DNA of 59,820 nt from Chloroflexota bacterium (GTDB taxonomy: Bacteria; Chloroflexota; Limnocylindria; Limnocylindrales; CSP1-4): positions 1-59,820 of the forward strand of contig JAJYNP010000348.1 of the NCBI GenBank assembly GCA_021786265.1. Direction: 5' to 3'. Below are positions 1 to 59,820 of the stretch, in pieces. A program made the position numbers and the translations under genes. The notes beneath the pieces are model-generated. The model worked only from the letters and a program-made list of their open reading frames with translations. It was not told the DNA's origin and did no database searches. Each line of letters starts with the position of its first letter. Positions within the stretch are counted from its first letter, which is position 1.

Positions 1-58
1 GACCCAGCCGCGCCAGCTCGCCCGGCCGGTCCTCGGCCGTGACCACAAACGCCTGCAT
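1..58 (-). CDS. ACT-domain protein, N-terminal fragment (runs off left edge)
   Basis: Only the first 19 codons are in the window, reading leftward from ATG at 58. The visible peptide begins MQAFVVTAEDRPGELARLG, the usual first strand and turn of an ACT regulatory domain (a D-x-P-G-x-L-A-R-L pattern). A strong ribosome binding site, GGAGGAGG, lies 6 bases upstream of the ATG. The peptide resembles the small ACT protein at 45961, so it may be a stand-alone ACT protein too. The ligand, likely an amino acid, cannot be told from this fragment. Confidence 0.6.
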   Translation of the reverse strand, partial: MQAFVVTAEDRPGELARLG

Positions 59-435
59 GGCGATGCCTCCTCCGCCCGGGGCACGGATCTCGGCGTGGAC
101 CCGGCGGCCGCGGGTCGGAGCCTCATGCTACGCCGGCGGCGTAGGCGAGCCATGACCCACTCCGGGAGCGTCCCGCGGCCGGCGCGGGGTCCCCTATGCG
201 CGCGCGGTGATGGAACCGGTGCGCGTGCCTCCCTCGGTCGGCGACGGCCCGCGCTGGCGGGTTCCGCACGGCGTGGCACTCCCACGCCGGCGTTGGTCCT
301 GCACCGCGCGGCGCATCGGCCGGCAGGTCGCAGGGACCTCGCTCGATCGCCCCCCTCGCCTCTTGCATTCCCCGCTCCCGGTGGCAGGCTGGGAGGGTGC
401 CAGGCCACCCCCGGCCGGCAGCGCAGAGGCATCCC
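59..435. other. Intergenic region between divergent genes
   Basis: This 377-base stretch separates the leftward ACT gene from the rightward small membrane protein and must hold both promoters. I see no convincing -35/-10 pair. A 7-bp inverted repeat with a 3-base loop (CTACGCC at 128-134, GGCGTAG at 138-144) is the only clear structure. The overlapping reading frames in this stretch look like high-GC shadows. Confidence 0.4.
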
Positions 436-684
436 ATGACTTACCAGCAGCGCGGGCCCGGCGAGGTCCGCCCCAACACCCTGCGGGACCAGCGGGCCCC
501 CAACACGTTCCGTGCCGCGACCACGCCCGGGACTCCCGGCAGCCGGCAAGCGCTGAACCGCGGCGGCGGGAACATGGCGCCCCTGGGGCGCCTGGCTCGG
601 CCGCAGCTTTCGCTCTGGGTGTACCTGGTCGTGGCCGTGCTGGCGGTGTTGGTCGTCCTATACCTGCTGCAGGGGGTGCCGTAG
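436..684 (+). CDS. Small single-span membrane protein, unknown function
   Basis: Protein of 82 residues with a polar, Pro/Gly/Arg-rich N-terminal half (about residues 1-55) and one strongly hydrophobic C-terminal segment (about residues 57-79) ending just before the stop. This suggests a tail-anchored or single-pass membrane protein. The ATG at 436 is preferred over an in-frame ATG at 397 because an AGAGG-like ribosome binding site sits about 8 bases upstream. No family is recognised. It stands alone, divergent from the ACT gene and convergent with the cyclic-nucleotide-binding protein. The codon pattern and clean membrane segment make it likely to be real. Confidence 0.5.
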   Translation: MTYQQRGPGEVRPNTLRDQRAPNTFRAATTPGTPGSRQALNRGGGNMAPLGRLARPQLSLWVYLVVAVLAVLVVLYLLQGVP

Positions 685-784
685 GCAGGCGGTTACCAAT
701 ACGCGGGTGCGATCGGGCGCCGACCCCCCTGCGCTGGGCTCCCCTGGACGCAAAGGCGAACGTTCCGGTGCCGTCCGCGCCGGG

Positions 785-1294
785 CTAGGTCCCGCCCGGC
801 TCGCCCGCGAAGAGGTCGAGCAGCTGCAGGCGAGTGGCGTCGAGGCGGCGGGAGATCGCCTGCACCAGGCGCGGATAGAGCGCCGCGGCGAGGCCGCAGT
901 CCGCGGCCAGGGCGGCGCGCAGGCGCTGGCCGTCGAGGGCGATGGCGTCGAGGTCCTGGAGGGCCACCACGCTCGCGGTGGAGCGGTAGGGCGGGACGAG
1001 GGCGGACTTCGCGAAGATGTCGCCCGGCTCGACGGTCAGGATGGTGACCATCCCCCGCTCTGGCACGAGCGTGCGGATGGACACGCGGCCGCGGAGCACG
1101 ATGCCCAGCTCGCGCACGGGCTCCCCCTCGGCCAGCAGCGTGGTGCCGGCCGGCACCTGGTAGCGCCGGGCGAGGCGGGCCAGGCTGAGCAGGGCCTCCG
1201 GGGACAGCCCGGCGGCGAACCAGGTCGCGTTCAGCTGCGCGACCAGCGACGAGAGGTCGTCCTGCTCGCTCGGCGGGTCCGGCGCGTCGCGCAT
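785..1294 (-). CDS. Stand-alone cyclic-nucleotide-binding domain protein
   Basis: Protein of 169 residues that is almost entirely one cNMP-binding (Crp-type) beta-roll, about residues 25-150. It has the expected pattern of glycine turns (VPAGTTLLAEGEP, LRGRVSIR, VEPGDIF) and an Arg in YRSTASV where the phosphate-binding cassette Arg should be. The cassette Glu of the canonical FGE..L motif is not seen (the sequence reads FAKSAL), so binding of cAMP or cGMP is uncertain. There is no C-terminal helix-turn-helix, so it is not a Crp-type transcription factor. The ATG at 1294 follows a good GGGAGGG site. It may be a partner protein that senses a nucleotide, or a degenerate regulator. Confidence 0.8.
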   Translation of the reverse strand: MRDAPDPPSEQDDLSSLVAQLNATWFAAGLSPEALLSLARLARRYQVPAGTTLLAEGEPVRELGIVLRGRVSIRTLVPERGMVTILTVEPGDIFAKSALVPPYRSTASVVALQDLDAIALDGQRLRAALAADCGLAAALYPRLVQAISRRLDATRLQLLDLFAGEPGGT

Positions 1295-1715
1295 GGCTGA
1301 TCCCTCCCTTACTGGGGCGACCCTCGTCCCACCTGCGCATTTCGCCAGCTCGGTCGGACCACCGGCAAGGGCCGCCGGTCACCAGGGCCGGGGTCATCCG
1401 ACCCACGGGAACCGGCGGACGCGCGGCACCCCACGCCTCAACACCCTGACCGGGGACGCCCTCGCCCATCAGACAGTCGGGTATCCCGTCGGTAGCGCCG
1501 CACGCGAGGGCTGGGCCTCACACGACGCTCCGGGCGACTGACGCACCGCCCCACTGGGCGGGGAACACGCGCCCGGGCGACTGACGAGGGAGCATGGACC
1601 CAAGCGCAGCCGGGGCGTGGCGGCGTCGGGCAGGGTGCCCCTGGGATTGGGGGCGGACAACGCCGTTGAGGGTGACGAGTCTCGTGCGAGCTGGCCTCCG
1701 CTGGCGTGACGCCGG
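1295..1715. other. Intergenic region, no gene seen
   Basis: This 421-base stretch lies between the cNMP-binding gene and the end of the cold-shock gene. The open frames here are long only because stops are rare at this GC content. A 14-base direct repeat (CCGGGCGACTGACG) occurs twice about 44 bases apart near 1529 and 1573. I see no tRNA or convincing promoter. Confidence 0.4.
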
Positions 1716-1920
1716 CTAGGCCGCGCGCACCTGGACGGCGCGGGGGCCCTTGGGGCTGGCCTCGATCTCGAAGGCGACGCGCTCGCCGACGGCGAGCCGG
1801 TCGAAGTCGAGGGGGGGGCTCCAGGCCGCCGCGATGGAAGAAGTAGTCCTTCCCGTCGTCGCCGGTGATAAACCCGTATCCCCGCTCGGCGATGAGTTTC
1901 CGGACGCTGCCGTGGGTCAT
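1716..1920 (-). pseudogene. Cold-shock protein (CspA family) interrupted by a one-base frameshift
   Basis: Reading leftward from ATG at 1920, the first about 30 codons encode a textbook cold-shock domain with the RNP1-like motif GYGFITGDDG and RNP2-like DYFFHRG. The frame then breaks in a run of eight C (G8 at 1811-1818 on the plus strand). Removing one C restores LDFDRLAVGERVAFEIEASP and a normal ending QVRAA with a stop at 1716-1718, giving a full-length 67-residue protein. CspA proteins bind single-stranded RNA or DNA and act as RNA chaperones. As written, the product loses its second half. The lesion lies in a homopolymer, so a sequencing or assembly error is as likely as a true pseudogene. 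Confidence 0.85.
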
Positions 1921-2694
1921 GGAAGCGACCTCGGTGCGCACTTCCCGCACCGGAGGGCCGACGCACGGCCGGTTCGAGAAGGGAGGCGACCCTGCGGCGC
2001 AGCGCCGCGCGCGGCGGCGATGGCCGCACGATACGCCGCCCGCCCCGCGATACGGCTTCGGCGCGTCGCGGCCCTCGGTCATCCTGCTCGCCCGTGGTAC
2101 CCCCACGACGCGAGGCTCGGGGTGCCCTCGCCGAAGCCGTAGGTCCACGCGCCCTCGGCTGCGCATAGGTACAGGTTCCCCGGGGCCATGCTCGCCCCAG
2201 AGCGGCGCGGGTCGTCGCCAGCGGCAACCCGAAGGACGTCCCTGCGGACGGGTCGGGTCGTCGTCCGCTTCGGGCAGAAACAAACGGGGCAGCGGGCCCT
2301 CCCCTCTCGGCGCGGGCAGAGTGGCCCGGGCCGCCGGCAAGGGTCGCCGCAGACCCGCCCGCGAGCAGGGGACAGGGCCTTGACGAGAGGCGCGTCTCAC
2401 CGACACTGCTCGCGAAACCGACCGACCTGTCACTGCCTGCGGAACAACCCACCCTGTTCCTCGGTGGCTTTCACGTCCAGACGTAGATCAAGTCATGCAC
2501 AGGTTCGGAGGGCCATACGATCGCCGTCCCAAGCAGGCACCTCGCCCTTTGTGGTGGAGGGCGGCTGCGCAGCTCGGCGTTGTCGGCCGCCGGCCTTGCG
2601 CGGCCAGCGTGCCTCGGGCGCAGCGAAGGGAGTCCTCACCCAGTCGACTTCATACCGGATTCCGCAGTGCGTGTAGCCGGTGGCCACCTCCGCC
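1921..2694. other. Gene-poor region
   Basis: About 770 bases upstream of the cold-shock gene and downstream of the transposase remnant. Overlapping frames on both strands give compositionally odd Arg/Pro/Ser-rich translations with no family signal. It includes the left copy of a 12-bp direct repeat (2472-2483) whose other copy is at 3321-3332. I cannot support a gene here. Confidence 0.4.
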
Positions 2695-3021
2695 GGAGAG
2701 CGTGGGATCGCTGTTGCGCAGGAGGAACTTGCCGCAGACCGTCGCCTCGGCGGCCACGACGGCGCGGACGATGCGCAGCAGCCCAGCCTTCGTGACCCGC
2801 AGGAAGCCCCGGTAGCCCGGGCTCTCGCGCAGGCGGCAGGCGAGCGCCTCGCGCGCCGCGCGTGTCGCGTCGTCCGAGCCCGCGATCGTGCCGGCCAGCT
2901 GCGCCAGGAGCGGGTCGCGGATCAGGGCGTCGCGGGTCGCCTCGTCGGGGTTGCGGCAGACGATGAACCGATCACGCAGGGTGCCGTCGTCGAGGACGAC
3001 CGCCTGCACCTCATGGAGCCG
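2695..3021 (-). pseudogene. IS1634-family transposase remnant
   Basis: On the minus strand about 109 codons read like an internal part of an IS1634-type DDE transposase: VVLDDGTLRDRFIVCRNPDE, then RGFLRVTKAGLLRI, then CGKFLLRNSDPTLS. In intact proteins of this family the corresponding blocks are the dDRFvvchNPeEA segment and the DGKYLLRTSD segment. The N-terminal catalytic part and the C-terminal third are missing, there is no good start codon, and the flanks lose homology at once. Traces of the upstream part may lie in other frames up to about 3140, but I cannot align them. It is a dead fragment of an inserted element. Confidence 0.7.
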
Positions 3022-3590
3022 AGCCGACAGACCGGAAAGTGGTCGCGCGCCTGAGCCCGCGTTCGTGCCCAGCGAGACCCACCCCGAGCCCGTCCCTCGA
3101 AGCGCTCGGGATCCCGCCGGTCGACGAAGGGTCCCACGCGCAGGGCAGCGTCCTGTACCGCGTCCTGGCCTCGATCGCGCTGTCCAGCAGGAGCGCCGCG
3201 AGCCGGTAGGAGGGCGCCAGAGTGCGATCCGCCAGGCGCGCGAACGCCGCCACCCGCTCGGCCTCGCTGCGGCCTCCGCTATTCTGCAGGTCCGCCACCA
3301 CCGCCTCCCTGCCGACCATACACGTCCAGACGACGGCCGCGCCCCGACTGTTCGATCCTCGTCAGGCGACTGCGTTGTGCCGCTGCCTAGGCGCGATCAC
3401 CCTCACGACACGCCGACGCGCACGAGGACCATCGGGGTGCCCGGCACCGCGGTCGTGACGAAGCACGCGCCCCGTCCGGCACCCAGACGGCGCTGCTCTC
3501 GGGATCGGCCGGCAGCGTCAATGTCGTTCGCCGCCGCCGGTCCGCCCGCCCCTCGGCGGCACGTTGCTCACGGCCATCACAAATCCCGGC
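3022..3590. other. Decayed, gene-poor region next to the transposase remnant
   Basis: About 570 bases between the transposase fragment and the end of the isomerase gene. A minus-strand frame at 3011-3319 (starting near 3319) has a protein-like stretch around 3150-3310, but no family is recognised and it ends without structure. The right copy of the 12-bp repeat CACGTCCAGACG is at 3321-3332. The region may be debris of the same insertion. Confidence 0.35.
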
Positions 3591-4148
3591 TCATGGTCTG
3601 GTTAGCGTCGACAGGATGGGCAGCGCGGCCCGCAGCACGATCGGGAACCAGGCCGTGAACCCGGACCAGCCTGCCGGTGTCGTCGTCAGATCGGCGAGCG
3701 ACAGGGTTGCGATCTCCGCGACCTCCGCCTCGTTGAGCTGCGGCTGCCCCGCCGTCCGTCCGACAAACAGATGGTCGTACTCGCGCTCGATGAGGCCCGA
3801 CGCCGGATCGACGACCTCGTAGGTGACCGAGTCGGCGGCAACCAGGTCGTCCGCCGCGATGAAGAGGCCGAGTTCGTGAGCCAGCCGTCGGCTCGCGGCC
3901 ACGCTTGGGGGCTCGCCTGGGCCCGGGTGTCCACAGCAGGTGTTGCTCCAGAGGCCGGCCGAGTGGTACTTGCCGACGGCACGACGCTGGATGAGGAGGC
4001 GACCCCACCGATCCAGCAGAAACACCGAGATCGCACGGTGGAGGTGACCGGGCGGGCGGTGCGCGTCGAGCTTGCCCAGCGCGCCGATCGGTCGGCCGTT
4101 GGGGTCGACGAGTTCGACCAGCCCACCATTATCGTCAGGGCTGCTCAC
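3591..4148 (-). CDS. idi: Isopentenyl-diphosphate delta-isomerase, type I
   Basis: Protein of 185 residues of the Nudix superfamily. Type I isomerase interconverts isopentenyl and dimethylallyl diphosphate in isoprenoid synthesis using a catalytic Cys and a divalent metal. The sequence shows the active-site block GLWSNTCCGHPGPGE, with the Cys in NTCCGHP, followed by the Nudix-type helix AASRRLAHELG. The second catalytic region is EREYDHLFVG, with the expected Glu and Tyr. Length fits the bacterial enzymes (about 180). The start is GTG at 4148 with an AGAGG site about 7 bases upstream. It stands alone, so it probably serves general quinone, carotenoid or lipid-carrier supply. Confidence 0.92.
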   Translation of the reverse strand: MSSPDDNGGLVELVDPNGRPIGALGKLDAHRPPGHLHRAISVFLLDRWGRLLIQRRAVGKYHSAGLWSNTCCGHPGPGEPPSVAASRRLAHELGLFIAADDLVAADSVTYEVVDPASGLIEREYDHLFVGRTAGQPQLNEAEVAEIATLSLADLTTTPAGWSGFTAWFPIVLRAALPILSTLTRP

Positions 4149-4513
4149 CGTTCGCCTCTGTCATTACGCTGCCCCCCGCGTCTGGGCGGCGTCGAGGGTG
4201 GCAGCGCCGATGCGCCGCGCCAGCGCAGGCACTCGAACCGGCGGGCGGCGGCCGAGGGAGGCCCGGAGCGCGACTCGCCGACCCGGCAGATCTGCGTGGT
4301 ACGCCGCGTCAAGGAGAAGCTTGCTGCGACTGGCGACCTCGCGCCGGTCGACCCAGGTGTCAATGACTTGTGCCAGGCCTCGCTGTTTCCCGTGGTGAGC
4401 GTCCTTCCACGGGTCAGTGTGACAGAGCGGCGGAATGTGGAACCTCGCTGTGGAGCATGGATCGTTCGAGGCGGGCCGGGGCGGGAGCAGCGCCGGACCG
4501 GGGTCCTGCAGGG
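4149..4513. other. Intergenic region, no supported gene
   Basis: This 365-base gap lies between the isomerase and the hemerythrin gene. A minus-strand frame ending at 4164 has a protein-like composition over about 75 codons, but it lacks any start codon near its beginning and matches no family I recognise. I therefore leave it unannotated. Confidence 0.35.
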
Positions 4514-4996
4514 TCATCGCTCCCCGGCCGACACCCCCGCGTCGGTCGCCGCGCCGAGGGTGGGCAGGAGGACGTCCTCTTCCTGTTCGAGGTGCGCACA
4601 GAGCAGGGCCTGCAGCCCGTAGAGCCGCGCCCGCAGGTCGGCGAGCTGGCGATAGGCGGGCTCGCCTCGCAGCGCCATCCGGCTTTCCTCCAGCCGCGCC
4701 AGGGCCTGGCGGATCTGCGCGTGCTGCTGACACAGCAGGCGTCCCGTCGAGGGTGCGGTGGTCGGCCCCTCCAGGCCCGGGATGAGCTCCTGCTCCTCCC
4801 ACGCGAAATGCGGGAACAGGGCGGCCGTCAGCGCGTCCAGCAGGTCCTGCAGGGCGAACTCCAGGCGCCGGTCGGCGAGGCTCCCGGCCATCTGCGCCAG
4901 GGCGTCCACCCGCCCGAGGGCACGCCCGATGTCGCGATGCGCGCGCCGCAACCGGCGCCGCTCCGCGGCCGCCTCCCCGGGGGCTCGGGTGGCCAT
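4514..4996 (-). CDS. Hemerythrin-like (HHE) domain protein, coupled to FtsH
   Basis: Protein of 160 residues predicted to be an alpha-helical bundle. It shows the spaced His/Glu residues expected of a hemerythrin cation-binding domain: HRDIGRAL, then FPHFAWEEQELIPGL (H-x3-E), CQQHAQIRQ, and CAHLEQEEDVLLP (H-x3-E). Such domains bind a non-heme di-iron centre and sense or handle oxygen, NO or iron. The start ATG at 4996 overlaps the FtsH stop as TGATG, a sign of translational coupling. The whole reading frame stays open through FtsH, so the upstream limit rests on that overlap and on the domain boundary. Confidence 0.8.
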   Translation of the reverse strand: MATRAPGEAAAERRRLRRAHRDIGRALGRVDALAQMAGSLADRRLEFALQDLLDALTAALFPHFAWEEQELIPGLEGPTTAPSTGRLLCQQHAQIRQALARLEESRMALRGEPAYRQLADLRARLYGLQALLCAHLEQEEDVLLPTLGAATDAGVSAGER

Positions 4997-7125
4997 CAAG
5001 GCCGCCCCACCGGGCGCGGCCACCCGGGAGGCCGCAGGTCCGGACGCGTGGGCGCCGTCTCGCTCACGGCGAGCGCGCTCGGGAAGCCGGTCCTCACCGC
5101 GGCGGCCGCGGGCGCTTCGCCGCGCGGCGTGCCCGCCGGCTGCGGGCGCCTCGTCGGACCAATGGGTCCGCGGGCGGCTGCCCGCCGGCTGACCTGCTGG
5201 TCCGGCGTCAGCACGCCGATGGGCCGCGGCGTCGGGCCGCCCTGCTCCTTCCGCGGGTCGGGCAGGTCGGCGAAGATCTGCTCGAACTCGGCGTGGTCGA
5301 GCGTCTCCTCGGCGACGAGGCGCTGGGCGAGCGTGTCCAGCCGATCGCGGTAGGCCGAGAGGACCTCCATGGCGCGGGCGTCGGCGCGGTCGATGATGGT
5401 GCGCACCTCGTCGTCGATCTGCTTGGCCACCTCGTCCGAGTAGTTGCGCTGCTCGCCGATCTCGCGGCCCAGGAAGACGAGCTCGGAGCGCTTGCCGAAT
5501 GACACTGGCCCCAGGCGCTCGCTCATGCCGTACTCGGTGACCATCTTGCGCGCCAGGTTGGTGGCCTTCTCGATGTCGTTGGAGGCCCCCGTGGTGGTGT
5601 CGCCGAAGACGAGCTTCTCGGCCGCGTTGCCCCCGAGCAGCCCGGCGATCTTGTCCTCGAACTCCGACTTGGACTGCAGGTAGCGGTCCTCCTCGGGCAG
5701 CGCCATGGTGTAACCGAGCGCCATGCCGCGGCTGATGATCGTGACCTTCGTCACGGGATCGCACTTCGGCAGGATGCGCTGCACCAGCGCGTGGCCCCCC
5801 TCGTGGTAGGCGATGATCGCCTTCTCGGCGTCGCTGATGATGCGGCTCTTGCGCTCGGGACCCGCCATCACGCGGTCGAGCGCCTCGGCGAACTCGGCGG
5901 CGCCGATCACCTTCTTGTTGCGGCGGGCGGCCAGGATGGCCGCCTCGTTCACGATGTTGGCGAGGTCGGCGCCCGAGAAGCCGGGCGAGGAGCGGGCGAT
6001 CGACTCGAGGTCGAGGGCCTTGTCGAGCGGCTTGCCGCGCACGTGCACGCGCAGGATCTCCAGGCGGCCCTTCATGTCGGGCCGGTCGAGGATCACCTGG
6101 CGGTCGAAGCGCCCCGGGCGCAGGAGCGCCGGGTCCAGCACGTCGGGGCGGTTGGTGGCCGCCACCACGATCACGTTGGTGTTGGTGTCGAAGCCGTCCA
6201 TCTCGACCAGGATCTGGTTGAGGGTCTGCTCCCGCTCGTCGTGCGAGCCGCCCAACCCCGCGCCGCGCTGGCGGCCCACCGCGTCGATCTCGTCCACGAA
6301 GACGATGCAGGGGCTGTTGCGCTTGGCCTGGTCGAAGAGGTCGCGCACCCGGGAGGCGCCGACCCCCACGAACATCTCCACGAACTCCGAGCCGGAGATG
6401 GAGAAGAAGGGCACCCCGGCCTCCCCGGCCACGGCGCGCGCGAGGAGCGTCTTGCCGGTGCCGGGCGAGCCGATGAGGAGCACGCCGCGCGGGATGCGGG
6501 CCCCCAGCGAGTTGAACTTCTCGGGGTACTTCAGGAACTCCACGACCTCCTGGAGCTCGGCCTTGGCCTCGTCGACGCCGGCCACGTCGGCGAAGGTGAC
6601 CACGGTCTTGTTGCCCAGGAACATGCGGGCGCGGCTCTTGCCGAAGCTCATGGCCTGGTTGTTGGTGCCCTGGGCCTGGCGCATCATGATGAAGATGAAG
6701 CCGCCGATCAGGAGCACCGGCAGCAGGGCGCTGATCAGGAGCCCCAGCCACTGGCCGGTCTGGGAGGCCTGCTGCGGCATCACCGTGACGTTGGCGCAGC
6801 TGGCCACCGCGCCGGGCTCGGCGCACGTGGCGCGGATGTCCGCCATCAGGCCGTCGCCCAGGGTGCCCGGGATCTGGCTGGTCCGCTGGGAGCCCGCGGG
6901 GTCCTTCAGGGTGATGGTGAGCTGCGTCCCCTGCTCGACGACCTGGTCGACGTTGCCGGCCTTGACGAGCCCGAGGAAGGAGGACGACCCCCCGCTGTAG
7001 GGGATGTCGGTGGTGGTCGTGCTCGAGCCGACGGCGCTCACGAGCATCGAGAACAGGAAGAACCCGCCCAGCGCCGCGGCGAGCCAGACCAGCAGGACAT
7101 TCCGGCGCGGCAGCCAGCTGTTCAC
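4996..7125 (-). CDS. ftsH: ATP-dependent zinc metalloprotease FtsH
   Basis: Protein of 709 residues, the membrane-bound AAA+ protease that degrades misfolded and regulatory membrane proteins as a hexamer. Two N-terminal membrane segments (about residues 12-33 and 127-147) flank a small extracytoplasmic domain. The AAA module shows Walker A GSPGTGKT, Walker B IVFVDEID and the second region of homology [20 protein letters not shown]. The zinc site is HEGGH (HExxH; usually HEAGH), with a downstream Asp in [16 protein letters not shown] Pro/Arg-rich tail of about 60 residues follows the peptidase. The start is GTG at 7125 with AGGAG 8 bases upstream. It is followed directly by the hemerythrin gene. 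Confidence 0.97.
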
Positions 7126-8009
7126 CGCGAGGGCTCCTGCGGCGCAGGCCGTACCCGCCGCGAGGCCGGATCACGAACCGCGCGCGAGCGGGCCTCAATC
7201 CCCGCCCGTGCCGGATGCGCAGAGGTGAGGAACGCCTGGCCGGCGCGCGCGTCCCGGAGGAGAACGGAGCCGCGGCGCCCGCCGACGAGCGAGCCGGAGA
7301 GGAAGCGCAGGTGGCGACCACAGGCGCAGATCGTCCGTCCGGCCGGCGCACCGGCCGCCTGATCGACCCTCCCACGCCCTGTCATCGCGCGCTCGCTCTG
7401 CACCGCAGGTCGGTCTCGCCAGTGGTTCGGCGCGGTTCCGGCGGCCGCCACAATGAGCCGCGCGTGGTCACCACCCGCATCCTCTTCTTACGGCGGTCCC
7501 CTCCGCTTGTCCAGAGGCGGATGGACCATGCTGCGCGGCACACCCCCCGGGCGCCCTCGAGGGTGGGAACCGTGGCCGCCAGTACATACGTGGCGCCGTT
7601 CCTTTCGCCGGAGCGCAACTGGGCCCACGACGTGGTCCCGCTCCGCCCGTGGCGCGAGGGGCACGGCCCGCACGAGCTGTGGCTGGCCATTCGCGTGGCG
7701 TGGACTCTGCGCCGCTGATCCTCCGTCCTGGCAGAGCCATGCGACATGTGGCGCCCCATCGACGCCACGTCCGCGCTCGGTGCCCAGCGCCATCCGGCGC
7801 GGCGTCGATTCATCCGCGGGCGATGGAGCTCGTGGCGCTCCCGGGCGCGTCGGCCAGTCGCCGGTGGACCGGCCGGCCGGTCGCGCGGACCCAGAGGAGC
7901 TGGCCGGCGTGTGCAGGGACTTGCCCACAAGCTTATCCACACCCATCTGCGATTGGCGGCGACCGCCCGTCCCCTTTCGCCGATGCCGGGCGCGGAGTAG
8001 TGTGCTGGG
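7126..8009. other. Long intergenic region with two DnaA-box-like sites
   Basis: This 884-base stretch lies between divergent ftsH and the low-complexity membrane protein. It must contain the ftsH promoter, but I cannot fix one. A perfect consensus DnaA box TTATCCACA lies at 7933-7941 and a one-mismatch form TTGCCCACA at 7921-7929, same orientation, 12 bases apart. A possible 65-codon frame at 7521-7718 has a protein-like end but no family signal. No other structure is clear. Confidence 0.4.
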
Positions 8010-8525
8010 GTGGGGATGGGGTGGGGGCCGGGCCGGCGGAACCAGCCGCGGTGGGGCGGGCTGTACGATCCCGGGCTGGGCACGTCGCTCATGCTGCTCC
8101 TCTGCATCGTGGCTGTCGTCGGCTTCGTCGCGGTGTCCCTGCTGACCCCGGCCGCTCCGCCACCCGCGGCCGCGCCAGCCAACGGAACGGTCACCCCGGC
8201 CGCCTCGAGCGCATCCTCGCCCGCCGCCAGCGCGACGGCCTCGCTGAGCCCCGGATCAACGGCAGGGTCGAGCGCGTTGCCGGGCGCCGCGAGCCTGACG
8301 CCACCGGCCACCACCATGCCGCCTCCACCCCGCACCCCATCGCCCACGCCGCGGGTCACGCCCACGCCGCGGGTCACGCCCTCGCCTGCTCCGACGCGCG
8401 TGGCGACGCCTGCGCCGACGGTCACGTCGCGGCCGTCGCCCAGCGCCATGCCCGCGACCCCGTCCCCGGCAGCCATCCCGAGCGCCGGGCCGACCCCGAT
8501 CCCGTCCGTCAGCCTGGGTCCCTGA
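8010..8525 (+). CDS. Membrane-anchored Ala/Pro/Ser/Thr-rich protein
   Basis: Protein of 171 residues. A short basic N-terminus is followed by one hydrophobic segment (about residues 27-46). The remaining about 120 residues are low-complexity Pro/Ala/Thr/Ser, including a repeated unit RVTPTPRVTPSP. This is the layout of a wall-spanning stalk or mucin-like surface protein anchored by an uncleaved signal. The start is either GTG at 8010 or ATG at 8016, and neither has a strong ribosome binding site. There is no recognised domain and no operon partner; function unknown. Confidence 0.5.
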   Translation: MGMGWGPGRRNQPRWGGLYDPGLGTSLMLLLCIVAVVGFVAVSLLTPAAPPPAAAPANGTVTPAASSASSPAASATASLSPGSTAGSSALPGAASLTPPATTMPPPPRTPSPTPRVTPTPRVTPSPAPTRVATPAPTVTSRPSPSAMPATPSPAAIPSAGPTPIPSVSLGP

Positions 8526-8576
8526 AGAGCTCCGCCAGGCCTGACCGTGGTCCTGGTCGAAACCGGCAGGTTCCCT

Positions 8577-8602
8577 GACGCGGTCCGTTGACGCGGTCCG
8601 TT
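8577..8602. repeat. Tandem 13-bp repeat upstream of proline dehydrogenase
   Basis: GACGCGGTCCGTT occurs twice back to back (8577-8589 and 8590-8602), about 90 bases before the proline dehydrogenase start. A perfect palindrome CCCGGGCGCCCGGG follows shortly after. The repeat could be a regulator binding site or chance duplication. Confidence 0.4.
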
Positions 8603-8691
8603 CGACAGGTCGACGTCGGCACCCCGGGCGCCCGGGAGCATCGCCGAACGCGGGACCGCAGTGCTGCGCACCGAGCAGAATATGAGGAGAC

Positions 8692-9612
8692 ATGCGCACC
8701 CTGCTGCTCTGGATGGCCCGCAGCACCTGGCTCCGCGAACGGATCCCGCGGCTGCCGTTCGCCCGGCGCGCGGTGCGCCGCTTCATGCCCGGCGAGGAGC
8801 CAGAGGCGGCGCTGGCCCAGGCCGAGGCGTTCCGCGACCAGCGGATCGGCAGCCTCTTCACCCGCCTCGGCGAGAACGTGGTGCGGATCGAGGAGGCGGA
8901 CGCGACGGCGCAGCACTACCTGGGCCTGCTCGATGCGATCGCGGCGCGGGGGATCCCGGGCGAGCTCTCGGTAAAGCTGACGCAGCTGGGCCTCGACCTC
9001 GACGAGGCGCGCACGCTGCAGCACCTGGGACGCCTGGCCGAGCGCGCGGCGCAGGACGGCGGGGTCGTCTGGATCGACATGGAGGGCAGCGCCTACACCG
9101 AGCGCACGGTCGCGCTGTACGAGCGCCTGAAGGCGCAGCACGCCAACACCGGCATCTGCCTGCAGGCGTACCTGCGCCGCACCGCGGCCGACATCCAGCG
9201 CCTGCTCCCGCTCGAGCCCGCCATCCGCCTGGTCAAGGGCGCCTACGACGAACCCGCGTCGCTCGCCTACCGCACCCGCCGCGAGGTGGACGCGAACTAC
9301 ACGGCCCTGGCGGTCGCGATGCTGGAGGCCCGGGCCGCCGGCCGCGCGATCCGGATCGGCGTCGGCACCCACGATGTCACCCTGATCGAGCAGCTCGCCG
9401 TGCACGCCGACGCGCTGGGCCTGCCGCGCACGGCCTTCGAGGTGCAGATGCTCTACGGCATCCGGCTCGACGCGCAGCGCCGGCTCGCCGCCGAGGGGTA
9501 CGCGGTGCGCGACCTCATCGCGTATGGCTCGGCGTGGTACCCCTGGTACATGCGCCGGCTCGCGGAGCGGCCGGCCAACGTGCTCTTCGCGCTGCGGCAG
9601 ATCGTGGGGTAG
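8692..9612 (+). CDS. Proline dehydrogenase (monofunctional)
   Basis: Protein of 306 residues, the FAD-dependent TIM-barrel enzyme that oxidises L-proline to pyrroline-5-carboxylate. Recognisable barrel motifs include the strand-and-loop ELSVKLTQLGLD, VWIDMEGSAYTE, the central LQAYLRRTAADI, the substrate region RLVKGAYDEPA, and FEVQMLYGIR with the characteristic Q-M-L-Y-G. The length matches the short monofunctional form found in Gram-positive and thermophilic bacteria, without the aldehyde dehydrogenase half of PutA. The ATG at 8692 follows GAGGAGA. No pyrroline-5-carboxylate dehydrogenase lies nearby. The gene ends just before a truncated synthetase fragment. Confidence 0.93.
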   Translation: MRTLLLWMARSTWLRERIPRLPFARRAVRRFMPGEEPEAALAQAEAFRDQRIGSLFTRLGENVVRIEEADATAQHYLGLLDAIAARGIPGELSVKLTQLGLDLDEARTLQHLGRLAERAAQDGGVVWIDMEGSAYTERTVALYERLKAQHANTGICLQAYLRRTAADIQRLLPLEPAIRLVKGAYDEPASLAYRTRREVDANYTALAVAMLEARAAGRAIRIGVGTHDVTLIEQLAVHADALGLPRTAFEVQMLYGIRLDAQRRLAAEGYAVRDLIAYGSAWYPWYMRRLAERPANVLFALRQIVG

Positions 9613-9674
9613 GAACCGGACCCGACATCCGCACGTGGGTTTCGATCCATCGATCCGTCTTCATCCGGGACAGG

Positions 9675-10583
9675 ACCGTCTTCCTGTTCGAGTACGCCCG
9701 GTTCGATGCCCGGCGCGTGCTGGACGTGCTGGTGGACTGCCAGGTCCAGACGCTCTGCGCGCCGCCCACCGTGTGGCGCATGCTGATCCAGCAGGACCTC
9801 GCCGCCTGGCCGGTCAGGCTGCGCGAGCTGGTCGGAGCGGGGGAGCCGCTCAATCCCGAGGTCATCGAGCGGGTGCGGCAGGCGTGGGATCTGACGATCC
9901 GTGACGGCTACGGGCAGACCGAGACCACGGCCCAGATCGGCAACACGCCGGGCCAGCCGGTCAGGCTCGGTTCCATGGGCCGCCCGCTCCCTGGCTACCG
10001 GATCGAGCTGCTCGATCCCGACGGGCGTCCGGCGAGCGAAGGGGAGATCTCGCTCGACCTGTCGGCGGGGCCGCTGGGGCTCACGCCTGGCTACCAGGAC
10101 GACCCGTCGCGGACGGCCGACATGATGCGTGACGGCTTCTACCACACGGGCGACGTGGCCGGCCGCGATGCCGACGGCTACTACACCTACGTCGGGCGCG
10201 CGGACGATGTCTTCAAGGCCAGTGACTACCGGATCAGCCCCTTCGAACTGGAGAGCGCCCTGATCGAGCACCCGGCGGTGGCCGAGGCGGCCGTGGTGCC
10301 GAGCCCGGACCCGCTGCGCCTGGCGACCCCCAAGGCGTTCATCGCCCTGCGGGCCGGGTACGCGCCGTCACCGGAGCTCGCCCGCGACATCCTGCGGTTC
10401 TGCCGCGAGCGCCTGGCACCCTACAAGCGCATCCGGCGGATCGAGTTCACCGATCTGCCCAAGACCATCCCCGGGAAGATCCGCCGCGTCGAGCTGCGCG
10501 GCCACGAGCAGGCGCGACCGCAGCCGTTCACGCGCGCCGCCCTGGAGTTCTGGGACGAGGATTTCCCCGACCTCAAGGGCTGA
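9675..10583 (+). pseudogene. AMP-forming acyl-CoA synthetase, 5'-truncated remnant
   Basis: About 300 codons match the C-terminal half of an ANL-superfamily acyl-CoA synthetase. Visible motifs are the A5 block DGYGQTETT, the A7 block FYHTGDVAGRD, the hinge block YVGRADDVFKASDYRISPFE and the A10 block PKTIPGKIRR with the catalytic Lys. The N-terminal half, including the ATP-grasping Ser/Thr/Gly loop, is absent. Homology starts abruptly near 9675, only 62 bases after the proline dehydrogenase stop. An internal ATG at 9780 could start a 267-residue product, but it could not adenylate an acid. A deletion fusing the two regions is the simplest explanation. Confidence 0.8.
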
Positions 10584-10657
10584 CGGTCGCGCGCTTCATC
10601 GACGCTCTCAGTGCAGGATCGGCGCTCCTGGTGCCGACTCGCGTCGGCTGGGCCCGA

Positions 10658-10687
10658 TTGACGCTGCCGAAGGCGTGCCCGTAGAAT
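10658..10687 (+). promoter_or_regulatory. Sigma70-type promoter of tRNA-Gly
   Basis: TTGACG at 10658-10663 and TAGAAT at 10682-10687 are separated by 18 bases. The -10 box ends 15 bases before the mature tRNA 5' end, which fits a short leader. This is one of the two best promoter matches in the window. Confidence 0.7.
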
Positions 10688-10702
10688 CCCGCTGCTCTGC
10701 GA

Positions 10703-10778
10703 GCGGGAGTAACTCAGTTGGCAGAGTGCTTGCTTCCCAAGCAAGATGTCGCGGGTTCGAATCCCGTCTCCCGCTCCA
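10703..10778 (+). tRNA. tRNA-Gly(CCC)
   Basis: A full cloverleaf can be drawn. The acceptor stem is GCGGGAG with CTCCCGC and the discriminator is T. The anticodon stem CTTGC/GCAAG carries loop TTCCCAA, giving anticodon CCC. The T arm GCGGG/CCCGT has loop TTCGAAT, and the CCA end is encoded (10776-10778). It has its own promoter upstream. A transposase element lies about 40 bases downstream of the 3' end, leaving the tRNA intact. Confidence 0.97.
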
Positions 10779-10818
10779 GCTCCTGTTTTATCTGACTGGG
10801 AGTAGTGCGCCCCTGACC

Positions 10819-12413
10819 GGCTGTGTCACCCGAGCTGGCACGGCACATGGGCACGATCCGCCCATGGCGCGCACGACGTTCGATCCGACGATCGTCCGCC
10901 CAGGTTGTCCCGAGCATCCGGGCAGCCGGGTTCGGCTCGACGGCTTCCGGCGCTGCGAGTGGAGTGATGCCCATCGCCGGCCGCGGTATCGCTGCGTGAC
11001 GGTGCCGGGCACGCGGGGTCACTCGTTCAGCGTCCCGGTCGCGGTCCGCCAGCCGACCGAGCGCCACCCCGACTCGGGAGAGGCCTGCCCGACGTGCGAG
11101 CACGTGTACGGGCGCCACGAGGGCGTCAAGACTGGTCAGGACTTTGTCTTTGGCCACCAGGAGATCGCCCGGCTCTTGCTCCGCGTCGGCGAGGGCATGA
11201 GCCTGCGCGAGGCGAGCCGGGAGCTGCGCGAGTCGGTCTTCCGCGTCTGCCACCGGCATCGCCCGAGGCACCCGTTTCGGTCGATCCGCCCCGGCGAGAC
11301 GAGCCGTCAGGCGAACCTCGCGGTCAACTACCTCGACGCCTTCGCGCCCGCCGTCATCGCGGCGCTTCACCCGACCGAGTGGCCACGGGTGCTCGTGCTC
11401 GACACGATGACCCTGTTCACCCGCGGCTACCGGCGTCCGCGCAGCCGACCGGCCGACGGTGAGCCGGCCGAGATCCGGGTCGGCAGCCTCAAGGCGGGCA
11501 CGATCCTCATCGCCCTCGACGGGACCGCCCGCGGCGCCCGGCCCTGCCTCATGCGGGTCGCCGGCGGCAAGGACGCCGACAGCTGGCGGTCGTTCTTCGC
11601 GACGCTCGCGGGGACACCGGCGTTCGTCGTCGCCGATCTCGACGCGGCGATCGGGCGAGCGGTCCGCGAGACCTGGCCCGGCACGATCCTCATGCCCTCG
11701 CGCCACCACCTCGCCGCGCAGATGCGTCAGCGGGCGCTGGCCGACGGGATACCGGAGCGGATCCGGGCAGAGGCGCCGATCCCGACGGAGCGGTCGTTGC
11801 CCTGGACCGGCGAGCGCACGAAGCGTTGGGTCGACCGTCCGCTCCACGCGGCGATGCTGACGGCCCTCCGGGGACCCGCGGAGTGGGCGGCGTTCCTCGA
11901 TCTCGTCGAGCGGCACGTGCCGCCGGACCGGCTCGAGCTGCGCAGCTGGGTCGCGACCAACGAGCCGCTCATCCGTCGCCAGTGGCTGATCGCCGAGCGT
12001 CACCCTGATCTGCCGCGCTCGACCGGTGCCCTGGAGGGCGCGATCGGCGAGTGGCTGGCGCCGCTCCGGCGGCGGGCCGGCCGCTGGCAGAACGCCCGCC
12101 GGCTCAACCTCGTGCTGGGGTTGATCACCCTGCGCGGTCGGGGCGAGGCGCGCGAGGTCGCTACGCCGGGACCGTCCGGGCCTCGTTCGCGGCGCGCGCG
12201 AACCGCTCCCATCTTCTCGCCGAGAACGAGCTACCAACGGAGACGTACCGGGGCCAGGAGCGTCAGATGCGCCGGTGGCGGACGTGGCACGACCGCGCGG
12301 ACGCGTCGCTGCCGCGCCTCGTGCGCGAGGCCGACCGGCGCTGGCGGCGGCGCGCCGTCTCGGACCACGCCGCGCGGGTCAAGGGTTGAGTCCGTAGAGT
12401 TGGTGTAACAGGC
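10819..12413. mobile_element. Candidate insertion element of about 1.6 kb beside tRNA-Gly
   Basis: The element is defined by the transposase gene and by imperfect outward inverted repeats. GGCTGTGTCACC at 10819-10830 matches the complement of GGTGTAACAGGC at 12402-12413 at 9 of 12 positions. The repeats are short and no target duplication could be recognised, so the ends are tentative. The position directly behind a tRNA gene fits a typical insertion hot spot. Confidence 0.4.
10864..12408 (+). CDS. DDE transposase (IS256/MULE-like) with a frame change near the 3' end
   Basis: ATG at 10864 opens a protein with an N-terminal Cys/His region (VRPGCPEHPG..., then ACPTCEHVYGRHE) that may bind zinc. 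A DDE-type core follows: a first Asp in VLVLDTMTLF, a second in FVVADLDAAIGRAV followed by an H-rich RHHLAAQMRQ resembling the IS256/MULE C/D-x-x-H region, and an Ala/Ser-T-G-A-L-E-G block with the third acidic residue. The frame used here continues to 12408, but its last about 80 residues are Arg/Thr-rich and unnatural. The -1 frame from about 12160 to 12389 reads as an ordinary basic helical tail (RYAGTVRASFAARANRSH...). A one-base lesion or a -1 shift near GTCGCTACG is likely. The exact IS family is not certain. Confidence 0.75.
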   Translation: MARTTFDPTIVRPGCPEHPGSRVRLDGFRRCEWSDAHRRPRYRCVTVPGTRGHSFSVPVAVRQPTERHPDSGEACPTCEHVYGRHEGVKTGQDFVFGHQEIARLLLRVGEGMSLREASRELRESVFRVCHRHRPRHPFRSIRPGETSRQANLAVNYLDAFAPAVIAALHPTEWPRVLVLDTMTLFTRGYRRPRSRPADGEPAEIRVGSLKAGTILIALDGTARGARPCLMRVAGGKDADSWRSFFATLAGTPAFVVADLDAAIGRAVRETWPGTILMPSRHHLAAQMRQRALADGIPERIRAEAPIPTERSLPWTGERTKRWVDRPLHAAMLTALRGPAEWAAFLDLVERHVPPDRLELRSWVATNEPLIRRQWLIAERHPDLPRSTGALEGAIGEWLAPLRRRAGRWQNARRLNLVLGLITLRGRGEAREVATPGPSGPRSRRARTAPIFSPRTSYQRRRTGARSVRCAGGGRGTTARTRRCRASCARPTGAGGGAPSRTTPRGSRVESVELV

Positions 12414-12542
12414 GGGTGGCCGAGCGCGAAGAACAGCGGGGTGATGGCCGGAGCGTACGGGCTGGAGTCGCGGGTTGCCCAAGGCCCCAAGCTCGCTGCC
12501 GTCAGCGGCGCTCGAACCGGATGGACCTCGTGCGCCGGGGCG

Positions 12543-13283
12543 TCAGTGCTCGATCTCCTCCGGGGTGTCGTACCACGGCAGTCGCTCGCCGACCCGCGCG
12601 CGCGCCTTCCAAGACAAGGACTTTGGTGCGGCCGCAATGGCCGTGGTGAGTCGCGCCACCTGGTCCTCGACATCGTGAGGGGTGCCGGCGACCCGCTCGG
12701 CGACTGCAAGTTCCGCCACCTTCCCCAGGTTTCGCTCCACGGTGTGGCAGAAGCCCCAATCGGTGGCTAGCACCCGCGTGATCCGCCTGACGTCGATCGT
12801 GTCGTGCCCGCCTTCGGCGAGCGGATGATCGGCGAGGAGGCACAGCGCGTCGGCGACATCCTTGCGGTTGATCTCCCAGATCTGGAGCTTGGAGAGGAGG
12901 AGGTCGGCCAGCGGCAGGGTCGCGCCGGGTGCGGAGAGGCGGTCGCGCAGATCGAGCTCGTGGCTCATCTCAAGCCTGTCGAAGATCACGTCTATGGTCC
13001 AGGCGCCCGTAGGGGCTGCGTAGTACAAGCGGTGGGCTCCGTAGAGGGTGTTGAAGCGCTTGTCGGGCACGTAGCCCTCGCCCTCGAGGAAGGTTTGGAT
13101 CGCCGCACGGTCGTCCTTCCGCGCGACAAGATCGAGGTCGCCGTACGGTCGCTCGAACACGGGCGTGCGCACCGTCGGCGATGTGAGCCAAACCGCGAGC
13201 CCGCCCATCAACCGCGCGGGGCCCTTGCCCTCAGCAAGCAACGGCGCCAGACGTGACACCTCGTTGCGGACCTCGGACTCCAT
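12543..13283 (-). CDS. Nucleotidyltransferase-fold protein (AbiEii-like)
   Basis: Protein of 246 residues. The N-terminal part carries a minimal nucleotidyltransferase signature: a G-G in LMGGLAVWL at about residues 26-34, then an acidic pair in YGDLDLV about 20 residues later, and further D-V residues in WTIDVIFD. The rest is mainly helical. Proteins with this fold include MNT-type antitoxins and AbiEii-type toxins. There is no adjacent partner, so a toxin-antitoxin role cannot be claimed. The ATG at 13283 follows a good GGAGGAAAC site. It lies between the transposase element and the catabolic operon promoter, reading away from the operon. The family assignment is by fold motifs only. Confidence 0.65.
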   Translation of the reverse strand: MESEVRNEVSRLAPLLAEGKGPARLMGGLAVWLTSPTVRTPVFERPYGDLDLVARKDDRAAIQTFLEGEGYVPDKRFNTLYGAHRLYYAAPTGAWTIDVIFDRLEMSHELDLRDRLSAPGATLPLADLLLSKLQIWEINRKDVADALCLLADHPLAEGGHDTIDVRRITRVLATDWGFCHTVERNLGKVAELAVAERVAGTPHDVEDQVARLTTAIAAAPKSLSWKARARVGERLPWYDTPEEIEH

Positions 13284-13353
13284 GTTTCCTCCGTGCGGGG
13301 CTGCATCTGCCGGGGGCGCGGTGGTGACCCAGTGTAATGCGTAGAGATGACCG

Positions 13354-13382
13354 TTGCAATGTGGGAAACTGCTAGTTATGAT
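13354..13382 (+). promoter_or_regulatory. Sigma70-type promoter of the permease-kinase operon
   Basis: TTGCAA at 13354-13359 and TATGAT at 13377-13382 are separated by exactly 17 bases. Each differs from consensus at only one or two positions. Transcription would begin near 13389, about 54 bases before the permease start. It stands out in a GC-rich background and is the best promoter in the window. The DeoR regulator encoded by the second gene probably acts here. Confidence 0.7.
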
Positions 13383-13442
13383 GCCCGAAGATGCGCGGAC
13401 GACCCGCGTGCAGGTGATCTGGGAGGAGGACGGGGCGCGACC

Positions 13443-15035
13443 ATGAGCGTCGGCACGCAGCAGATCTTCGTCCGGAACTCGACCGGGCTCCGGAAGGAGG
13501 CCGGGACCTTCGACATCTTCGTCTACAACGTCAACAACCAGAACATCGGCCTGGGCGTCGCGTTCCTCTTCACGGCCGTGGCCGCCTATCCGGGCGGCAA
13601 CTTCCCGCTCTCGGCCATCCTCGGGAGCCTGCTCGTACTCCCCCTGTACTTCGTTTACTCACGTCTCTCGTCGGACATGGCGAAGTCGGGCGGAGACTAC
13701 GTGTGGACGAGCCGCATCTTTGGCCCACGCTGGGGACCAATGGTCGGCTTCACGCTCGCCTGGACCTGGTCGATTCTCGCGTTCACCGCGATCGGGGCGC
13801 CGGCCGCGTTCTTTGCCCAGCTCGGGGTCGCGGGCTGGATGCGCGCCCTCGGCGTCGCTACCGGCTCGACCGCCTTCATTGACATCGGCAACTGGGTGAG
13901 CAGCACGTTCGGAACCTTCGTGGTCGGGACGATCCTGCTCGTCCTCTTCACGTACATCCTCATCCGCGGCGTACGGACCTACATGCGGGTCCAGAACTTC
14001 GCGTTCTTGCTGGCGATGGCCGGCGTCGTGCTCGGGTTCGTCGCCGCGCTCGGGGCCAACTCGGGCGCCTTCGCAGGGCATTTCGACACGTACGTGACCG
14101 CGCTCGGGGGAATCGCGCACGCCTCGGCTAAGGTGACGTCCAACGCTCCCGCGACGAGCGGCTTCTCCGCTGAGTCCACGTTCTACGCGATGCTCTGGAC
14201 GATCTACATGGTCCTGTTCGGGGCCACGTCCTGCTACATCGGCGGGGAAGTGCGCAAGCCCGGCCAGACGCAGCGGATCGGGATGATCGGCTCACTCATC
14301 CTCACCGGCGTTTCCATCGCACTGCTCATCGTGGTCGTCCAAAACGCTGTGGGCCAGACGTTCCTGGCGGGCCTCGCCAGCACGCCCGCGTCCGATCTCG
14401 GGCTCGCCTTCAACCCGACCTACAACGAACTCCTGATGATCGCGATGTCGCCGAGCGTGATCTGGGCCGTTCTGCTCGGGTTCACCTTCCTCTTCTGGAC
14501 GTACGTCTGGATGCCGATCAACTTCTTCACGGCCACCCGCTTGATGCTGGCCCTGAGCCTCGACGGGTATCTGCCGGCGAGGGTCTCGGACGTGCATCCG
14601 CGGTACGCCACGCCTCACGTCGCGATCCTCATCGCGTTCGTCCTCGGGGAGCTCTCGATGATCCTCTACATCACGGGGATCCTCTCGGTGATTACACTGC
14701 TCTGGGCAGGCGTGGTGATGTTCGTGCTGACCGGTATCGCCGCGATCGTGTACCCGTATCGACTCCCGAGCGTCTGGCGGGCGGGCGGGGGTGGCCGTAT
14801 CGGAGGGATCCCGACGATCTCGATCTGGGGTGTCCTACTTGTTCCGGCCATGCTCATCGTGCTGTGGATTCTCTGGTTCGACCCGTTCGTCGGAATCGGA
14901 GCCAGCGCTCTGCAGATGACCTTGAACATCGGCCTTCCTGTGAGCGGGTTCCTCCTGTTCTGGGTGATCTACGCTGTTCGGAAGAGTCGTGGCTTCGATG
15001 TTCGGCTCTCTGCGACCGAGATTCCGCCGGACTAA
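13443..15035 (+). CDS. APC-superfamily amino acid/amine permease
   Basis: Protein of 530 residues with about 12 to 14 hydrophobic segments, an amino acid/polyamine/organocation permease. The N-terminal region FRK-like ...LRKEAGTFDIFVYNVNNQNIGLG leads into TM1, and a conserved-looking SGGDYVWTSRIFGP follows TM2, as in APC proteins where S-G-G-x-Y precedes TM3. The ATG at 13443 has a weak GAGGA-like site; the longer frame upstream overlaps the promoter and is rejected. As first gene of the operon it probably imports the substrate of the downstream enzymes. The presence of a ureohydrolase suggests a guanidino or amidino compound or an amine, which is inference. Confidence 0.88.
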   Translation: MSVGTQQIFVRNSTGLRKEAGTFDIFVYNVNNQNIGLGVAFLFTAVAAYPGGNFPLSAILGSLLVLPLYFVYSRLSSDMAKSGGDYVWTSRIFGPRWGPMVGFTLAWTWSILAFTAIGAPAAFFAQLGVAGWMRALGVATGSTAFIDIGNWVSSTFGTFVVGTILLVLFTYILIRGVRTYMRVQNFAFLLAMAGVVLGFVAALGANSGAFAGHFDTYVTALGGIAHASAKVTSNAPATSGFSAESTFYAMLWTIYMVLFGATSCYIGGEVRKPGQTQRIGMIGSLILTGVSIALLIVVVQNAVGQTFLAGLASTPASDLGLAFNPTYNELLMIAMSPSVIWAVLLGFTFLFWTYVWMPINFFTATRLMLALSLDGYLPARVSDVHPRYATPHVAILIAFVLGELSMILYITGILSVITLLWAGVVMFVLTGIAAIVYPYRLPSVWRAGGGGRIGGIPTISIWGVLLVPAMLIVLWILWFDPFVGIGASALQMTLNIGLPVSGFLLFWVIYAVRKSRGFDVRLSATEIPPD

Positions 15036-15041
15036 TCGGCG

Positions 15042-15812
15042 ATGCGTGAGGTCCGGCTTCAGCAACTCCGCGAAGCCGTCGTCGAGCGCGGGACCGTCTC
15101 GGTCCCGCGCCTGGCGGTCGAGTTCCAGGTCTCCGAGGAGACGATCCGGCGCGACCTCGATCGCCTCGGCGAGCTCGGCCTGGTCGTGCGCACCCGCGGT
15201 GGGGCAGCGGCGCCTGGCACATCGCTCACCGAACGCGACCTTCGCGTTCGGGCACAGGAGCATCTCCGCGAGAAGCGGGCGATCGCGCGAGCGGTCGTGG
15301 ATCGCCTCGTCAACACCGGAATCTCCATCGGTCTGGACTCGGGGAGCACGACCCTCGAGATCGCCCGCCTCCTCCGGCCCTGCCGGGTCACCGTGGTGAC
15401 CAACAGCCTCCCGGCGATCAACGAGCTCGCCGGAAGCGAAGCGACGCTCATCATCCTGGGCGGCACGTTCCGCTCGCAGTCGATGAGCGCCGTGGGCGCA
15501 ATGACGGAGCGGGCCGTGGAGCAGTTGCACTGCGACCTCGCCCTCATCTCCGCTCCGGCCATGACCGCGGACTATGGCCCGATGGACACCGATCTCGAGT
15601 CGATCGAGATCAAGCGGGCGCTCGTCCGCCGCGCTCGTCGCTCATACGCGGTCGTCGACCACTCGAAGCTCGGGCGGACCGCGTTCTCCACGATCTGCGA
15701 ACCCACCGCACTCGCGGGGCTCGTCACCGACGACGGGGCGACGGACGCCCAACTCGACACGTTCCGAGCCCTCGGGCTCGATGTCATCACGGGGACTCGA
15801 ACCGATGCCTAA
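15042..15812 (+). CDS. DeoR-family transcriptional regulator
   Basis: Protein of 256 residues. An N-terminal winged helix-turn-helix (about residues 3-57) has the DeoR signature VSEETIRRDLDRLGELGLV. A C-terminal DeoR sensor domain of the sugar-phosphate isomerase fold follows, with GLDSGSTTLEIARLL, VVTNSLPAINELA and a Lys-containing VVDHSKLGR. Regulators of this family usually respond to a phosphorylated sugar or its derivative. That fits the PfkB kinase three genes downstream. The gene starts 6 bases after the permease stop and its end overlaps the next gene by 8 bases. It probably acts as repressor at the promoter at 13354. Confidence 0.92.
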   Translation: MREVRLQQLREAVVERGTVSVPRLAVEFQVSEETIRRDLDRLGELGLVVRTRGGAAAPGTSLTERDLRVRAQEHLREKRAIARAVVDRLVNTGISIGLDSGSTTLEIARLLRPCRVTVVTNSLPAINELAGSEATLIILGGTFRSQSMSAVGAMTERAVEQLHCDLALISAPAMTADYGPMDTDLESIEIKRALVRRARRSYAVVDHSKLGRTAFSTICEPTALAGLVTDDGATDAQLDTFRALGLDVITGTRTDA

Positions 15813-16755
15813 CCCACCGCTCCCGAAGTCGAGCGAACTCGGTGTGATCCAATCCGGAGTCGCCACGTTCTTCGGCCGACCTCAGGCCACGCTTGACACC
15901 CTGAGCGGATACCGCTGCGCGATCGCCGGCGTGCCTTGGGATGAGGGAAATGCCGGACGCAACGGGGCAAACTACGGGCCGCGCGTCTTCCGCGACGCCT
16001 CGAGCTGGTTCCTCGGCTACGACGCGCAGCGTGGCTTCGACCTCTGGGAGGAACTCCCGACGGCGGACGTGGGCGACGTGGTCGTGCTGCCTCCGAATGC
16101 CGAGCGAACGATGGGGTTCATTGCCGACCACGTCGAGTCGGTCCGTCGAGGAGACGTGTTCCCGGTCCTGATCGGCGGGAACCACGCGCTCGCGATCGGC
16201 GCGGCCCGCGGCGCGGCTCGCACCGTGGGCCGCATGGGGTACCTCAGTGTCGACGCCCACCTCGACACGGCGCCCGACTGGCAGGGAGAGCGGTACATGA
16301 GCGGGTGCCCCACGTTTCGCGCAACCGAGATTCCCAACGTGGACCCGCACAACGTGGTGGTCTTCGGCGTCCACGGATGGCTGAACCCACGCTCGCAGGT
16401 GGAGGCGGCAAAGGCAGGCGGGATCAGCTGGTACGGCGTCGAGCGGATCGAGGAGATGGGCCTCGAGCGCGCGCTTGCCGAGGCGATCGCGGTCGCGTCA
16501 GACGGGGTCGACGGGCTCTACGTCAGCTTTGACCAGGACTCCATCGACGCCTCGCACTTCCCGGGGACGGGCACCCCCGAACCGGGCGGAATGTCGTCGC
16601 GGGACGCCCTCAAGGTGGCCCGCCTCCTTGGTCGGGCGCGCCCGATCGCGTACGACCTCGTGGAGCTCGCGCCGATCTACGACGTCTCGGGGATCAGCTC
16701 GCGCCTCTCCTGCGCGATCACGATGGCCTTTCTCTCCGGGCTGGTTGGGCGATGA
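15805..16755 (+). CDS. Agmatinase/arginase-family ureohydrolase
   Basis: Protein of 316 residues of the dinuclear manganese ureohydrolase family (agmatinase, arginase, formimidoylglutamase, guanidinobutyrase, guanidinase). All six metal ligands are visible: His in LIGGNHALAIG, the D-A-H-x-D of SVDAHLDTAP, and two Asp in SFDQDSIDASHFPGTGTPEP. The family usually has GGDHS and DP at two of these places, so GGNH and DA are small departures. The product would be urea plus an amine or acid, or an equivalent amidine hydrolysis. Start ATG at 15805 overlaps the regulator stop by 8 bases. The exact substrate cannot be read from sequence. Confidence 0.88.
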   Translation: MPNPPLPKSSELGVIQSGVATFFGRPQATLDTLSGYRCAIAGVPWDEGNAGRNGANYGPRVFRDASSWFLGYDAQRGFDLWEELPTADVGDVVVLPPNAERTMGFIADHVESVRRGDVFPVLIGGNHALAIGAARGAARTVGRMGYLSVDAHLDTAPDWQGERYMSGCPTFRATEIPNVDPHNVVVFGVHGWLNPRSQVEAAKAGGISWYGVERIEEMGLERALAEAIAVASDGVDGLYVSFDQDSIDASHFPGTGTPEPGGMSSRDALKVARLLGRARPIAYDLVELAPIYDVSGISSRLSCAITMAFLSGLVGR

Positions 16756-17609
16756 CGCAGAACGGCGGCGGGCTCCGCAAGCCCAACGAAATCGAGCTCG
16801 TCTTCGGCCGACGCGGGGCGCTTATCGGGATGCTTCACCTTCGGCCGCTGCCTGGGGCGCCCCGGTATCGGCCGGAGGAGGGCGTTGAGGCGGCGTTCGA
16901 ACAGGCGCTTCACGAGGCACGGCTCCTCGTCTCGGCCGGCTTCGACGGCCTGATCGTCGAGAACGGATGGGACATTCCGTTCGTACCGCCCGACCTCGTC
17001 GGGCACGAGACCACGGCCGCTATGGCCGTGATCCTGTCTCGGCTTCGCAGCGAGATCCGGGTGCCCATCGGCGTGAACTGTCTCGCGAACGCGGTTGACG
17101 CCTCGATTGCGATCGCGACCGCGGCCGGTGGCGCATTCGTTCGATCGAATCAGTGGGTCAATGCCTACGTCGCGAACGAGGGCTTCCTCAATGGGCGGGC
17201 CGGCGAGGTGAGCCGCTACCGCCATGCCATCGGCGCAGACGAGGTGCATGTCTGGGCTGACGTCCTCGTCAAGCTCGGGAGTCACGCGATCACCGCGGAC
17301 CGCTCTCTCGCTGAGCAGGTGCGCGACCTCGAGTGGTTCGATGCCGACGCGATCATCGTGACGGGGCGTCGTCTCGCCGACCCGCCCGTCGGGGACGATG
17401 TCGTGGAGGTTCGGGCGAGCACCGAGCTCGCCGTCGTCGTGGGTTCCGGGGTCAATGCCGACAACGTCGGGTCTCTCCTCTCGGTCGCCGACGGGGCGAT
17501 CGTCGGCAGCGCTCTCAAGGCGGGCGGTGTCTGGTGGGGCGAGATGTCTGCGGCGTCAGCCGAGGCGATCGCCCGGGCACGCGACACGGCCCTCGCTGTG
17601 CGCAGGTGA
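16752..17609 (+). CDS. BtpA/SgcQ-family TIM-barrel protein
   Basis: Protein of 285 residues of the BtpA family. Its marks are the N-terminal GALIGMLHLRPLPGAPRY, then GFDGLIVENGWDIPF, a central VPIGVNCLANAVDASIAIA, the segment VHVWADVLVKLGSHA, and a phosphate-binding-like C-terminus GSGVNADNVGSLLSVADGAI with IVGSALKAGG. The family includes the photosystem I factor BtpA of cyanobacteria and SgcQ of the enterobacterial sgc sugar operon. The barrel ending G-S-G-V-N plus V-G-S-x-x-K resembles phosphosugar enzymes. I infer an enzyme acting on a phosphorylated sugar or nucleoside. The ATG overlaps the previous stop by 4 bases (ATGA). Confidence 0.88.
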   Translation: MTQNGGGLRKPNEIELVFGRRGALIGMLHLRPLPGAPRYRPEEGVEAAFEQALHEARLLVSAGFDGLIVENGWDIPFVPPDLVGHETTAAMAVILSRLRSEIRVPIGVNCLANAVDASIAIATAAGGAFVRSNQWVNAYVANEGFLNGRAGEVSRYRHAIGADEVHVWADVLVKLGSHAITADRSLAEQVRDLEWFDADAIIVTGRRLADPPVGDDVVEVRASTELAVVVGSGVNADNVGSLLSVADGAIVGSALKAGGVWWGEMSAASAEAIARARDTALAVRR

Positions 17610-17622
17610 GGGTTGGGCGTTC

Positions 17623-18576
17623 ATGGGTAAGCAACTGAAGATCTTCTACGCGTCGGACATCCACGGCTCGGAGAAGGTCTTCCGCAAGTTCCTGAACGCG
17701 GCGCCGTTCTACAAGGCGGACGCCGTCATCTTCGGCGGCGATCTGACTGGCAAGGCCCTGGTGCCCCTTGTGGAGATTTCTCCTGCCCGCTTCACGGCGG
17801 CGGCGGCCGGGGTCGCCGGGGCGGTTGAAGGAGGCTCGGCGCTTGACACCCTCGAAGCGTCGATCCGAGCTCGCGGATCGTACCCGTACCGAACCACGCC
17901 TGAGGAGCTCGCGGCGATGAACGCCGATCCCGAGCTGGTTCGAGCGATCTTCCGGCGGGTCATGCGAGCCGGCGCCGAGCGTTGGGTCACGCTGGCCGAC
18001 GAGCGCTTGCGTGCTGCCGGCATTCCCGCGCTCATGATGCCCGGGAATGACGACGAGCCCGAGGTCAAGGAGATGCTCGCCCAGGGCGACTGGATCACCG
18101 ACGCCGAGGGCCGCTGCGTGGAGCTTGAGGGGTTTCAGGTAATCAGCTGGGGCTGGGCGACTGTCACGCCGTGGCATAGCCCACGCGAGGTCACTGAGGC
18201 GGGGATGGCCGCGGCGCTCGAACCGTTGGTGGGGCAACTGGATCTGAAGCGGCCCGTGATCTTCAACTTCCACGACCCCCCCAGCGAATCCGGGCTCGAT
18301 CTCGCATTCAAGATGACGTCCGACCTCAGGGTCGTGATGGCGGGCGGGCAGCCGGCGCTCGCGCCGGTCGGGAGTACCGCGGTCCGTGCGGTGATCGAGC
18401 GCATCCAGCCGATCCTTTCGTTGCACGGTCACATCCACGAGTCACGCGGGTTCACGAAGCTCGGCCGGAGCGTGGCCGTCAATCCCGGGAGTGCGTACAC
18501 CGATGGGACGCTCCAGGGTGTTCTCATCTCGCTGGACGACAAGAAGGTGCGCGGCCGGCAGCTCGTGACCGGTTGA
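17623..18576 (+). CDS. Calcineurin-like metallophosphoesterase
   Basis: Protein of 317 residues with the standard two-metal phosphoesterase motifs in order: YASDIHGS (D-x-H), FGGDLTGK (GD), MMPGNDDEP (G-N-D/H-D/E), FNFHDPPS (H) and LHGHIHES (G-H-x-H). A long insert between the second and third motifs (about residues 50-130) is helical. These enzymes hydrolyse phosphomono- or diesters. In this operon it could dephosphorylate or split an intermediate made by the kinase. It starts 13 bases after the BtpA gene and its stop overlaps the next gene (TTGA). Confidence 0.88.
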   Translation: MGKQLKIFYASDIHGSEKVFRKFLNAAPFYKADAVIFGGDLTGKALVPLVEISPARFTAAAAGVAGAVEGGSALDTLEASIRARGSYPYRTTPEELAAMNADPELVRAIFRRVMRAGAERWVTLADERLRAAGIPALMMPGNDDEPEVKEMLAQGDWITDAEGRCVELEGFQVISWGWATVTPWHSPREVTEAGMAAALEPLVGQLDLKRPVIFNFHDPPSESGLDLAFKMTSDLRVVMAGGQPALAPVGSTAVRAVIERIQPILSLHGHIHESRGFTKLGRSVAVNPGSAYTDGTLQGVLISLDDKKVRGRQLVTG

Positions 18577-19526
18577 GATCGGTGGACTCTTCCGTGGTCC
18601 CGGCTCGCGCCGCGCGGAGCGAAGGCAAGCCCCTGATCGCCGTCGTCGGGGACGCGGCGCTCGACATCTATCTCGCTCTCGAAAGTATGGTCGGCCCGGA
18701 CGAGAAGGTCACCGCGACGGACGGCGCGCGTTCGCTTGGCGGCACGGGAGCAAATGCCGCCGCGGCCGTTGCCCGGCTCGGCGGTCGTGCTCGCCTGCAC
18801 GCCGTTCTTGGCCGCGACGGCGCCGGAGACTGGATCTGGCGGGCGATCGCCGCCGCCGGCGTCGAAGTCGGCGGGGTGCAGCGGATCGCGGGTCGCTCGA
18901 CGATTGCGGTGATCGTGACGGCAGCGGGCCATCGCACGGTGATCGTCGATCGCGGCGTGGCAGATGAGGTGGTGCGGCTTGAGCTGCCGTCGATCATTCG
19001 TGGCGCAGCGCTCATCTACCTTTCTGCCGTTCCCATCGCGCTCGCGACGGCCGTGCTGACACACTCTCAGGTACCGGTCGTCGTTGGCATCGAGGCCCGG
19101 CAGGCGGAGGAGTTCGCGACAGTGGTCGGGCGGAAACACCTCGCGACGCTCCTCGGTCGAGCTGCCGCGACGATCACGAACGCGGCCGGAGCGGAGGCGC
19201 TGGCGACAATCCGGGCGCTCACGATGTCCGATGGACCACTCTCTGAGGTCCTGATCACGACGCGGGGCGCCGCAGGGTCGACGCTGCAGGTGCCCGGCAG
19301 ACCTGCGTTGGCGGTGCCTGCGCCCGTCGTTCAGGCCATCGACCCGACCGGTGCCGGGGACTGCTTCGCGGGCGCGTTCTGTCATTTCCTCGCCGCGGGA
19401 GAGAGCCTCGAACGAGCCACCAGACTTGCCACTGTCGCCGGGAGCCTCGCGACGACCAGGATTGGCGCGCAGGCATCATTGCCGACGGCGCAAGAGGTTC
19501 TCGCAGTGGCCGATGGTGAGCGGTGA
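18573..19526 (+). CDS. PfkB-family carbohydrate/nucleoside kinase
   Basis: Protein of 317 residues of the ribokinase family. The N-terminal substrate motif is SLGGTGANAAAAVARLGG and the C-terminal catalytic and anion-hole motif is IDPTGAGDCFAGAF, with the Asp base present. The family phosphorylates sugars, nucleosides and related alcohols. The TTG at 18573 overlaps the previous stop (TTGA); GTG codons at 18582 and 18594 are alternative starts. With the BtpA protein, phosphoesterase and a DeoR regulator, it suggests a sugar-containing intermediate. Confidence 0.88.
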   Translation: MRSVDSSVVPARAARSEGKPLIAVVGDAALDIYLALESMVGPDEKVTATDGARSLGGTGANAAAAVARLGGRARLHAVLGRDGAGDWIWRAIAAAGVEVGGVQRIAGRSTIAVIVTAAGHRTVIVDRGVADEVVRLELPSIIRGAALIYLSAVPIALATAVLTHSQVPVVVGIEARQAEEFATVVGRKHLATLLGRAAATITNAAGAEALATIRALTMSDGPLSEVLITTRGAAGSTLQVPGRPALAVPAPVVQAIDPTGAGDCFAGAFCHFLAAGESLERATRLATVAGSLATTRIGAQASLPTAQEVLAVADGER

Positions 19527-19773
19527 CGGGCGAAGCGGAAACTGGAGCCCTTGTCAAGCGACCGGCATGCGAGCTAGGCAGGTCCGGTTGCGAATCGTGT
19601 TCCATCAGTCGCCCCACCGACAAGGACACCTACGTGGCCTGCGAGACGGCCACGTACGACGACTACGCGCGGGCGTTCCCCGGCAGGGATCCCTCCGCCG
19701 TGTACTACTTCGCCAACAACTGGATCCATTTCCAGGTCCCGTCGCCGACCGCGGAGGAACTGAACCGGAAACC
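19523..19773 (+). pseudogene. Possible seventh operon gene, cut short by insertion-sequence debris
   Basis: GTG at 19523 overlaps the kinase stop as GTGA, the same spacing used elsewhere in this operon. About 84 codons follow, including a clearly protein-like stretch DDYARAFPGRDPSAVYYFAN and WIHFQVPSPT. I do not recognise the family. Just at the end of that stretch the sequence changes into direct repeats that look like insertion-sequence ends, and the frame then runs on through unnatural sequence. I read it as the intact start of a truncated gene. It could also be a relic of a deletion that brought a foreign gene end here. Confidence 0.35.
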
Positions 19774-19893
19774 ATCGGAACGGGTGTCCGGATTGGATCG
19801 GAACGGGTGTCCGAAAACCCTCGGAATCCGCAGTCCCGAGCCCGCGATGACGGGGAGATGTCTCCGAGGACACTCCGGTGAGATTGCACACAC
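19774..19893. mobile_element. Insertion-sequence end remnants (IS21-like repeats)
   Basis: ATCGGAACGGGTGTCCG occurs twice in direct orientation (19774-19790 and 19797-19813), period 23, followed by AAAACCCTCGGAATCCGCAG. Multiple short direct repeats of this kind with TGTCCG are typical of IS21-family ends. A second, different motif follows: TGTCTCC and GGACACT in inverted order near 19859-19876, then GTGAGATTGCACAC, which resembles another insertion-sequence terminus. No transposase is left. The naming of families is from memory of end patterns and needs a database comparison. Confidence 0.4.
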
Positions 19894-20127
19894 GTGCCCT
19901 CGACCCGTGTCAGGTACATCCCGTGCCCGCGCTCATGACCGTGCCGCCCACGACATGCCTGATCGCCCCCGATCTCTCGGACGCCGACGGCCCGCCGGGG
20001 GTGCCGCAGGCCTGCCGCGAGATCGTGGATCGACGCAACCCCCGATCCGCGATGGACACGGCGGCTATAGTCTGTCGAAGAAGGCAACCGATTCCCAGCC
20101 GACGTCCGCACTTCGAGGCGATCCTGC
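19894..20127. other. Intergenic region upstream of the PAS/EAL gene
   Basis: About 230 bases without a supported gene. The frames crossing it read as Arg/Pro/Thr-rich noise. A stop codon near 20067 in the frame of the following gene limits how far that gene can extend upstream. Confidence 0.4.
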
Positions 20128-22752
20128 TTGCGTCCCCGCGGCCACGCGACCCCGCACCAGGCTCCCCACACCCCCTCGGCCACGTCTCCACGGCCGCCCG
20201 TCTCGGCAACGCTGCCACCCGAGGCCGTCGCCGCCCTCGTCCTGACGCACGTCCACGACGGCGTCTTCGCCACTGATCTCGACAACCGGATCACGTTCTG
20301 GGGCCCCTCGGCCGCGCGCCTCTTCGGGTACTCCGGGTCTGAGGCCCTTGGACGCCCATTCGGCGAGTTGCTTCCCTTTCGAATCGATCGGGGCCAGGCG
20401 CAGAAGGATCTCCTCGCGGCGCTGGCAGACGGCCGGCCCTGGCGCGGCGAAGGGAGCGTCCGGCTGCGAGACGGCCGCGAGATCTGGATCGAGTCGACCG
20501 TCAACCCCATCACGGTCGACGGCCGCGTCATCGGTGGCGTGTCCGTCAGCCGGGACATGACCGCCTCGCGTGCCGAGGTCCAGGCGCGAGCGGCCGCGGA
20601 TCGCGCACGGCGAGCTCTCAGTGCGCTCAATCGCGTTCTCGTCCGGACCTCCGATGAAGTCACCCTGCTCGACGAGGTGTGCCGGATCGTGGTCGAGGCG
20701 GGAGGGTATCGGCTTGCCTGGGTGGGGTACGCGGAGGACGATGCGGCGTGCACCGTCCGCCCGATGGCCTCGGCGGGCCTGGACGCCGGTTATCTCGCGA
20801 GCGCACGGATCACCTGGGCCGACGAGCCCCACGGTCGCGGTCCCGCCGGGACGGCACTCCGGTCCCGGGGCCCGTCGGTGCTCCGCAACGTGCAGGATCC
20901 GGCCTTCGAGCCGTGGCTCGACGAGGCGCGACGGCGTGGCTTCGCGTCCGTCGCCGCGCTCCCGCTGACCTCCGGCGAGCGCGCCTTCGGCGTGCTCTGC
21001 GTCTACGCCGCCGAACTGGACGCATTCGGCGCGGACGAGCTCGACCTGCTGGTCGAGATGGCCAGCGACCTCGCCTACGGCATCACCGCCCGGCGCACGC
21101 AGGTGGCGCACGAGCAGGCGGTGGAGGCGACGCGGGCGTCCGAGGCGCGCTACCGGACGGTGGTGGACGCCCTGGCCGAAGGCGTCACGGTGCACGACGC
21201 GGACGGCACCCTGATCGCGGCCAACCGGGCGGCGCGGGCGATCCTGGGGTGGCGGACCAGCGGGGCGCTCCCGTCCCGCCTGCCCCCGGAGGCGATCCAC
21301 GAGGACGGCACGCCGTTTCCCCCCGCCGAATACCCAGCGCTGGCCACCCTGCGCACCGGGCGAGCCCGCCGTAACGTGATCCTGGGCCTCCGTCGACGCG
21401 GCGGTCGCGTCCGGTGGCTTGCTATCCACACGGAGCCACTCAGGTTGGACGACGGCCGGCGCGGGGTCGTCTCGTCGTTCGAGGACGTCACCCGTTACCG
21501 GACCGCCCGAGCCGAGCAGCTCCTCGAGGTCCGTCTCCGGGCGGCCCTCTCCGACGCCGTCCACGGCATGGTGCCCGGGGATTCCCTCCAGGCCAGCGCA
21601 CAGGCGATCTGCGACCAGGTCGCGACGCTGCCCGGGATCGACTTCGTCGGCGTTGGCGCCTTCCTTGGCCCGGACGAGATCCTGATCCTGGCGGGCCACG
21701 TGCCACCGGAGATACAGGGCCTGGCAGGAACCCGCCTCCCGCCGGAAGATGCGCGGCTCCTGGAGGAACGGACCGCGCAGGGGCCCTGGGCCCAGTACGC
21801 ACGCGAGCTCGCGGGGGTCGGCGCCTGGGGTCAGATCCTGGGCAGCGCCGGCATCGAGGCGATCGCCGTCGGGCCCATCGGGCACGGGCAGCATGTCGAC
21901 GGGGTGCTCGTCATCGGCACCTGTGACCGGGAGTTCGCCCGCACCCTGGTCGAGAAGCTGCCGGCGGTGGTGGCCTTCAGCACGACCTCGAGCGCCCTGC
22001 TGGCCGCGCGCATGCATGCGCAGCGCGAGGAGATCGAGCGGCGCCGTGCCCTCGAGCACGTCCTGGCCGTCGGGGCGTTTCACCCCGTCTTTCAACCCCT
22101 CGTCGACCTCGAGTCGCGGGAGGTCGTGGGCTACGAAGCGCTCACCCGCTTCGAGTCCGGTCGCCGCCCCGACCTGTGCTTTCACGATGCCTGGTCCGTG
22201 GGCCTGGGGCCGGATCTCGAGCTGGCCACGCTGGGGAGCGCCATCGAGGCCGCGCGCCGCCTCCCCGCCGGGCGATGGCTCGACCTCAACATCTCGCCCC
22301 GGCTCCTGCTCGACCCGGACCGGATCCGGGAGCGCCTCCTGGAGGCCGGTCGCCCGCTGGTGATCGAGGTGACCGAGCACGAGGCTGTGGCGGACTACGG
22401 CGCCCTCCGCGAGGCGGTCCGGACGCTGGGTCACGACCTGCGCCTTGCGGTGGACGACGCGGGCGCGGGGGTGGCGAACTTCGGCCACATCGTGGAGCTC
22501 CGGCCAGACTTCGTGAAGCTCGACATCAGCCTCATCCGCCGGGTCAACGCGAATCTGGGGCGTCAGGCGCTCGTGGTCGCCATGCGCCAGTTCGCCCGCA
22601 GCGCCGGCTGCCGGCTGATCGCCGAGGGGATCGAGACCGAGCTCGAGGCCGCTACGCTCGCCGGGCTCGGCGTGGAGTTCGGCCAGGGCTACCTGTTCGG
22701 CCGGCCCGAACCGCTCGAGCTGATCCTCGCGGCAAACGACCCGCGGCCCTGA
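20128..22752 (+). CDS. PAS-GAF-PAS-GAF-EAL cyclic-di-GMP phosphodiesterase
   Basis: Soluble protein of 874 residues. From the N-terminus: a PAS domain (about 35-145), a GAF domain (150-305), a second PAS (325-450), a second GAF-like segment (455-620) and an EAL domain (635-870). The EAL motifs are present: YEALTRF, NISP, EVTEHE, DDAGAG, KLDISL, EGIETE and a final QGYLFGRP. The loop usually written DDFGTG reads DDAGAG but keeps both metal-binding Asp, so hydrolysis of c-di-GMP is likely. No membrane segment is seen. The start is TTG at 20128; no ATG or GTG lies between the upstream stop and the PAS domain, so the N-terminus is uncertain. It is followed by a cyclase. Confidence 0.9.
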   Translation: MRPRGHATPHQAPHTPSATSPRPPVSATLPPEAVAALVLTHVHDGVFATDLDNRITFWGPSAARLFGYSGSEALGRPFGELLPFRIDRGQAQKDLLAALADGRPWRGEGSVRLRDGREIWIESTVNPITVDGRVIGGVSVSRDMTASRAEVQARAAADRARRALSALNRVLVRTSDEVTLLDEVCRIVVEAGGYRLAWVGYAEDDAACTVRPMASAGLDAGYLASARITWADEPHGRGPAGTALRSRGPSVLRNVQDPAFEPWLDEARRRGFASVAALPLTSGERAFGVLCVYAAELDAFGADELDLLVEMASDLAYGITARRTQVAHEQAVEATRASEARYRTVVDALAEGVTVHDADGTLIAANRAARAILGWRTSGALPSRLPPEAIHEDGTPFPPAEYPALATLRTGRARRNVILGLRRRGGRVRWLAIHTEPLRLDDGRRGVVSSFEDVTRYRTARAEQLLEVRLRAALSDAVHGMVPGDSLQASAQAICDQVATLPGIDFVGVGAFLGPDEILILAGHVPPEIQGLAGTRLPPEDARLLEERTAQGPWAQYARELAGVGAWGQILGSAGIEAIAVGPIGHGQHVDGVLVIGTCDREFARTLVEKLPAVVAFSTTSSALLAARMHAQREEIERRRALEHVLAVGAFHPVFQPLVDLESREVVGYEALTRFESGRRPDLCFHDAWSVGLGPDLELATLGSAIEAARRLPAGRWLDLNISPRLLLDPDRIRERLLEAGRPLVIEVTEHEAVADYGALREAVRTLGHDLRLAVDDAGAGVANFGHIVELRPDFVKLDISLIRRVNANLGRQALVVAMRQFARSAGCRLIAEGIETELEAATLAGLGVEFGQGYLFGRPEPLELILAANDPRP

Positions 22753-22990
22753 CGCGAGGCGCGGCCCGGTGTCGGTGGGCGCACCGCCCGTGGACCCGCC
22801 GCGCGACGGCCGTGGCCGAGATCCGCGCAAGAGCCCCGCGCAAGAGCCCCGCGCAAGAGGCCCCCTGACTTCTGGTGGATTCCTCGCGCCGCTGCCGTCA
22901 TGAAGACTGGCGGCCGAAGGAGAACCGCGCTATGAGGTCCGTGGGCGCACCCTCGCGCGCCATCGTAATGGTCCATGCGGGGGATCCGCG

Positions 22991-24223
22991 GTGATGCCGA
23001 TGGACGGCCAATCGACCGCGCTCCCCCGGTGGCTGGCCTTCCGTGTGGGCGCCATCGTGATCGCGGGGGCAGTCGCGCTCGCCTCGGTCACGCTGCTCGT
23101 GCCCGCCGATCCCCGCATCGGAGCGGCGTGGTCGAGCGTGATCGGCGGACACGCCACGTTGCTGGGCGTGCTGTTCTGGGGCGCGCTCACGCTGGTCGCG
23201 AGCGGCGTCAGCGCGGAGCTGCCGGAGGGGACCCGTCTCGTCTGGTTGCTGGCGCCCATGGTGACCACCATGAGCCTGGGCGGGCCGCTGGTGGCCGGCT
23301 GGGTGGCTGCGCTGGCCACCACGGAACCCCGCGAGCTGCGAGGCGGCGTGCCATGGTACGGGGTGCTCAACAACCACGCGGCCTTCGTGATCTCCGCGAT
23401 CCTGGGGGCCGCCACCATCAGCCTGGGACGATCGATCCTGGCCGGCCTCGGCCCTGGCGGGCCTTTGGGCGATCTCCTGGCGACACTGGCCGGTGGACTC
23501 GTCTTCGAGTGCTCGAACCTGGCGCTGACCCTGGCCACGGTGCGCACCGGGCGCTGGCGGCTGGTGCTCGCCGCGCTGCTGTCGCGCTCGTACCTGGCGG
23601 CCGAGGGCGCCCAGGTGGCGGTGGGCTGGCTGATGGCCCAGACCTACACCCACACGGCCTGGTGGACCCCGCTCGTCTTCCTCCTGCCCGCCCTGCTGGC
23701 CTGGCAGGCGTTCGACCGCGATCGGCTGCGCTGGGTCGCCGGGCACGACGTGCTGACCGACCTGGCGAACCGCCGCGAGTTCGGGGCGCGCCTGGCGGAC
23801 ACGGTGGCCGAGGCCCGCAAGGGGTTGCGGCCGAGTGTCCTGCTGATCGTCGACCTCGATGGCTTCAAGTCGGTCAACGACCGGCTGGGGCACGCCGCCG
23901 GCGACGCGGTCCTGCGTGCGGTCGCCGAGCGGCTGCGTGCCGCCACCCGCCCCGAGGATCATGTCGCGCGCATCGGTGGCGACGAGTTCGCGGTCATCCT
24001 CTCGGGCGTCCCCCGTAACGCCGCATCCCCCCTCGTGGGGCGTCTGCGGGCCGCACTCACGGCGCCGATACCCTTCGATGGCACCACCGTGTCGGTCGGC
24101 GCGTCGATCGGGATCGCAGGAGTCGACGACCGACCGCCCGACCCGGCGGACCTGCTGCGGCAGGCCGACCTGGCCATGCTCGAGGCCAAGGGTCGCCGTC
24201 ACGAGGGCCCGGGGCCCGCGTGA
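22991..24223 (+). CDS. Membrane GGDEF diguanylate cyclase
   Basis: Protein of 410 residues. About six to seven hydrophobic segments (residues 15-240) form an N-terminal membrane sensor. A cytoplasmic GGDEF domain (about 250-405) follows, with HDVLTDLANRREF, DLDGFKSVNDRLGH and an intact RIGGDEFAVI. An RxxD inhibitory site (RPED) sits exactly five residues before GGDEF, so product inhibition is expected. It makes c-di-GMP from two GTP. The start is GTG at 22991, with ATG at 22994 and 23000 as alternatives. It lies 238 bases behind the EAL protein on the same strand, giving a synthesis/breakdown pair. Confidence 0.92.
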   Translation: MMPMDGQSTALPRWLAFRVGAIVIAGAVALASVTLLVPADPRIGAAWSSVIGGHATLLGVLFWGALTLVASGVSAELPEGTRLVWLLAPMVTTMSLGGPLVAGWVAALATTEPRELRGGVPWYGVLNNHAAFVISAILGAATISLGRSILAGLGPGGPLGDLLATLAGGLVFECSNLALTLATVRTGRWRLVLAALLSRSYLAAEGAQVAVGWLMAQTYTHTAWWTPLVFLLPALLAWQAFDRDRLRWVAGHDVLTDLANRREFGARLADTVAEARKGLRPSVLLIVDLDGFKSVNDRLGHAAGDAVLRAVAERLRAATRPEDHVARIGGDEFAVILSGVPRNAASPLVGRLRAALTAPIPFDGTTVSVGASIGIAGVDDRPPDPADLLRQADLAMLEAKGRRHEGPGPA

Positions 24224-24233
24224 CCCAGCGCCT

Positions 24234-25514
24234 TCAGCGTGCGAGGCCGAACGCCCCGAGCGTGCTCCAGACGCCCATCGCGAGCAGCCCCAGCGTCACT
24301 GCCCAGGAGATCGCAGTCCGTACCGGCCCGTTGGCCAGCGCTCCGAGGACCGCCTGATCGCCCGAGAGGCGAACCAGGAAGGCCAGCGGGATCGCGAGCA
24401 CCACCACGTTCAGGATCATCGCGTCGATGACCACCGTGATCAGGTCGCGAGCGAGGAGGGCGACGAGGGCGGCGGGCACCACCTCGAGCAGGTACAGCGC
24501 GTAGAACAGCGGCGCCCGGCGCACCGAGAGGTTCAGGCTGTGCGGCCAGCGGAAGAGTTCCGCCCAGGCCCATGCTGAGCTCAGCGAGATCACGACCGCC
24601 GCGAGCAGCCCCGCCCCGACCATGCCCACCGCGATGAGCACCGCCGGCGCACCGGTGGCGAGCCGCTCGAGACCCGCCGGCAGGGCTCCCAGGGTGTGGC
24701 CCACCCCGCTGGCCGGGCCGCTCATGGCCGCCGCCGCGGCGATCACGACGGCGGCCATGAGCAGCTCGCTGGCGATCGCGCCCACGAGCGTCTCCGTGCG
24801 GGCGGCGCGGAGGTCCTCCACCCGCAGCCCCTTGTCGACCGTGGCGGCCTGCTGGTAGAAGAGCATCCAGGGCATGATCACCGCGCCGACGGTCGCCACC
24901 ACGAGATCGAGATAGGCGCGGCTTCCCACCGGCTGCGTGAACGACAGGCCGCCGAGAACCGCCGCCGGGTCCGGATGCACCGTGAGCGCCAGGACGACGA
25001 ACGTGAACAGGGCGATCGAGAGGGCGAGGGCGACGCGCTCGAACCGGCGGTAGCTGGCGGTCAGCACCATCAGCGAGTGGAACAGGAGTGCAAGGGCCAC
25101 GGCGAGCCACGCCGGCACCCCCAGGATCGAGGCGCCGAGCACGATGCCGGCGAACTCCGCCACGTAGGCCAGCAGGTCGATGGCCGCCATCGAGATGACC
25201 GCGACGGCCGCCCAGCCGAAGCCGTACCGCTCCCGCAGCAGCTCCGCGTGCCCCAGTCCGGTGACCACCCCGAGGCGCGCCGTCATCTCCTGGACGAGAT
25301 AGAGCACCGGGATCAGCAGCACGAGGGGCAGCAGGAGCGCGTACCCGAACTCGGTGCCGGCCTTCGCCGCGGTCAGGACGCTGGGCGCGTCGACGTCGGC
25401 GAGCATGACGACCCAGGCCGGACCGAGCACGCGGAGCCAGCCGCGCATGTCCAGGCGCCGAATGCCGACCGCGCCCAACCGAACGGCCGAGCGCGCCAGC
25501 GACGCGCCGGTCAC
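24234..25514 (-). CDS. NRAMP-superfamily divalent metal transporter, atypical metal site
   Basis: Protein of 426 residues with about 11 membrane segments. The first conserved block reads GPAWVVMLADVDAPSVLTAA, where a classic Nramp has D-P-G-N. The TM6 block reads IMPWMLFYQQAATVDKG, where classic proteins have an A-x-x-M-P-H motif. These departures place it with the Nramp-related proteins proposed to carry Mg or other ions rather than Mn/Fe. That assignment is inference. It ends only 10 bases from the convergent cyclase gene. No metal-sensing riboswitch could be recognised upstream. Confidence 0.85.
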   Translation of the reverse strand: MTGASLARSAVRLGAVGIRRLDMRGWLRVLGPAWVVMLADVDAPSVLTAAKAGTEFGYALLLPLVLLIPVLYLVQEMTARLGVVTGLGHAELLRERYGFGWAAVAVISMAAIDLLAYVAEFAGIVLGASILGVPAWLAVALALLFHSLMVLTASYRRFERVALALSIALFTFVVLALTVHPDPAAVLGGLSFTQPVGSRAYLDLVVATVGAVIMPWMLFYQQAATVDKGLRVEDLRAARTETLVGAIASELLMAAVVIAAAAAMSGPASGVGHTLGALPAGLERLATGAPAVLIAVGMVGAGLLAAVVISLSSAWAWAELFRWPHSLNLSVRRAPLFYALYLLEVVPAALVALLARDLITVVIDAMILNVVVLAIPLAFLVRLSGDQAVLGALANGPVRTAISWAVTLGLLAMGVWSTLGAFGLAR

Positions 25515-25874
25515 CGGAGGATCAGGTGTGTGGTGTGCACCCGTGCAGTGAACCGCCCGGCCGCCGGTTGTCGGGAGGGCCGATGGTCCCGTCCTTCCCG
25601 GGATATCCGACCTGCCGACTCAGGATTGGGCCCCGCGGCCGCCGGGCTGGTGCCCCGACGGGCGGCACGGCCAGGCACGACCGCGGGCGCCGGCACGAGC
25701 GGGCGCGGACCCACCGTCCACAGGCGCGGACCCACCGGCTTGACGGCGCCGCCGCCGGCCGGGTAGCGTCGATGCATCGTCAGGATCGGAAGCTCCCCGC
25801 AGCAAGACGGCCGAGAGACCGACGGTCTTCCCGCCACCGGCCCTCGGCCGCCTCGCGCGCCCGTCCAGCAGGGG
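25515..25874. other. Divergent intergenic region
   Basis: 360 bases between the leftward transporter and the rightward glycerophosphodiesterase. A 14-base direct repeat GCGCGGACCCACCG occurs twice around 25706-25737. No promoter pair is clear. Confidence 0.35.
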
Positions 25875-26648
25875 ATGCTGGTACCGGCACAGGGTCGCCG
25901 GAGCGCCCCGTCGCCTCACAGGGCCGATGGATGCGATCGCGCCTACCCCACCGGGCAGGGCTCCCCGGGAGCGGCCGGTTCCGCCGTCCCGTCGCCCCTG
26001 CGGCTCGCGCACCGCGGCGATCACCGCCGGGCGCCCGAGAACACGCTGGCGGCCTTTCGCGCCGCGCTCGACACCCCCGGCTGCGACGGCCTGGAGTTCG
26101 ACGTGCGTGCCTCGCGCGAGGGCACGCCGATCGTGCTGCACGACCCGACGCTGGAGCGCGTCCAGCGTCATGCGGTTCGGGCGGACGAGCGGTCCATCTC
26201 CGAGCTCGCGACGCTGGGCGTGCCGAGCCTCGAGGCGGTGCTGGCCGTCGTGCCGTCCACGGCGTTCCTCGACGTCGAGCTGAAGGAGGACCTGGGGGCC
26301 CCCTTCGTCGACGCGCTGCGGGCCGCGCGGGGCCCCGACCTGGCCGGCGCGGCAGTATCGTCGTTCGAAGCGCCGGCCCTGGCACGCGTGCGCGCTCTCG
26401 CCCCCACCTGGCGCTGCTGGCTGAACGCGGAGGACCTGCTGCCGCCGACCCTGGAGCTGGCCCGGCAACTCGGCTGTGCCGGCGTGGCCGCCCGGTGGAC
26501 GGCCGTCGACGCGCCCGGAATGGACCGTGCCCGGGCGCTGGGCCTCGAGGTGGCGGCGTGGACGGTACGCCGCCGCGCGACGTTCGCCCGGCTCGCGAGG
26601 CTGGGCGTCGTCGCGGTGTGCGTGGAGGGGGCCGCGCTCGCGGGATAG
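25875..26648 (+). CDS. Glycerophosphodiester phosphodiesterase
   Basis: Protein of 257 residues of the GDPD TIM-barrel family, which releases sn-glycerol 3-phosphate from lipid head-group diesters using Ca or Mg. The active-site set is present: LAHRGDHRRAPENTLAAF (catalytic H-R and E-N), GLEFDVRAS (E-x-D), IVLHDPTLER (second His) and DVELKED (metal Glu and Lys). No signal peptide is apparent, so it is probably cytoplasmic. The start is uncertain: the ATG at 25875 gives an unusual 38-residue lead, and no other ATG, GTG or TTG lies before the domain. Confidence 0.9.
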   Translation: MLVPAQGRRSAPSPHRADGCDRAYPTGQGSPGAAGSAVPSPLRLAHRGDHRRAPENTLAAFRAALDTPGCDGLEFDVRASREGTPIVLHDPTLERVQRHAVRADERSISELATLGVPSLEAVLAVVPSTAFLDVELKEDLGAPFVDALRAARGPDLAGAAVSSFEAPALARVRALAPTWRCWLNAEDLLPPTLELARQLGCAGVAARWTAVDAPGMDRARALGLEVAAWTVRRRATFARLARLGVVAVCVEGAALAG

Positions 26649-26784
26649 CCGGTCGCCGCCCGTGGGCGGGCCCGGCGTCCGCCCGCCACCGACGGATGGA
26701 CACCGGTCAGGGCGCCCGGAGGCCCGCACGGCGGCCGCTGCGCTCGCCCCGAGGTACGATCGTCTCGACCCACCTGGAGGCGGC

Positions 26785-27981
26785 ATGGCGCGCATCATCG
26801 TCTACACGGGGAAGGGCGGCGTCGGCAAGACCAGCGTCGCGGCCGCGACGGGACTCCTGGCGGCCGCACGCGGCTACCGGACCATCGTGCTCTCGACCGA
26901 TGCCGCACACAGCCTCGCCGATTCCTTCGACATGCGGCTCGGCCCCGAGCCCACCCCGGTCGCCCCCAACCTGTGGGGCCAGGAATCGGAGGTCTCGCAC
27001 AACATCGAGAAGTACTGGGGCACCATCCAGGCGTACGTCTCGTCTGTCTTCCAGTGGCGTGGCCTGAACGAGGTGATGGCCGAGGAGATGAGCGTGCTCC
27101 CCGGCATGGATGAGCTGGCGAGCCTGCTCTGGATCGCCGAGCACCACGACAAGGGCCAGTACGATCTGATCGTGGTGGACGCGGCTCCCACCGGGGAGAC
27201 GCTGCGGCTCCTGTCGCTGCCCGAGGCGGGCAAGTGGTGGATCGAGAAGATCTATCCGCTGGGGCGCAAGATCGCCCAGGTGACGAACCCCATCGTGGGC
27301 CGGGTGATCGGGATGCCGATGCCGGGCGACGCGGTGTACACGGCCGGCGAGGAGCTCTTCGGACGGCTCGAGCACATGCACGATCTGCTCGCCGACCCGG
27401 AGCTCACCTCGATCCGGCTCGTGCTCAACCTTGAGAAGATGGTGATCAAGGAGGCGCAGCGCGCCTTCACCTACTTCCACCTCTACGGGTACCCCACGGA
27501 CCTCGTCATCTGCAATCGCGTGGTCCCCGACGATGCCGGGCCGTACTTCGAGGCGTGGCGGCAGGCGCAGGCACGCTACTGGCCCGAGGTGCAGGCGGAC
27601 TTCGACCCGATCCCGATCCGGCGCGCGCCGTTCTTCGAGCACGAGGTGGTGGGGATGCCGATGCTGCAGCAGCTGGGGGCCGCGGTGTTCGGCGACGAGG
27701 ACCCGACCGCGTTCTACTACCGCGGCCGGCCGTACAGCGTGCGCAGGGAGGACGGCGCGTTCGTGCTCGCGCTGGAGCTGCCCTTCACCTCCAGGGAGGC
27801 GGTGCGGCTGCACCGGAGCGGCGACGAGCTGGTGGTGCAGGTGGGGTGGTGGCGGCGCAACCTCATCCTGCCGCGCGTCCTGGTGGACCTGCCCGCGGCG
27901 GGAGCCGGATTCGACGATCATGTCCTCAAGGTCAGGTTCGCGGCGAAACCGCGCAGTCAGGCAGGAGCGTCGAAGCGATGA
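26785..27981 (+). CDS. ArsA/GET3-family ATPase with C-terminal HSP20-like domain
   Basis: Protein of 398 residues. The deviant Walker A is YTGKGGVGKTSVAA, followed by the A-loop LSTDAAHSLADSF and the switch DAAPTGETLRLL. Family members power arsenite export or deliver tail-anchored proteins. Here there is one ATPase half. Residues about 325-390 form a small beta domain (EDGAFVLALELPF, ELVVQVGWWRRNLILP) of the ArsA HSP20-like type. No arsenite-binding Cys cluster and no ArsB lie nearby, so arsenic resistance is unlikely. The ATG at 26785 has GGAGG 6 bases upstream. Its stop overlaps the next gene (ATGA), and archease and RtcB follow. Confidence 0.92.
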   Translation: MARIIVYTGKGGVGKTSVAAATGLLAAARGYRTIVLSTDAAHSLADSFDMRLGPEPTPVAPNLWGQESEVSHNIEKYWGTIQAYVSSVFQWRGLNEVMAEEMSVLPGMDELASLLWIAEHHDKGQYDLIVVDAAPTGETLRLLSLPEAGKWWIEKIYPLGRKIAQVTNPIVGRVIGMPMPGDAVYTAGEELFGRLEHMHDLLADPELTSIRLVLNLEKMVIKEAQRAFTYFHLYGYPTDLVICNRVVPDDAGPYFEAWRQAQARYWPEVQADFDPIPIRRAPFFEHEVVGMPMLQQLGAAVFGDEDPTAFYYRGRPYSVRREDGAFVLALELPFTSREAVRLHRSGDELVVQVGWWRRNLILPRVLVDLPAAGAGFDDHVLKVRFAAKPRSQAGASKR

Positions 27982-28232
27982 CCGATCTCGAAGAACAGCT
28001 GGCGGAGCTGGAGCAGCGGCTCGCGGCCGTGGAGGCGCGAAGCGAGCGAGCGCCCAGGGGGCTCATGGGACTCTGGCGAGAGGTGTTTCCGCCCGAGGTG
28101 CGCACGCACATGCGCGCGGCGCGGAAGGAGCAGCTCCTCGCGGCCCGGGCCTTCCTGGACCACTGGATCGAGCACCTCGAGAAGCAGCCCGCGGAGGAGC
28201 TGCCGCGCCGGGAGAGCATCTCGCTCGACTGA
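27978..28232 (+). CDS. Small coiled-coil protein in the ArsA-RtcB operon
   Basis: Protein of 84 residues. Residues 3-24 form a heptad-rich coiled coil (DLEEQLAELEQRLAAVEAR), followed by a short linker and a helical region with FPPEVRTHMRAARKEQLLA. No family name is known to me. The ATG overlaps the ArsA stop by 4 bases, so it is probably made together with ArsA and may bind it or its clients. Confidence 0.75.
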   Translation: MTDLEEQLAELEQRLAAVEARSERAPRGLMGLWREVFPPEVRTHMRAARKEQLLAARAFLDHWIEHLEKQPAEELPRRESISLD

Positions 28233-28265
28233 CCTGCGGCCCGCGGGCGCGCCGGAGAGACGGGA

Positions 28266-28709
28266 GTGACGGTCCATCGCGGGCGGTCCCACGGGTATCT
28301 GCCCCACACGGCCGACGCCGGCCTGGTTGCCCGCGCCACGACGCTTGCCGGGCTCTTCGAGGAGGCGGCGCTTGCGCTCGCCGAGCTCGCCGCCGACACC
28401 GCCGGCGTCGAGGGAGCGCCTGTCCTCGCCGGGCCCCTCACCGCCGGCGACCTCGAGGGCCTCGCCTTCGCCTGGCTCAACGAGCTGATCGGGCTCGCCG
28501 AATCCGTGGGGCAGGCGCTCGTCGGGGCGGCGGTTGCCCGGCTCGAGCCCGCCGGGGACGGATGGGTTGTGGAGGGTCGCGCGATCCTTGCGCCCTGGGG
28601 CCAGCCAGGTGTGCGGGCCCGGCGACACGTCAAGGCCGTCACGTTCCACCGGCTCGCGGTGGAGGAGGGGCCGGAGGGCTTCACCCTCGCGGCCTACGCG
28701 GACCTGTGA
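28266..28709 (+). CDS. Archease (RtcB ligase activator)
   Basis: Protein of 147 residues matching the archease family: an N-terminal YLPHTADAGLVARATTLAGLF, the middle AFAWLNELIGLAES, and the C-terminal VKAVTFHRLAVEE with the conserved K-A-x-T-x-H/Y. Archease speeds guanylylation of RtcB and allows multiple turnover. The acidic metal-binding residue in the HTAD motif is present. The GTG at 28266 is the start. Its stop overlaps the RtcB start as GTGA, so the pair is translationally coupled, which strongly supports both assignments. Confidence 0.9.
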   Translation: MTVHRGRSHGYLPHTADAGLVARATTLAGLFEEAALALAELAADTAGVEGAPVLAGPLTAGDLEGLAFAWLNELIGLAESVGQALVGAAVARLEPAGDGWVVEGRAILAPWGQPGVRARRHVKAVTFHRLAVEEGPEGFTLAAYADL

Positions 28710-30295
28710 ACGCGCGGCGCGGCGGCCCGCGGCGGCAGGGCGGAGGCCCGGCGCGGCGGACGCGACCCGGTCCGGCCGAGGCGGCTCGGGGGACGCCGGA
28801 GGGCGACGGCGGGGTGCACGCGCCGCCGCCGGTGCGGGCGCGGATCGCGGACGCTCCGGTGGCGCTCGAGCGGGTGGACGAGTGGCGCTGGCGGATCCCC
28901 CGGGACGAGCGACGGGGCATGCGTGTCGACGGCCTCGTGTTCGCCGATGATCGGCTCATGGCGCGCCTCCGCGACGACCCGGCGCTCGCCCAGGTGGCCA
29001 ACGTGGCGGCGCTCCCCGGCATCGTGGGCGCCTCGCTCGCGATGCCCGACGTGCACTGGGGATACGGCTTCCCGGTGGGCGGCGTCGCCGCCACGCTCGC
29101 CGACGGGGGCGTGATCAGCCCTGGCGGCATCGGGTTCGACATCAACTGCGGCGTCCGCCTGCTCCGCAGCGGATTGGACCGCCGGGACGTGACGCGCGTC
29201 GCGGCCCGCCTGGCGGACGAGCTGTTCCGCGCCGTCCCGACCGGGCTCGGCGCCAGGGGTGGCCGCCGCCTCGGCACGCACGAGCTCGAGGGCGTGCTGG
29301 CGGAGGGTGCCGCCTGGGCGGTGCGGCACGGACTCGGATCGCCCGAGGACCTGGAGCTGACCGAGGAGCGCGGGACGTTCGCCGGGGCGGACCCGGCAAG
29401 CGTGTCGGAGCGCGCCCGGCAGCGCGGCGGCGACCAGCTGGGCACGCTGGGATCCGGCAACCACTTCCTGGAGGTCCAGGCGGTCGACCGCATCCTGGAC
29501 CCGGACGCGGCGCGCGCCCTCGGCCTTGCCGTGGACCAGGTCGTGGTGCTCATCCACTGCGGGTCGCGTGGCCTGGGGCACCAGGTCTGCACCGACCACC
29601 TGGCCGCGATGGACCGCGCCGCCGCCCGGTACGGCATCGTCCTGCCGGACCGGCAGCTCGCCTGCGCGCCGCTGGGGACGCCGGAGGCCGACGGGTACCT
29701 CGCGGCGATGGCCGCGGCCGCGAACTTCGCGTGGGCGAACCGCCAGGTCATCTCGCACGACGTGCGGGAGGCGTTCGGGCGCGTCTTCGGGCGGGACGTC
29801 GGTGAGGGCATGGGGCTCGTCTACGACGTCAGCCACAACATCGCCAAGATGGAGCGGCACACGGTCGGAGGCCGCGAGCTCCAGCTGTGCGTCCACCGGA
29901 AGGGTGCCACCCGCGCGTTCCCGGCCGGACACCCCGACGTGCCCCCGCGCTACCGCGGGGTGGGGCAGCCGGTGCTGGTCCCCGGCGACATGGGGCGTTA
30001 TTCGTTCGTGGCCGTTGGCGCCCCCGGGGCGATGGAACGGTCGTTCGGGTCGACCTGCCACGGCGCAGGTCGCGACCTCTCGCGGCACGCGGCCGTCCGC
30101 GAGCTTCGAGGTGTGGACGTCGCTGCGGAGCTGGCACGCGAGGGGATCGTGGTCCGCGCGCAGCGGCCCGACCTGCTCGCCGAGGAGGCGGCGCCCGCCT
30201 ACAAGGACGTCGCGACCGTGGTCGAGGTGGCGGCCGGCGCCGGACTGATCCGGCCCGTGGCGCGCATGCGGCCGCTCGCCGTCATCAAGGGCTGA
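28706..30295 (+). CDS. rtcB: RNA-splicing/repair ligase RtcB
   Basis: Protein of 529 residues. RtcB joins RNA 2',3'-cyclic phosphate or 3'-phosphate ends to 5'-OH ends using GTP and Mn. Active-site blocks are MPDVHWGYGFPVGG, GFDINCGVRLL (metal Cys), LGTLGSGNHFLE (Asn and His), HCGSRGLGHQ, VSHNIAKME, VHRKGATRAFP (the His that becomes guanylylated) and GSTCHGAGR. The final AYKDVATVVEV is also typical. The first about 45 residues are Arg/Pro/Gly-rich and not part of the fold, so translation from the overlapping GTG makes a longer protein than E. coli RtcB (408). It ends the ArsA-coiled coil-archease-RtcB operon. Confidence 0.95.
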   Translation: MNARRGGPRRQGGGPARRTRPGPAEAARGTPEGDGGVHAPPPVRARIADAPVALERVDEWRWRIPRDERRGMRVDGLVFADDRLMARLRDDPALAQVANVAALPGIVGASLAMPDVHWGYGFPVGGVAATLADGGVISPGGIGFDINCGVRLLRSGLDRRDVTRVAARLADELFRAVPTGLGARGGRRLGTHELEGVLAEGAAWAVRHGLGSPEDLELTEERGTFAGADPASVSERARQRGGDQLGTLGSGNHFLEVQAVDRILDPDAARALGLAVDQVVVLIHCGSRGLGHQVCTDHLAAMDRAAARYGIVLPDRQLACAPLGTPEADGYLAAMAAAANFAWANRQVISHDVREAFGRVFGRDVGEGMGLVYDVSHNIAKMERHTVGGRELQLCVHRKGATRAFPAGHPDVPPRYRGVGQPVLVPGDMGRYSFVAVGAPGAMERSFGSTCHGAGRDLSRHAAVRELRGVDVAAELAREGIVVRAQRPDLLAEEAAPAYKDVATVVEVAAGAGLIRPVARMRPLAVIKG

Positions 30296-30351
30296 CGCAG
30301 TCCGCCGGGACAACCGGGCGTGGATCGGGCCGCCGCGAGAGACCGGACGGG

Positions 30352-31623
30352 TTACACCGTCTCGCCCGCCGGCACGAGCGAGCTCTCGCCGGTGCGGAGC
30401 GCGTTGAACAGCCGCAGGTAGTCGCGCAGATTGCGCGTCGAGAGGAAGTTGCGGCGCACACGCTCGCGTCCGGCCACGCCCAGGCGATCGCGCAGCTGGT
30501 CGTCGCGCAGCAGCTCCAGGGAGGCCGCCGTCGCCTCGTCGTTGGTGGTCACCAGGCGCCCGCCGACCCCGTCGCCGATCTGCATCGGGATGCCGCCGAC
30601 CCGGCCGCCGACGACGGGCACGCCCTTCCAGAGCGCCTCGCTCACGGTCAGGCCGAAGCCCTCGCGGAGTGACTTCTGGAGCACCACCTTCGCCGCTCGC
30701 TGGAAGGCGTTGACCTCCAGCGCCCCCACGCCGTCGAGGTTCGTGAGGATGGTCAGGTCGGGATCCTGGCCCGCGTAGCGCAGGATCTCCTTGTAGATGT
30801 GCCAGCCCTCGGGATCGTCGGTGGCCATCGAGCCGACCAGCGAGAGCTGGACGTCGGGGATCTCCCGCTTCACCGCGCGGTAGACCTCGATCACGCCCTT
30901 CGGGTCCTTCCAGGGGTCGAACCGCGATACCTGCAGGAGGAGCGGCCGGTGCGGGTCGACGCCGAGGCGGTACAGCACGTCGTCGAGCAGGGCCGGCTCG
31001 AGCGGCATGTTCTTGGGCGACAGGGGGTCGATGGAGGGCGGTATGAACGCGAGCACGCGCACCCGCAGGTCGGGCTTGACGTAGTCGGGGAGGGTGAAGA
31101 TGGCCGCGTCGTACGCCTCGACCATGGGCCGCACGAAACCCCACACGTCGGGGTTGGCCGCCGTCAGGTCGATGTGGCAGCGCCAGATCCACTTCCCCGG
31201 GGCGCCCGGGCGCAGCGACCGCAGCGCCGCCGGTTGCGGATCGTGGATCACCACGTAGTCGTACTCGCCGTTGAACAGGTCGGCGAACCGGCGGCTCGCC
31301 TGCTCGTACGTCCGGCGCTTCTCCTGGTCGAGTGGGACGTCCATGCCCTGGAGCCCGTTGTGGACAAGCTTGGTGACGTTGAAGAACCTGTCGTCGCCCG
31401 GCATCAGGCGCCACTCGGGCTCAAGGCCGACGTCGCGCATGAGCCCGGTCAGGGTCGGGAGGATCTCGGCCACGCCGCCACCGAACTTGGTCGCGTTGAC
31501 GTGCAGGACGCGGGCGCCCCGCAGCGGTTCAGCCAGCCGGCGGATCTCGGCGACCGCCTCCTCCCCGGCGACGGCTCCGTAGGCGGCAAGCGAGAGCGGC
31601 GGGACGTGGACCTCTTCGAGCAT
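30352..31623 (-). CDS. treT: Trehalose synthase TreT (GT4 glycosyltransferase)
   Basis: Protein of 423 residues of the GT-B fold. It matches the trehalose glycosyltransferring synthase that joins a nucleotide-glucose and glucose, a reversible reaction. Visible are the N-terminal HVNATKFGGGVAEIL, the acceptor side VIHDPQPAAL, WIWRCHIDLT, then LLLQVSRFDPWKDPKGVIE and the donor-binding REGFGLTVSEALWKGVPVV with its two Glu. It is divergent from a LacI regulator and sugar importer with paired operators between them, as TreT is linked to trehalose/maltose importers in other organisms. I infer it acts in trehalose salvage. GGGAG lies 7 bases before the ATG. Confidence 0.92.
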   Translation of the reverse strand: MLEEVHVPPLSLAAYGAVAGEEAVAEIRRLAEPLRGARVLHVNATKFGGGVAEILPTLTGLMRDVGLEPEWRLMPGDDRFFNVTKLVHNGLQGMDVPLDQEKRRTYEQASRRFADLFNGEYDYVVIHDPQPAALRSLRPGAPGKWIWRCHIDLTAANPDVWGFVRPMVEAYDAAIFTLPDYVKPDLRVRVLAFIPPSIDPLSPKNMPLEPALLDDVLYRLGVDPHRPLLLQVSRFDPWKDPKGVIEVYRAVKREIPDVQLSLVGSMATDDPEGWHIYKEILRYAGQDPDLTILTNLDGVGALEVNAFQRAAKVVLQKSLREGFGLTVSEALWKGVPVVGGRVGGIPMQIGDGVGGRLVTTNDEATAASLELLRDDQLRDRLGVAGRERVRRNFLSTRNLRDYLRLFNALRTGESSLVPAGETV

Positions 31624-31733
31624 CGTGCGCTCCCTTCGTGAGGGTCACGGTGGCGGTGTGTCGCCCATCGACCATCTTCGCCACCGCGGGTCCGGCCTGC
31701 CGGATGTTCGCGAGACGACTCCGGCGAATCTAG

Positions 31734-31759
31734 TTGACGCGCGTTAGTAACACGCGTTA
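31734..31759. promoter_or_regulatory. Paired LacI-type operators overlapping a promoter
   Basis: Two adjoining imperfect palindromes with a central CG lie between treT and the LacI gene. TTGACGCGCGTTAG (31734-31747) matches its complement at 5 of 7 positions per arm, and TAACACGCGTTA (31748-31759) at 5 of 6. Their centres are 13 bases apart. The first T of TTGACG at 31734 also begins a fair -35 box for the rightward genes, with a weak -10 (TAGTCT) 18 bases on. LacI-family proteins bind such CG-centred sites, so the encoded LacI probably represses both directions here. Confidence 0.6.
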
Positions 31760-31843
31760 GTCTACGCGGGCTCGGGCTCGGGTCAATCCCCGGCGCTCGG
31801 ACTCCGGTCAATCCCATGCGGGACCATGGGGAGGAGGAGGCCG

Positions 31844-32929
31844 ATGGCGATCCGCAGACGGCCGACCAGTGCCGACGTCGCTCGGCTGGCCGGCGTGTCC
31901 AGGACGACCGTGTCGTTCGTCCTGAACGACCACCCCACGGCCCAGATCAGCCAGGCCACCCGCGAACGGGTGCTGGCGGCGGCGCTGGAGCTCGGGTACA
32001 CGCCCAACGCCTCTGCCCGAACGCTCGCCGTCGGGGCAAGCCTCGTGCTAGGCCTGGTGCTGCGCCAGCGGCCCGAACAGGTCGCGGTCGACGCGCTTCT
32101 CCCCGAGACGCTGCGGGGCCTGGCGGATGCCGCGCGCGAGGCGGGCTACCGGGTGCTGGTCGAGCCGCTCCCCCCGGGAGACCACTCGTACTCGACGCTG
32201 CTCCGAGCGCACCACGTCGACGGCCTGGTCGTGTCGGGTCCGCGGGCCGACGACCGGGCCCTCGCGGAGCTCCAGGCCGACGGCTTCCCGCTGGTGCTGC
32301 AGGGCTCGCTCCCCGACGTGCCGATCCCCAGCGTGGATGTCGACAACGTCAGCGGTGCCCGGCTCGCGGTCGAGCACCTGATCGCCGTCGGGCACCGGCA
32401 GATCGCGTGCGTCACGAACGCGCCGCTCGCCTACACGGCCGCCGTCGAGCGGCTCGAGGGATACCGGAGCGCCCTCGAGGCGGCCGGCATCCCGTACGAC
32501 GAGCAGCTCGTCACCCACGCCGACTTCGACGCGGCCAGCGGCCACGCCGCGATGGATCGCCTGATCCGGCGCGGCGGTGCCTTCAGCGCGGTGTTCGCCG
32601 CGAGCGACGTGGTCGCGCTCGGGGTGATCGGCGCGGCGCGGGCCCACCGGGTCTCCGTGCCCGACCAGCTCGCCATCGTCGGCTTCGACGACATCCCGCT
32701 CGCCGCCCACTTCGACCCGCCGCTCACCACGGTCCATCTGCCTGCTTACGAACTCGGCTTCAGCGTGGGCCGGGCGCTCATCGACCGGATCGCCGGCCGG
32801 CCCGTGCCCGCCCGATCCGTCCTGGAGACCCAGCTTGTCGTGCGTGGCTCGGCGCCGGGCCCGCACGGTGGGGAGCCCGGCGGGTTCCCGCCGGGAGAGC
32901 TGCGTCCGGGCCCTGCCGGCCCGGTGTGA
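31844..32929 (+). CDS. LacI-family transcriptional regulator of the sugar cluster
   Basis: Protein of 361 residues. The N-terminal helix-turn-helix and hinge are textbook: TSADVARLAGVSRTTVSFVL and a hinge helix with PNASARTLA. A periplasmic-binding-protein-like effector domain follows, with VDGLVVSGPR, SVDVDNVSGARLAVEHL, AVFAASDVVALGV and VGFDDIPLA. ATG at 31844 is chosen over 31826 because a GGGAGGAGGAGG site ends 3 to 4 bases before it. The C-terminal about 20 residues are Gly/Pro-rich extension. It most likely controls itself, the ABC importer behind it and treT through the operators at 31734-31759. The effector is probably trehalose, maltose or a breakdown product. Confidence 0.93.
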   Translation: MAIRRRPTSADVARLAGVSRTTVSFVLNDHPTAQISQATRERVLAAALELGYTPNASARTLAVGASLVLGLVLRQRPEQVAVDALLPETLRGLADAAREAGYRVLVEPLPPGDHSYSTLLRAHHVDGLVVSGPRADDRALAELQADGFPLVLQGSLPDVPIPSVDVDNVSGARLAVEHLIAVGHRQIACVTNAPLAYTAAVERLEGYRSALEAAGIPYDEQLVTHADFDAASGHAAMDRLIRRGGAFSAVFAASDVVALGVIGAARAHRVSVPDQLAIVGFDDIPLAAHFDPPLTTVHLPAYELGFSVGRALIDRIAGRPVPARSVLETQLVVRGSAPGPHGGEPGGFPPGELRPGPAGPV

Positions 32930-32970
32930 CATGGGCCGGCCCAGGTGCCGGTTGTGAAAGGAGCACGCAC

Positions 32971-34401
32971 GTGATCCAGGGAAGATCGCGCGGGATCCGC
33001 ATCGGGGCGGCCGCTGCCGCCATGATGCTGGTCGCCGCCGCATGTGGTACGGGCGCCACGCCGTCGCCGACGGCGGCACCCGCCTCCGCCGCGCCAGCAT
33101 CTGCCGCGCCAGCGTCTGCGGCGTCGGCGAGCGCAGCCCCGAGCGCGGCCGCATCGGCCCCCACGTCGAACGCCGCGGCCGTCGCGGCGGCCCAGCAATA
33201 TGCCGCCACGCTCGGCCACATCGGCGGCTCGGTGAGCGTCCTCGCCGTCTGGGGCGGCTCCGAGCAGGCACAGTTCCTTGCCATGGTGAAGCCGTTCGAG
33301 GATGCGACCGGCATCACCGTCAACTACACGGGCACGCGAGACGAGCCGGCCGTGCTGACGGCGGGCATCGCCTCCGGCCAGCTGCCCGATATCGCCGGCC
33401 TGCCCGGCCCGGCGCAGATGCAGCAGTACGCCGCCGCCGGCAAGCTGCAGGACCTGTCGAGCATGCTCGACCTGGCCAGCTACAAGTCGCAGACGCCGGA
33501 GGCGCTCGTCCAGCTGGGCACGGTGAGCGGCAAGCTCGTGGGCGTCTTCCTCGACGTCTCGGCCAAGGGCCAGATCTGGTACGACCCGAAGGTCGTCGGC
33601 GACCTGGCCAGCAATCCGCCGGCCACCTGGACCGCCTTCCAGAACCTCATCACGCAGGACAAGAGCAAGGCGACGGCGCCCTGGTGCTTCTCCGTTGAAT
33701 CGGGCGCGGCCTCCGGCTGGCCGGCCACCGACGTCCTCGAGTCCTTCGTCCTGCACACCCAGGGCCCCACCTACTACAACAACTGGTGGGCCGGCAAGGT
33801 CAAGTGGACCGACCCCGGCATGAAGGCCGACTGGCAGCAGCTCGGCCAGATGGTCGCCACCAGCTACGGCGGCGCCAACCGGATCCTGACGACCAACTTT
33901 GCGAACGCCGGCGATCCGCTGTTCACCACCCCGCCCGGGTGTCTCTTCCTGCACCAGGCGAGCTTCATCACGGGCCTCGGCCAGTTCGCGAACGAGCAGA
34001 AGCTCGTCGACTACAACTTCTTCCCGTTCCCGTCCATCACGCCGCAGTACGCCAACGCCGTCGAGGGTGCGGGCGACCTGTTCGGCGCCTTCCACAACAC
34101 GCCGCAGTCCGCGGCACTCATGAAGTACCTGGTCAGCTCCCAGGCGCAGACGCTCTTCGTGGGCGGCGGCGAGTTCCTGTCCGCCAACAAGGGCGTGGCG
34201 AACTACCCGAACCAGATGAACCAGCGCCTCGGCGCGATCCTGTCGGGCGCGACGTCATTCGTCTTCGACGCGTCCGACCAGATGCCGACGCCGATGCAGA
34301 CGGCCTTCTACCAGGGCCTCCTCAAGTACATCCAGAACCCGGGCCAGCTCGACTCGATCCTCCAGAACCTGGACTCGGTCCAGGCCAGCTCGTACAAGTA
34401 A
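32971..34401 (+). CDS. Sugar ABC transporter substrate-binding lipoprotein
   Basis: Protein of 476 residues. The signal peptide ends in the lipobox LVAAACGTG, so Cys 24 or so would carry lipid. A 50-residue Ala/Ser/Pro linker follows, then an extracellular solute-binding protein of family 1: SVLAVWGGSEQAQFLAMVKP, ITVNYTGTRDE, GQLPDIAGLPGPAQM and IWYDPKVVGD. These are standard for sugar-binding proteins for oligosaccharides such as maltose, trehalose or alpha-glucosides. The GTG at 32971 follows AAAGGAG with 8 bases spacing. It lies 41 bases behind the LacI gene and before two permeases. Confidence 0.93.
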   Translation: MIQGRSRGIRIGAAAAAMMLVAAACGTGATPSPTAAPASAAPASAAPASAASASAAPSAAASAPTSNAAAVAAAQQYAATLGHIGGSVSVLAVWGGSEQAQFLAMVKPFEDATGITVNYTGTRDEPAVLTAGIASGQLPDIAGLPGPAQMQQYAAAGKLQDLSSMLDLASYKSQTPEALVQLGTVSGKLVGVFLDVSAKGQIWYDPKVVGDLASNPPATWTAFQNLITQDKSKATAPWCFSVESGAASGWPATDVLESFVLHTQGPTYYNNWWAGKVKWTDPGMKADWQQLGQMVATSYGGANRILTTNFANAGDPLFTTPPGCLFLHQASFITGLGQFANEQKLVDYNFFPFPSITPQYANAVEGAGDLFGAFHNTPQSAALMKYLVSSQAQTLFVGGGEFLSANKGVANYPNQMNQRLGAILSGATSFVFDASDQMPTPMQTAFYQGLLKYIQNPGQLDSILQNLDSVQASSYK

Positions 34402-34471
34402 CCTCCTCCTCGGCTCGATGGGCGGGGCGGCTCGCCGTCCCGCCCATCCATTCAAGACCGGAGGCATACCG

Positions 34472-35449
34472 ATGGATCCTCGGCTGATCACCGCCGTGAT
34501 CGTCGTGGTCGGCGTCCCCGCGGTCCTGGTCGGGTACATCGTGGCCACCGAGCAGGTTCTCCGGATCCTCCCGGAACGAGGGCGGCCACGCGTCCGTCCC
34601 TGGCTCTGGCTGGCGCCGGCGCTGGCGTTCCTGTTCGCGTTCCTGATCTACCCGACGATCGGCACCGCCATCCGCAGCCTGCAGGACACGGCGGGCACGA
34701 GCTGGGTCGGCCTCGACAACTACGCGTGGTTCTTCGGTGACAGTGGCACGCTGAGCGCGCTGAAGAACAACCTGATCTGGGTCGTCCTGCTGACGGCGCT
34801 CACCGTCGGGTTCGGGCTGCTGATCGCCGTCCTGGTCGACCGGGTCCGCTACGAGTCGGTCGCGAAGTCGGTGATCTTTCTGCCGCTCGCCATCAGCGCC
34901 ACCGCTGCCAGCGTGATCTGGCTCTTCATGTTCGCGTACCGGACGCCGCCGACGCCCCAGAACGGCACCCTCAACGCGGTGCTGACTCCGATCGGGGTCG
35001 GGCCCCTCCCGTTCCTCACCATCAGCAACTTCAGTTTCAACACGATCCTGCTCGTCGTCGTGATGGCCTGGATGTGGACCGGCTTCTGCATGGTCATCAT
35101 CTCGGCCGCGCTCAAGGGGATCAACCCGGAGCTGCTGGAGGCTGCCCGGGTCGACGGCGCGAACGAGTGGCAGGTGTTCCGGCGCATCACCTTCCCGCTG
35201 CTGGCGCCGACGCTGGCCGTCGTCTCGACCACGATCATCATCACCGCCCTGAAGGCGTTCGACATCGTGTACGTCATGACGAACGGCAACTTCGACACGC
35301 AGGTGATCGCCAACGCGATGTACCAGGAGATGTTCCTGTTCGGCGATTTCGGCCGTGGGAGCGCGATCGCCATCGTGCTGATGCTCGCGATCATCCCCGT
35401 CATGGCGTTCAACATCCGCCGCTTCCAGGCGCAGGAGGCCATCCGATGA
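34472..35449 (+). CDS. Sugar ABC transporter permease (MalF-like)
   Basis: Protein of 325 residues with about seven membrane segments. An extra N-terminal segment (about residues 5-27) precedes the MalF-like core. The EAA loop that contacts the ATPase reads ELLEAARVDGANEWQVFRRI, with the usual E-A-A-x-x-D-G-A followed by F-x-x-I. The ATG at 34472 has GGAGG 8 bases upstream. It lies 70 bases after the binding protein and its stop overlaps the second permease (ATGA). Confidence 0.94.
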   Translation: MDPRLITAVIVVVGVPAVLVGYIVATEQVLRILPERGRPRVRPWLWLAPALAFLFAFLIYPTIGTAIRSLQDTAGTSWVGLDNYAWFFGDSGTLSALKNNLIWVVLLTALTVGFGLLIAVLVDRVRYESVAKSVIFLPLAISATAASVIWLFMFAYRTPPTPQNGTLNAVLTPIGVGPLPFLTISNFSFNTILLVVVMAWMWTGFCMVIISAALKGINPELLEAARVDGANEWQVFRRITFPLLAPTLAVVSTTIIITALKAFDIVYVMTNGNFDTQVIANAMYQEMFLFGDFGRGSAIAIVLMLAIIPVMAFNIRRFQAQEAIR

Positions 35450-36366
35450 CCAGCGTGGCCGCCTCGCGCACCGCGGCGGGCGCAGTCTCGGGAGGGTGGC
35501 GCCAGCGCCTGGGGCATCTGCCGACCCACATCGTCGTCATCTTCCTGATGATCGTCTGGCTGATCCCGACGATCGGCCTCTTCATCAACTCGTTCCGGTC
35601 TTCCCAGGCCGTCCAGTCGACCGGTTGGTGGAACATCATCTTCCAGCCGTCCCAGCTGACGCTCGAGAACTACCGGTACGTGCTCGGACAGAGCAACATC
35701 TGGCCCGGTTTCATCAACAGCCTCTTCATCTCGATCCCGGCCACGGTCATCCCGATCTTCGTGGCCGCGTTCGCCGCCTACGCGTTCGCGTGGATGCACT
35801 TCCCCGGTCGCAACGTCCTGTTCGTCGCGGTCGTCGGACTCCTGGTGGTGCCGCTGCAGACCACGTTCATTCCGGTCCTGGAGATGTTCGCGGCCGTCCA
35901 CGTGCACCTCGGACCGATCCAGATCGACAGCCTCAACGGCCAGTTCCTGGCCGTCTGGCTGGCGCACACCGGGTACGGCCTGCCGTTCGCGATCTACTTG
36001 CTGCGCAACTTCATGGGCGAGCTGCCGCGGGAGGTCTTCGAGTCCGCGTACATCGACGGTGCCAGTCCCGTCACCGCGTTCTTCAGCCTCGCCCTGCCCA
36101 TGAGCGTGCCGGCGATCGCCGCGCTGGCGATCTTCCAGTTCCTCTTCGTGTGGAACGACCTGCTGGTCGCGCTGATCTACATCGGCACCAACGTCCAGAA
36201 CCAGCCGCTCACCCTCGTCGTGGCCAACCTGGTCAACTCGTACGGTAGCGGGTGGTGGTACCTGGCCGCCGCGGCGTTCATCTCGACCGCGTTGCCGCTG
36301 GCCGTGTTCTTCGCACTGCAGCGCTACTTCGTGCGCGGCATCGTGGGCGGCTCCGTCAAGGGATAG
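35446..36366 (+). CDS. Sugar ABC transporter permease (MalG-like)
   Basis: Protein of 306 residues with six membrane segments. The EAA loop reads EVFESAYIDGASPVTAFF, giving E-S-A-x-x-D-G-A, and the fold shows the MalG-type end AVFFALQRYFVRGIVGGSVKG. The ATG overlaps the MalF-like stop by 4 bases. No ATP-binding subunit is encoded beside it; the pair probably uses a shared MsmK/MalK-type ATPase from elsewhere on the chromosome. Confidence 0.94.
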   Translation: MTSVAASRTAAGAVSGGWRQRLGHLPTHIVVIFLMIVWLIPTIGLFINSFRSSQAVQSTGWWNIIFQPSQLTLENYRYVLGQSNIWPGFINSLFISIPATVIPIFVAAFAAYAFAWMHFPGRNVLFVAVVGLLVVPLQTTFIPVLEMFAAVHVHLGPIQIDSLNGQFLAVWLAHTGYGLPFAIYLLRNFMGELPREVFESAYIDGASPVTAFFSLALPMSVPAIAALAIFQFLFVWNDLLVALIYIGTNVQNQPLTLVVANLVNSYGSGWWYLAAAAFISTALPLAVFFALQRYFVRGIVGGSVKG

Positions 36367-36462
36367 GCGATCGCGGGCGTCCCGACCGGCCGGGGCGATC
36401 CGGGCGGGACCGGGCCACCTGGCACCTCCCACCGGGCGGGCCCATCCTCCCATACTGGGCCC

Positions 36463-37302
36463 ATGGACGCCGCGGGATACCCGGGCGCAGAGGATCGCAT
36501 CCGGCTCTGCGCCGGCGATGCATGCGCGACCGTCGCGCCGCGGGCCGGCGGACGCCTGGCATCGCTCGTGGTGGCGGGCCACGAGCTGCTCGTGACGTCC
36601 TCCGACAGCGTGTACGGCTGGGGCGCCTTCCCGATGGTGCCCTACGCCGGCCGGATCCGGCACGGGGAATTGCGGTTCCGGGGCAGGACATGGGAGCTGC
36701 CCCGAACCATGCCGCCGCACGCCATCCACGGCACCCTGGCCGACGTGGCGTGGCAGGTGGCGGGTACGCCGACCGCCGACCGCGCCGTCCTGGCGGCGCT
36801 GCTGCGCGCGCCGTGGCCGTTCCGCGGCCGCGCCACGCAGCGCTTCCGACTCGAGCCGACCGCGCTGCACATCGCCCTGGAGATCAGCGCCGAGGAGCCG
36901 ATGCCGGCCTGGGTCGGCTGGCACCCGTGGTTCCGGCGCCACGTCGAGGGCGCGACGGGCGAGCTCGAGCTGGCCATCGCGCCGGGCCGCATGTACGCCC
37001 GCGACGGGGAGGGCATCCCGACCGGGGCGACGATCCGGCCCACCTCCCGGCCCTGGGACGACGCGTTCGCGGACCTGCCGTCGGCGCCACGGCTGCGCTG
37101 GCCCGGCCTGCTCCAGCTGGACGTGGAGTCCGCGTGTCGCTACTGGGTCATCTACGACGAGCAGCCGCACGGGATCTGCGTCGAGCCCCAGACCGCCCCG
37201 CCCGACGCGGCGAACTGGATGCCCGAGGAGGCGGTCCTGGTCGAACCGGGACGTCCGCTGGTCACAACGATGACGCTGCGCTGGCGGCCGGACGGAGGCT
37301 GA
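36463..37302 (+). CDS. Aldose 1-epimerase family protein
   Basis: Protein of 279 residues of the galactose mutarotase-like fold. Motifs are FPMVPYAGRIRHGEL, MPPHAIHGTLAD (catalytic-type His), WVGWHPWFRR (second His) and ICVEPQTAPPDAAN with the catalytic Glu. Epimerases convert the alpha and beta forms of free sugars. It lies 96 bases after the sugar permeases on the same strand, so it may mutarotate glucose released from the imported sugar. The ATG has no strong ribosome binding site. Confidence 0.88.
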   Translation: MDAAGYPGAEDRIRLCAGDACATVAPRAGGRLASLVVAGHELLVTSSDSVYGWGAFPMVPYAGRIRHGELRFRGRTWELPRTMPPHAIHGTLADVAWQVAGTPTADRAVLAALLRAPWPFRGRATQRFRLEPTALHIALEISAEEPMPAWVGWHPWFRRHVEGATGELELAIAPGRMYARDGEGIPTGATIRPTSRPWDDAFADLPSAPRLRWPGLLQLDVESACRYWVIYDEQPHGICVEPQTAPPDAANWMPEEAVLVEPGRPLVTTMTLRWRPDGG

Positions 37303-37332
37303 GCGCGCGGCACGGAGTCGCCTGCCCCGCCC

Positions 37333-37998
37333 TCAGCCGGCGTGGCCGGGTCCCTCGCTTCGCGGCGGCCCGGCCCAGGTCGCGACCCAGCCGCGCGCCG
37401 GCAGATCCCACGGCCCGGCCAGGTCCTCCGGCCGGTCCACGTCCTGCAGGCTCTCGCCGCCCGGATCGACTGCGCGCCAGTCGAGTTCGGCCAGCGGCGC
37501 CACCCGCAGCGCCTCGAGCAGCCCGAGCACGGACCCATGCGGCGCGATCGCGGCGTCGCGGAGGGCCGCGACCCGGATGGCACAGGGAAGCGGCTGCAGG
37601 ATCCCGTAAAGGATCGGCGCGGCCGCCCCCCGCTCGTCGGTCCGCAGGCGATCCAGCAACGCCTGGAGGAACGCGGGCCTGAGCCACGGCATGTCGGCGC
37701 CCACGACCAGCGCCAGCGGGTGTGACGCGGCCTGGACCCCGGCGAAGATCCCGGCCCGGGGGCCTGGGAACGCCTCGCTGTCGTGGACCACGCGGACCCC
37801 GGGCGAGCGCGCGTCGATCACCGGCGCCTGGCCCTGGCCGGCCACCACGACCAGCTCGTCGCAGACCGCCTCCAGCGCGTCCGCCGCGCGCTGGATCAGC
37901 GTCCGTCCCTCGAGCGCCGCGGCGAGCTTGTCGGAGCCGAAGCGCGAGGCAGCCCCGCCTGCCAGGACGATCCCGGTGGTTCCCCCTTCGCGTCTCAC
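37333..37998 (-). CDS. MobA-like nucleotidyltransferase (molybdenum cofactor guanylyltransferase)
   Basis: Protein of 221 residues with the MobA signature IVLAGGAASRFGSDKLAAAL at the N-terminus, then VVHDSEAFPGPRAGIFAGV and the metal-binding ALVVGADMPWLRPAFL. MobA-type enzymes attach GMP or CMP to molybdopterin. The C-terminal part DWRAVDPGGESLQDVDRPEDL also fits MobA. The start is GTG at 37998, directly behind a GC-rich tandem repeat. No molybdenum enzyme lies in the window. Confidence 0.85.
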   Translation of the reverse strand: MRREGGTTGIVLAGGAASRFGSDKLAAALEGRTLIQRAADALEAVCDELVVVAGQGQAPVIDARSPGVRVVHDSEAFPGPRAGIFAGVQAASHPLALVVGADMPWLRPAFLQALLDRLRTDERGAAAPILYGILQPLPCAIRVAALRDAAIAPHGSVLGLLEALRVAPLAELDWRAVDPGGESLQDVDRPEDLAGPWDLPARGWVATWAGPPRSEGPGHAG

Positions 37999-38000
37999 CC

Positions 38001-38071
38001 GCAGAGCGTACCGGGCCGCGCCGGGCCGCGCCGGGCCGCGCAGAGCGTACCGGGCCGCGCCGGGCCGCGCT
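38001..38071. repeat. GC-rich tandem repeat upstream of mobA
   Basis: A unit beginning GCAGAGCGTACCGGGCCGCG occurs twice with a period of 39 bases (starting 38001 and 38040). Inside each copy CCGGGCCGCG is itself repeated two or three times. It fills the space between mobA and the end of the Memo-like gene. It may form stacked hairpins in the RNA or simply be slippage expansion. Confidence 0.75.
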
Positions 38072-38079
38072 GGGACCGG

Positions 38080-38961
38080 CTACGCGAACGCGATCGCCGC
38101 GTACCCCACGGTCCGGCCCGGATCGCCGCCAGGGACGTCGGCCGACGTCCCTGAGGCGAGCAGCTCGCCTGGCCCGAGCCCCATCGCCCGGAACGCCGCG
38201 AGCGAGAACAGGACGGGTTCGATCCCGCACATGCCACAGGCGAGACCCGGGATCCTCGACCACCGGAGGTCTGCCTCGCGGCGTGCCAGCTCCTCGCCGT
38301 CGAGGGCGAGCAGCGGAGGCAGGAGCGTCCGGGTCACCGCCTCGGCCTCGGCCGCCGGGGGGTAGTGCGCGAAGTCCGAGCTGGCGGCGAGCGCGACGTC
38401 GACCCCGTTCTCCCGGACCTGCGCGAGGAGCCCGCCGAGCCGGGCGCCGGCCGCGAGGCAGGCCCGGGTCGACTCGAACGAGACGAGGATCGGCACGATC
38501 GAGGCCGCCGGGCAGACGCGGGAGATGAACGGCAGCTGCACCTCCAGCGAGTGCTCCCGCCGGTGGGCGGACGGCGACGCGGTGAAGGGATCGCCGAGCG
38601 CGAGGATCCGGCCCGCCAGCTCTCCGTCCACGGCCACGTCGCCGAGCGGTGTCCGCCACGCCCCGTCCGGCCAGAGCGCGGCGCCCGCGAGACCCGCGAC
38701 GTAGTGGTTCGTCCCGGCGAGCACGATGATGGCCGGGGGCTGGACGCGCAGGGTGGCCCACGCGGCCGCCGCGATGGGCCCGGAGTAGACAAGCCCGGCG
38801 TGGGGGACCACCAGCCCGACCGGACGCGGCCGTGCGCCGAGGGAGAGGTCGCTCGTGGCCGCGGCCTCGAGCTGCTCGTCCACCAGCGCTCGGAGCGTCC
38901 TGGGCGAGGCGGGATAGAACGTGCCGGCGTGGGCTGCGGGTCGGATCTCGACGGCGCTCAC
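38080..38961 (-). CDS. amrB: AmmeMemoRadiSam system protein B (Memo-like)
   Basis: Protein of 293 residues of the MEMO1 family. The marks are AHAGTFYPASPRTLRALVD, LVVPHAGLVYSGPIAAAAW with a metal-type His, VLAGTNHYVAGLAG, HSLEVQLPF and LAASSDFAHYPP. In eukaryotes Memo binds copper or iron and affects redox signalling; the bacterial role is unknown. The GTG start at 38961 lies one base after the radical SAM stop, with GGAGG upstream. The third system member (AMMECR1 domain) is not in this window. Confidence 0.9.
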   Translation of the reverse strand: MSAVEIRPAAHAGTFYPASPRTLRALVDEQLEAAATSDLSLGARPRPVGLVVPHAGLVYSGPIAAAAWATLRVQPPAIIVLAGTNHYVAGLAGAALWPDGAWRTPLGDVAVDGELAGRILALGDPFTASPSAHRREHSLEVQLPFISRVCPAASIVPILVSFESTRACLAAGARLGGLLAQVRENGVDVALAASSDFAHYPPAAEAEAVTRTLLPPLLALDGEELARREADLRWSRIPGLACGMCGIEPVLFSLAAFRAMGLGPGELLASGTSADVPGGDPGRTVGYAAIAFA

Positions 38962-38962
38962 G

Positions 38963-40177
38963 TCATGCCTCCGTGTCCAGGCCGATCCCGGCGAGCGTCG
39001 CGCCGCAGTCGGGGCACGCGCCGCCCCGCAGCGCCACACGGGCGATCCGGTAGCCACTGCGGCGGATCAGCACCCGCCCGCAGCCCGCGCACCGGGTGTC
39101 CGTGTCGTCCTCGCCCGGGACGTTGCCCACGTACACGTGCTGCAGGCCCGCCTGCCTGCCGATCTCCGCCGCCCGCCGGAGCGTTGCCACGGGCGTCACC
39201 GCCACGTCGGCCATCCGGTAGGCGGGGTAGAAGCGGCTCAGGTGCCAGGGCGTGGAGGGACCCAGTTCCCGCGCGATCCAGTCGGCCGCCTCCGCGAGCT
39301 CCGCGGGGTCGTCGTTCTCTCCCGGGATCACCAGGGTGGTGACCTCGACCCAGATCCCGAGCCGGCGCATCGCGACCAGCGTCTCCTTGACCGGCTCCAG
39401 GCGCGCTCCGCAGACCCGGCGATAGAAGCGGTCGTTGAACGCCTTCAGGTCGACGTTTGCGGCGTCCAGGACCGGAGCCAGCAGCTCCAGCGTCTCGGGC
39501 GTCTCGTACCCATTCGTGACGAAGACGTTCACGAGGCCCGCGGCACGGGCCAGCCGCGCGGTGTCGAGCGCGTACTCGAGGAAGATGGTCGGCTCCACGT
39601 AGGTGTAGGCGATCGAGCGGGCGCCGGCGGCCAGCGCCTCCCGGACGATCTGGTCGGGCGGGAGCGTTCGCGTCGGCAGCCGGAGTCCCTCGCGTGGCGC
39701 CTGGGAGATCTCCCAGTTCTGGCAGTAGCGGCAGTGGAAATTGCAGCCGACGGTGGAGATGGAGTAGGCGTCGGTCCCCGGGAGGACGTGGAAGAACGGC
39801 TTCTTCTCGATCGGCTCCACGTGGACCGCCACGGCCTCGCCGTAGACCAGGCTCACCAGCGTCCCGTTGCGGTTCTCCCGGACCTGGCAGATCCCCGACC
39901 GGCCCTCGCGGATCACGCAGCGGTGGGCGCACGCGTCGCAGCGGATCGTCTGTGCGCCGGTGTGCCCGGAGAGTCGCGCCAGCGGATCGTCGATGGGCGT
40001 CGCCAGGAGTGCCAGCGCGATTCCGCGACCCTGGAGCGCCGGATCCCGCGGCCGGCGCGGGTCGAGCGGTGCTCCGGGCTGCGCGCCCGGCACGGCAGGG
40101 GCGTTCGTGTAGGTGTCCTGGTCCTGCGCACGCAACGGCATGCGACGAGTATGAGCCGGAACGCACAGGGTGGACAT
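38963..40177 (-). CDS. amrS: AmmeMemoRadiSam system radical SAM enzyme
   Basis: Protein of 404 residues. The radical SAM cluster motif is VGCNFHCRYCQNWEISQ (C-x3-C-x2-C), with IAYTYVEPTIFLEYA, VTNGYETPETL and NVDLKAFNDRFYRRVCG typical of the pyruvate-formate-lyase-activating-like AmrS family. Two extra cysteine pairs are present: RCDACAHRCVI near residue 80 and a C-terminal zinc-ribbon CAGCG...CPDCG, which is less common. The product of the family is unknown. The first about 50 residues are Pro/Arg-rich, and the start could be the ATG about 12 codons in (MPLRAQDQ). The gene is immediately followed by the Memo-like partner. Confidence 0.9.
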   Translation of the reverse strand: MSTLCVPAHTRRMPLRAQDQDTYTNAPAVPGAQPGAPLDPRRPRDPALQGRGIALALLATPIDDPLARLSGHTGAQTIRCDACAHRCVIREGRSGICQVRENRNGTLVSLVYGEAVAVHVEPIEKKPFFHVLPGTDAYSISTVGCNFHCRYCQNWEISQAPREGLRLPTRTLPPDQIVREALAAGARSIAYTYVEPTIFLEYALDTARLARAAGLVNVFVTNGYETPETLELLAPVLDAANVDLKAFNDRFYRRVCGARLEPVKETLVAMRRLGIWVEVTTLVIPGENDDPAELAEAADWIARELGPSTPWHLSRFYPAYRMADVAVTPVATLRRAAEIGRQAGLQHVYVGNVPGEDDTDTRCAGCGRVLIRRSGYRIARVALRGGACPDCGATLAGIGLDTEA

Positions 40178-40217
40178 GGCCCACCGGACCGGCGCCCGAG
40201 GCCGTCCGGCCCGGCCT

Positions 40218-41042
40218 TCAGCCGAGGGCGAGGGCCGCGATCCCCGCCGCGACCGCAGCGGCGCCGGCCAGGCGCCGGGCCCCGACCTCCTCGTGCAGGA
40301 ACAGGCCTCCCATCGCCGCCGCCATCACCACGCTCGTCTCGCGGGCCGCGGCCACCGACGCTGCAGGTGCCAGGCCGAGCGCGGCCAGGACCAGCGAATA
40401 GGCCGCGAACATGCCCAGTCCGGCGGCCACGGTCGCGGGGCCGAGTTCGCGTCGAACCGCCTCGCGACCTCGGGCGGCCGCGATCGCGGCGCCGTACGCG
40501 AGTGCGGGCCACGCCATCACCAGCTCGTAGTAGGTCAGTGGCCCCGCGCGGGCCACGCCCGCCTTGTCGACGGTCGTGTAGCCGGCGATGCATCCCGCGA
40601 TGGCCAGGGTCAGCGCGAGGTCACCCGGCCGGGCGCCGCCGCGCAGCCCTCGAACGAGCACGACACCCGTCGCGACGAGCCCGACGCCGGCGAACTGTGC
40701 GGGCGAGTGGGGAGTGCCCAGCGCCAGCACGCCGATGGCCAGCACGATGACCGGCGCCAGGCCCCGCGCCAGCGGGTAGACCAGGCTCAGGTCCGCGCGT
40801 CGATACGCGGCCGCGAGCAGCGCGAGATACCCGAGCTCGAGCGCGCCGGACACCGCCGCGAACGGAAGGACCGCGGGCGACGCGTGCCAGGAGACCAGGA
40901 TCAGAGGGAGCGGCAGCGTGACGGACACGACCGCCGCGAGCGCGGTGGCGACCTGTGGGTCGCGGGAACGGGCGACCAGCAGGTTCCAGGTGGCGTGGAT
41001 CAACGCGGCGCAGAGTGCGAGGCCGAGCGCGAGGGGCGGCAT
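40218..41042 (-). CDS. EamA/DMT-family transporter
   Basis: Protein of 274 residues with about ten membrane segments in two repeated halves, the drug/metabolite transporter layout. The first half ends YRRADLSLVYPLARGLAPV and the second has ARETSVVMAAAMGGLFLHEE, each with the E-A-M-A-type membrane end P/E block typical of the family. Substrates include amino acids, nucleotide sugars and drugs; nothing here narrows it. It follows the thioredoxin gene by 24 bases. Confidence 0.88.
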   Translation of the reverse strand: MPPLALGLALCAALIHATWNLLVARSRDPQVATALAAVVSVTLPLPLILVSWHASPAVLPFAAVSGALELGYLALLAAAYRRADLSLVYPLARGLAPVIVLAIGVLALGTPHSPAQFAGVGLVATGVVLVRGLRGGARPGDLALTLAIAGCIAGYTTVDKAGVARAGPLTYYELVMAWPALAYGAAIAAARGREAVRRELGPATVAAGLGMFAAYSLVLAALGLAPAASVAAARETSVVMAAAMGGLFLHEEVGARRLAGAAAVAAGIAALALG

Positions 41043-41066
41043 GCGCTCGTCCCCGCATCCTCCGCC

Positions 41067-41564
41067 CTACTGGGTGCGCAGCAGGTGCGGGGTGAGGCGG
41101 ACCGCGAGCTGGGGCCTGGGCATGGCGCCCACGATGCGGTCCACGACGCGGCCGTTCCTGAGCACCACGAGGGTGGGGATGCTGAAGGCCTCGAACCGCC
41201 GTGCCAGGACCGGGTTCTCGTCGATGTCGACCTTGATCACCTTGAGGCGGCCGGCGTACTCGCGCGAGAGGTCCTCCAGGATCGGCGCGACGAAGCGACA
41301 CGGGCCGCACCAGGGGGCCCAGAGGTCCACCACGACGGCGACGGACGCGTCCGCCTCCACGTCGAAGGTGTCGTCGGTCGCGTGGATCAGCCACGGCAGC
41401 GTGGCCTTGCACGAGGCGCAGACGGGCACGCCGCGTGGGCTTGGGCGGATCCGGTTCCTGGTGCCGCACGCCGCACAGGTCAGGATGGAGACAGGCCCTC
41501 CGGCCGACTCCGTGCGGGCGTCGGGCCCGCCCACCGCCTCGGCACGCCGCCCGGCGTCGCTCAT
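41067..41564 (-). CDS. Thioredoxin 2-like protein with N-terminal zinc ribbon
   Basis: Protein of 165 residues. Residues about 30-55 have two C-x-x-C pairs (CAACG and CASCK), the zinc ribbon of TrxC-type thioredoxins. The thioredoxin fold follows with the active site DLWAPWCGPCRFVAP, the cis-Pro region FSIPTLVVLRNG and the usual KVIKVDIDENP. It reduces protein disulfides in the cytoplasm. The ATG overlaps the upstream protease stop by 4 bases (ATGA). Confidence 0.92.
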   Translation of the reverse strand: MSDAGRRAEAVGGPDARTESAGGPVSILTCAACGTRNRIRPSPRGVPVCASCKATLPWLIHATDDTFDVEADASVAVVVDLWAPWCGPCRFVAPILEDLSREYAGRLKVIKVDIDENPVLARRFEAFSIPTLVVLRNGRVVDRIVGAMPRPQLAVRLTPHLLRTQ

Positions 41565-42982
41565 GACGGTTTGGAGAGGATGGCCAGCGCCCGCAGCAGC
41601 TGCGTGTCGCCGCTCGCCGCAAGCTGGGCGGCCGTCATGTGCGCCACGTCGGAGGGCGCCAGCGGCGACGCGGTCGACGGGAGCGCGACGACGACGTCGG
41701 GCTGGATCCCCTTGTGCCAGATCTGGTGCCCCTTGGGGGTCAGCCACTCCGCCACGCCGATCCGCACTCTCGACCCGTCGCTCAGCTCGTAGGTCTCCAG
41801 CACCGTGCCAGTCCCGAACGTCTTCACCCCCACGATCGTGGCACGCCCGTTGTCCTGCAGCGCGCCCGCGAGGATCTCCGCCGCGCTGGCCGTCCCGTCG
41901 TCGACCAGTGCGACCATCGGGATGTCGGTGGCCACGCCGCCGGGCTGCGCCTTCGACGTGGTCTCCTGCCCGGACGCGTCCCGCTGGATGAACACGACCT
42001 TGCCGGCCGGCAGGAACTGGGAGGCCGCACCGACCGCCTCCGACACGTAGCCGCCCGGGTCTCCCCGGAGGTCGAGCACGATCGCCGTCGCGCCCGCCTG
42101 TTTCGCCGCCTTCAGCGTCGTGGCGAGCTGCGACGCCGCGTTCTGCGCGAACTGCTCGAGGCGGACGTCGGCGACGTGCGAGCCCGGCAGCATCGCCCAG
42201 GTCACGTTGGGCACGTTGATCGGGGCCCGGGTGACCGTCACCTCGCGGCTCGTGGTGGCTCCCGGATCCAGGACCCTGACCGTCACCTTGGATCCGGACG
42301 GGCCCCGCAGCGCGCTGGCCAGCGCGTCGAAGGAGTCGGCGGTCACGTCCTTCCCGTCAACGGCGAGGATGAGGTCGCCGGCCCGCAGCCCGGCCTTCTG
42401 CGCCGGGCTGCCGTCGAACACGGAGACGATCGCGGGCCCGGCCGTCTTGATGGAGATCTCCACGCCGATCCCCTGGTACTGCCCGGAGAGATCCGACGAG
42501 AGCGCGGCGTACTGCTGGGGCGTCAGAAAGTCGCTGTGCCCGGTGTCGCCGAGGGCCTGCACCAGGCCGCGGATCGCGCCGTACGTCAGCTGCGTGGGGT
42601 TCAGCGCGGACCGGTCGACGTAGTGCTGTTCGACCAGGTTCCACGCCTCGTACAGGAGGCCGATCTCGCTCCGGGCGTCGGCGGGCGGCGCCGCAGCGAG
42701 CGGATTGGTGCCGGGGCCGATCCCGGATCGCCCGTATCCGACGCCCGCGAGGAACCCCGCCGCGGCCACGATGGCGATGACCAGGAACGCAGCGGTGCCG
42801 CGAACGATCCGTCGCGCCCGCCCGGGCTCGACGGGACGCCACTCGGGTGGCTGTGTCTGCCAGCCCCACGCCGGCGGAGGCTGCACCGGGTCCAGGGGCG
42901 TGGGCGAATCGTCGTCGCTGGCCGGCCCGCCCGACACGGAGGCGACCTCGGCCCCGGATCGCGGTTCATCGAGTGGATACAT
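41561..42982 (-). CDS. S41 C-terminal processing peptidase (CtpA-like)
   Basis: Protein of 473 residues. A basic N-terminal region of about 60 residues is followed by a membrane anchor (about 61-84), a helical segment, a PDZ domain (about 165-250, with GIGVEI and GLRAGDLILAVDG), and a tail-specific protease core: LDLRGDPGGYV, catalytic Ser in DDGTASAAEILAGAL and Lys in GVKTFGTGTVLE. Such proteases cut C-termini of periplasmic or secreted proteins. The anchor puts the catalytic part outside the membrane. It heads a leftward gene run (thioredoxin, transporter, AmrS, AmrB, MobA). Confidence 0.93.
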   Translation of the reverse strand: MYPLDEPRSGAEVASVSGGPASDDDSPTPLDPVQPPPAWGWQTQPPEWRPVEPGRARRIVRGTAAFLVIAIVAAAGFLAGVGYGRSGIGPGTNPLAAAPPADARSEIGLLYEAWNLVEQHYVDRSALNPTQLTYGAIRGLVQALGDTGHSDFLTPQQYAALSSDLSGQYQGIGVEISIKTAGPAIVSVFDGSPAQKAGLRAGDLILAVDGKDVTADSFDALASALRGPSGSKVTVRVLDPGATTSREVTVTRAPINVPNVTWAMLPGSHVADVRLEQFAQNAASQLATTLKAAKQAGATAIVLDLRGDPGGYVSEAVGAASQFLPAGKVVFIQRDASGQETTSKAQPGGVATDIPMVALVDDGTASAAEILAGALQDNGRATIVGVKTFGTGTVLETYELSDGSRVRIGVAEWLTPKGHQIWHKGIQPDVVVALPSTASPLAPSDVAHMTAAQLAASGDTQLLRALAILSKPS

Positions 42983-43047
42983 GCGCGTTCAGCCTAGCAC
43001 CGGCGAGGGCCGTACCCGGCCGGCGACGGCCCCGGGTGCCGGCGCGT

Positions 43048-43353
43048 TCAGCCGACCTGGCGCTCGGACGGTGCCGGCTGGGCTGCCACCTGCGCAGCCG
43101 GGGCAGTCGCGGGGCCGGTCCCGGACGGCGCACCGGCCGAGGGCACGGGGTCCGCGGCGGGGGCCGGTGCCGTCGCGCCGACAACCACCGCCGATCTGGC
43201 CACCGTGGTCTCGTCGCGCCCGTTTGCGGCGTCCTGGAAGCTGCGGATGGCCTTGCCGATCGCCGCGCCGGTCTCCGGCAGCTTGCCGGGACCCAGCACG
43301 ATCAGCGCGATGCCGAGCACCAGGAGCAGATGCCAGGGTGATAGGGCGCCCAC
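43048..43353 (-). CDS. tatA: Twin-arginine translocase subunit TatA
   Basis: Protein of 101 residues. The N-terminal membrane helix WHLLLVLGIALIVLGPGKLP is followed by the amphipathic helix TGAAIGKAIRSFQDA, the TatA/E pattern with conserved G-P-x-K-L-P and G-x-x-I/L-G-K. An Ala/Pro-rich tail of about 60 residues follows, longer and less charged than usual. TatA forms the pore for folded proteins; TatC is not here. The GTG at 43353 follows GGAGGAAC. Confidence 0.9.
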   Translation of the reverse strand: MGALSPWHLLLVLGIALIVLGPGKLPETGAAIGKAIRSFQDAANGRDETTVARSAVVVGATAPAPAADPVPSAGAPSGTGPATAPAAQVAAQPAPSERQVG

Positions 43354-43544
43354 TACAGTGTTCCTCCGTCGATGGTCGGCGGAGCATAGCCGATCCGGCG
43401 CCCGGCTCCACCGCCAGCTTCACCCGCACGATATCAGCCCAGGGTCAAGCCGGTGCGCACCCACGGTTCGGAAACGTTAACGGCCGAAGACCTGTCATGG
43501 GTTCGTATACTGCTGGAGCCCAATCCAGCGCCGAGGTCACGGCC

Positions 43545-44375
43545 ATGTTTTCCCGATCGCATCGATCGCTCCGGCTCTTCGCGCTGTTTCCCCTCACGAT
43601 CCTCGTGGTCGTGGCATGCGGCGGCTCCGCCGCGACCCCGACCCCGCAGCCTGCTGCGGCCACTGCCGTGCCGGCCCTGCCATCCGCGGCCGGCGCCTCC
43701 CCGGCCGGCGCCTCCCCGGCCGGCAGTGGCGCCTCGCAACTGACGGACCCGGCCGCCGCGCTGGACGGCCTGAACTCCTACCGCTTCAGCGTGACGGTCC
43801 AGGGCGCGGGGATGGGCGCCCCCTCTGCGAGCGCTGGAAGCGGCGCGGTCAGCATGCATGGCACGGTCGTGATCAGGCCGGCCCGGGCGCTGTCGGTCTC
43901 CATGACGGGGATGGGCGGAGCCGGCGCCGCCGGGGTGACGGTCACGTACACTATCGTCGGCGACAAGGCGTGGATGGACCTCGGCGGCGCGGCGCAGCCA
44001 CTGCCCGCGGGCATGCTGGGCAGCGTCGAGCAGACGTTCGACGCGTTCTCGCCCCAGAAGATGTTCGGGCAGACCTTCGAGCAGTACCTGGGCGGGATGA
44101 AGCAGGTCGGCGACGAGCAGAAGAACGGCGTCGCGACCCTGCACCTGCGGGCGGACGCGCAGACGCTTGAGGCTGTCGCGAAGGCCGTCGGCGACACGTC
44201 CGGGGCGCCCGGCGACTGGGCCATGGACCTGTGGGTCGCCAGGGATGGCGGCTACATGGTCAGTGCCGTCACCAGGGGCACCTACGACGTCAGCGGCACG
44301 AAGACATCGATGCTGGTGTCCATCGACATCTCCGGCGTCAACGATCCCGCGAACAAGGTGGTTGCGCCGTCCTGA
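43545..44375 (+). CDS. Lipoprotein, LppX/LprG-like fold suspected
   Basis: Protein of 276 residues. The signal peptide ends in LVVVACGGSA, a clear lipobox. A 45-residue Ala/Pro/Ser linker contains a repeated SPAG unit (also a DNA repeat). The mature domain has DGLNSYRFSVTVQGAG and a series of beta strands with MHGTVVIRPARALSVSM and VGDKAWMDLGG. This resembles LppX/LprG or DUF2092-like lipid-binding lipoproteins, but that is inference. The ATG at 43545 follows GAGGT. TATACT at 43506-43511 may be the -10 of its promoter. Confidence 0.75.
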   Translation: MFSRSHRSLRLFALFPLTILVVVACGGSAATPTPQPAAATAVPALPSAAGASPAGASPAGSGASQLTDPAAALDGLNSYRFSVTVQGAGMGAPSASAGSGAVSMHGTVVIRPARALSVSMTGMGGAGAAGVTVTYTIVGDKAWMDLGGAAQPLPAGMLGSVEQTFDAFSPQKMFGQTFEQYLGGMKQVGDEQKNGVATLHLRADAQTLEAVAKAVGDTSGAPGDWAMDLWVARDGGYMVSAVTRGTYDVSGTKTSMLVSIDISGVNDPANKVVAPS

Positions 44376-44378
44376 TGG

Positions 44379-44398
44379 GCGCCGCCCGCAGGCGGCGC
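44379..44398. terminator. Hairpin between convergent genes
   Basis: GCGCCGCC (44379-44386) and GGCGGCGC (44391-44398) form a perfect 8-bp stem with a CGCA loop. It sits in the 30-base space between the stop of the lipoprotein (44375) and the stop of exonuclease III (44406), so it can serve both strands. No T run follows, as is common at this GC content. Confidence 0.6.
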
Positions 44399-44405
44399 GA
44401 GGCCG

Positions 44406-45179
44406 TCAGGCGGGGTCGGCGATATCCATCAGCACCGGCGCGTGGTCGGACGGGATCGGGTTCTTGCGCGCCTCCCGGTCGATCTCGGCGGCCGTCACGC
44501 GCGCCACCAGGGGCCGCGTGGCGAGCACGTGGTCGATTCGCATCCCCTGGCCCTTGTGGAACGCACCGGCGCGATAGTCGTACCAGCTGAACCGGCCGCC
44601 CTCCGGGTGGTGCTCCCGGTACACGTCCACCAGGCCCCAGTCGAGGAGCGCCGCGAACGCAGCTCGTTCCTCGGCTGTCACGTGCGTGGCTCCCTGGAAC
44701 GCCGCCGGATCCCACACGTCCAGGTCGGTCGGCGCGACATTGAAGTCGCCGCCCAGGACGAGCGGCTCGACGGGATCCCGGGCATCCAGCCATGCCCGCA
44801 GCCGCGCGAACCAGCGCAGCTTCGCGAGCCAGAACTCGCTGCCGACCTCCCGGCCGTTCGGCGCGTACAGGCTGGCGACACGGACCCCGCCGCACAGCGC
44901 GTTGACGAACCGGGCTCCGTCCGGATCGACGTCACCGGTGAAGCCGCGCTGCACCTCGGCCAGCCCCACGCGGCTCGCGATCGCGACGCCGTTCCAGCGG
45001 CCCTCGCCGTGGTGAGCGAGCTCGTAGCCGGACATCCGGAACGCCATCTCCGGTGCCGCGTCGTCGGCCAGCTTGGTCTCCTGCATCAGCAGGACATCGA
45101 CGCGGCTCCGCTCGAGCCACTCGGTCACCTTCGGGAGCCGCGCCTTCAGCGAGTTGACGTTCCACGTGGCGATCCGCAT
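44406..45179 (-). CDS. xthA: Exodeoxyribonuclease III
   Basis: Protein of 257 residues of the exonuclease-endonuclease-phosphatase family, acting at abasic sites and 3' blocked ends in base-excision repair. Marks are MRIATWNVNSLKARL at the start, LLMQETKLADD (metal Glu), SLYAPNGREVGSEF, VLGGDFNVAPTDLDVWDP, and a final MRIDHVLATRPL with NPIPSDHAPVLMDI. All catalytic acids are present. A GTG six codons upstream (45197) is an alternative, but the family starts with M-R/K-I-A-T-W-N-V-N-S, so 45179 is chosen. Confidence 0.95.
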   Translation of the reverse strand: MRIATWNVNSLKARLPKVTEWLERSRVDVLLMQETKLADDAAPEMAFRMSGYELAHHGEGRWNGVAIASRVGLAEVQRGFTGDVDPDGARFVNALCGGVRVASLYAPNGREVGSEFWLAKLRWFARLRAWLDARDPVEPLVLGGDFNVAPTDLDVWDPAAFQGATHVTAEERAAFAALLDWGLVDVYREHHPEGGRFSWYDYRAGAFHKGQGMRIDHVLATRPLVARVTAAEIDREARKNPIPSDHAPVLMDIADPA

Positions 45180-45317
45180 ACCGGCTGAGTGTGCCACGCG
45201 CCCCGGAGCTGCGGCGCGCCGGTTCGCACAGTACGCGGACGCCCGGGCCGGACGGACGTCGGACGGCCGCCGGAAAGACGCCGGGTGCCGGACGGACTCC
45301 GGGCGCCCCCGCGGCCG

Positions 45318-45761
45318 TTATGCCTCGAGTGCGGGCTCCACCGAGATGGCCACGTTCCCCGCCAGCGCGCGAGACACCGGGCACCCGTCCTTGGCCGCAC
45401 CCGCCAGGTCGCGGAACGCCTCGGCGGAGATGCCCGGGACCCGCCCGGCGACCTGCAGGTCCGACTTCGCGACCGTCCACTTCCCGTCGACGCGATCGAA
45501 GGTGACAGTCGCGCTGACTTCGAGCCGGGCTGCCGGGGCGCCGGCCCTGGCGAGCTCGCTCGACAGGGCCATGCAGTAGCAGGCGGCGTGCGCCGCGGCG
45601 ATCAGCTCCTCGGGGCTGGTCCTCCCGTCGGCGGTCTCCGTACGGGAGGCCCACGTCACGGGCAGGTCCGTGAACGCGCCACTGGTCGCGGCGCTGACCT
45701 TGCCCGAGCCCGACGCGAGGTCCCCCTGCCACACGGCCTGGGCTCGACGGATGGCTGCCAT
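45318..45761 (-). CDS. OsmC/Ohr-family peroxiredoxin
   Basis: Protein of 147 residues. The two active cysteines of the family are in AAHAACYCMALS and KDGCPVSRALAGNV, and the usual GRTSPEELIAAAHA precedes the first. OsmC and Ohr proteins reduce organic hydroperoxides with two cysteines. The start ATG at 45761 follows AGGAGGG. The pattern is nearer to OsmC than Ohr (TSPEELIAAAHAACY). It stands alone, between exonuclease III and the divergent ACT gene. Confidence 0.9.
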   Translation of the reverse strand: MAAIRRAQAVWQGDLASGSGKVSAATSGAFTDLPVTWASRTETADGRTSPEELIAAAHAACYCMALSSELARAGAPAARLEVSATVTFDRVDGKWTVAKSDLQVAGRVPGISAEAFRDLAGAAKDGCPVSRALAGNVAISVEPALEA

Positions 45762-45960
45762 GGCGTCCCTCCTGTGCCTGCTGGTGATCGGGCGTGACGC
45801 GGAGCGGTGGGCTCGCGCCGCACTTGGGGCCCATCCTCCCACAGGTGCCGGGCCGCCGCCTCGCGCGACCCCTCAGGGCCTCGCGCGTCTGTCGAGGCCC
45901 AGGGCCCGGGACCGTCCCGGCGTATTCTTCACGGGCATGTCGAGGCACAAGGAGGGCGGG

Positions 45961-46251
45961 ATGGCGATCTGGTTCACGGTCCGGCTCGACGATCGTCCGG
46001 GGTCGCTGGCGCGCCTGGCGTCGACGCTCGGCGACCGCGGGATCAACATCACCGGGATCGTGGGCGTCGCGGAGGACACCGACGGCTCGCTGATGCTGAC
46101 GACGTCCGACGCGGTCGGCACGCGCGCCGCGCTCGCCGGTGCGGGACTCGCGTTCGTGGAGCACGACTCGTCGTCCGAGTCGGTGCCCGAGGACTTCGCG
46201 GGGCTCCGGCAGGGGCTGGCGCAGCGCGGGATCGACGTGGAGGCTCGGTAG
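45961..46251 (+). CDS. Small ACT-domain protein
   Basis: Protein of 96 residues that is essentially one ACT domain: WFTVRLDDRPGSLARLASTL, then GINITGIVGVAE, with a C-terminal extension SVPEDFAGLRQGLAQRG. ACT domains bind amino acids or other small ligands. The ATG at 45961 follows AAGGAGGGCGGG. It resembles the partial ACT protein at the left edge. It may regulate an unlinked enzyme. A possible partner follows 14 bases later. Confidence 0.8.
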   Translation: MAIWFTVRLDDRPGSLARLASTLGDRGINITGIVGVAEDTDGSLMLTTSDAVGTRAALAGAGLAFVEHDSSSESVPEDFAGLRQGLAQRGIDVEAR

Positions 46252-46264
46252 GGGCGGTCGTCCG

Positions 46265-46657
46265 ATGCCCGCTGATCCCCGGCCCGGCGTGCAGGTGTTC
46301 GGCCGGAAAGACTCCCGCGACACGCAGAAGGCGCTGCGGTTCTTCAAGGAGCGGCGCGTCCCCGTCCACTTCGTCGACGTGGCGACGCATCCGCCCGCGC
46401 CCGGTGAGCTGCGCCGGTTCGTCCAGCGGCTCGGCGTCGCGGCGCTGCTCGACACGGACGGACGGCGCTACCGCGATCTGGGCCTCGCGTACCTGCGCTC
46501 CACCGACGACGAGCTGCTGGACCGCCTGATCGCGGACCCCGGCCTGCTCCGGCTGCCCCTCGTCCGAAGCGGCGCCGCGTTCACCGTCGGGTCGGCGGAA
46601 CCGACCTGGACGGCCTGGCTGCGAGCGCCGGAGGCCCAGCGCACCCCGAGCGGATGA
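46265..46657 (+). CDS. ArsC/Spx-family thioredoxin-fold protein lacking the catalytic Cys
   Basis: Protein of 130 residues. VQVFGRKDSRDTQKALRFFKE fits the start of ArsC/Spx proteins, and the substrate region RLPLVRSGAAFTVG has the usual Arg. The reactive Cys of the family (GxxxCxTxxK) is replaced by Ser in KDSRDTQK. It therefore should not act as an arsenate reductase and may serve as a regulator or binding protein. The ATG at 46265 has no strong site. It lies 14 bases after the ACT gene on the same strand. Confidence 0.8.
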   Translation: MPADPRPGVQVFGRKDSRDTQKALRFFKERRVPVHFVDVATHPPAPGELRRFVQRLGVAALLDTDGRRYRDLGLAYLRSTDDELLDRLIADPGLLRLPLVRSGAAFTVGSAEPTWTAWLRAPEAQRTPSG

Positions 46658-46666
46658 GCCGCGCGG

Positions 46667-48613
46667 TCAGAACGGCTGGATGTCCGCCCAGTCGAGCGAC
46701 GGGTCGAGCACGCGGGTGCCGGCCCTGAACGCTGTTCCCGTGGAGAGGAACTGGTAGAGCCTCGTGCCGGCGCCGCCCATGTCGTACAGCACGACCAGGT
46801 CGCCGCGGCCGTCCCCGTTCAGGTCAGCCGCCGCGATCTTCGAGGCGCTGGCACGGAAGCTCGTCGAGGTCCAGAGCGTGCTTCGGATGAAACCGGTCCC
46901 GGTCGAGAGGAGACCCACCAGCTGGCTGCCCGCGGGGTCGAGCGGGCGGAGGAACACCACGTCCGTCCGCCCGTCGCTGTTCACGTCCTCGACCACCGTC
47001 TGCACCTGCGCCCGGGTCGCGTCGGTCACGTCGATCCATCCCGTCAGCGGGCCCAGCCCTGCGCCCGATCCCGACGGGGCGACCAGGAACCGCATGCCGA
47101 CGGGCAGCTCGGTGCCGGCGGGGCCGGTCGACGGCGGCGTCGCCGGCGGCACCGGCAGGTCCGACGGGTAGAGGTCGGACTCGACCACGAGATCGGCACG
47201 CCCGTCGCCGGTCACGTCGGCGGCGAACGCGCGTGCGCGGCTGACGTCGAGCGGGCCGGACCACCACGTCTGCGGTGGCGCGAACGCGGTGCCGGTCGAC
47301 CGGAGCACGTACAGCTTCGCCTCCGGCACCACCGCCGGCACGGCAGCCGTGCCGTTCGGGCCGGCCGCGATGGGCGGCGTGCCCGGCGCGCCGGCCAGGA
47401 TCGCGGCGTCGCCGGTCCCGTCCCCGTCGAAATCGCCGGCGAGCAGCCGCACGGTCGCCGCCGGGGAGAGGTCGAGACCGGTGCCCACGCTCGACCACCA
47501 GGTCGCCGCGGGCGCGAACCGACCGCCACCGAGCGAGAGCGACACCGTGACCCGGTATCCCGCCGTGCCCAGCCGTTCGAGGCGCAGGATGTCCGATCGG
47601 CCGTCGTGGTTGACGTCCGAGAAGGCCCAGCCGAGGGTCGTGACCGGTTCGAGCGAGGTGCCCGCCGGGAGCGAGGCCGGTTGCCAGGCCTGCTGCGGCG
47701 CATCGGCCCACACCAGGTCGTAGAACCCGGCCGGGGCTGTCGCGACCGAACCGGACGCGGTGGGGGAGCTGGACGGGACCGGCGATGCGGACGCGGACGG
47801 GGTGGGGGATGCGGACGCGGTGGGCGCGGGGGAGACAGGCGCAGAGAGCGCGGGTGATGCAGATGGTTCGGGGGAGGCGGGCGCGGAGGGGGTGGGGGCG
47901 GAGCTGCCGGCCAGCGGACCCGTGCCGGGCAGGGCGATCCCTATCGACCCCAGGCCATCGCCGTTCGGGTCGTTGACCCCGGGTATGACGATCTGGAAGT
48001 TGGGCCCGTAGTAGGTGCGCAGGATCTCCGGGTAGGTCATCCCCTGGAGCGCGCACCGGTACGCGCTCGCCTGGTACAGGCGCCACCCGTCGGCATCCGC
48101 CCCGCACGCCGTGCCTGCGGTCCCCGGCCGGTACCCCGTGAGCAGGAAGCGGCCGTTCTTGCGGACCGAGACGTGCCACGTGTCGAGCACGGCCTGCGCC
48201 TGGCGGTCCGACGCCCGGTAGTGTTCGGGCCAGTAGACCTGGTCCCACGTGTTGTCCTGGACGTCGTAGCAGCCACCGCCCTTCGGTGCGGACCTGCCCC
48301 GCCAGACCAGGGTGTAGTACCAGCCGTAGTCCTTGACGGCGACCGCGCCCGCCCGCAGCGCCTCGGTGGGTGAGCTCGGCCCGAACTCGGCCGCGACCAC
48401 GGTGATCACGTACTGCTGGAAGGGGACGACCTGGACCGTGCCCTTCGCCGGGCCGACGGTGCGGTAGACGCGGATCGTCGGCGGCGGGATGTATTCGCTG
48501 GCCCAACCCGTGCACGTGCCCCCTGTAGCGAGGGCGACGCGGGGTCCGGTCGGCGCGACGAGGAGCAGGAGGAGCGCGAGCACGCCCGATCCTGCCGCCA
48601 GGCGGCGGAGCAT
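46667..48613 (-). CDS. Secreted SpoIID-domain/FG-GAP repeat protein
   Basis: Protein of 648 residues with a signal peptide (about residues 1-30). Residues about 35-210 match a SpoIID/amidase-enhancer domain: VVPFQQYVITVVAAEFGPSS, EALRAGAVAVKDYGWYY, and LTGYRPGTAGTACGAD. A Ser/Pro/Ala linker of about 70 residues (about 225-300) follows. The C-terminal half holds about five FG-GAP/VCBS repeats with calcium-type loops: DVNHDGRSDI, DFDGDGTGDA, DVTGDGRADL, DVNSDGRTDV and DLNGDGRGDL. The combination suggests a wall-hydrolase enhancer fused to a beta propeller. Sporulation need not be involved. No cysteine anchor or LPxTG is seen. Confidence 0.85.
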   Translation of the reverse strand: MLRRLAAGSGVLALLLLLVAPTGPRVALATGGTCTGWASEYIPPPTIRVYRTVGPAKGTVQVVPFQQYVITVVAAEFGPSSPTEALRAGAVAVKDYGWYYTLVWRGRSAPKGGGCYDVQDNTWDQVYWPEHYRASDRQAQAVLDTWHVSVRKNGRFLLTGYRPGTAGTACGADADGWRLYQASAYRCALQGMTYPEILRTYYGPNFQIVIPGVNDPNGDGLGSIGIALPGTGPLAGSSAPTPSAPASPEPSASPALSAPVSPAPTASASPTPSASASPVPSSSPTASGSVATAPAGFYDLVWADAPQQAWQPASLPAGTSLEPVTTLGWAFSDVNHDGRSDILRLERLGTAGYRVTVSLSLGGGRFAPAATWWSSVGTGLDLSPAATVRLLAGDFDGDGTGDAAILAGAPGTPPIAAGPNGTAAVPAVVPEAKLYVLRSTGTAFAPPQTWWSGPLDVSRARAFAADVTGDGRADLVVESDLYPSDLPVPPATPPSTGPAGTELPVGMRFLVAPSGSGAGLGPLTGWIDVTDATRAQVQTVVEDVNSDGRTDVVFLRPLDPAGSQLVGLLSTGTGFIRSTLWTSTSFRASASKIAAADLNGDGRGDLVVLYDMGGAGTRLYQFLSTGTAFRAGTRVLDPSLDWADIQPF

Positions 48614-48687
48614 GGCGGGGACCTTACTCGTTCCGGGCCGGGCTTGGCAAATCGAGGGACGCGCGGGTGCCGTCCGGCCATCTCTGC

Positions 48688-49464
48688 TCAGGGCGCAGGG
48701 ATGACCAGCTTCTGGCCCGCGTAGATCGTGTTGGGGTCAGTGATGCCGTTCGCGGCGGTGATCGCCTGCACGGTGACGCCGTACCTGGTCGCGATCGTGG
48801 TCAGGTTCTCGCCCCGGGCGACGACGTGGATCCGCGGGGACCCCGCGGGCGTCGCGCCGGGCGAGGCGGCTGGCGACGTGGAGCCTCGCGCAGTGGACGT
48901 GGGTCGGGCCGAGACGGCCGGCGTCGAAGTGGTCGACGGCGCGGCGGCCGGCGCGGACGCGAGGGATGGTGCGGCCGAGGTCACGGTCGCGAGGCCCGCG
49001 GTCCCGGCGCGGCCGACGAGCTCGGCGGACAGAAACGCGAGGCCGTACCCGACGGTGGCCGCAACCAGGAGCAGGACCAGCACGGCCGCGAGCCGGCTCA
49101 CCACGGAGGCCGTGCGCCGCGACGCCCGCTCGGTGTCCGGCGGAGCGGGCGAGGGGGCCTCGGGCGCGGGGGCCGCGCGGGGAGCCGGCGCGGGCGTGGG
49201 TTCGGGCGACGCGAGGGTTGGGCCAGGCGTGGGTTCGGGCGCCGCTTCGGGCGCGCTGCCGCCCTCCGCCACGTATCGCCCGCAAGCCTGGAACCGGTCC
49301 GACAGGCAGAACGCGAGCTGGTACTCCGGGTCGAGAGGTTGGGGCTGCAGGCCAGCCCGGCATTGGCGCCCCGGGAACGGCCCGCGCGGGTCGGCGGCGC
49401 CACCGACCGGCTCGAGGTACGGACAGGTGGGACGTGCCTGCGCCGCCGGGGACGAGTCCAGCAT
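48688..49464 (-). CDS. Cys-motif/TM/LysM protein 1
   Basis: Protein of 258 residues in three parts. Residues about 13-65 contain four Cys with spacing C-x20-C-x17-C-x7-C, starting TCPYLEPV and ending [14 protein letters not shown] Pro/Ala linker and one membrane helix (about residues 125-150) follow. Outside, an Ala/Ser/Thr linker leads to one C-terminal LysM domain (about 210-256; [29 protein letters not shown]). The LysM should bind peptidoglycan while the cysteine part stays in the cytoplasm. The same design recurs at 54422. The function of the cysteine part is not known to me. ATG at 49464 is the first start before the first Cys. Confidence 0.85.
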
Positions 49465-49693
49465 CGGACGATGATAGGGGCCGCGACCCGCATCGATGCT
49501 GCGTGTGCGCCGGTGGTGGGGAAGTCCGCGGTGCGGCCCTGGCTCCCGGCGCCACCAGGCCGGGCGGAATTCGGACAGCGCGCGGGCGTGTCGGTGTCCG
49601 GCAGCGCCTGATCCTGCGCGGAACCTCCACCGCCCATCCGGCGTCCCTCGGCTGCGGGCGGGGACGATCCCCGGGGATGAAGGAGCGACGGCG

Positions 49694-50686
49694 ATGGCAG
49701 CACACGGACGGGTCCCGGTCCCTGGCGGGGCGATCGCGGTCGTGCTCGCGCTCGCGATCGCGGGATGCGGTGGAAGCGCCGCGCTGAAGACCGTCGGCCA
49801 GGCGGTGGACGCGCAGCGAGGAGCGGCGCTCCCGGCCGCGTCGGCGGCGGCCCCCGCTGCCGCTCCTGCCGATGCCGGTGCGTTCTCGAACGAGACGGGG
49901 GGCTCCTCCGCTTCGGTCGACACGGCGGCGTACGCCCCGACGGTCGACCAGGCGCTCATCGTCAAGGCGGGCTCGATGGTCCTGGACGTGACCGATCTCG
50001 ATGCGGCGCTCCTGAAGGCGCAGGCCGCCGTGACGGCTGCCGGCGGCTACGTCAGCGGGTCCGATCGGGCCGACCAGGGGGGCCAGCAGGTGGCGTCGGT
50101 CACCTACCGCATCCCGGCGGCGGCGTGGGATCGCACCCTCGACGCCGTGCGCGCCGTCGGCACGAAGGTCGAGAAGGAGCAGACCAACACCGTCGAGGTC
50201 ACCGGCCAGGTGCTGGACCTTGGCGCCCGGATCGCGAACCTGCGCGTGACCGAGGCCGCGCTGCAGGCGATCATGGCGAAGGCGACCAGGATCCCCGACG
50301 TGCTCGCGGTCCAGCAGCAGCTGACGGACGTCCAGGGGCAGATCGAGGAGTTGACGGCCCAGAAGGAGCATCTCCAGCAGCAGGCGGCCATGAGCACGCT
50401 CACCGTGACGTTCCAGGTGCCCGTCGTCGCCGTGACGACCGCCGCGAGCGCGTGGGACTTCGGGGCGCAGGTGGACCAGGCCACCGCGCAGCTGATCGAG
50501 CTCGCGCAGGGGGTCGCCTCCGCGGCGATCTGGCTGGGGATCGTGGTGCTGCCGCTCCTGGTCGCGGGGCTGGTCGTGCTGGTGCCGGCGGCATGGGTTG
50601 GCCGGCGGTTGCTCGCCCGGCTGCACCCCTCGCGCGGGCCGGGGCAGCCGATGTGGGGCGCGGGAACCGGCACGCCCACGGCCTGA
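49694..50686 (+). CDS. DUF4349 lipoprotein
   Basis: Protein of 330 residues. The signal peptide ends in a lipobox [10 protein letters not shown] short linker is followed by a DUF4349-type core: [20 protein letters not shown], then [41 protein letters not shown] and a coiled coil (about residues 190-235). One C-terminal membrane helix (about 280-305) ends the chain, so both ends are held at the membrane. Function of this domain is unknown. The ATG at 49694 follows AAGGAGCG. Confidence 0.85.
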
Positions 50687-50808
50687 CGGGAGCCGGCGTC
50701 CCCAGCGGGCATCGCGGGCGTGCGTCATGCTGGGCCCGTTCCCGGGGCGGTGCCCGGCGAAGATGGCGCCGGGATCGCACCGCGAGATCGCAACCGACGG
50801 GGGTGGGC

Positions 50809-51783
50809 ATGCGCTTTGCCTTGATGAGCGAGCCGCAGCAGGGCCTCGCATACAGCGAGCTGCTGGCGCTCGCTCGTGCCGCGGAGGCGGCGGGCTTCGA
50901 GACGTTCTTCCGATCCGACCACTACACGAGCTTCCCGGGAGAGGCCGGGCTGCCGACCACCGACGCGTGGGCGACGCTGGCCGGCCTGGCGCGCGAGACC
51001 CGGCGGATCGGGCTCGGCGTCCTGGTGTCCCCGGTCACGTTCCGGCCTCCGGGCCAGTTCGCGAAGGTCGTCACCACGGTCGACGAGATGAGCGGCGGGC
51101 GGGTCGAGGTCGGCCTGGGCGCCGGCTGGAACGAGCGGGAGCACGCCGAGTACGGGTTCCCGTTCCCCGATGTCCGCGTGCGGTTCGACATGCTCGAGGA
51201 GCAGCTCGAGATCGTGCACGGCCTCTGGACGGAGCCGCCGGGCTGGTCGTTCGAGGGCCGGTTCTGGCAGATCCACGGCGGGCGGCTGGCTCCGCGGCCC
51301 GTAGAGCGGCCCGGACGCCGGCACCCGAACCTGATCGTCGGCGGGGAAGGGAAGCCCAGGACGGCGCGCCTTGCGGCGCGCTGGGCCGACGAGTTCAACG
51401 TCTCCAGCGCGGCACCGGATGCGGTCCGCGAGGCCTTCGACCGGGTGGAGCGGGCGTGCGAGGCCGCCGGCCGCGATCCGGGGAGCATGGTTCGCTCCGC
51501 GATGGTGGGCGTGCTGGTCGCGCCGACGCCGCGCGAGGTCACCGATCGCGTCCGGGCGCTGCTGCGGATGCTGGGGCGCGACGCCGACGGCGCGGAGGCC
51601 TGGCTCGAGGAGCGCCGACCGCGCTGGATCATCGGCACGCACGACGAGGCGCTGGCGCAGGCGGCCCGGTACGAGGCGGCGGGCGCGGAGCGGATCATGC
51701 TGCAGGACCTGCTGCCCTACGACCTCGAGATGGTGCACGAGCTCGGCGAGCTGTTCGACCTGCCGGCGAGGCGCGACGGCTGA
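50809..51783 (+). CDS. LLM-class (F420-dependent) oxidoreductase
   Basis: Protein of 324 residues of the luciferase-like monooxygenase TIM barrel. Marks are ARAAEAAGFETFFRSDHYTS, IGLGVLVSPVTFRPPGQFAK, GGRVEVGLGAGWNEREHAEY, RFDMLEEQLEIVHGLW and PNLIVGGEGKPRTARLAARW. The GAGWNxxEH box is typical of F420-dependent members of actinobacteria and Chloroflexota, so F420 is the likely cofactor, by inference. Substrate unknown. The ATG at 50809 has a weak GGGGGTG site. Confidence 0.9.
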   Translation: MRFALMSEPQQGLAYSELLALARAAEAAGFETFFRSDHYTSFPGEAGLPTTDAWATLAGLARETRRIGLGVLVSPVTFRPPGQFAKVVTTVDEMSGGRVEVGLGAGWNEREHAEYGFPFPDVRVRFDMLEEQLEIVHGLWTEPPGWSFEGRFWQIHGGRLAPRPVERPGRRHPNLIVGGEGKPRTARLAARWADEFNVSSAAPDAVREAFDRVERACEAAGRDPGSMVRSAMVGVLVAPTPREVTDRVRALLRMLGRDADGAEAWLEERRPRWIIGTHDEALAQAARYEAAGAERIMLQDLLPYDLEMVHELGELFDLPARRDG

Positions 51784-51822
51784 GGCGCCGGGCGCGGCGA
51801 CCGGCGGGCCGGCGGGGGACCC

Positions 51823-53010
51823 CTATGCGTCGCCGTCCGCCTCGGCCACCTCCGCTGCGGCGCGGTATGGGCTGAACTCGCGCCGCAGCACGTCCGGGTT
51901 GGTCCCCAGCGCCAGGGCGAGGTGGTACGTCGTCAGCTGCAACGGGATCGCGGTCGCCAGCAGCGACGCGACGGGGCCCGGCAGGTCGATCGGATCGGGC
52001 ACCACCACGCGTCCCGCCGGTGTCAGCTCGGCCGGGATCCCGGCGTCGGCAGCCGCGGTCAGGATCGCGCCGGGACGCACCCCGACCCGGGCAACCGCGA
52101 TCAGCACCCGTCGAGCGCGTGCCAGGCGCGCGTCCAGGCGCTCACGATCGGACAGCAGCAGGACGACACCGGTGCCGACGTCGAGCGACGGGATATGGCC
52201 GTGCAGCATCGTCTCGAGGTCACGGTAGGCCGTCGGGACGTAGGCGGCCTCCTCGATCTTCAGTGTCATCTCCCGACCCGCGATCCGGTCGTCGCCCGAG
52301 CCGACGACCACGAGCGTCCGACTCGAGGCGAGCTCGTGCGCCAGCCGGAGCGCCGCATCGTCCGCCGTGACCCCCGCGTCGAGCGGCGCCCGGAACGCCT
52401 CCGGCGCGGTCTGCCGGCCCGCGAGCCGATCGGCGACGAGTGCCGCCGCCACGATTGGTCCCATGTACGCGATGGTGTGGCACCACGAGAGATCGACCTC
52501 GGTCGTGCACAGGCACGCCTCCGCGACCGCCGCGGCCGGGCTGTTGGCGCCCGCGCTGATCAACGCGACGCGTGCGCCGGCGTCTCGCGCCGCAGTCATC
52601 GCGGCGATGGTGGCCCGGGTTGCGCCCTCGTGGCTGATCCCGATCACGGTCCCCGGCCAGGGCTCCAGCGCGGCCTCGAAGGCCTGTCGCGCACCGGGAC
52701 CGATCCCTGGCAGACCCGCCCGGCGCCACGCCTCACGCCAGATCGCGGCGGCGGCCATCGCCGCGTGCTCCGATGTGCCGCATCCGACCACCGCCGGTGG
52801 CCAGCCGGACGACGCGCCTCCCCGCAGCAGCGCCGCCACCGAGACGGCGGCGTCCGCGACGCCGGGGTGCGTGGCGAGGCGTTCGGCGAGGGCGGGCTCG
52901 CGTGCGATGGCGTCTCGCATCAGGTAGGGCGGGCCGGACCGCAGCGGTGGCATGGGAGCGGCGCCCCACGGGTCGGACGGGCGGCAGGACGGGCTGGGAT
53001 CGAGGCGCAT
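51823..53010 (-). CDS. Double-SIS-domain sugar isomerase/deglycase (GlmS-like)
   Basis: Protein of 395 residues with two SIS domains. The first has VVGCGTSEHAAMAAAAIW and GISHEGATRATIAAM; the second has VVVGSGDDRIAGREMTLKIE and a conserved-type YRDLETMLHGHIPSL. This is the isomerase half of GlmS without the glutaminase, as in AgaS or FrlB-type proteins that act on amino sugars or fructosamine phosphates. The ATG at 53010 follows GGAGGG. The reading frame further upstream crosses the tRNA gene and is rejected. No sugar genes lie beside it, so the substrate is open. Confidence 0.85.
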   Translation of the reverse strand: MRLDPSPSCRPSDPWGAAPMPPLRSGPPYLMRDAIAREPALAERLATHPGVADAAVSVAALLRGGASSGWPPAVVGCGTSEHAAMAAAAIWREAWRRAGLPGIGPGARQAFEAALEPWPGTVIGISHEGATRATIAAMTAARDAGARVALISAGANSPAAAVAEACLCTTEVDLSWCHTIAYMGPIVAAALVADRLAGRQTAPEAFRAPLDAGVTADDAALRLAHELASSRTLVVVGSGDDRIAGREMTLKIEEAAYVPTAYRDLETMLHGHIPSLDVGTGVVLLLSDRERLDARLARARRVLIAVARVGVRPGAILTAAADAGIPAELTPAGRVVVPDPIDLPGPVASLLATAIPLQLTTYHLALALGTNPDVLRREFSPYRAAAEVAEADGDA

Positions 53011-53134
53011 CACGGATGGGCCCTCCGGCCGCTCCCGTCGCCGGCCGGGTTCATGCCCCTGGCCGGGCGGCGTCACGGATGCGGCGGCGTGACGAACGTG
53101 GCGTGACGAACGTGGACGGCTCGGGCGCGGGGCT

Positions 53135-53212
53135 TGGAGGCGAGGGCTGGATTCGAACCAGCGAACGGAGACTTTGCGGGCCTCCACCCTTGGACCACTC
53201 GGGCACCTCGCC
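53135..53212 (-). tRNA. tRNA-Cys(GCA), with C at position 33
   Basis: Reading on the minus strand from 53212: acceptor stem GGCGAGG with CCTCGCC, discriminator T (as in tRNA-Cys), encoded CCA at 53135-53137. The anticodon stem GAGGC/GTCTC closes loop CCGCAAA, giving anticodon GCA. The T arm GCTGG/CCAGC has loop TTCGAAT; the variable loop is five bases (CGTTC). Position 33, almost always U, is C, and the D stem is weak. T73 and GCA support the Cys assignment. Confidence 0.9.
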
Positions 53213-53244
53213 GTGCCAGATGCATGCTACGCGCGATCGTCCTC

Positions 53245-53267
53245 GTCGCGACCATCGCGGTCGCGAC
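53245..53267. terminator. Hairpin behind the Ni-SOD maturation gene
   Basis: GTCGCGACC (53245-53253) and GGTCGCGAC (53259-53267) form a perfect 9-bp stem with loop ATCGC. It lies 34 bases past the stop of the S26 protease gene (minus strand) and upstream of tRNA-Cys, so it probably ends the sodN-sodX transcript. There is no T run. Confidence 0.5.
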
Positions 53268-53300
53268 ACTGCCGCCTGCCCCATCTTCGTGCGGGAGGCC

Positions 53301-53807
53301 TCAGCGGATGCGCCCCAGCCGCGCGGGTGGCCAGTATCGCGCCCATGGCCGTCCGACCACCGTGGCCGGGTCAACGGGCCCGAACGTCCGGGAATCGGTC
53401 GACTGTGCCGGATCGTCGCCTCGCAGCTCGAGACGACCGGCCTCGTCGACCCCGGCAACGCGCTTCACGAGCCACCGCGATGGCTCGCGGGGGTCGGGCA
53501 CGGCGACCAGGTCGGACGACCGCGGCGGTCGGGCCCGGTAGGCGTCAGGGTCGACGAGCAGCAGGTCCCCGGACTCGAGGAGCGGACGCATGCTCTCGCC
53601 GGCCACCGCGCTCCGGAAGGCCCAGCTGCGGGCCACCCGGACCAGCTGGGGGCCGAGCGCGAGTCCGAGTGCGGCAATCCCGATCCCGAACCGGATTCCG
53701 GCCCTGAAGCGGGCGTCCAGTAGCCGGCCGCTGGCCGGCCCGTCGCCGTCCTCCCGTGGAGCCGCGGGCGAGGGGCGACCTCGCCTCGAGCCGGCCGTGA
53801 GTTCCAC
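53301..53807 (-). CDS. sodX: S26-family peptidase, probable Ni-SOD maturation protease (SodX-like)
   Basis: Protein of 168 residues with one possible membrane segment (about 37-55). The signal peptidase/LexA-like active site is visible: the Ser in VAGESMRPLLESGDLLLVD, the Lys in WLVKRVAGVDE and the later GDDPAQSTDSRTFGPV. In organisms with Ni-superoxide dismutase such a protease removes the short leader of SodN to expose the metal-binding N-terminal His. It lies 24 bases behind the SodN gene on the same strand, which supports that role. Substrate specificity is inferred from the context. Confidence 0.85.
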   Translation of the reverse strand: MELTAGSRRGRPSPAAPREDGDGPASGRLLDARFRAGIRFGIGIAALGLALGPQLVRVARSWAFRSAVAGESMRPLLESGDLLLVDPDAYRARPPRSSDLVAVPDPREPSRWLVKRVAGVDEAGRLELRGDDPAQSTDSRTFGPVDPATVVGRPWARYWPPARLGRIR

Positions 53808-53831
53808 CGGAACGGGTCGGGACGAGCGGCG

Positions 53832-54266
53832 TCAGGCCTGCGGCCTGCCGCCCTTGGTCTCCCAGAAGATGTCCGCGAACTCCTTCACCAGCGCCTGGAG
53901 CTGGGCGGCGGCTGCCGCGTCGACGCTCTGCTTGCACGCGCCGGCCTGCTTCAGGATCCGCCAGGTCAGGTCGTGAAGCTTCGGGTACTTCTCGAGGTGC
54001 TCGGGCTTGAAGTAGTCGCTCCAGATGACCTGGATCTCGCGCTTGACCAGCTCGGCGTGCTCTTCCTTGATGGCGACGCACCGCACGAACTTGTTGCGCT
54101 GGGCCACGTCGTTGCCGAGGTTGTCGTTGATCAGCTCGACCATGCGGGCGACGGTGCGGGCGCCCAGCTCCGCGGTGTGCGGATCGTAGATGCCGCAGGG
54201 GATGTCGCAGTGGGCGTGGAGCGTGTGGCGGGGCGCGATGGCCGCCGCGATCCGTTCGCGAAACAC
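53832..54266 (-). CDS. sodN: Nickel superoxide dismutase
   Basis: Protein of 144 residues. The nickel hook HCDIPCGIYDPHTA is intact (His1, two Cys, Tyr), and the rest is the four-helix Ni-SOD fold: ELGARTVARMVELINDN, RCVAIKEEHAELVKREI and WSDYFKPEHLEKYP. The enzyme turns superoxide into peroxide and oxygen. It must be cut directly before the His. Choosing GTG at 54266 (GGAGGA 7 bases upstream) gives a leader of 18 residues, MFRERIAAAIAPRHTLHA, a usual size; the ATG at 54305 is a less likely start. The protease gene follows. Confidence 0.95.
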   Translation of the reverse strand: MFRERIAAAIAPRHTLHAHCDIPCGIYDPHTAELGARTVARMVELINDNLGNDVAQRNKFVRCVAIKEEHAELVKREIQVIWSDYFKPEHLEKYPKLHDLTWRILKQAGACKQSVDAAAAAQLQALVKEFADIFWETKGGRPQA

Positions 54267-54421
54267 GATGGACTCCTCCGGACTTCGTATCGTGTGCGGG
54301 ACCATCGTGCCACGGACCAGCGCCGCGCGCAGATGGCCGTGCGAGGCGGGCTCGCACGGTGGGTCCGCCCACCACCGGGCGCCGTGCGTTGCCGGTGCGC
54401 GCGGATCGGTATGATGCCCGC

Positions 54422-56164
54422 ATGCACGATCGCCGAGCAGGAGGCCCGGACGGGGCGAGCGTCTGCCCGTTCCTGGCGCTGGCCACCGACCGCGATGCCC
54501 GTGCCGACGTGCCCGATCGTCGCCACCGGTGCTATGCCGAGCCAGAGCCGGCTCCGCGCGCGATCGCCCACCAGCAGCAGTACTGCCTCACCCCGGCCTT
54601 CGCCACGTGCGCCACGTTCCAGGACTGGGCCCGCAGGGAGGCGGCCCGCGTCGTGCCGTCCACCGCCGGACCCGCGGCCGGTCCGGCGCCGGTGTGGGAG
54701 CCGCCGGTCGACCTGGACCAGGTGGCCGGCGGAGGACCGGTCGGCCGGGACCAGGCAGCCGGCGACCGCCCGGCCGTTCCCGCGCCCGCTGCCCTGGACG
54801 CCGCGCCCGGGCACGAGCCCGGCCGCGAGGGGAGGGACGGCGACCTGCACGCCACCCGGTCCGCGGCGGGAGCGGACACTGGCCGGCGTTCACGCGTTCC
54901 GGGTGAAGCCGCCGAACCCGGACTCTGGAGCGACGAACGGGCCTGGGCCGCGCCGCCACCCTGGCGGCGCGGCGAGGACGCCGAGGCCGAGCCGGGTGTC
55001 CCGATGGAAGCAGCCCCGCCCTCGCGGGCCGGACAGGCCGGAGACCTCGGGCGCGGCGAACGCTCGCGGGCGTCCGGCAGAGGCCCGGCGCAGCTGGAGC
55101 CGCCCTGGGGCGAGGCGGCCCTCCGCGGTGCGCCGCTCGCACCGCTGCCGGAGTCTGCCGAGGGCGCGGTGCCCAGCACGGTCCGGCGGCCTTTCGACGA
55201 GCCGTGGACGCCCGACGTGCCTGCGCCGGGATCGCCGAGGGCCGGGACTCACGGCGCGGGATCCGGTCCGGGCCAGCCCGCGCCGGCGGCGAGCGGCCAG
55301 GGGCGGCCGGACAGCGCGAGGGAGCCCCGGGACGACGTGTCCCCCGAACTGCCGGCCTTCCTGGCGCGGCGCGCGTCCGCGGCCCCGGACGTCCATCGGG
55401 ATGCGGCTGCGCGGCTGCGGCCCGATGCCCCGGCCGGCGCGCACCCGCGGCGCGAGACGGGTGCCGGCTCCCCGCCGGCTGCAAGGCCGAGCCCGGATCT
55501 GCGCCCGGACGGCACACCGCGCCCCGGGCGGGTAGTCCGGCCCGAACCGCAGGCCCGCCCGGTTCCCACCGAGGACACCGGGGAACGTGGAACGAGCCGG
55601 CTGAGGTTGCCCGGCGTGACCACGCTGCGACGACCGCGCGCCGAGGCCGGAGATGGCGCGGAAACGCACGGGGCGCCGTCATGGGAGCGGCCGCTGCGGC
55701 GCGAGGCCTACCCCGATCTGCGCACGCGGGTGGGGCTCCCGCAGATCCCGCGATTGTGGCTCGGCGCGATCGCCCTGCTGGTCGCCGGCATCGTGCTGTT
55801 CCTCCTCCCGACGCTCATGCCCGGGTTCTTCGGCGGCCAGCAGGCCGCGACACCCGTGCCCACGGCGACGGCCGCGCCGACCGTCTCGGTCGCGCCCACG
55901 CCGCCGCCACTGCCCACGCCCTTCGTCTACACCGTGGTGCAGGGCGACACCCTGTCGGGGATCGCCGGCCGGTACGGGCTCACGATCTCCCAGCTGCTGA
56001 AGGCGAACCCGCAGATCAAGAACGAGAACCAGCTGGCGATCGGGGACAAGATCACGATCCCGGTCAAGGGGTCGTCCGGCAGCAGCGTGACGGGCGCGGG
56101 CACGGTGGCCGCAAGCGGCGCGCCCGGAGGCACGTCGGCGCCCGGAGGCACGTCGGCGCCCTGA
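54422..56164 (+). CDS. Cys-motif/TM/LysM protein 2
   Basis: Protein of 580 residues. Residues about 14-63 hold four Cys with spacing C-x21-C-x17-C-x7-C (VCPFLALATDRD ... HRCYAEPEP ... YCLTPAFATCATF), closely like the LysM protein at 48688. About 380 residues of low-complexity Pro/Arg/Gly/Ala linker follow. One membrane helix (about 462-485; LWLGAIALLVAGIVLFLLP) is followed by a Pro/Thr linker and a C-terminal LysM domain (about 502-550; YTVVQGDTLSGIAGRYGLTI, LAIGDKITIPV). The last residues repeat GAPGGTS. The ATG at 54422 is in front of the first Cys. The linker makes this an unusually long member. Confidence 0.85.
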   Translation: MHDRRAGGPDGASVCPFLALATDRDARADVPDRRHRCYAEPEPAPRAIAHQQQYCLTPAFATCATFQDWARREAARVVPSTAGPAAGPAPVWEPPVDLDQVAGGGPVGRDQAAGDRPAVPAPAALDAAPGHEPGREGRDGDLHATRSAAGADTGRRSRVPGEAAEPGLWSDERAWAAPPPWRRGEDAEAEPGVPMEAAPPSRAGQAGDLGRGERSRASGRGPAQLEPPWGEAALRGAPLAPLPESAEGAVPSTVRRPFDEPWTPDVPAPGSPRAGTHGAGSGPGQPAPAASGQGRPDSAREPRDDVSPELPAFLARRASAAPDVHRDAAARLRPDAPAGAHPRRETGAGSPPAARPSPDLRPDGTPRPGRVVRPEPQARPVPTEDTGERGTSRLRLPGVTTLRRPRAEAGDGAETHGAPSWERPLRREAYPDLRTRVGLPQIPRLWLGAIALLVAGIVLFLLPTLMPGFFGGQQAATPVPTATAAPTVSVAPTPPPLPTPFVYTVVQGDTLSGIAGRYGLTISQLLKANPQIKNENQLAIGDKITIPVKGSSGSSVTGAGTVAASGAPGGTSAPGGTSAP

Positions 56165-56182
56165 GGCACGTCGGCGCCCTGA
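56121..56182. repeat. 18-bp tandem repeat spanning the LysM protein stop codon
   Basis: The unit CGCCCGGAGGCACGTCGG is repeated at 56121, 56139 and 56157, with a partial fourth copy from 56175. In the third copy GGA has become TGA, which is the stop codon of the LysM gene. Later copies show the same TGA. The array therefore decides where this protein ends. Confidence 0.85.
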
Positions 56183-56204
56183 CGCGCGGCGGTCGCCCCG
56201 TTGT

Positions 56205-57071
56205 CTAGACCTCGCGCCGCTCGAACAGGAGGACCGCCAGCAGCAGCACCAGCGCGATCCACGCCAGCGCCCAGCCCAGCTCCGCGGGCGCAGGTGGTCC
56301 GGCCACCTCGAACGGACTGAACCGCGCGGTCGCGATCGGCCCGGCAATGCCGGCCTGGGCGAGTTGCGAGGACGTGGGCTCCAGGCTCGCGGTCGCGCCG
56401 ATCCAGAACGTGTCGCTGGGGAGCAGCCGCTGGCTGACCGCCGCGGCCTGTTGCAGCGATTCGACGCCGAACAGCGCCGCGAAGCGGCCCAACAGGCCGA
56501 TCACCCACGCCAGCCCGAACAGCACCACCGTGATCGCACCCCCGGTGATCATCGAGAGACGGGTGCTGAGCGCGAGCGAGAAGGTCAGCAGCACGGCCCC
56601 TTCGCCGGCCAGGAACAGCACTGCCTCCGCAGGGTGCGGTGGAATCCACCTCGTGATCCAGGCGCAGACGGCGAGCTCCATCGACCCGGAGATCGCGGCG
56701 TACGCGATCACGATCGTCATCAGCCCCAGCCACTTCCCGACGACGAACTCCGAGCGCCGGAGCGGCCTCGCCAGCAGCGCGAGCGACAGGCCGCTCTCCA
56801 GGTCGCCGGCCATCGACGGGGCACCGAAGACGACCGCGATCATCGCCAGCACGAAGCTGAACATGAACGCGACCATGATCAGGAGCTGCGATACCGCCAC
56901 GCGCAGCTGCGCCTCCGCCACGCCGTCCGCTCGAGCGAGCTGCACGAACCGGTCGAAGCCCCAGCCAGTCACGCCGACCACGAGCACCGTCAGAAACAGC
57001 AACGCCCACGCCAGCCGCCGTCGCACGGCCTCGCGCAGTGTCAGCCCCGCGACCACCAGGACGTTGCTCAT
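56205..57071 (-). CDS. ABC-2 type exporter permease (NosY-like)
   Basis: Protein of 288 residues with six membrane segments. An N-terminal VVAGLTLREAVRRRLAWALL is followed by a long first loop with VSQLLIMVAFMFSFVLAM, then DLESGLSLALLARPLRRSEF and VGKWLGLMTIV, the typical ABC-2/NosY loop where the permease contacts the ATPase (a G-x-x-x-x-L-A-R-P motif). It starts with ATG at 57071 overlapping the ATPase stop (ATGA). The transported substrate is unknown. Confidence 0.9.
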   Translation of the reverse strand: MSNVLVVAGLTLREAVRRRLAWALLFLTVLVVGVTGWGFDRFVQLARADGVAEAQLRVAVSQLLIMVAFMFSFVLAMIAVVFGAPSMAGDLESGLSLALLARPLRRSEFVVGKWLGLMTIVIAYAAISGSMELAVCAWITRWIPPHPAEAVLFLAGEGAVLLTFSLALSTRLSMITGGAITVVLFGLAWVIGLLGRFAALFGVESLQQAAAVSQRLLPSDTFWIGATASLEPTSSQLAQAGIAGPIATARFSPFEVAGPPAPAELGWALAWIALVLLLAVLLFERREV

Positions 57072-58018
57072 GCCGCCGGCTCCCCTCCGACCAGCGCCAG
57101 GAATCGGTCCTCGAGGGTCTGCTGCAGCGGCTCGACGGCGTAGACCCGACCGCCGAGGCGAACCACCTCGGCCACCAGGTCGGGGACCGCGTCAGGCGCG
57201 ATCCCCTCGACCTCCACCCGGTCGCCGTCGAGCGTGACCCGGCCGAACCGCGCCAGCCCGGCGACCGCATCGGCGGACAGCCCCGTCGCACGGAGCGCCA
57301 CGGTACTCGCCCCCAGCAGCTCCGGGAGCGTGCCGGTCGCGACGACCCGTCCGTGGTCCACGACCGCGACCCGGTCACACACGCGCTCCACCTCGGTCAG
57401 CAGGTGTGAGTTCAGGAACACCGTCACGCCGCGATCGCGCAGTTCGCGGATGATTCGCCGGACGTCCTGGCGTCCCAGCGGGTCGAGCGCCGACGTCGGC
57501 TCATCGAGGATCACCAGGTCCGGCGGCCCCAGGAGGGCAACGCCCAGCCCCAGCCGCTGCTGCATGCCCTTCGAGAATCCCCCGACTCGATCGTCCGCTC
57601 GATCCGCCAGCCCGACGGTGGCCAGGGCGGACCGGACGGCGCCGACCCACCGTGCGCGGTCGAGCCCCGCGAGCCGGCAGTGGAGCCCGAGCACCTCGCG
57701 GGCGGTCAGCCAGGGCTGGTAGCGGAACAGCTCCGGCAGGTACCCGACGTGGACACGGGCCCGCCGGTCGCCGAGCGGCGCGCCCAGGAGCCACCCCTGG
57801 CCGGCGGCCGGATACGCGAGCCCCAGCAGCAGCTTGACCGCCGTCGTCTTGCCGGCGCCGTTCGGCCCGAGGAAACCGAACGCCTCTCCCCGTGGCACTT
57901 CGAGGTCGAGCCCGTCCAGCGCGAGCGTGCGACCGTAGCGCTTGGACAGGCCGACGGTCCGGATCGCCGCTTCGACGCCGCGCACGCCGTGCGGCCCCGC
58001 GGCCGGTGGCTCGCTCAT
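57068..58018 (-). CDS. ABC transporter ATP-binding protein
   Basis: Protein of 316 residues. Walker A is GFLGPNGAGKTTAVKLL, the signature is GGFSKGMQQRLGLG, Walker B LVILDEPTSALDP and the switch His LNSHLLTEVERV. A C-terminal domain of about 90 residues follows, as in DrrA/NosF-type exporters. The gene is translationally coupled to its permease, giving a simple two-gene exporter. Substrate is not predictable. Confidence 0.94.
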   Translation of the reverse strand: MSEPPAAGPHGVRGVEAAIRTVGLSKRYGRTLALDGLDLEVPRGEAFGFLGPNGAGKTTAVKLLLGLAYPAAGQGWLLGAPLGDRRARVHVGYLPELFRYQPWLTAREVLGLHCRLAGLDRARWVGAVRSALATVGLADRADDRVGGFSKGMQQRLGLGVALLGPPDLVILDEPTSALDPLGRQDVRRIIRELRDRGVTVFLNSHLLTEVERVCDRVAVVDHGRVVATGTLPELLGASTVALRATGLSADAVAGLARFGRVTLDGDRVEVEGIAPDAVPDLVAEVVRLGGRVYAVEPLQQTLEDRFLALVGGEPAA

Positions 58019-58027
58019 CCGGGGACG

Positions 58028-58354
58028 TCAGCGCGGCGCGAAGTTGATCGCCGTGATCTTTCCGGCCTCGACGCGGAAGGTCGCGTCGAGTTCCTGCGAC
58101 TGCGCGCCAGGCCGCACCACCAGCAGGTTGCACTCGAAGGTGTTGCCGAGGTCGCGGCCCTCGCCGGGGAGCATCTTCATGCCCCGGTCGGCGCGGAGGA
58201 ACCAGCCCGCCATCTGCTCGCCGCGCAGCACCTTCACGTTGCCGAGCACGTGGATGCGCATCTCGGCCTTCTCGTCGAACAGCCGGACGGCCGCCTCACG
58301 GTCGCCGGCGTTGAGCAGCTCGAAGAAGACGTCCATGGTGTCGACGGCGCCCAT
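58028..58354 (-). CDS. SnoaL-like/NTF2-fold protein
   Basis: Protein of 108 residues of the SnoaL/limonene-epoxide hydrolase-like fold: MDVFFELLNAGDREAAVRLF at the N-terminus, then the cone-shaped beta sheet with CNLLVVRPGAQSQELDATFR and VEAGKITAINF. Such proteins are small enzymes or ligand binders. The start could also be the ATG six codons in, or an ATG at 58396. It lies 10 bases before the ABC exporter genes on the same strand, so it may share their transcript. Confidence 0.75.
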   Translation of the reverse strand: MGAVDTMDVFFELLNAGDREAAVRLFDEKAEMRIHVLGNVKVLRGEQMAGWFLRADRGMKMLPGEGRDLGNTFECNLLVVRPGAQSQELDATFRVEAGKITAINFAPR

Positions 58355-58469
58355 GGCCGGAGTGTACGCCGGGACCCGCTGGGCCGGGACTGCCATGGCC
58401 GGGGCCGCCCACGGCGGCAGGGTCCGGGTCGGGATCGCCGGGGCCGGAGATGGCGGATGGCCGGCGGCG

Positions 58470-59820
58470 CTACCCTGCGTCCGCCGAGGCGGGTGGCGCC
58501 GCGGGAACCGCCGTCGCCCCCGTCGCCCGGATCCTGCGGACGAGCTCCGCCGTCATCTCGTACCGCCCGAAGCTCGGCATCAGGTAGGTGCCATCGGCGA
58601 GGCCCCGGATGTCCTCGATCAGCCGCAGGGCGAGATCCATCCCGAGCTCCGCGCCTCGCTCGCCGGCCGCGCGCATCGCGCCCCGGATCCCCTCGGGGAT
58701 GGTGATGCCGGGCACCTCGTTGTGGAGGAACTCGGCGTGGCGGGCCGAATGCAGCGGCAGGACCCCCGCGAGGATCGGCACCGGCAGGCGGGACGTTCCC
58801 CACCGTCGCTCGATCCCAGCGACGAGCCTGTCCCACTGCGCACGGTCGTAGACCGGCTGCGTCATGACGACCTGCGCGCCGGCCGCCAGCTTCTGCTCGA
58901 GCCGGCCCAGCTCGTGGTCGAGATCCGCTGCGGTCGGGTCCAGCGCGCACGCGATGGTGAACCCGGCCCTCGCGCCGATCGGGCTGCCCGCCGCGTCCTC
59001 GCCGCGGTTCAGGCGCGCCAGGATCCCGACCAGCCCGATCGAGTCCACGTCCCACACGCCCGTCCCGGTCGGGTAGTCCCCGGTGCGGGGCGGGTCGCCG
59101 GTGAGCGCCAGGATGTTGCGGATCCCGAGTGCGTGCGCCCCCAGCAGCTCGGATTCGAGCGCCATCAGGTTCCGGTCCCTGGTGGTCACGTGGACCAGGC
59201 ATTCCAGCCCCACGTCGCGCTGGATGGCGAACGCGACCGCCATCGCGCCCATCCGGACCCTGGCCATCGCGCTGTCGCTGATGTTCACCAGGTCCGCCCC
59301 GGCGTCCCGGAGGAGGCGTGCGGCCTCCAGCGTGCGCTCGATGCGGACCGAGCGCGGTGGGTCGATCTCGACGCTGACGACGAACCGCCCCGCGGTCAGC
59401 GCACGGGAGAGGCCGGTGGGCTCGGGCGCGTCCGTCGGCGCCTCGATGCGCCCGGTGCGCGGAACCTCGTGGGCGGAGGTGGAAGGCCAAACGGCGCCGA
59501 GATCGGCCGGGGCGCCGGTCCGGCGCATGGTCCCCCCGCCCGACACGGTGAGGGCGGCACCGGGCTCCGGCCGTCCCAGGGCCTCGACGCCCGTCTTCCC
59601 TCCGACCCCTCCGGCGAGGGCCGCGTCGAGCGCCGCTCGCATCGCGGCGACGTGTGCCGGCGTCGTCCCGCAGCACCCGCCCACGATCGCCGCACCCGCC
59701 GCCAGGAAGCGGGGCACCATCTCGCCCAGGTACGCGGGATCGGCCGCGTACACGAACTGCCCCTCCACGCGCTGGGGCAGCCCCGCGTTGGGCATGATCG
59801 AGCGCGCCACGCCCACGGGC
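58470..59820 (-). CDS. Homocysteine S-methyltransferase/methylenetetrahydrofolate reductase fusion (partial)
   Basis: About 450 residues in the window; the N-terminus lies beyond the right edge. The first part is the end of a homocysteine methyltransferase barrel with the zinc-binding AAIVGGCCGTTPAHVAAM. After a linker of about 70 residues comes a MetF-type reductase: FVVSVEIDPPRS, ADLVNISDS, VHVTTRDRNLMALESELLG, ILALTGDPPRTGDYP (FAD-binding), VVMTQPVYDRAQW and IPEGIRGAM. The fused enzyme reduces methylene-THF with FAD and passes the methyl group to homocysteine. Such fusions are known in Chloroflexota and clostridia-type bacteria. Nearby methionine genes may lie to the right. Confidence 0.93.
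   Translation of the reverse strand, partial: PVGVARSIMPNAGLPQRVEGQFVYAADPAYLGEMVPRFLAAGAAIVGGCCGTTPAHVAAMRAALDAALAGGVGGKTGVEALGRPEPGAALTVSGGGTMRRTGAPADLGAVWPSTSAHEVPRTGRIEAPTDAPEPTGLSRALTAGRFVVSVEIDPPRSVRIERTLEAARLLRDAGADLVNISDSAMARVRMGAMAVAFAIQRDVGLECLVHVTTRDRNLMALESELLGAHALGIRNILALTGDPPRTGDYPTGTGVWDVDSIGLVGILARLNRGEDAAGSPIGARAGFTIACALDPTAADLDHELGRLEQKLAAGAQVVMTQPVYDRAQWDRLVAGIERRWGTSRLPVPILAGVLPLHSARHAEFLHNEVPGITIPEGIRGAMRAAGERGAELGMDLALRLIEDIRGLADGTYLMPSFGRYEMTAELVRRIRATGATAVPAAPPASADAG

Follow-up and report, generated by a model that had tools for sequence, protein, structure and literature searches.

The window analysed here, a stretch of 59,820 nucleotides from a Chloroflexota bacterium, contains a run of six genes that starts with an APC permease and ends with a PfkB-family kinase, together with a divergently oriented nucleotidyltransferase gene that sits 159 bp upstream of the permease gene. 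The features of the locus are the following:

12543-13283, minus strand: nucleotidyltransferase (NTase) of 246 aa, a relative of PF14907 (31.1 bits; cut-off 31.2)
12555-12575, minus strand: C-terminal motif W-Y-D-T-P-E-E of the NTase, a loose form of the family consensus W-Y-E-L-P-E-E
13284-13442, no strand: divergent intergenic region of 159 bp, with a promoter-like site (9/12 match) at 13354-13382
13443-15035, plus strand: APC permease, 530 aa (PF13520, 64.3 bits)
13473-13490, plus strand: N-terminal motif R11-N-S-T14-G-L16 of the permease, T14 being a candidate nucleotidylation site
15018-15032, plus strand: C-terminal tail E526-I-P-P-D530 of the permease, which fits the pattern E[ILVM]Px[ED]
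15042-15812, plus strand: DeoR-family regulator (PF00455, 143 bits; PF08220, 55 bits)
15805-16755, plus strand: ureohydrolase of the arginase family with intact metal ligands (PF00491, 220 bits)
16752-17609, plus strand: BtpA/SgcQ-family barrel (PF03437, 213 bits)
17623-18576, plus strand: metallophosphoesterase (MPE), 317 aa, with intact metal motifs and weak calcineurin-type matches (PF14582, PF12850, PF00149)
18573-19526, plus strand: PfkB-family kinase, nearest to ribokinase (PF00294, 121 bits)

All six genes lie on the plus strand, with spacings of +6, -8, -4, +13 and -4 bases from the permease to the PfkB gene; these spacings, the open reading frames and the Pfam matches bear out an earlier note on this DNA, which had described six tightly packed co-directional genes. 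The earlier note had also placed the genes behind a near-consensus promoter. A promoter-like site (TTGCAA-17-TATGAT) is indeed present, one being found where 0.4 would be expected in shuffled sequence, but its 9/12 match makes that wording too generous. No clear operator was found in the 159-bp divergent region, which contains weak inverted repeats at most. As read from the sequence, the PfkB kinase could start at GTG 18582 instead of TTG 18573, and the final 247 bases of the range covered by the note hold the start of one ORF (19523-20245), without Pfam match, and nothing else. The account of the operon was thus right about its six genes but incomplete, as the conserved divergent NTase gene had been overlooked.

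A profile scan of a species genome collection with the MPE revealed 486 stretches encoding a relative, the best 79 of which were retained as loci. The gene order, on whose conservation in related genomes the earlier note had let its reading depend, is found complete and identical in 5 of these best 79 loci, in MAGs labelled Bacillota (L001, L004), Actinomycetota (L002), Microbacteriaceae (L006) and Mycobacterium (L007, where the permease is truncated by the contig end), and for this reason we regard the six-gene set as a real conserved unit. Identities between the same-order operons and the window amount to 60-63% for the permease, 68-70% for the ureohydrolase, 60-64% for BtpA, 63-66% for the MPE, 42-48% for DeoR and 36-38% for PfkB, and in these operons the NTase gene comes after PfkB. 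A rearranged version occurs in Acidisoma (L016), in the order PfkB-BtpA-permease-ureohydrolase-NTase-MPE, behind a GntR-UTRA regulator and with no DeoR match. In protein searches, 32 of the 119 BtpA relatives tabulated have a longest contig equal in length to that of an MPE relative, against 1-3 when the lengths are shifted, which also speaks for the unit being real.

The ureohydrolase belongs to its superfamily both by its PF00491 match and by six His/Asp ligand positions, and H127, D150, H152, D154, D243 and D245 are all kept, just as the earlier note had claimed. With the NCBIfam agmatinase model TIGR01230 it reaches 136.8 bits, under the curated cut-off of 174.3, and its best solved relatives in a sequence search are 9fek, 7esr ("agmatinase 2") and metformin hydrolase subunits. 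The manganese named in the earlier note is a putative metal; the closest solved relatives, to which the guanidine hydrolase GdmH and the metformin/dimethylguanidine hydrolases belong, share the metal ligands of the window ureohydrolase and include nickel enzymes (PMC11399263). Kinship with GdmH, a nickel-dependent guanidine hydrolase, shows as sequence similarity to 7esr and 9fek. According to PMC11399263, the nickel chaperone genes hypA/hypB adjoin the metformin hydrolase genes, whereas no nickel chaperone was found among the Pfam-searched window ORFs between 8661 and 24223. The BtpA/SgcQ-family protein scores 212.7 bits with PF03437 (cut-off 30) and 199 bits with TIGR00259 (cut-off 153.4), the BtpA/SgcQ subfamily model being the only one among the NCBIfam models to reach its cut-off. 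Its C-terminal phosphate-binding-type segment resembles tryptophan synthase alpha, and a sequence search for solved relatives gave none beyond this segment; we know of no reaction for BtpA/SgcQ proteins. The PfkB kinase is a member of the PF00294 superfamily and matches solved ribokinases, with 116.7 bits for the ribokinase model TIGR02152 (curated cut-off 299.65). Given the relatives of the ureohydrolase, the phosphate-binding-type segment of BtpA and the ribokinase-like PfkB, it is plausible that these three enzymes handle a guanidino compound with a phosphorylatable or sugar-like part.

A partial precedent for such a gene set is the fructoselysine frl operon, in which an APC permease is accompanied by a PfkB kinase or a SIS deglycase. 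The window likewise combines an APC permease with PfkB, its permease matching FrlA weakly (32.7 bits; the cut-off is 800), and SIS genes appear in one of the cargo types described below; to our knowledge, the frl operon has no NTase, MPE or ureohydrolase.

The active-site motifs of both the NTase and the MPE are intact. The NTase carries the minimal G[GS]...DxD...D signature of a nucleotidyltransferase within an NTase fold (GG at 27-28, D49-x-D51 and D98), G27, D49, D51 and D98 being invariant among 31 sequences; it is 31-49% identical to NTases adjoining MPE in related loci, and its predicted structure has a pLDDT of 95. The MPE, whose structure was also predicted, has the DxH, GD, GN[HD], H and GHxH motifs of calcineurin-type metallophosphoesterases, with D12, H14, D40, N142, D143, H217, H268, H270 and H272 invariant in 24 relatives. 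Sequence searches for solved relatives found none for the NTase and, with a single sequence, none for the window MPE.

The wider set of loci shows that the six-gene operon is one setting among several. Clustering of the ORFs around MPE brought out an NTase weakly matching PF14907 in most loci, and by profile counts the NTase lies within about 9 kb of MPE in 60 of the 79 loci and the permease in 72; where at least 5.5 kb was available on each side of MPE (n=40), the NTase is near in 38 and the permease in 40. The NTase profile behind the 79-locus counts was derived from those same loci, so that the genome samples described below are the fairer test. The accompanying catabolic genes, which we call cargo, vary widely. 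Loci of the L034 type have a choline-kinase-family kinase nearest GntI, accompanied by an Fe-ADH, an aldehyde dehydrogenase and fusions of DAO and aminomethyltransferase. L038 and L071 combine SIS genes and BtpA with a LOG-like gene, L029 has M24/creatinase-like genes and L009 a PF04199 cyclase. At L003, PucR stands with a ureohydrolase, SDRs and a polysaccharide deacetylase, and L065 has related genes; nitrilases are found at L045 (Alicyclobacillus tolerans) and L052, and at L057 no recognised cargo is seen. Since many of these enzymes cleave C-N bonds, nitrogenous solutes are a reasonable guess for what the permeases import.

The 79 loci and the window gave 80 sets, and sequence divergence was compared in the 53 of these in which all three proteins were above the score cuts. 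Mean identity across cargo types is 23-43% for the permease (23-35% in 13 of 15 comparisons), 35-43% for the NTase and 43-54% for the MPE. The window NTase is 36-39% identical to its counterparts in the five same-order operons and 31-45% to NTases from other cargo types; being no closer to the former, it does not appear to follow the pathway substrate. The window MPE is nearest to that of L005 (69%), yet the L005 permease is just 33% identical to that of the window. This conservation pattern points to a partner common to all cargo types, although the identities of permease, NTase and MPE are mutually correlated (r 0.81-0.92), as shared descent would equally produce.

These data bear on the earlier view of the MPE as a pathway-specific enzyme of a six-gene catabolic operon, in which it would cleave the phosphosugar that PfkB produces. 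The conserved order in 5 of 79 loci speaks for it, as does the position of BtpA next to MPE in the window and in the same-order loci. However, in the majority of loci MPE and permease occur while PfkB or BtpA is missing, BtpA is present in just 13 of 57 module genomes, the co-occurrence of NTase and MPE is nearly perfect, and the MPE family, with the NTase and the permease subfamily, accompanies very different catabolic genes while staying more conserved than the permeases, so that we consider this assignment very improbable. BtpA itself is tied to the module outside this operon too: by coordinates, 11 of the 14 BtpA genes across the 57 module genomes lie less than 5 kb from MPE.

Whole genomes give further evidence that permease, NTase and MPE belong together. 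In two phylum-wide samples the best candidates per genome were scored, so that weak copies may be missed. Among 198 genomes drawn from the phylum to which G022, the L070 genome, belongs (G010, like G022, had previously been reached via MPE), the MPE, the NTase and strong permease matches occur in the same 27 genomes; 17 further genomes, out of 44 APC-positive ones, have only APC matches of 42-47 bits and were counted as lacking the module permease. Among 151 genomes from the phylum that includes G006, the L009 genome, MPE is found in 30 and the NTase in 31, all 30 being common to both (Fisher value 8e-31, which ignores relatedness), and 39 of 43 NTases lie less than 10.5 kb from MPE; this sample is not fully independent, because at least G006, G014 and G015 had earlier been reached via MPE. 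Three of the four stray NTases share contigs with other genes that also occur in module loci; the fourth, in G077, is 0.8 kb away from the end of its contig, and the 8.4 kb seen there contain no such gene. The module permease was found in 15 of 16 NTase-bearing genomes, G077 being the exception, and among 50 genomes of this sample that lack the pair (20 recorded as such and 30 inferred from their absence among the matches), 3 show APC matches, at 43-45 bits. The 24 genomes picked for having MPE encode 29 NTases and 42 MPEs; by coordinates, 27 of the 29 NTases lie less than 8 kb from MPE and the remaining two near contig starts. MPE outnumbers NTase 6:3 in G003 and 5:1 in G024, so that one NTase could serve several permeases. 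The module also occurs in the haloarchaeon Halobellus limi (MPE DV707_RS16305, permease DV707_RS16315 and NTase DV707_RS18515, the last annotated "hypothetical" and matching the NTase at 5e-85). Thermomicrobium roseum DSM 5159 has the permease (TRD_RS12760) and the MPE (TRD_RS12765), and the sole gene annotated with an NTase domain in the 15 kb viewed has no match to the module profile. That the three proteins form a unit, widespread in bacteria and archaea, is thus well supported; gene content, gene order and this three-way co-occurrence were observed directly, as were the intact active-site motifs and the shared terminal motifs of the permease and the NTase.

The permease tail E-I-P-x-[ED] forms the last five residues, in a loose pattern, in 71 of 74 complete permeases; two of the other three (L028, L064) look frame-shifted at the end and the third (L040) ends in MLPPD. 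In its strict form, E[ILVM]Px[ED], it is present in 68 of 73 complete module permeases and, within the last 25 residues, in 5 of 3030 other ORFs. A second genome sample gave the same picture, 26 of 27 complete module permeases ending in E[IL]P-x-[ED/E] (the exception, L115, has QVPPE; the cut-off L098 permease was outside this count), and the tail is absent from five complete control APC permeases, the end of a sixth (L092) being cut off and unseen. This permease tail resembles the C-terminal end of the NTase, W-Y-E-L-P-E-E, where the strict pattern is found in 47 of 70 frames and W[YW]xxP[ED] in 68 of 70; none of 88 MPEs carries such a tail. At the other end of the permease, R11, G15 and L16 are invariant in alignment A4, and 95 cases of the motif R-x-[AST]-[TS]-G-L were located, 92 with T and 3 with S as the hydroxyl residue, 12 of the 107 permease frames not being scored. 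The motif occurs in the first 130 residues of stop-to-stop frames in 66 of 70 module permeases (the four negative frames begin with out-of-gene sequence) and in 12 of 3319 other frames; by eye, RxxTGL was not seen in the first 110 residues of control APC permease frames.

From these observations we infer a physical contact, a nucleotidylation target, a switch and a substrate as follows. The NTase would transfer a nucleoside monophosphate to the cytoplasmic N-terminus of the permease, at Thr14 of R-x-x-T-G-L, and the MPE would take it off again, the import of nitrogenous solutes thereby being switched through reversible nucleotidylation. Permease and NTase may dock with their acidic-proline tails at one common site, most likely on the MPE. 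As for the cargo of the window, the ureohydrolase would split urea off a guanidino compound taken up by the permease, PfkB would phosphorylate a hydroxyl or sugar part, BtpA would work on the phosphorylated product and DeoR would act as the regulator. That the locus joins such a transport module, working as a reversible nucleotidylation switch, with guanidino-catabolic cargo has, in our judgement, slightly less than an even chance of being correct. More tentatively still, the module may represent a new transporter class of bacteria and archaea, in which APC permease import would be controlled or driven by an NTase and an MPE docked on the cytoplasmic ends via E-[IL]-P-x-E peptides; reversible nucleotidylation would fall on the Thr in R-x-[AS]-T-G-L, and the catabolic cassettes, here one for a guanidino compound, would be exchangeable.

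The predicted folds also suggest a vectorial alternative, in which a permease-docked NTase would trap the incoming solute by nucleotidylating a hydroxyl or amine, and the MPE would later cleave the phosphodiester, freeing or phosphorylating the solute for the pathway enzymes. In a fold search the NTase is near the antibiotic O-nucleotidyltransferases ANT(2'')-Ia and LnuA (10-16% identity in structural alignments), from which it differs by its catabolic setting with permease and MPE, and the fold matches of the MPE include LpxH, an enzyme that cleaves a UDP-linked substrate; the docking tail on the permease and the kinases in two cargo types would also be compatible with solute trapping. However, the NTase and the MPE do not track cargo type, the diverse cargo chemistry makes no common nucleotidylatable group evident, and we know of no cargo enzyme that uses a nucleotidylated solute, all of which leads us to regard this alternative as rather unlikely. 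Doubtful to a greater degree is a reading in which the NTase produces a signal that the MPE removes, or in which the pair modifies tRNA like a MenT-type toxin and restores it, the permease responding or merely being guarded. The NTase fold is common to MenT-type toxins, but a tied permease subfamily, a varied catabolic cargo and common tails on permease and NTase would be unexpected for a toxin-antitoxin pair, and the module NTase stands steadily beside a permease and an MPE within catabolic clusters, a setting unlike that of the MenT nucleotidyltransferase toxins (PMC10435456).

The reversible switch at the permease, which we prefer, has a counterpart in the uridylyltransferase/uridylyl-removing enzyme GlnD, which with PII and AmtB places a reversible mark on a protein governing the uptake of nitrogen compounds. 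In both cases an NTase and a phosphodiesterase would reversibly mark a protein that governs nitrogen uptake, as proposed only for the module. The two systems differ in their parts: in GlnD the NTase forms a single protein with an HD phosphodiesterase and ACT domains, whereas the module NTase is a 246-aa protein with a PF14907 match alone and the hydrolase is a separate protein of another fold, of calcineurin and not HD type; the locus shows no PII-like protein, and transport is by an APC permease. This difference in architecture lowers the likelihood that the module is a GlnD, though not the likelihood that it works like one. Each protein belongs to a known superfamily, and the permease-NTase-MPE assembly is apparently undescribed, no description of it having been found among the matches listed in searches of open-access literature. 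Its newness would be more modest if the assembly were a GlnD-like switch.

Because a permease subfamily, an NTase and an MPE are inherited together almost without exception, they point to an unfamiliar kind of uptake system. If the pair nucleotidylates the permease, transporters would be controlled directly in a new way, and if instead the solute is nucleotidylated, this would be a new form of group translocation. Either reading helps to interpret hundreds of genes annotated merely as metallophosphoesterase, hypothetical protein or APC permease, and the module gives BtpA/SgcQ proteins a fixed genomic setting.

The module is flanked in the window by the following features:

10675-12408, + strand: ORF of 577 aa, just upstream of the nucleotidyltransferase (NTase) gene
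19523-19860: start of a short ORF, overlapping the PfkB stop
20128-24223, same strand, downstream: PAS/GAF/EAL and GGDEF proteins (Pfam)

The Pfam search returned no match either for the 577-aa ORF, which by eye resembles a transposase, or for the short ORF start, after which a CGGAACGGGTGTCCG-like unit is repeated (by eye), and the latter region is possibly a gene remnant. The PAS/GAF/EAL and GGDEF neighbours are presumably c-di-GMP enzymes.

Features of module loci in other genomes include:

L128 (Thermomicrobium roseum plasmid), 10329-11064: annotated nucleotidyltransferase-domain/HEPN-domain gene pair, about 2.4 kb from the metallophosphoesterase gene
L034, 8349-9251, and similar loci: choline-kinase-family gene

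In profile comparison, the annotated nucleotidyltransferase of the HEPN pair did not match the module NTase profile. The L034-type kinase gets its highest score, 204 bits with the cut-off at 357, from the model for the pre-guanitoxin N-oxide kinase GntI, so its substrate may be other than choline. Ureohydrolase genes stand in tandem at three further module loci (L024, L025 and, in genome G045, L127), resembling in this the alpha/beta pair of metformin hydrolase (PMC11399263). Finally, BtpA has two SIS genes and a LOG-like gene (LDcluster4) as neighbours at module loci L038 and L071. This is a second context in which BtpA is linked with the chemistry of sugar phosphates or N-glycosides.
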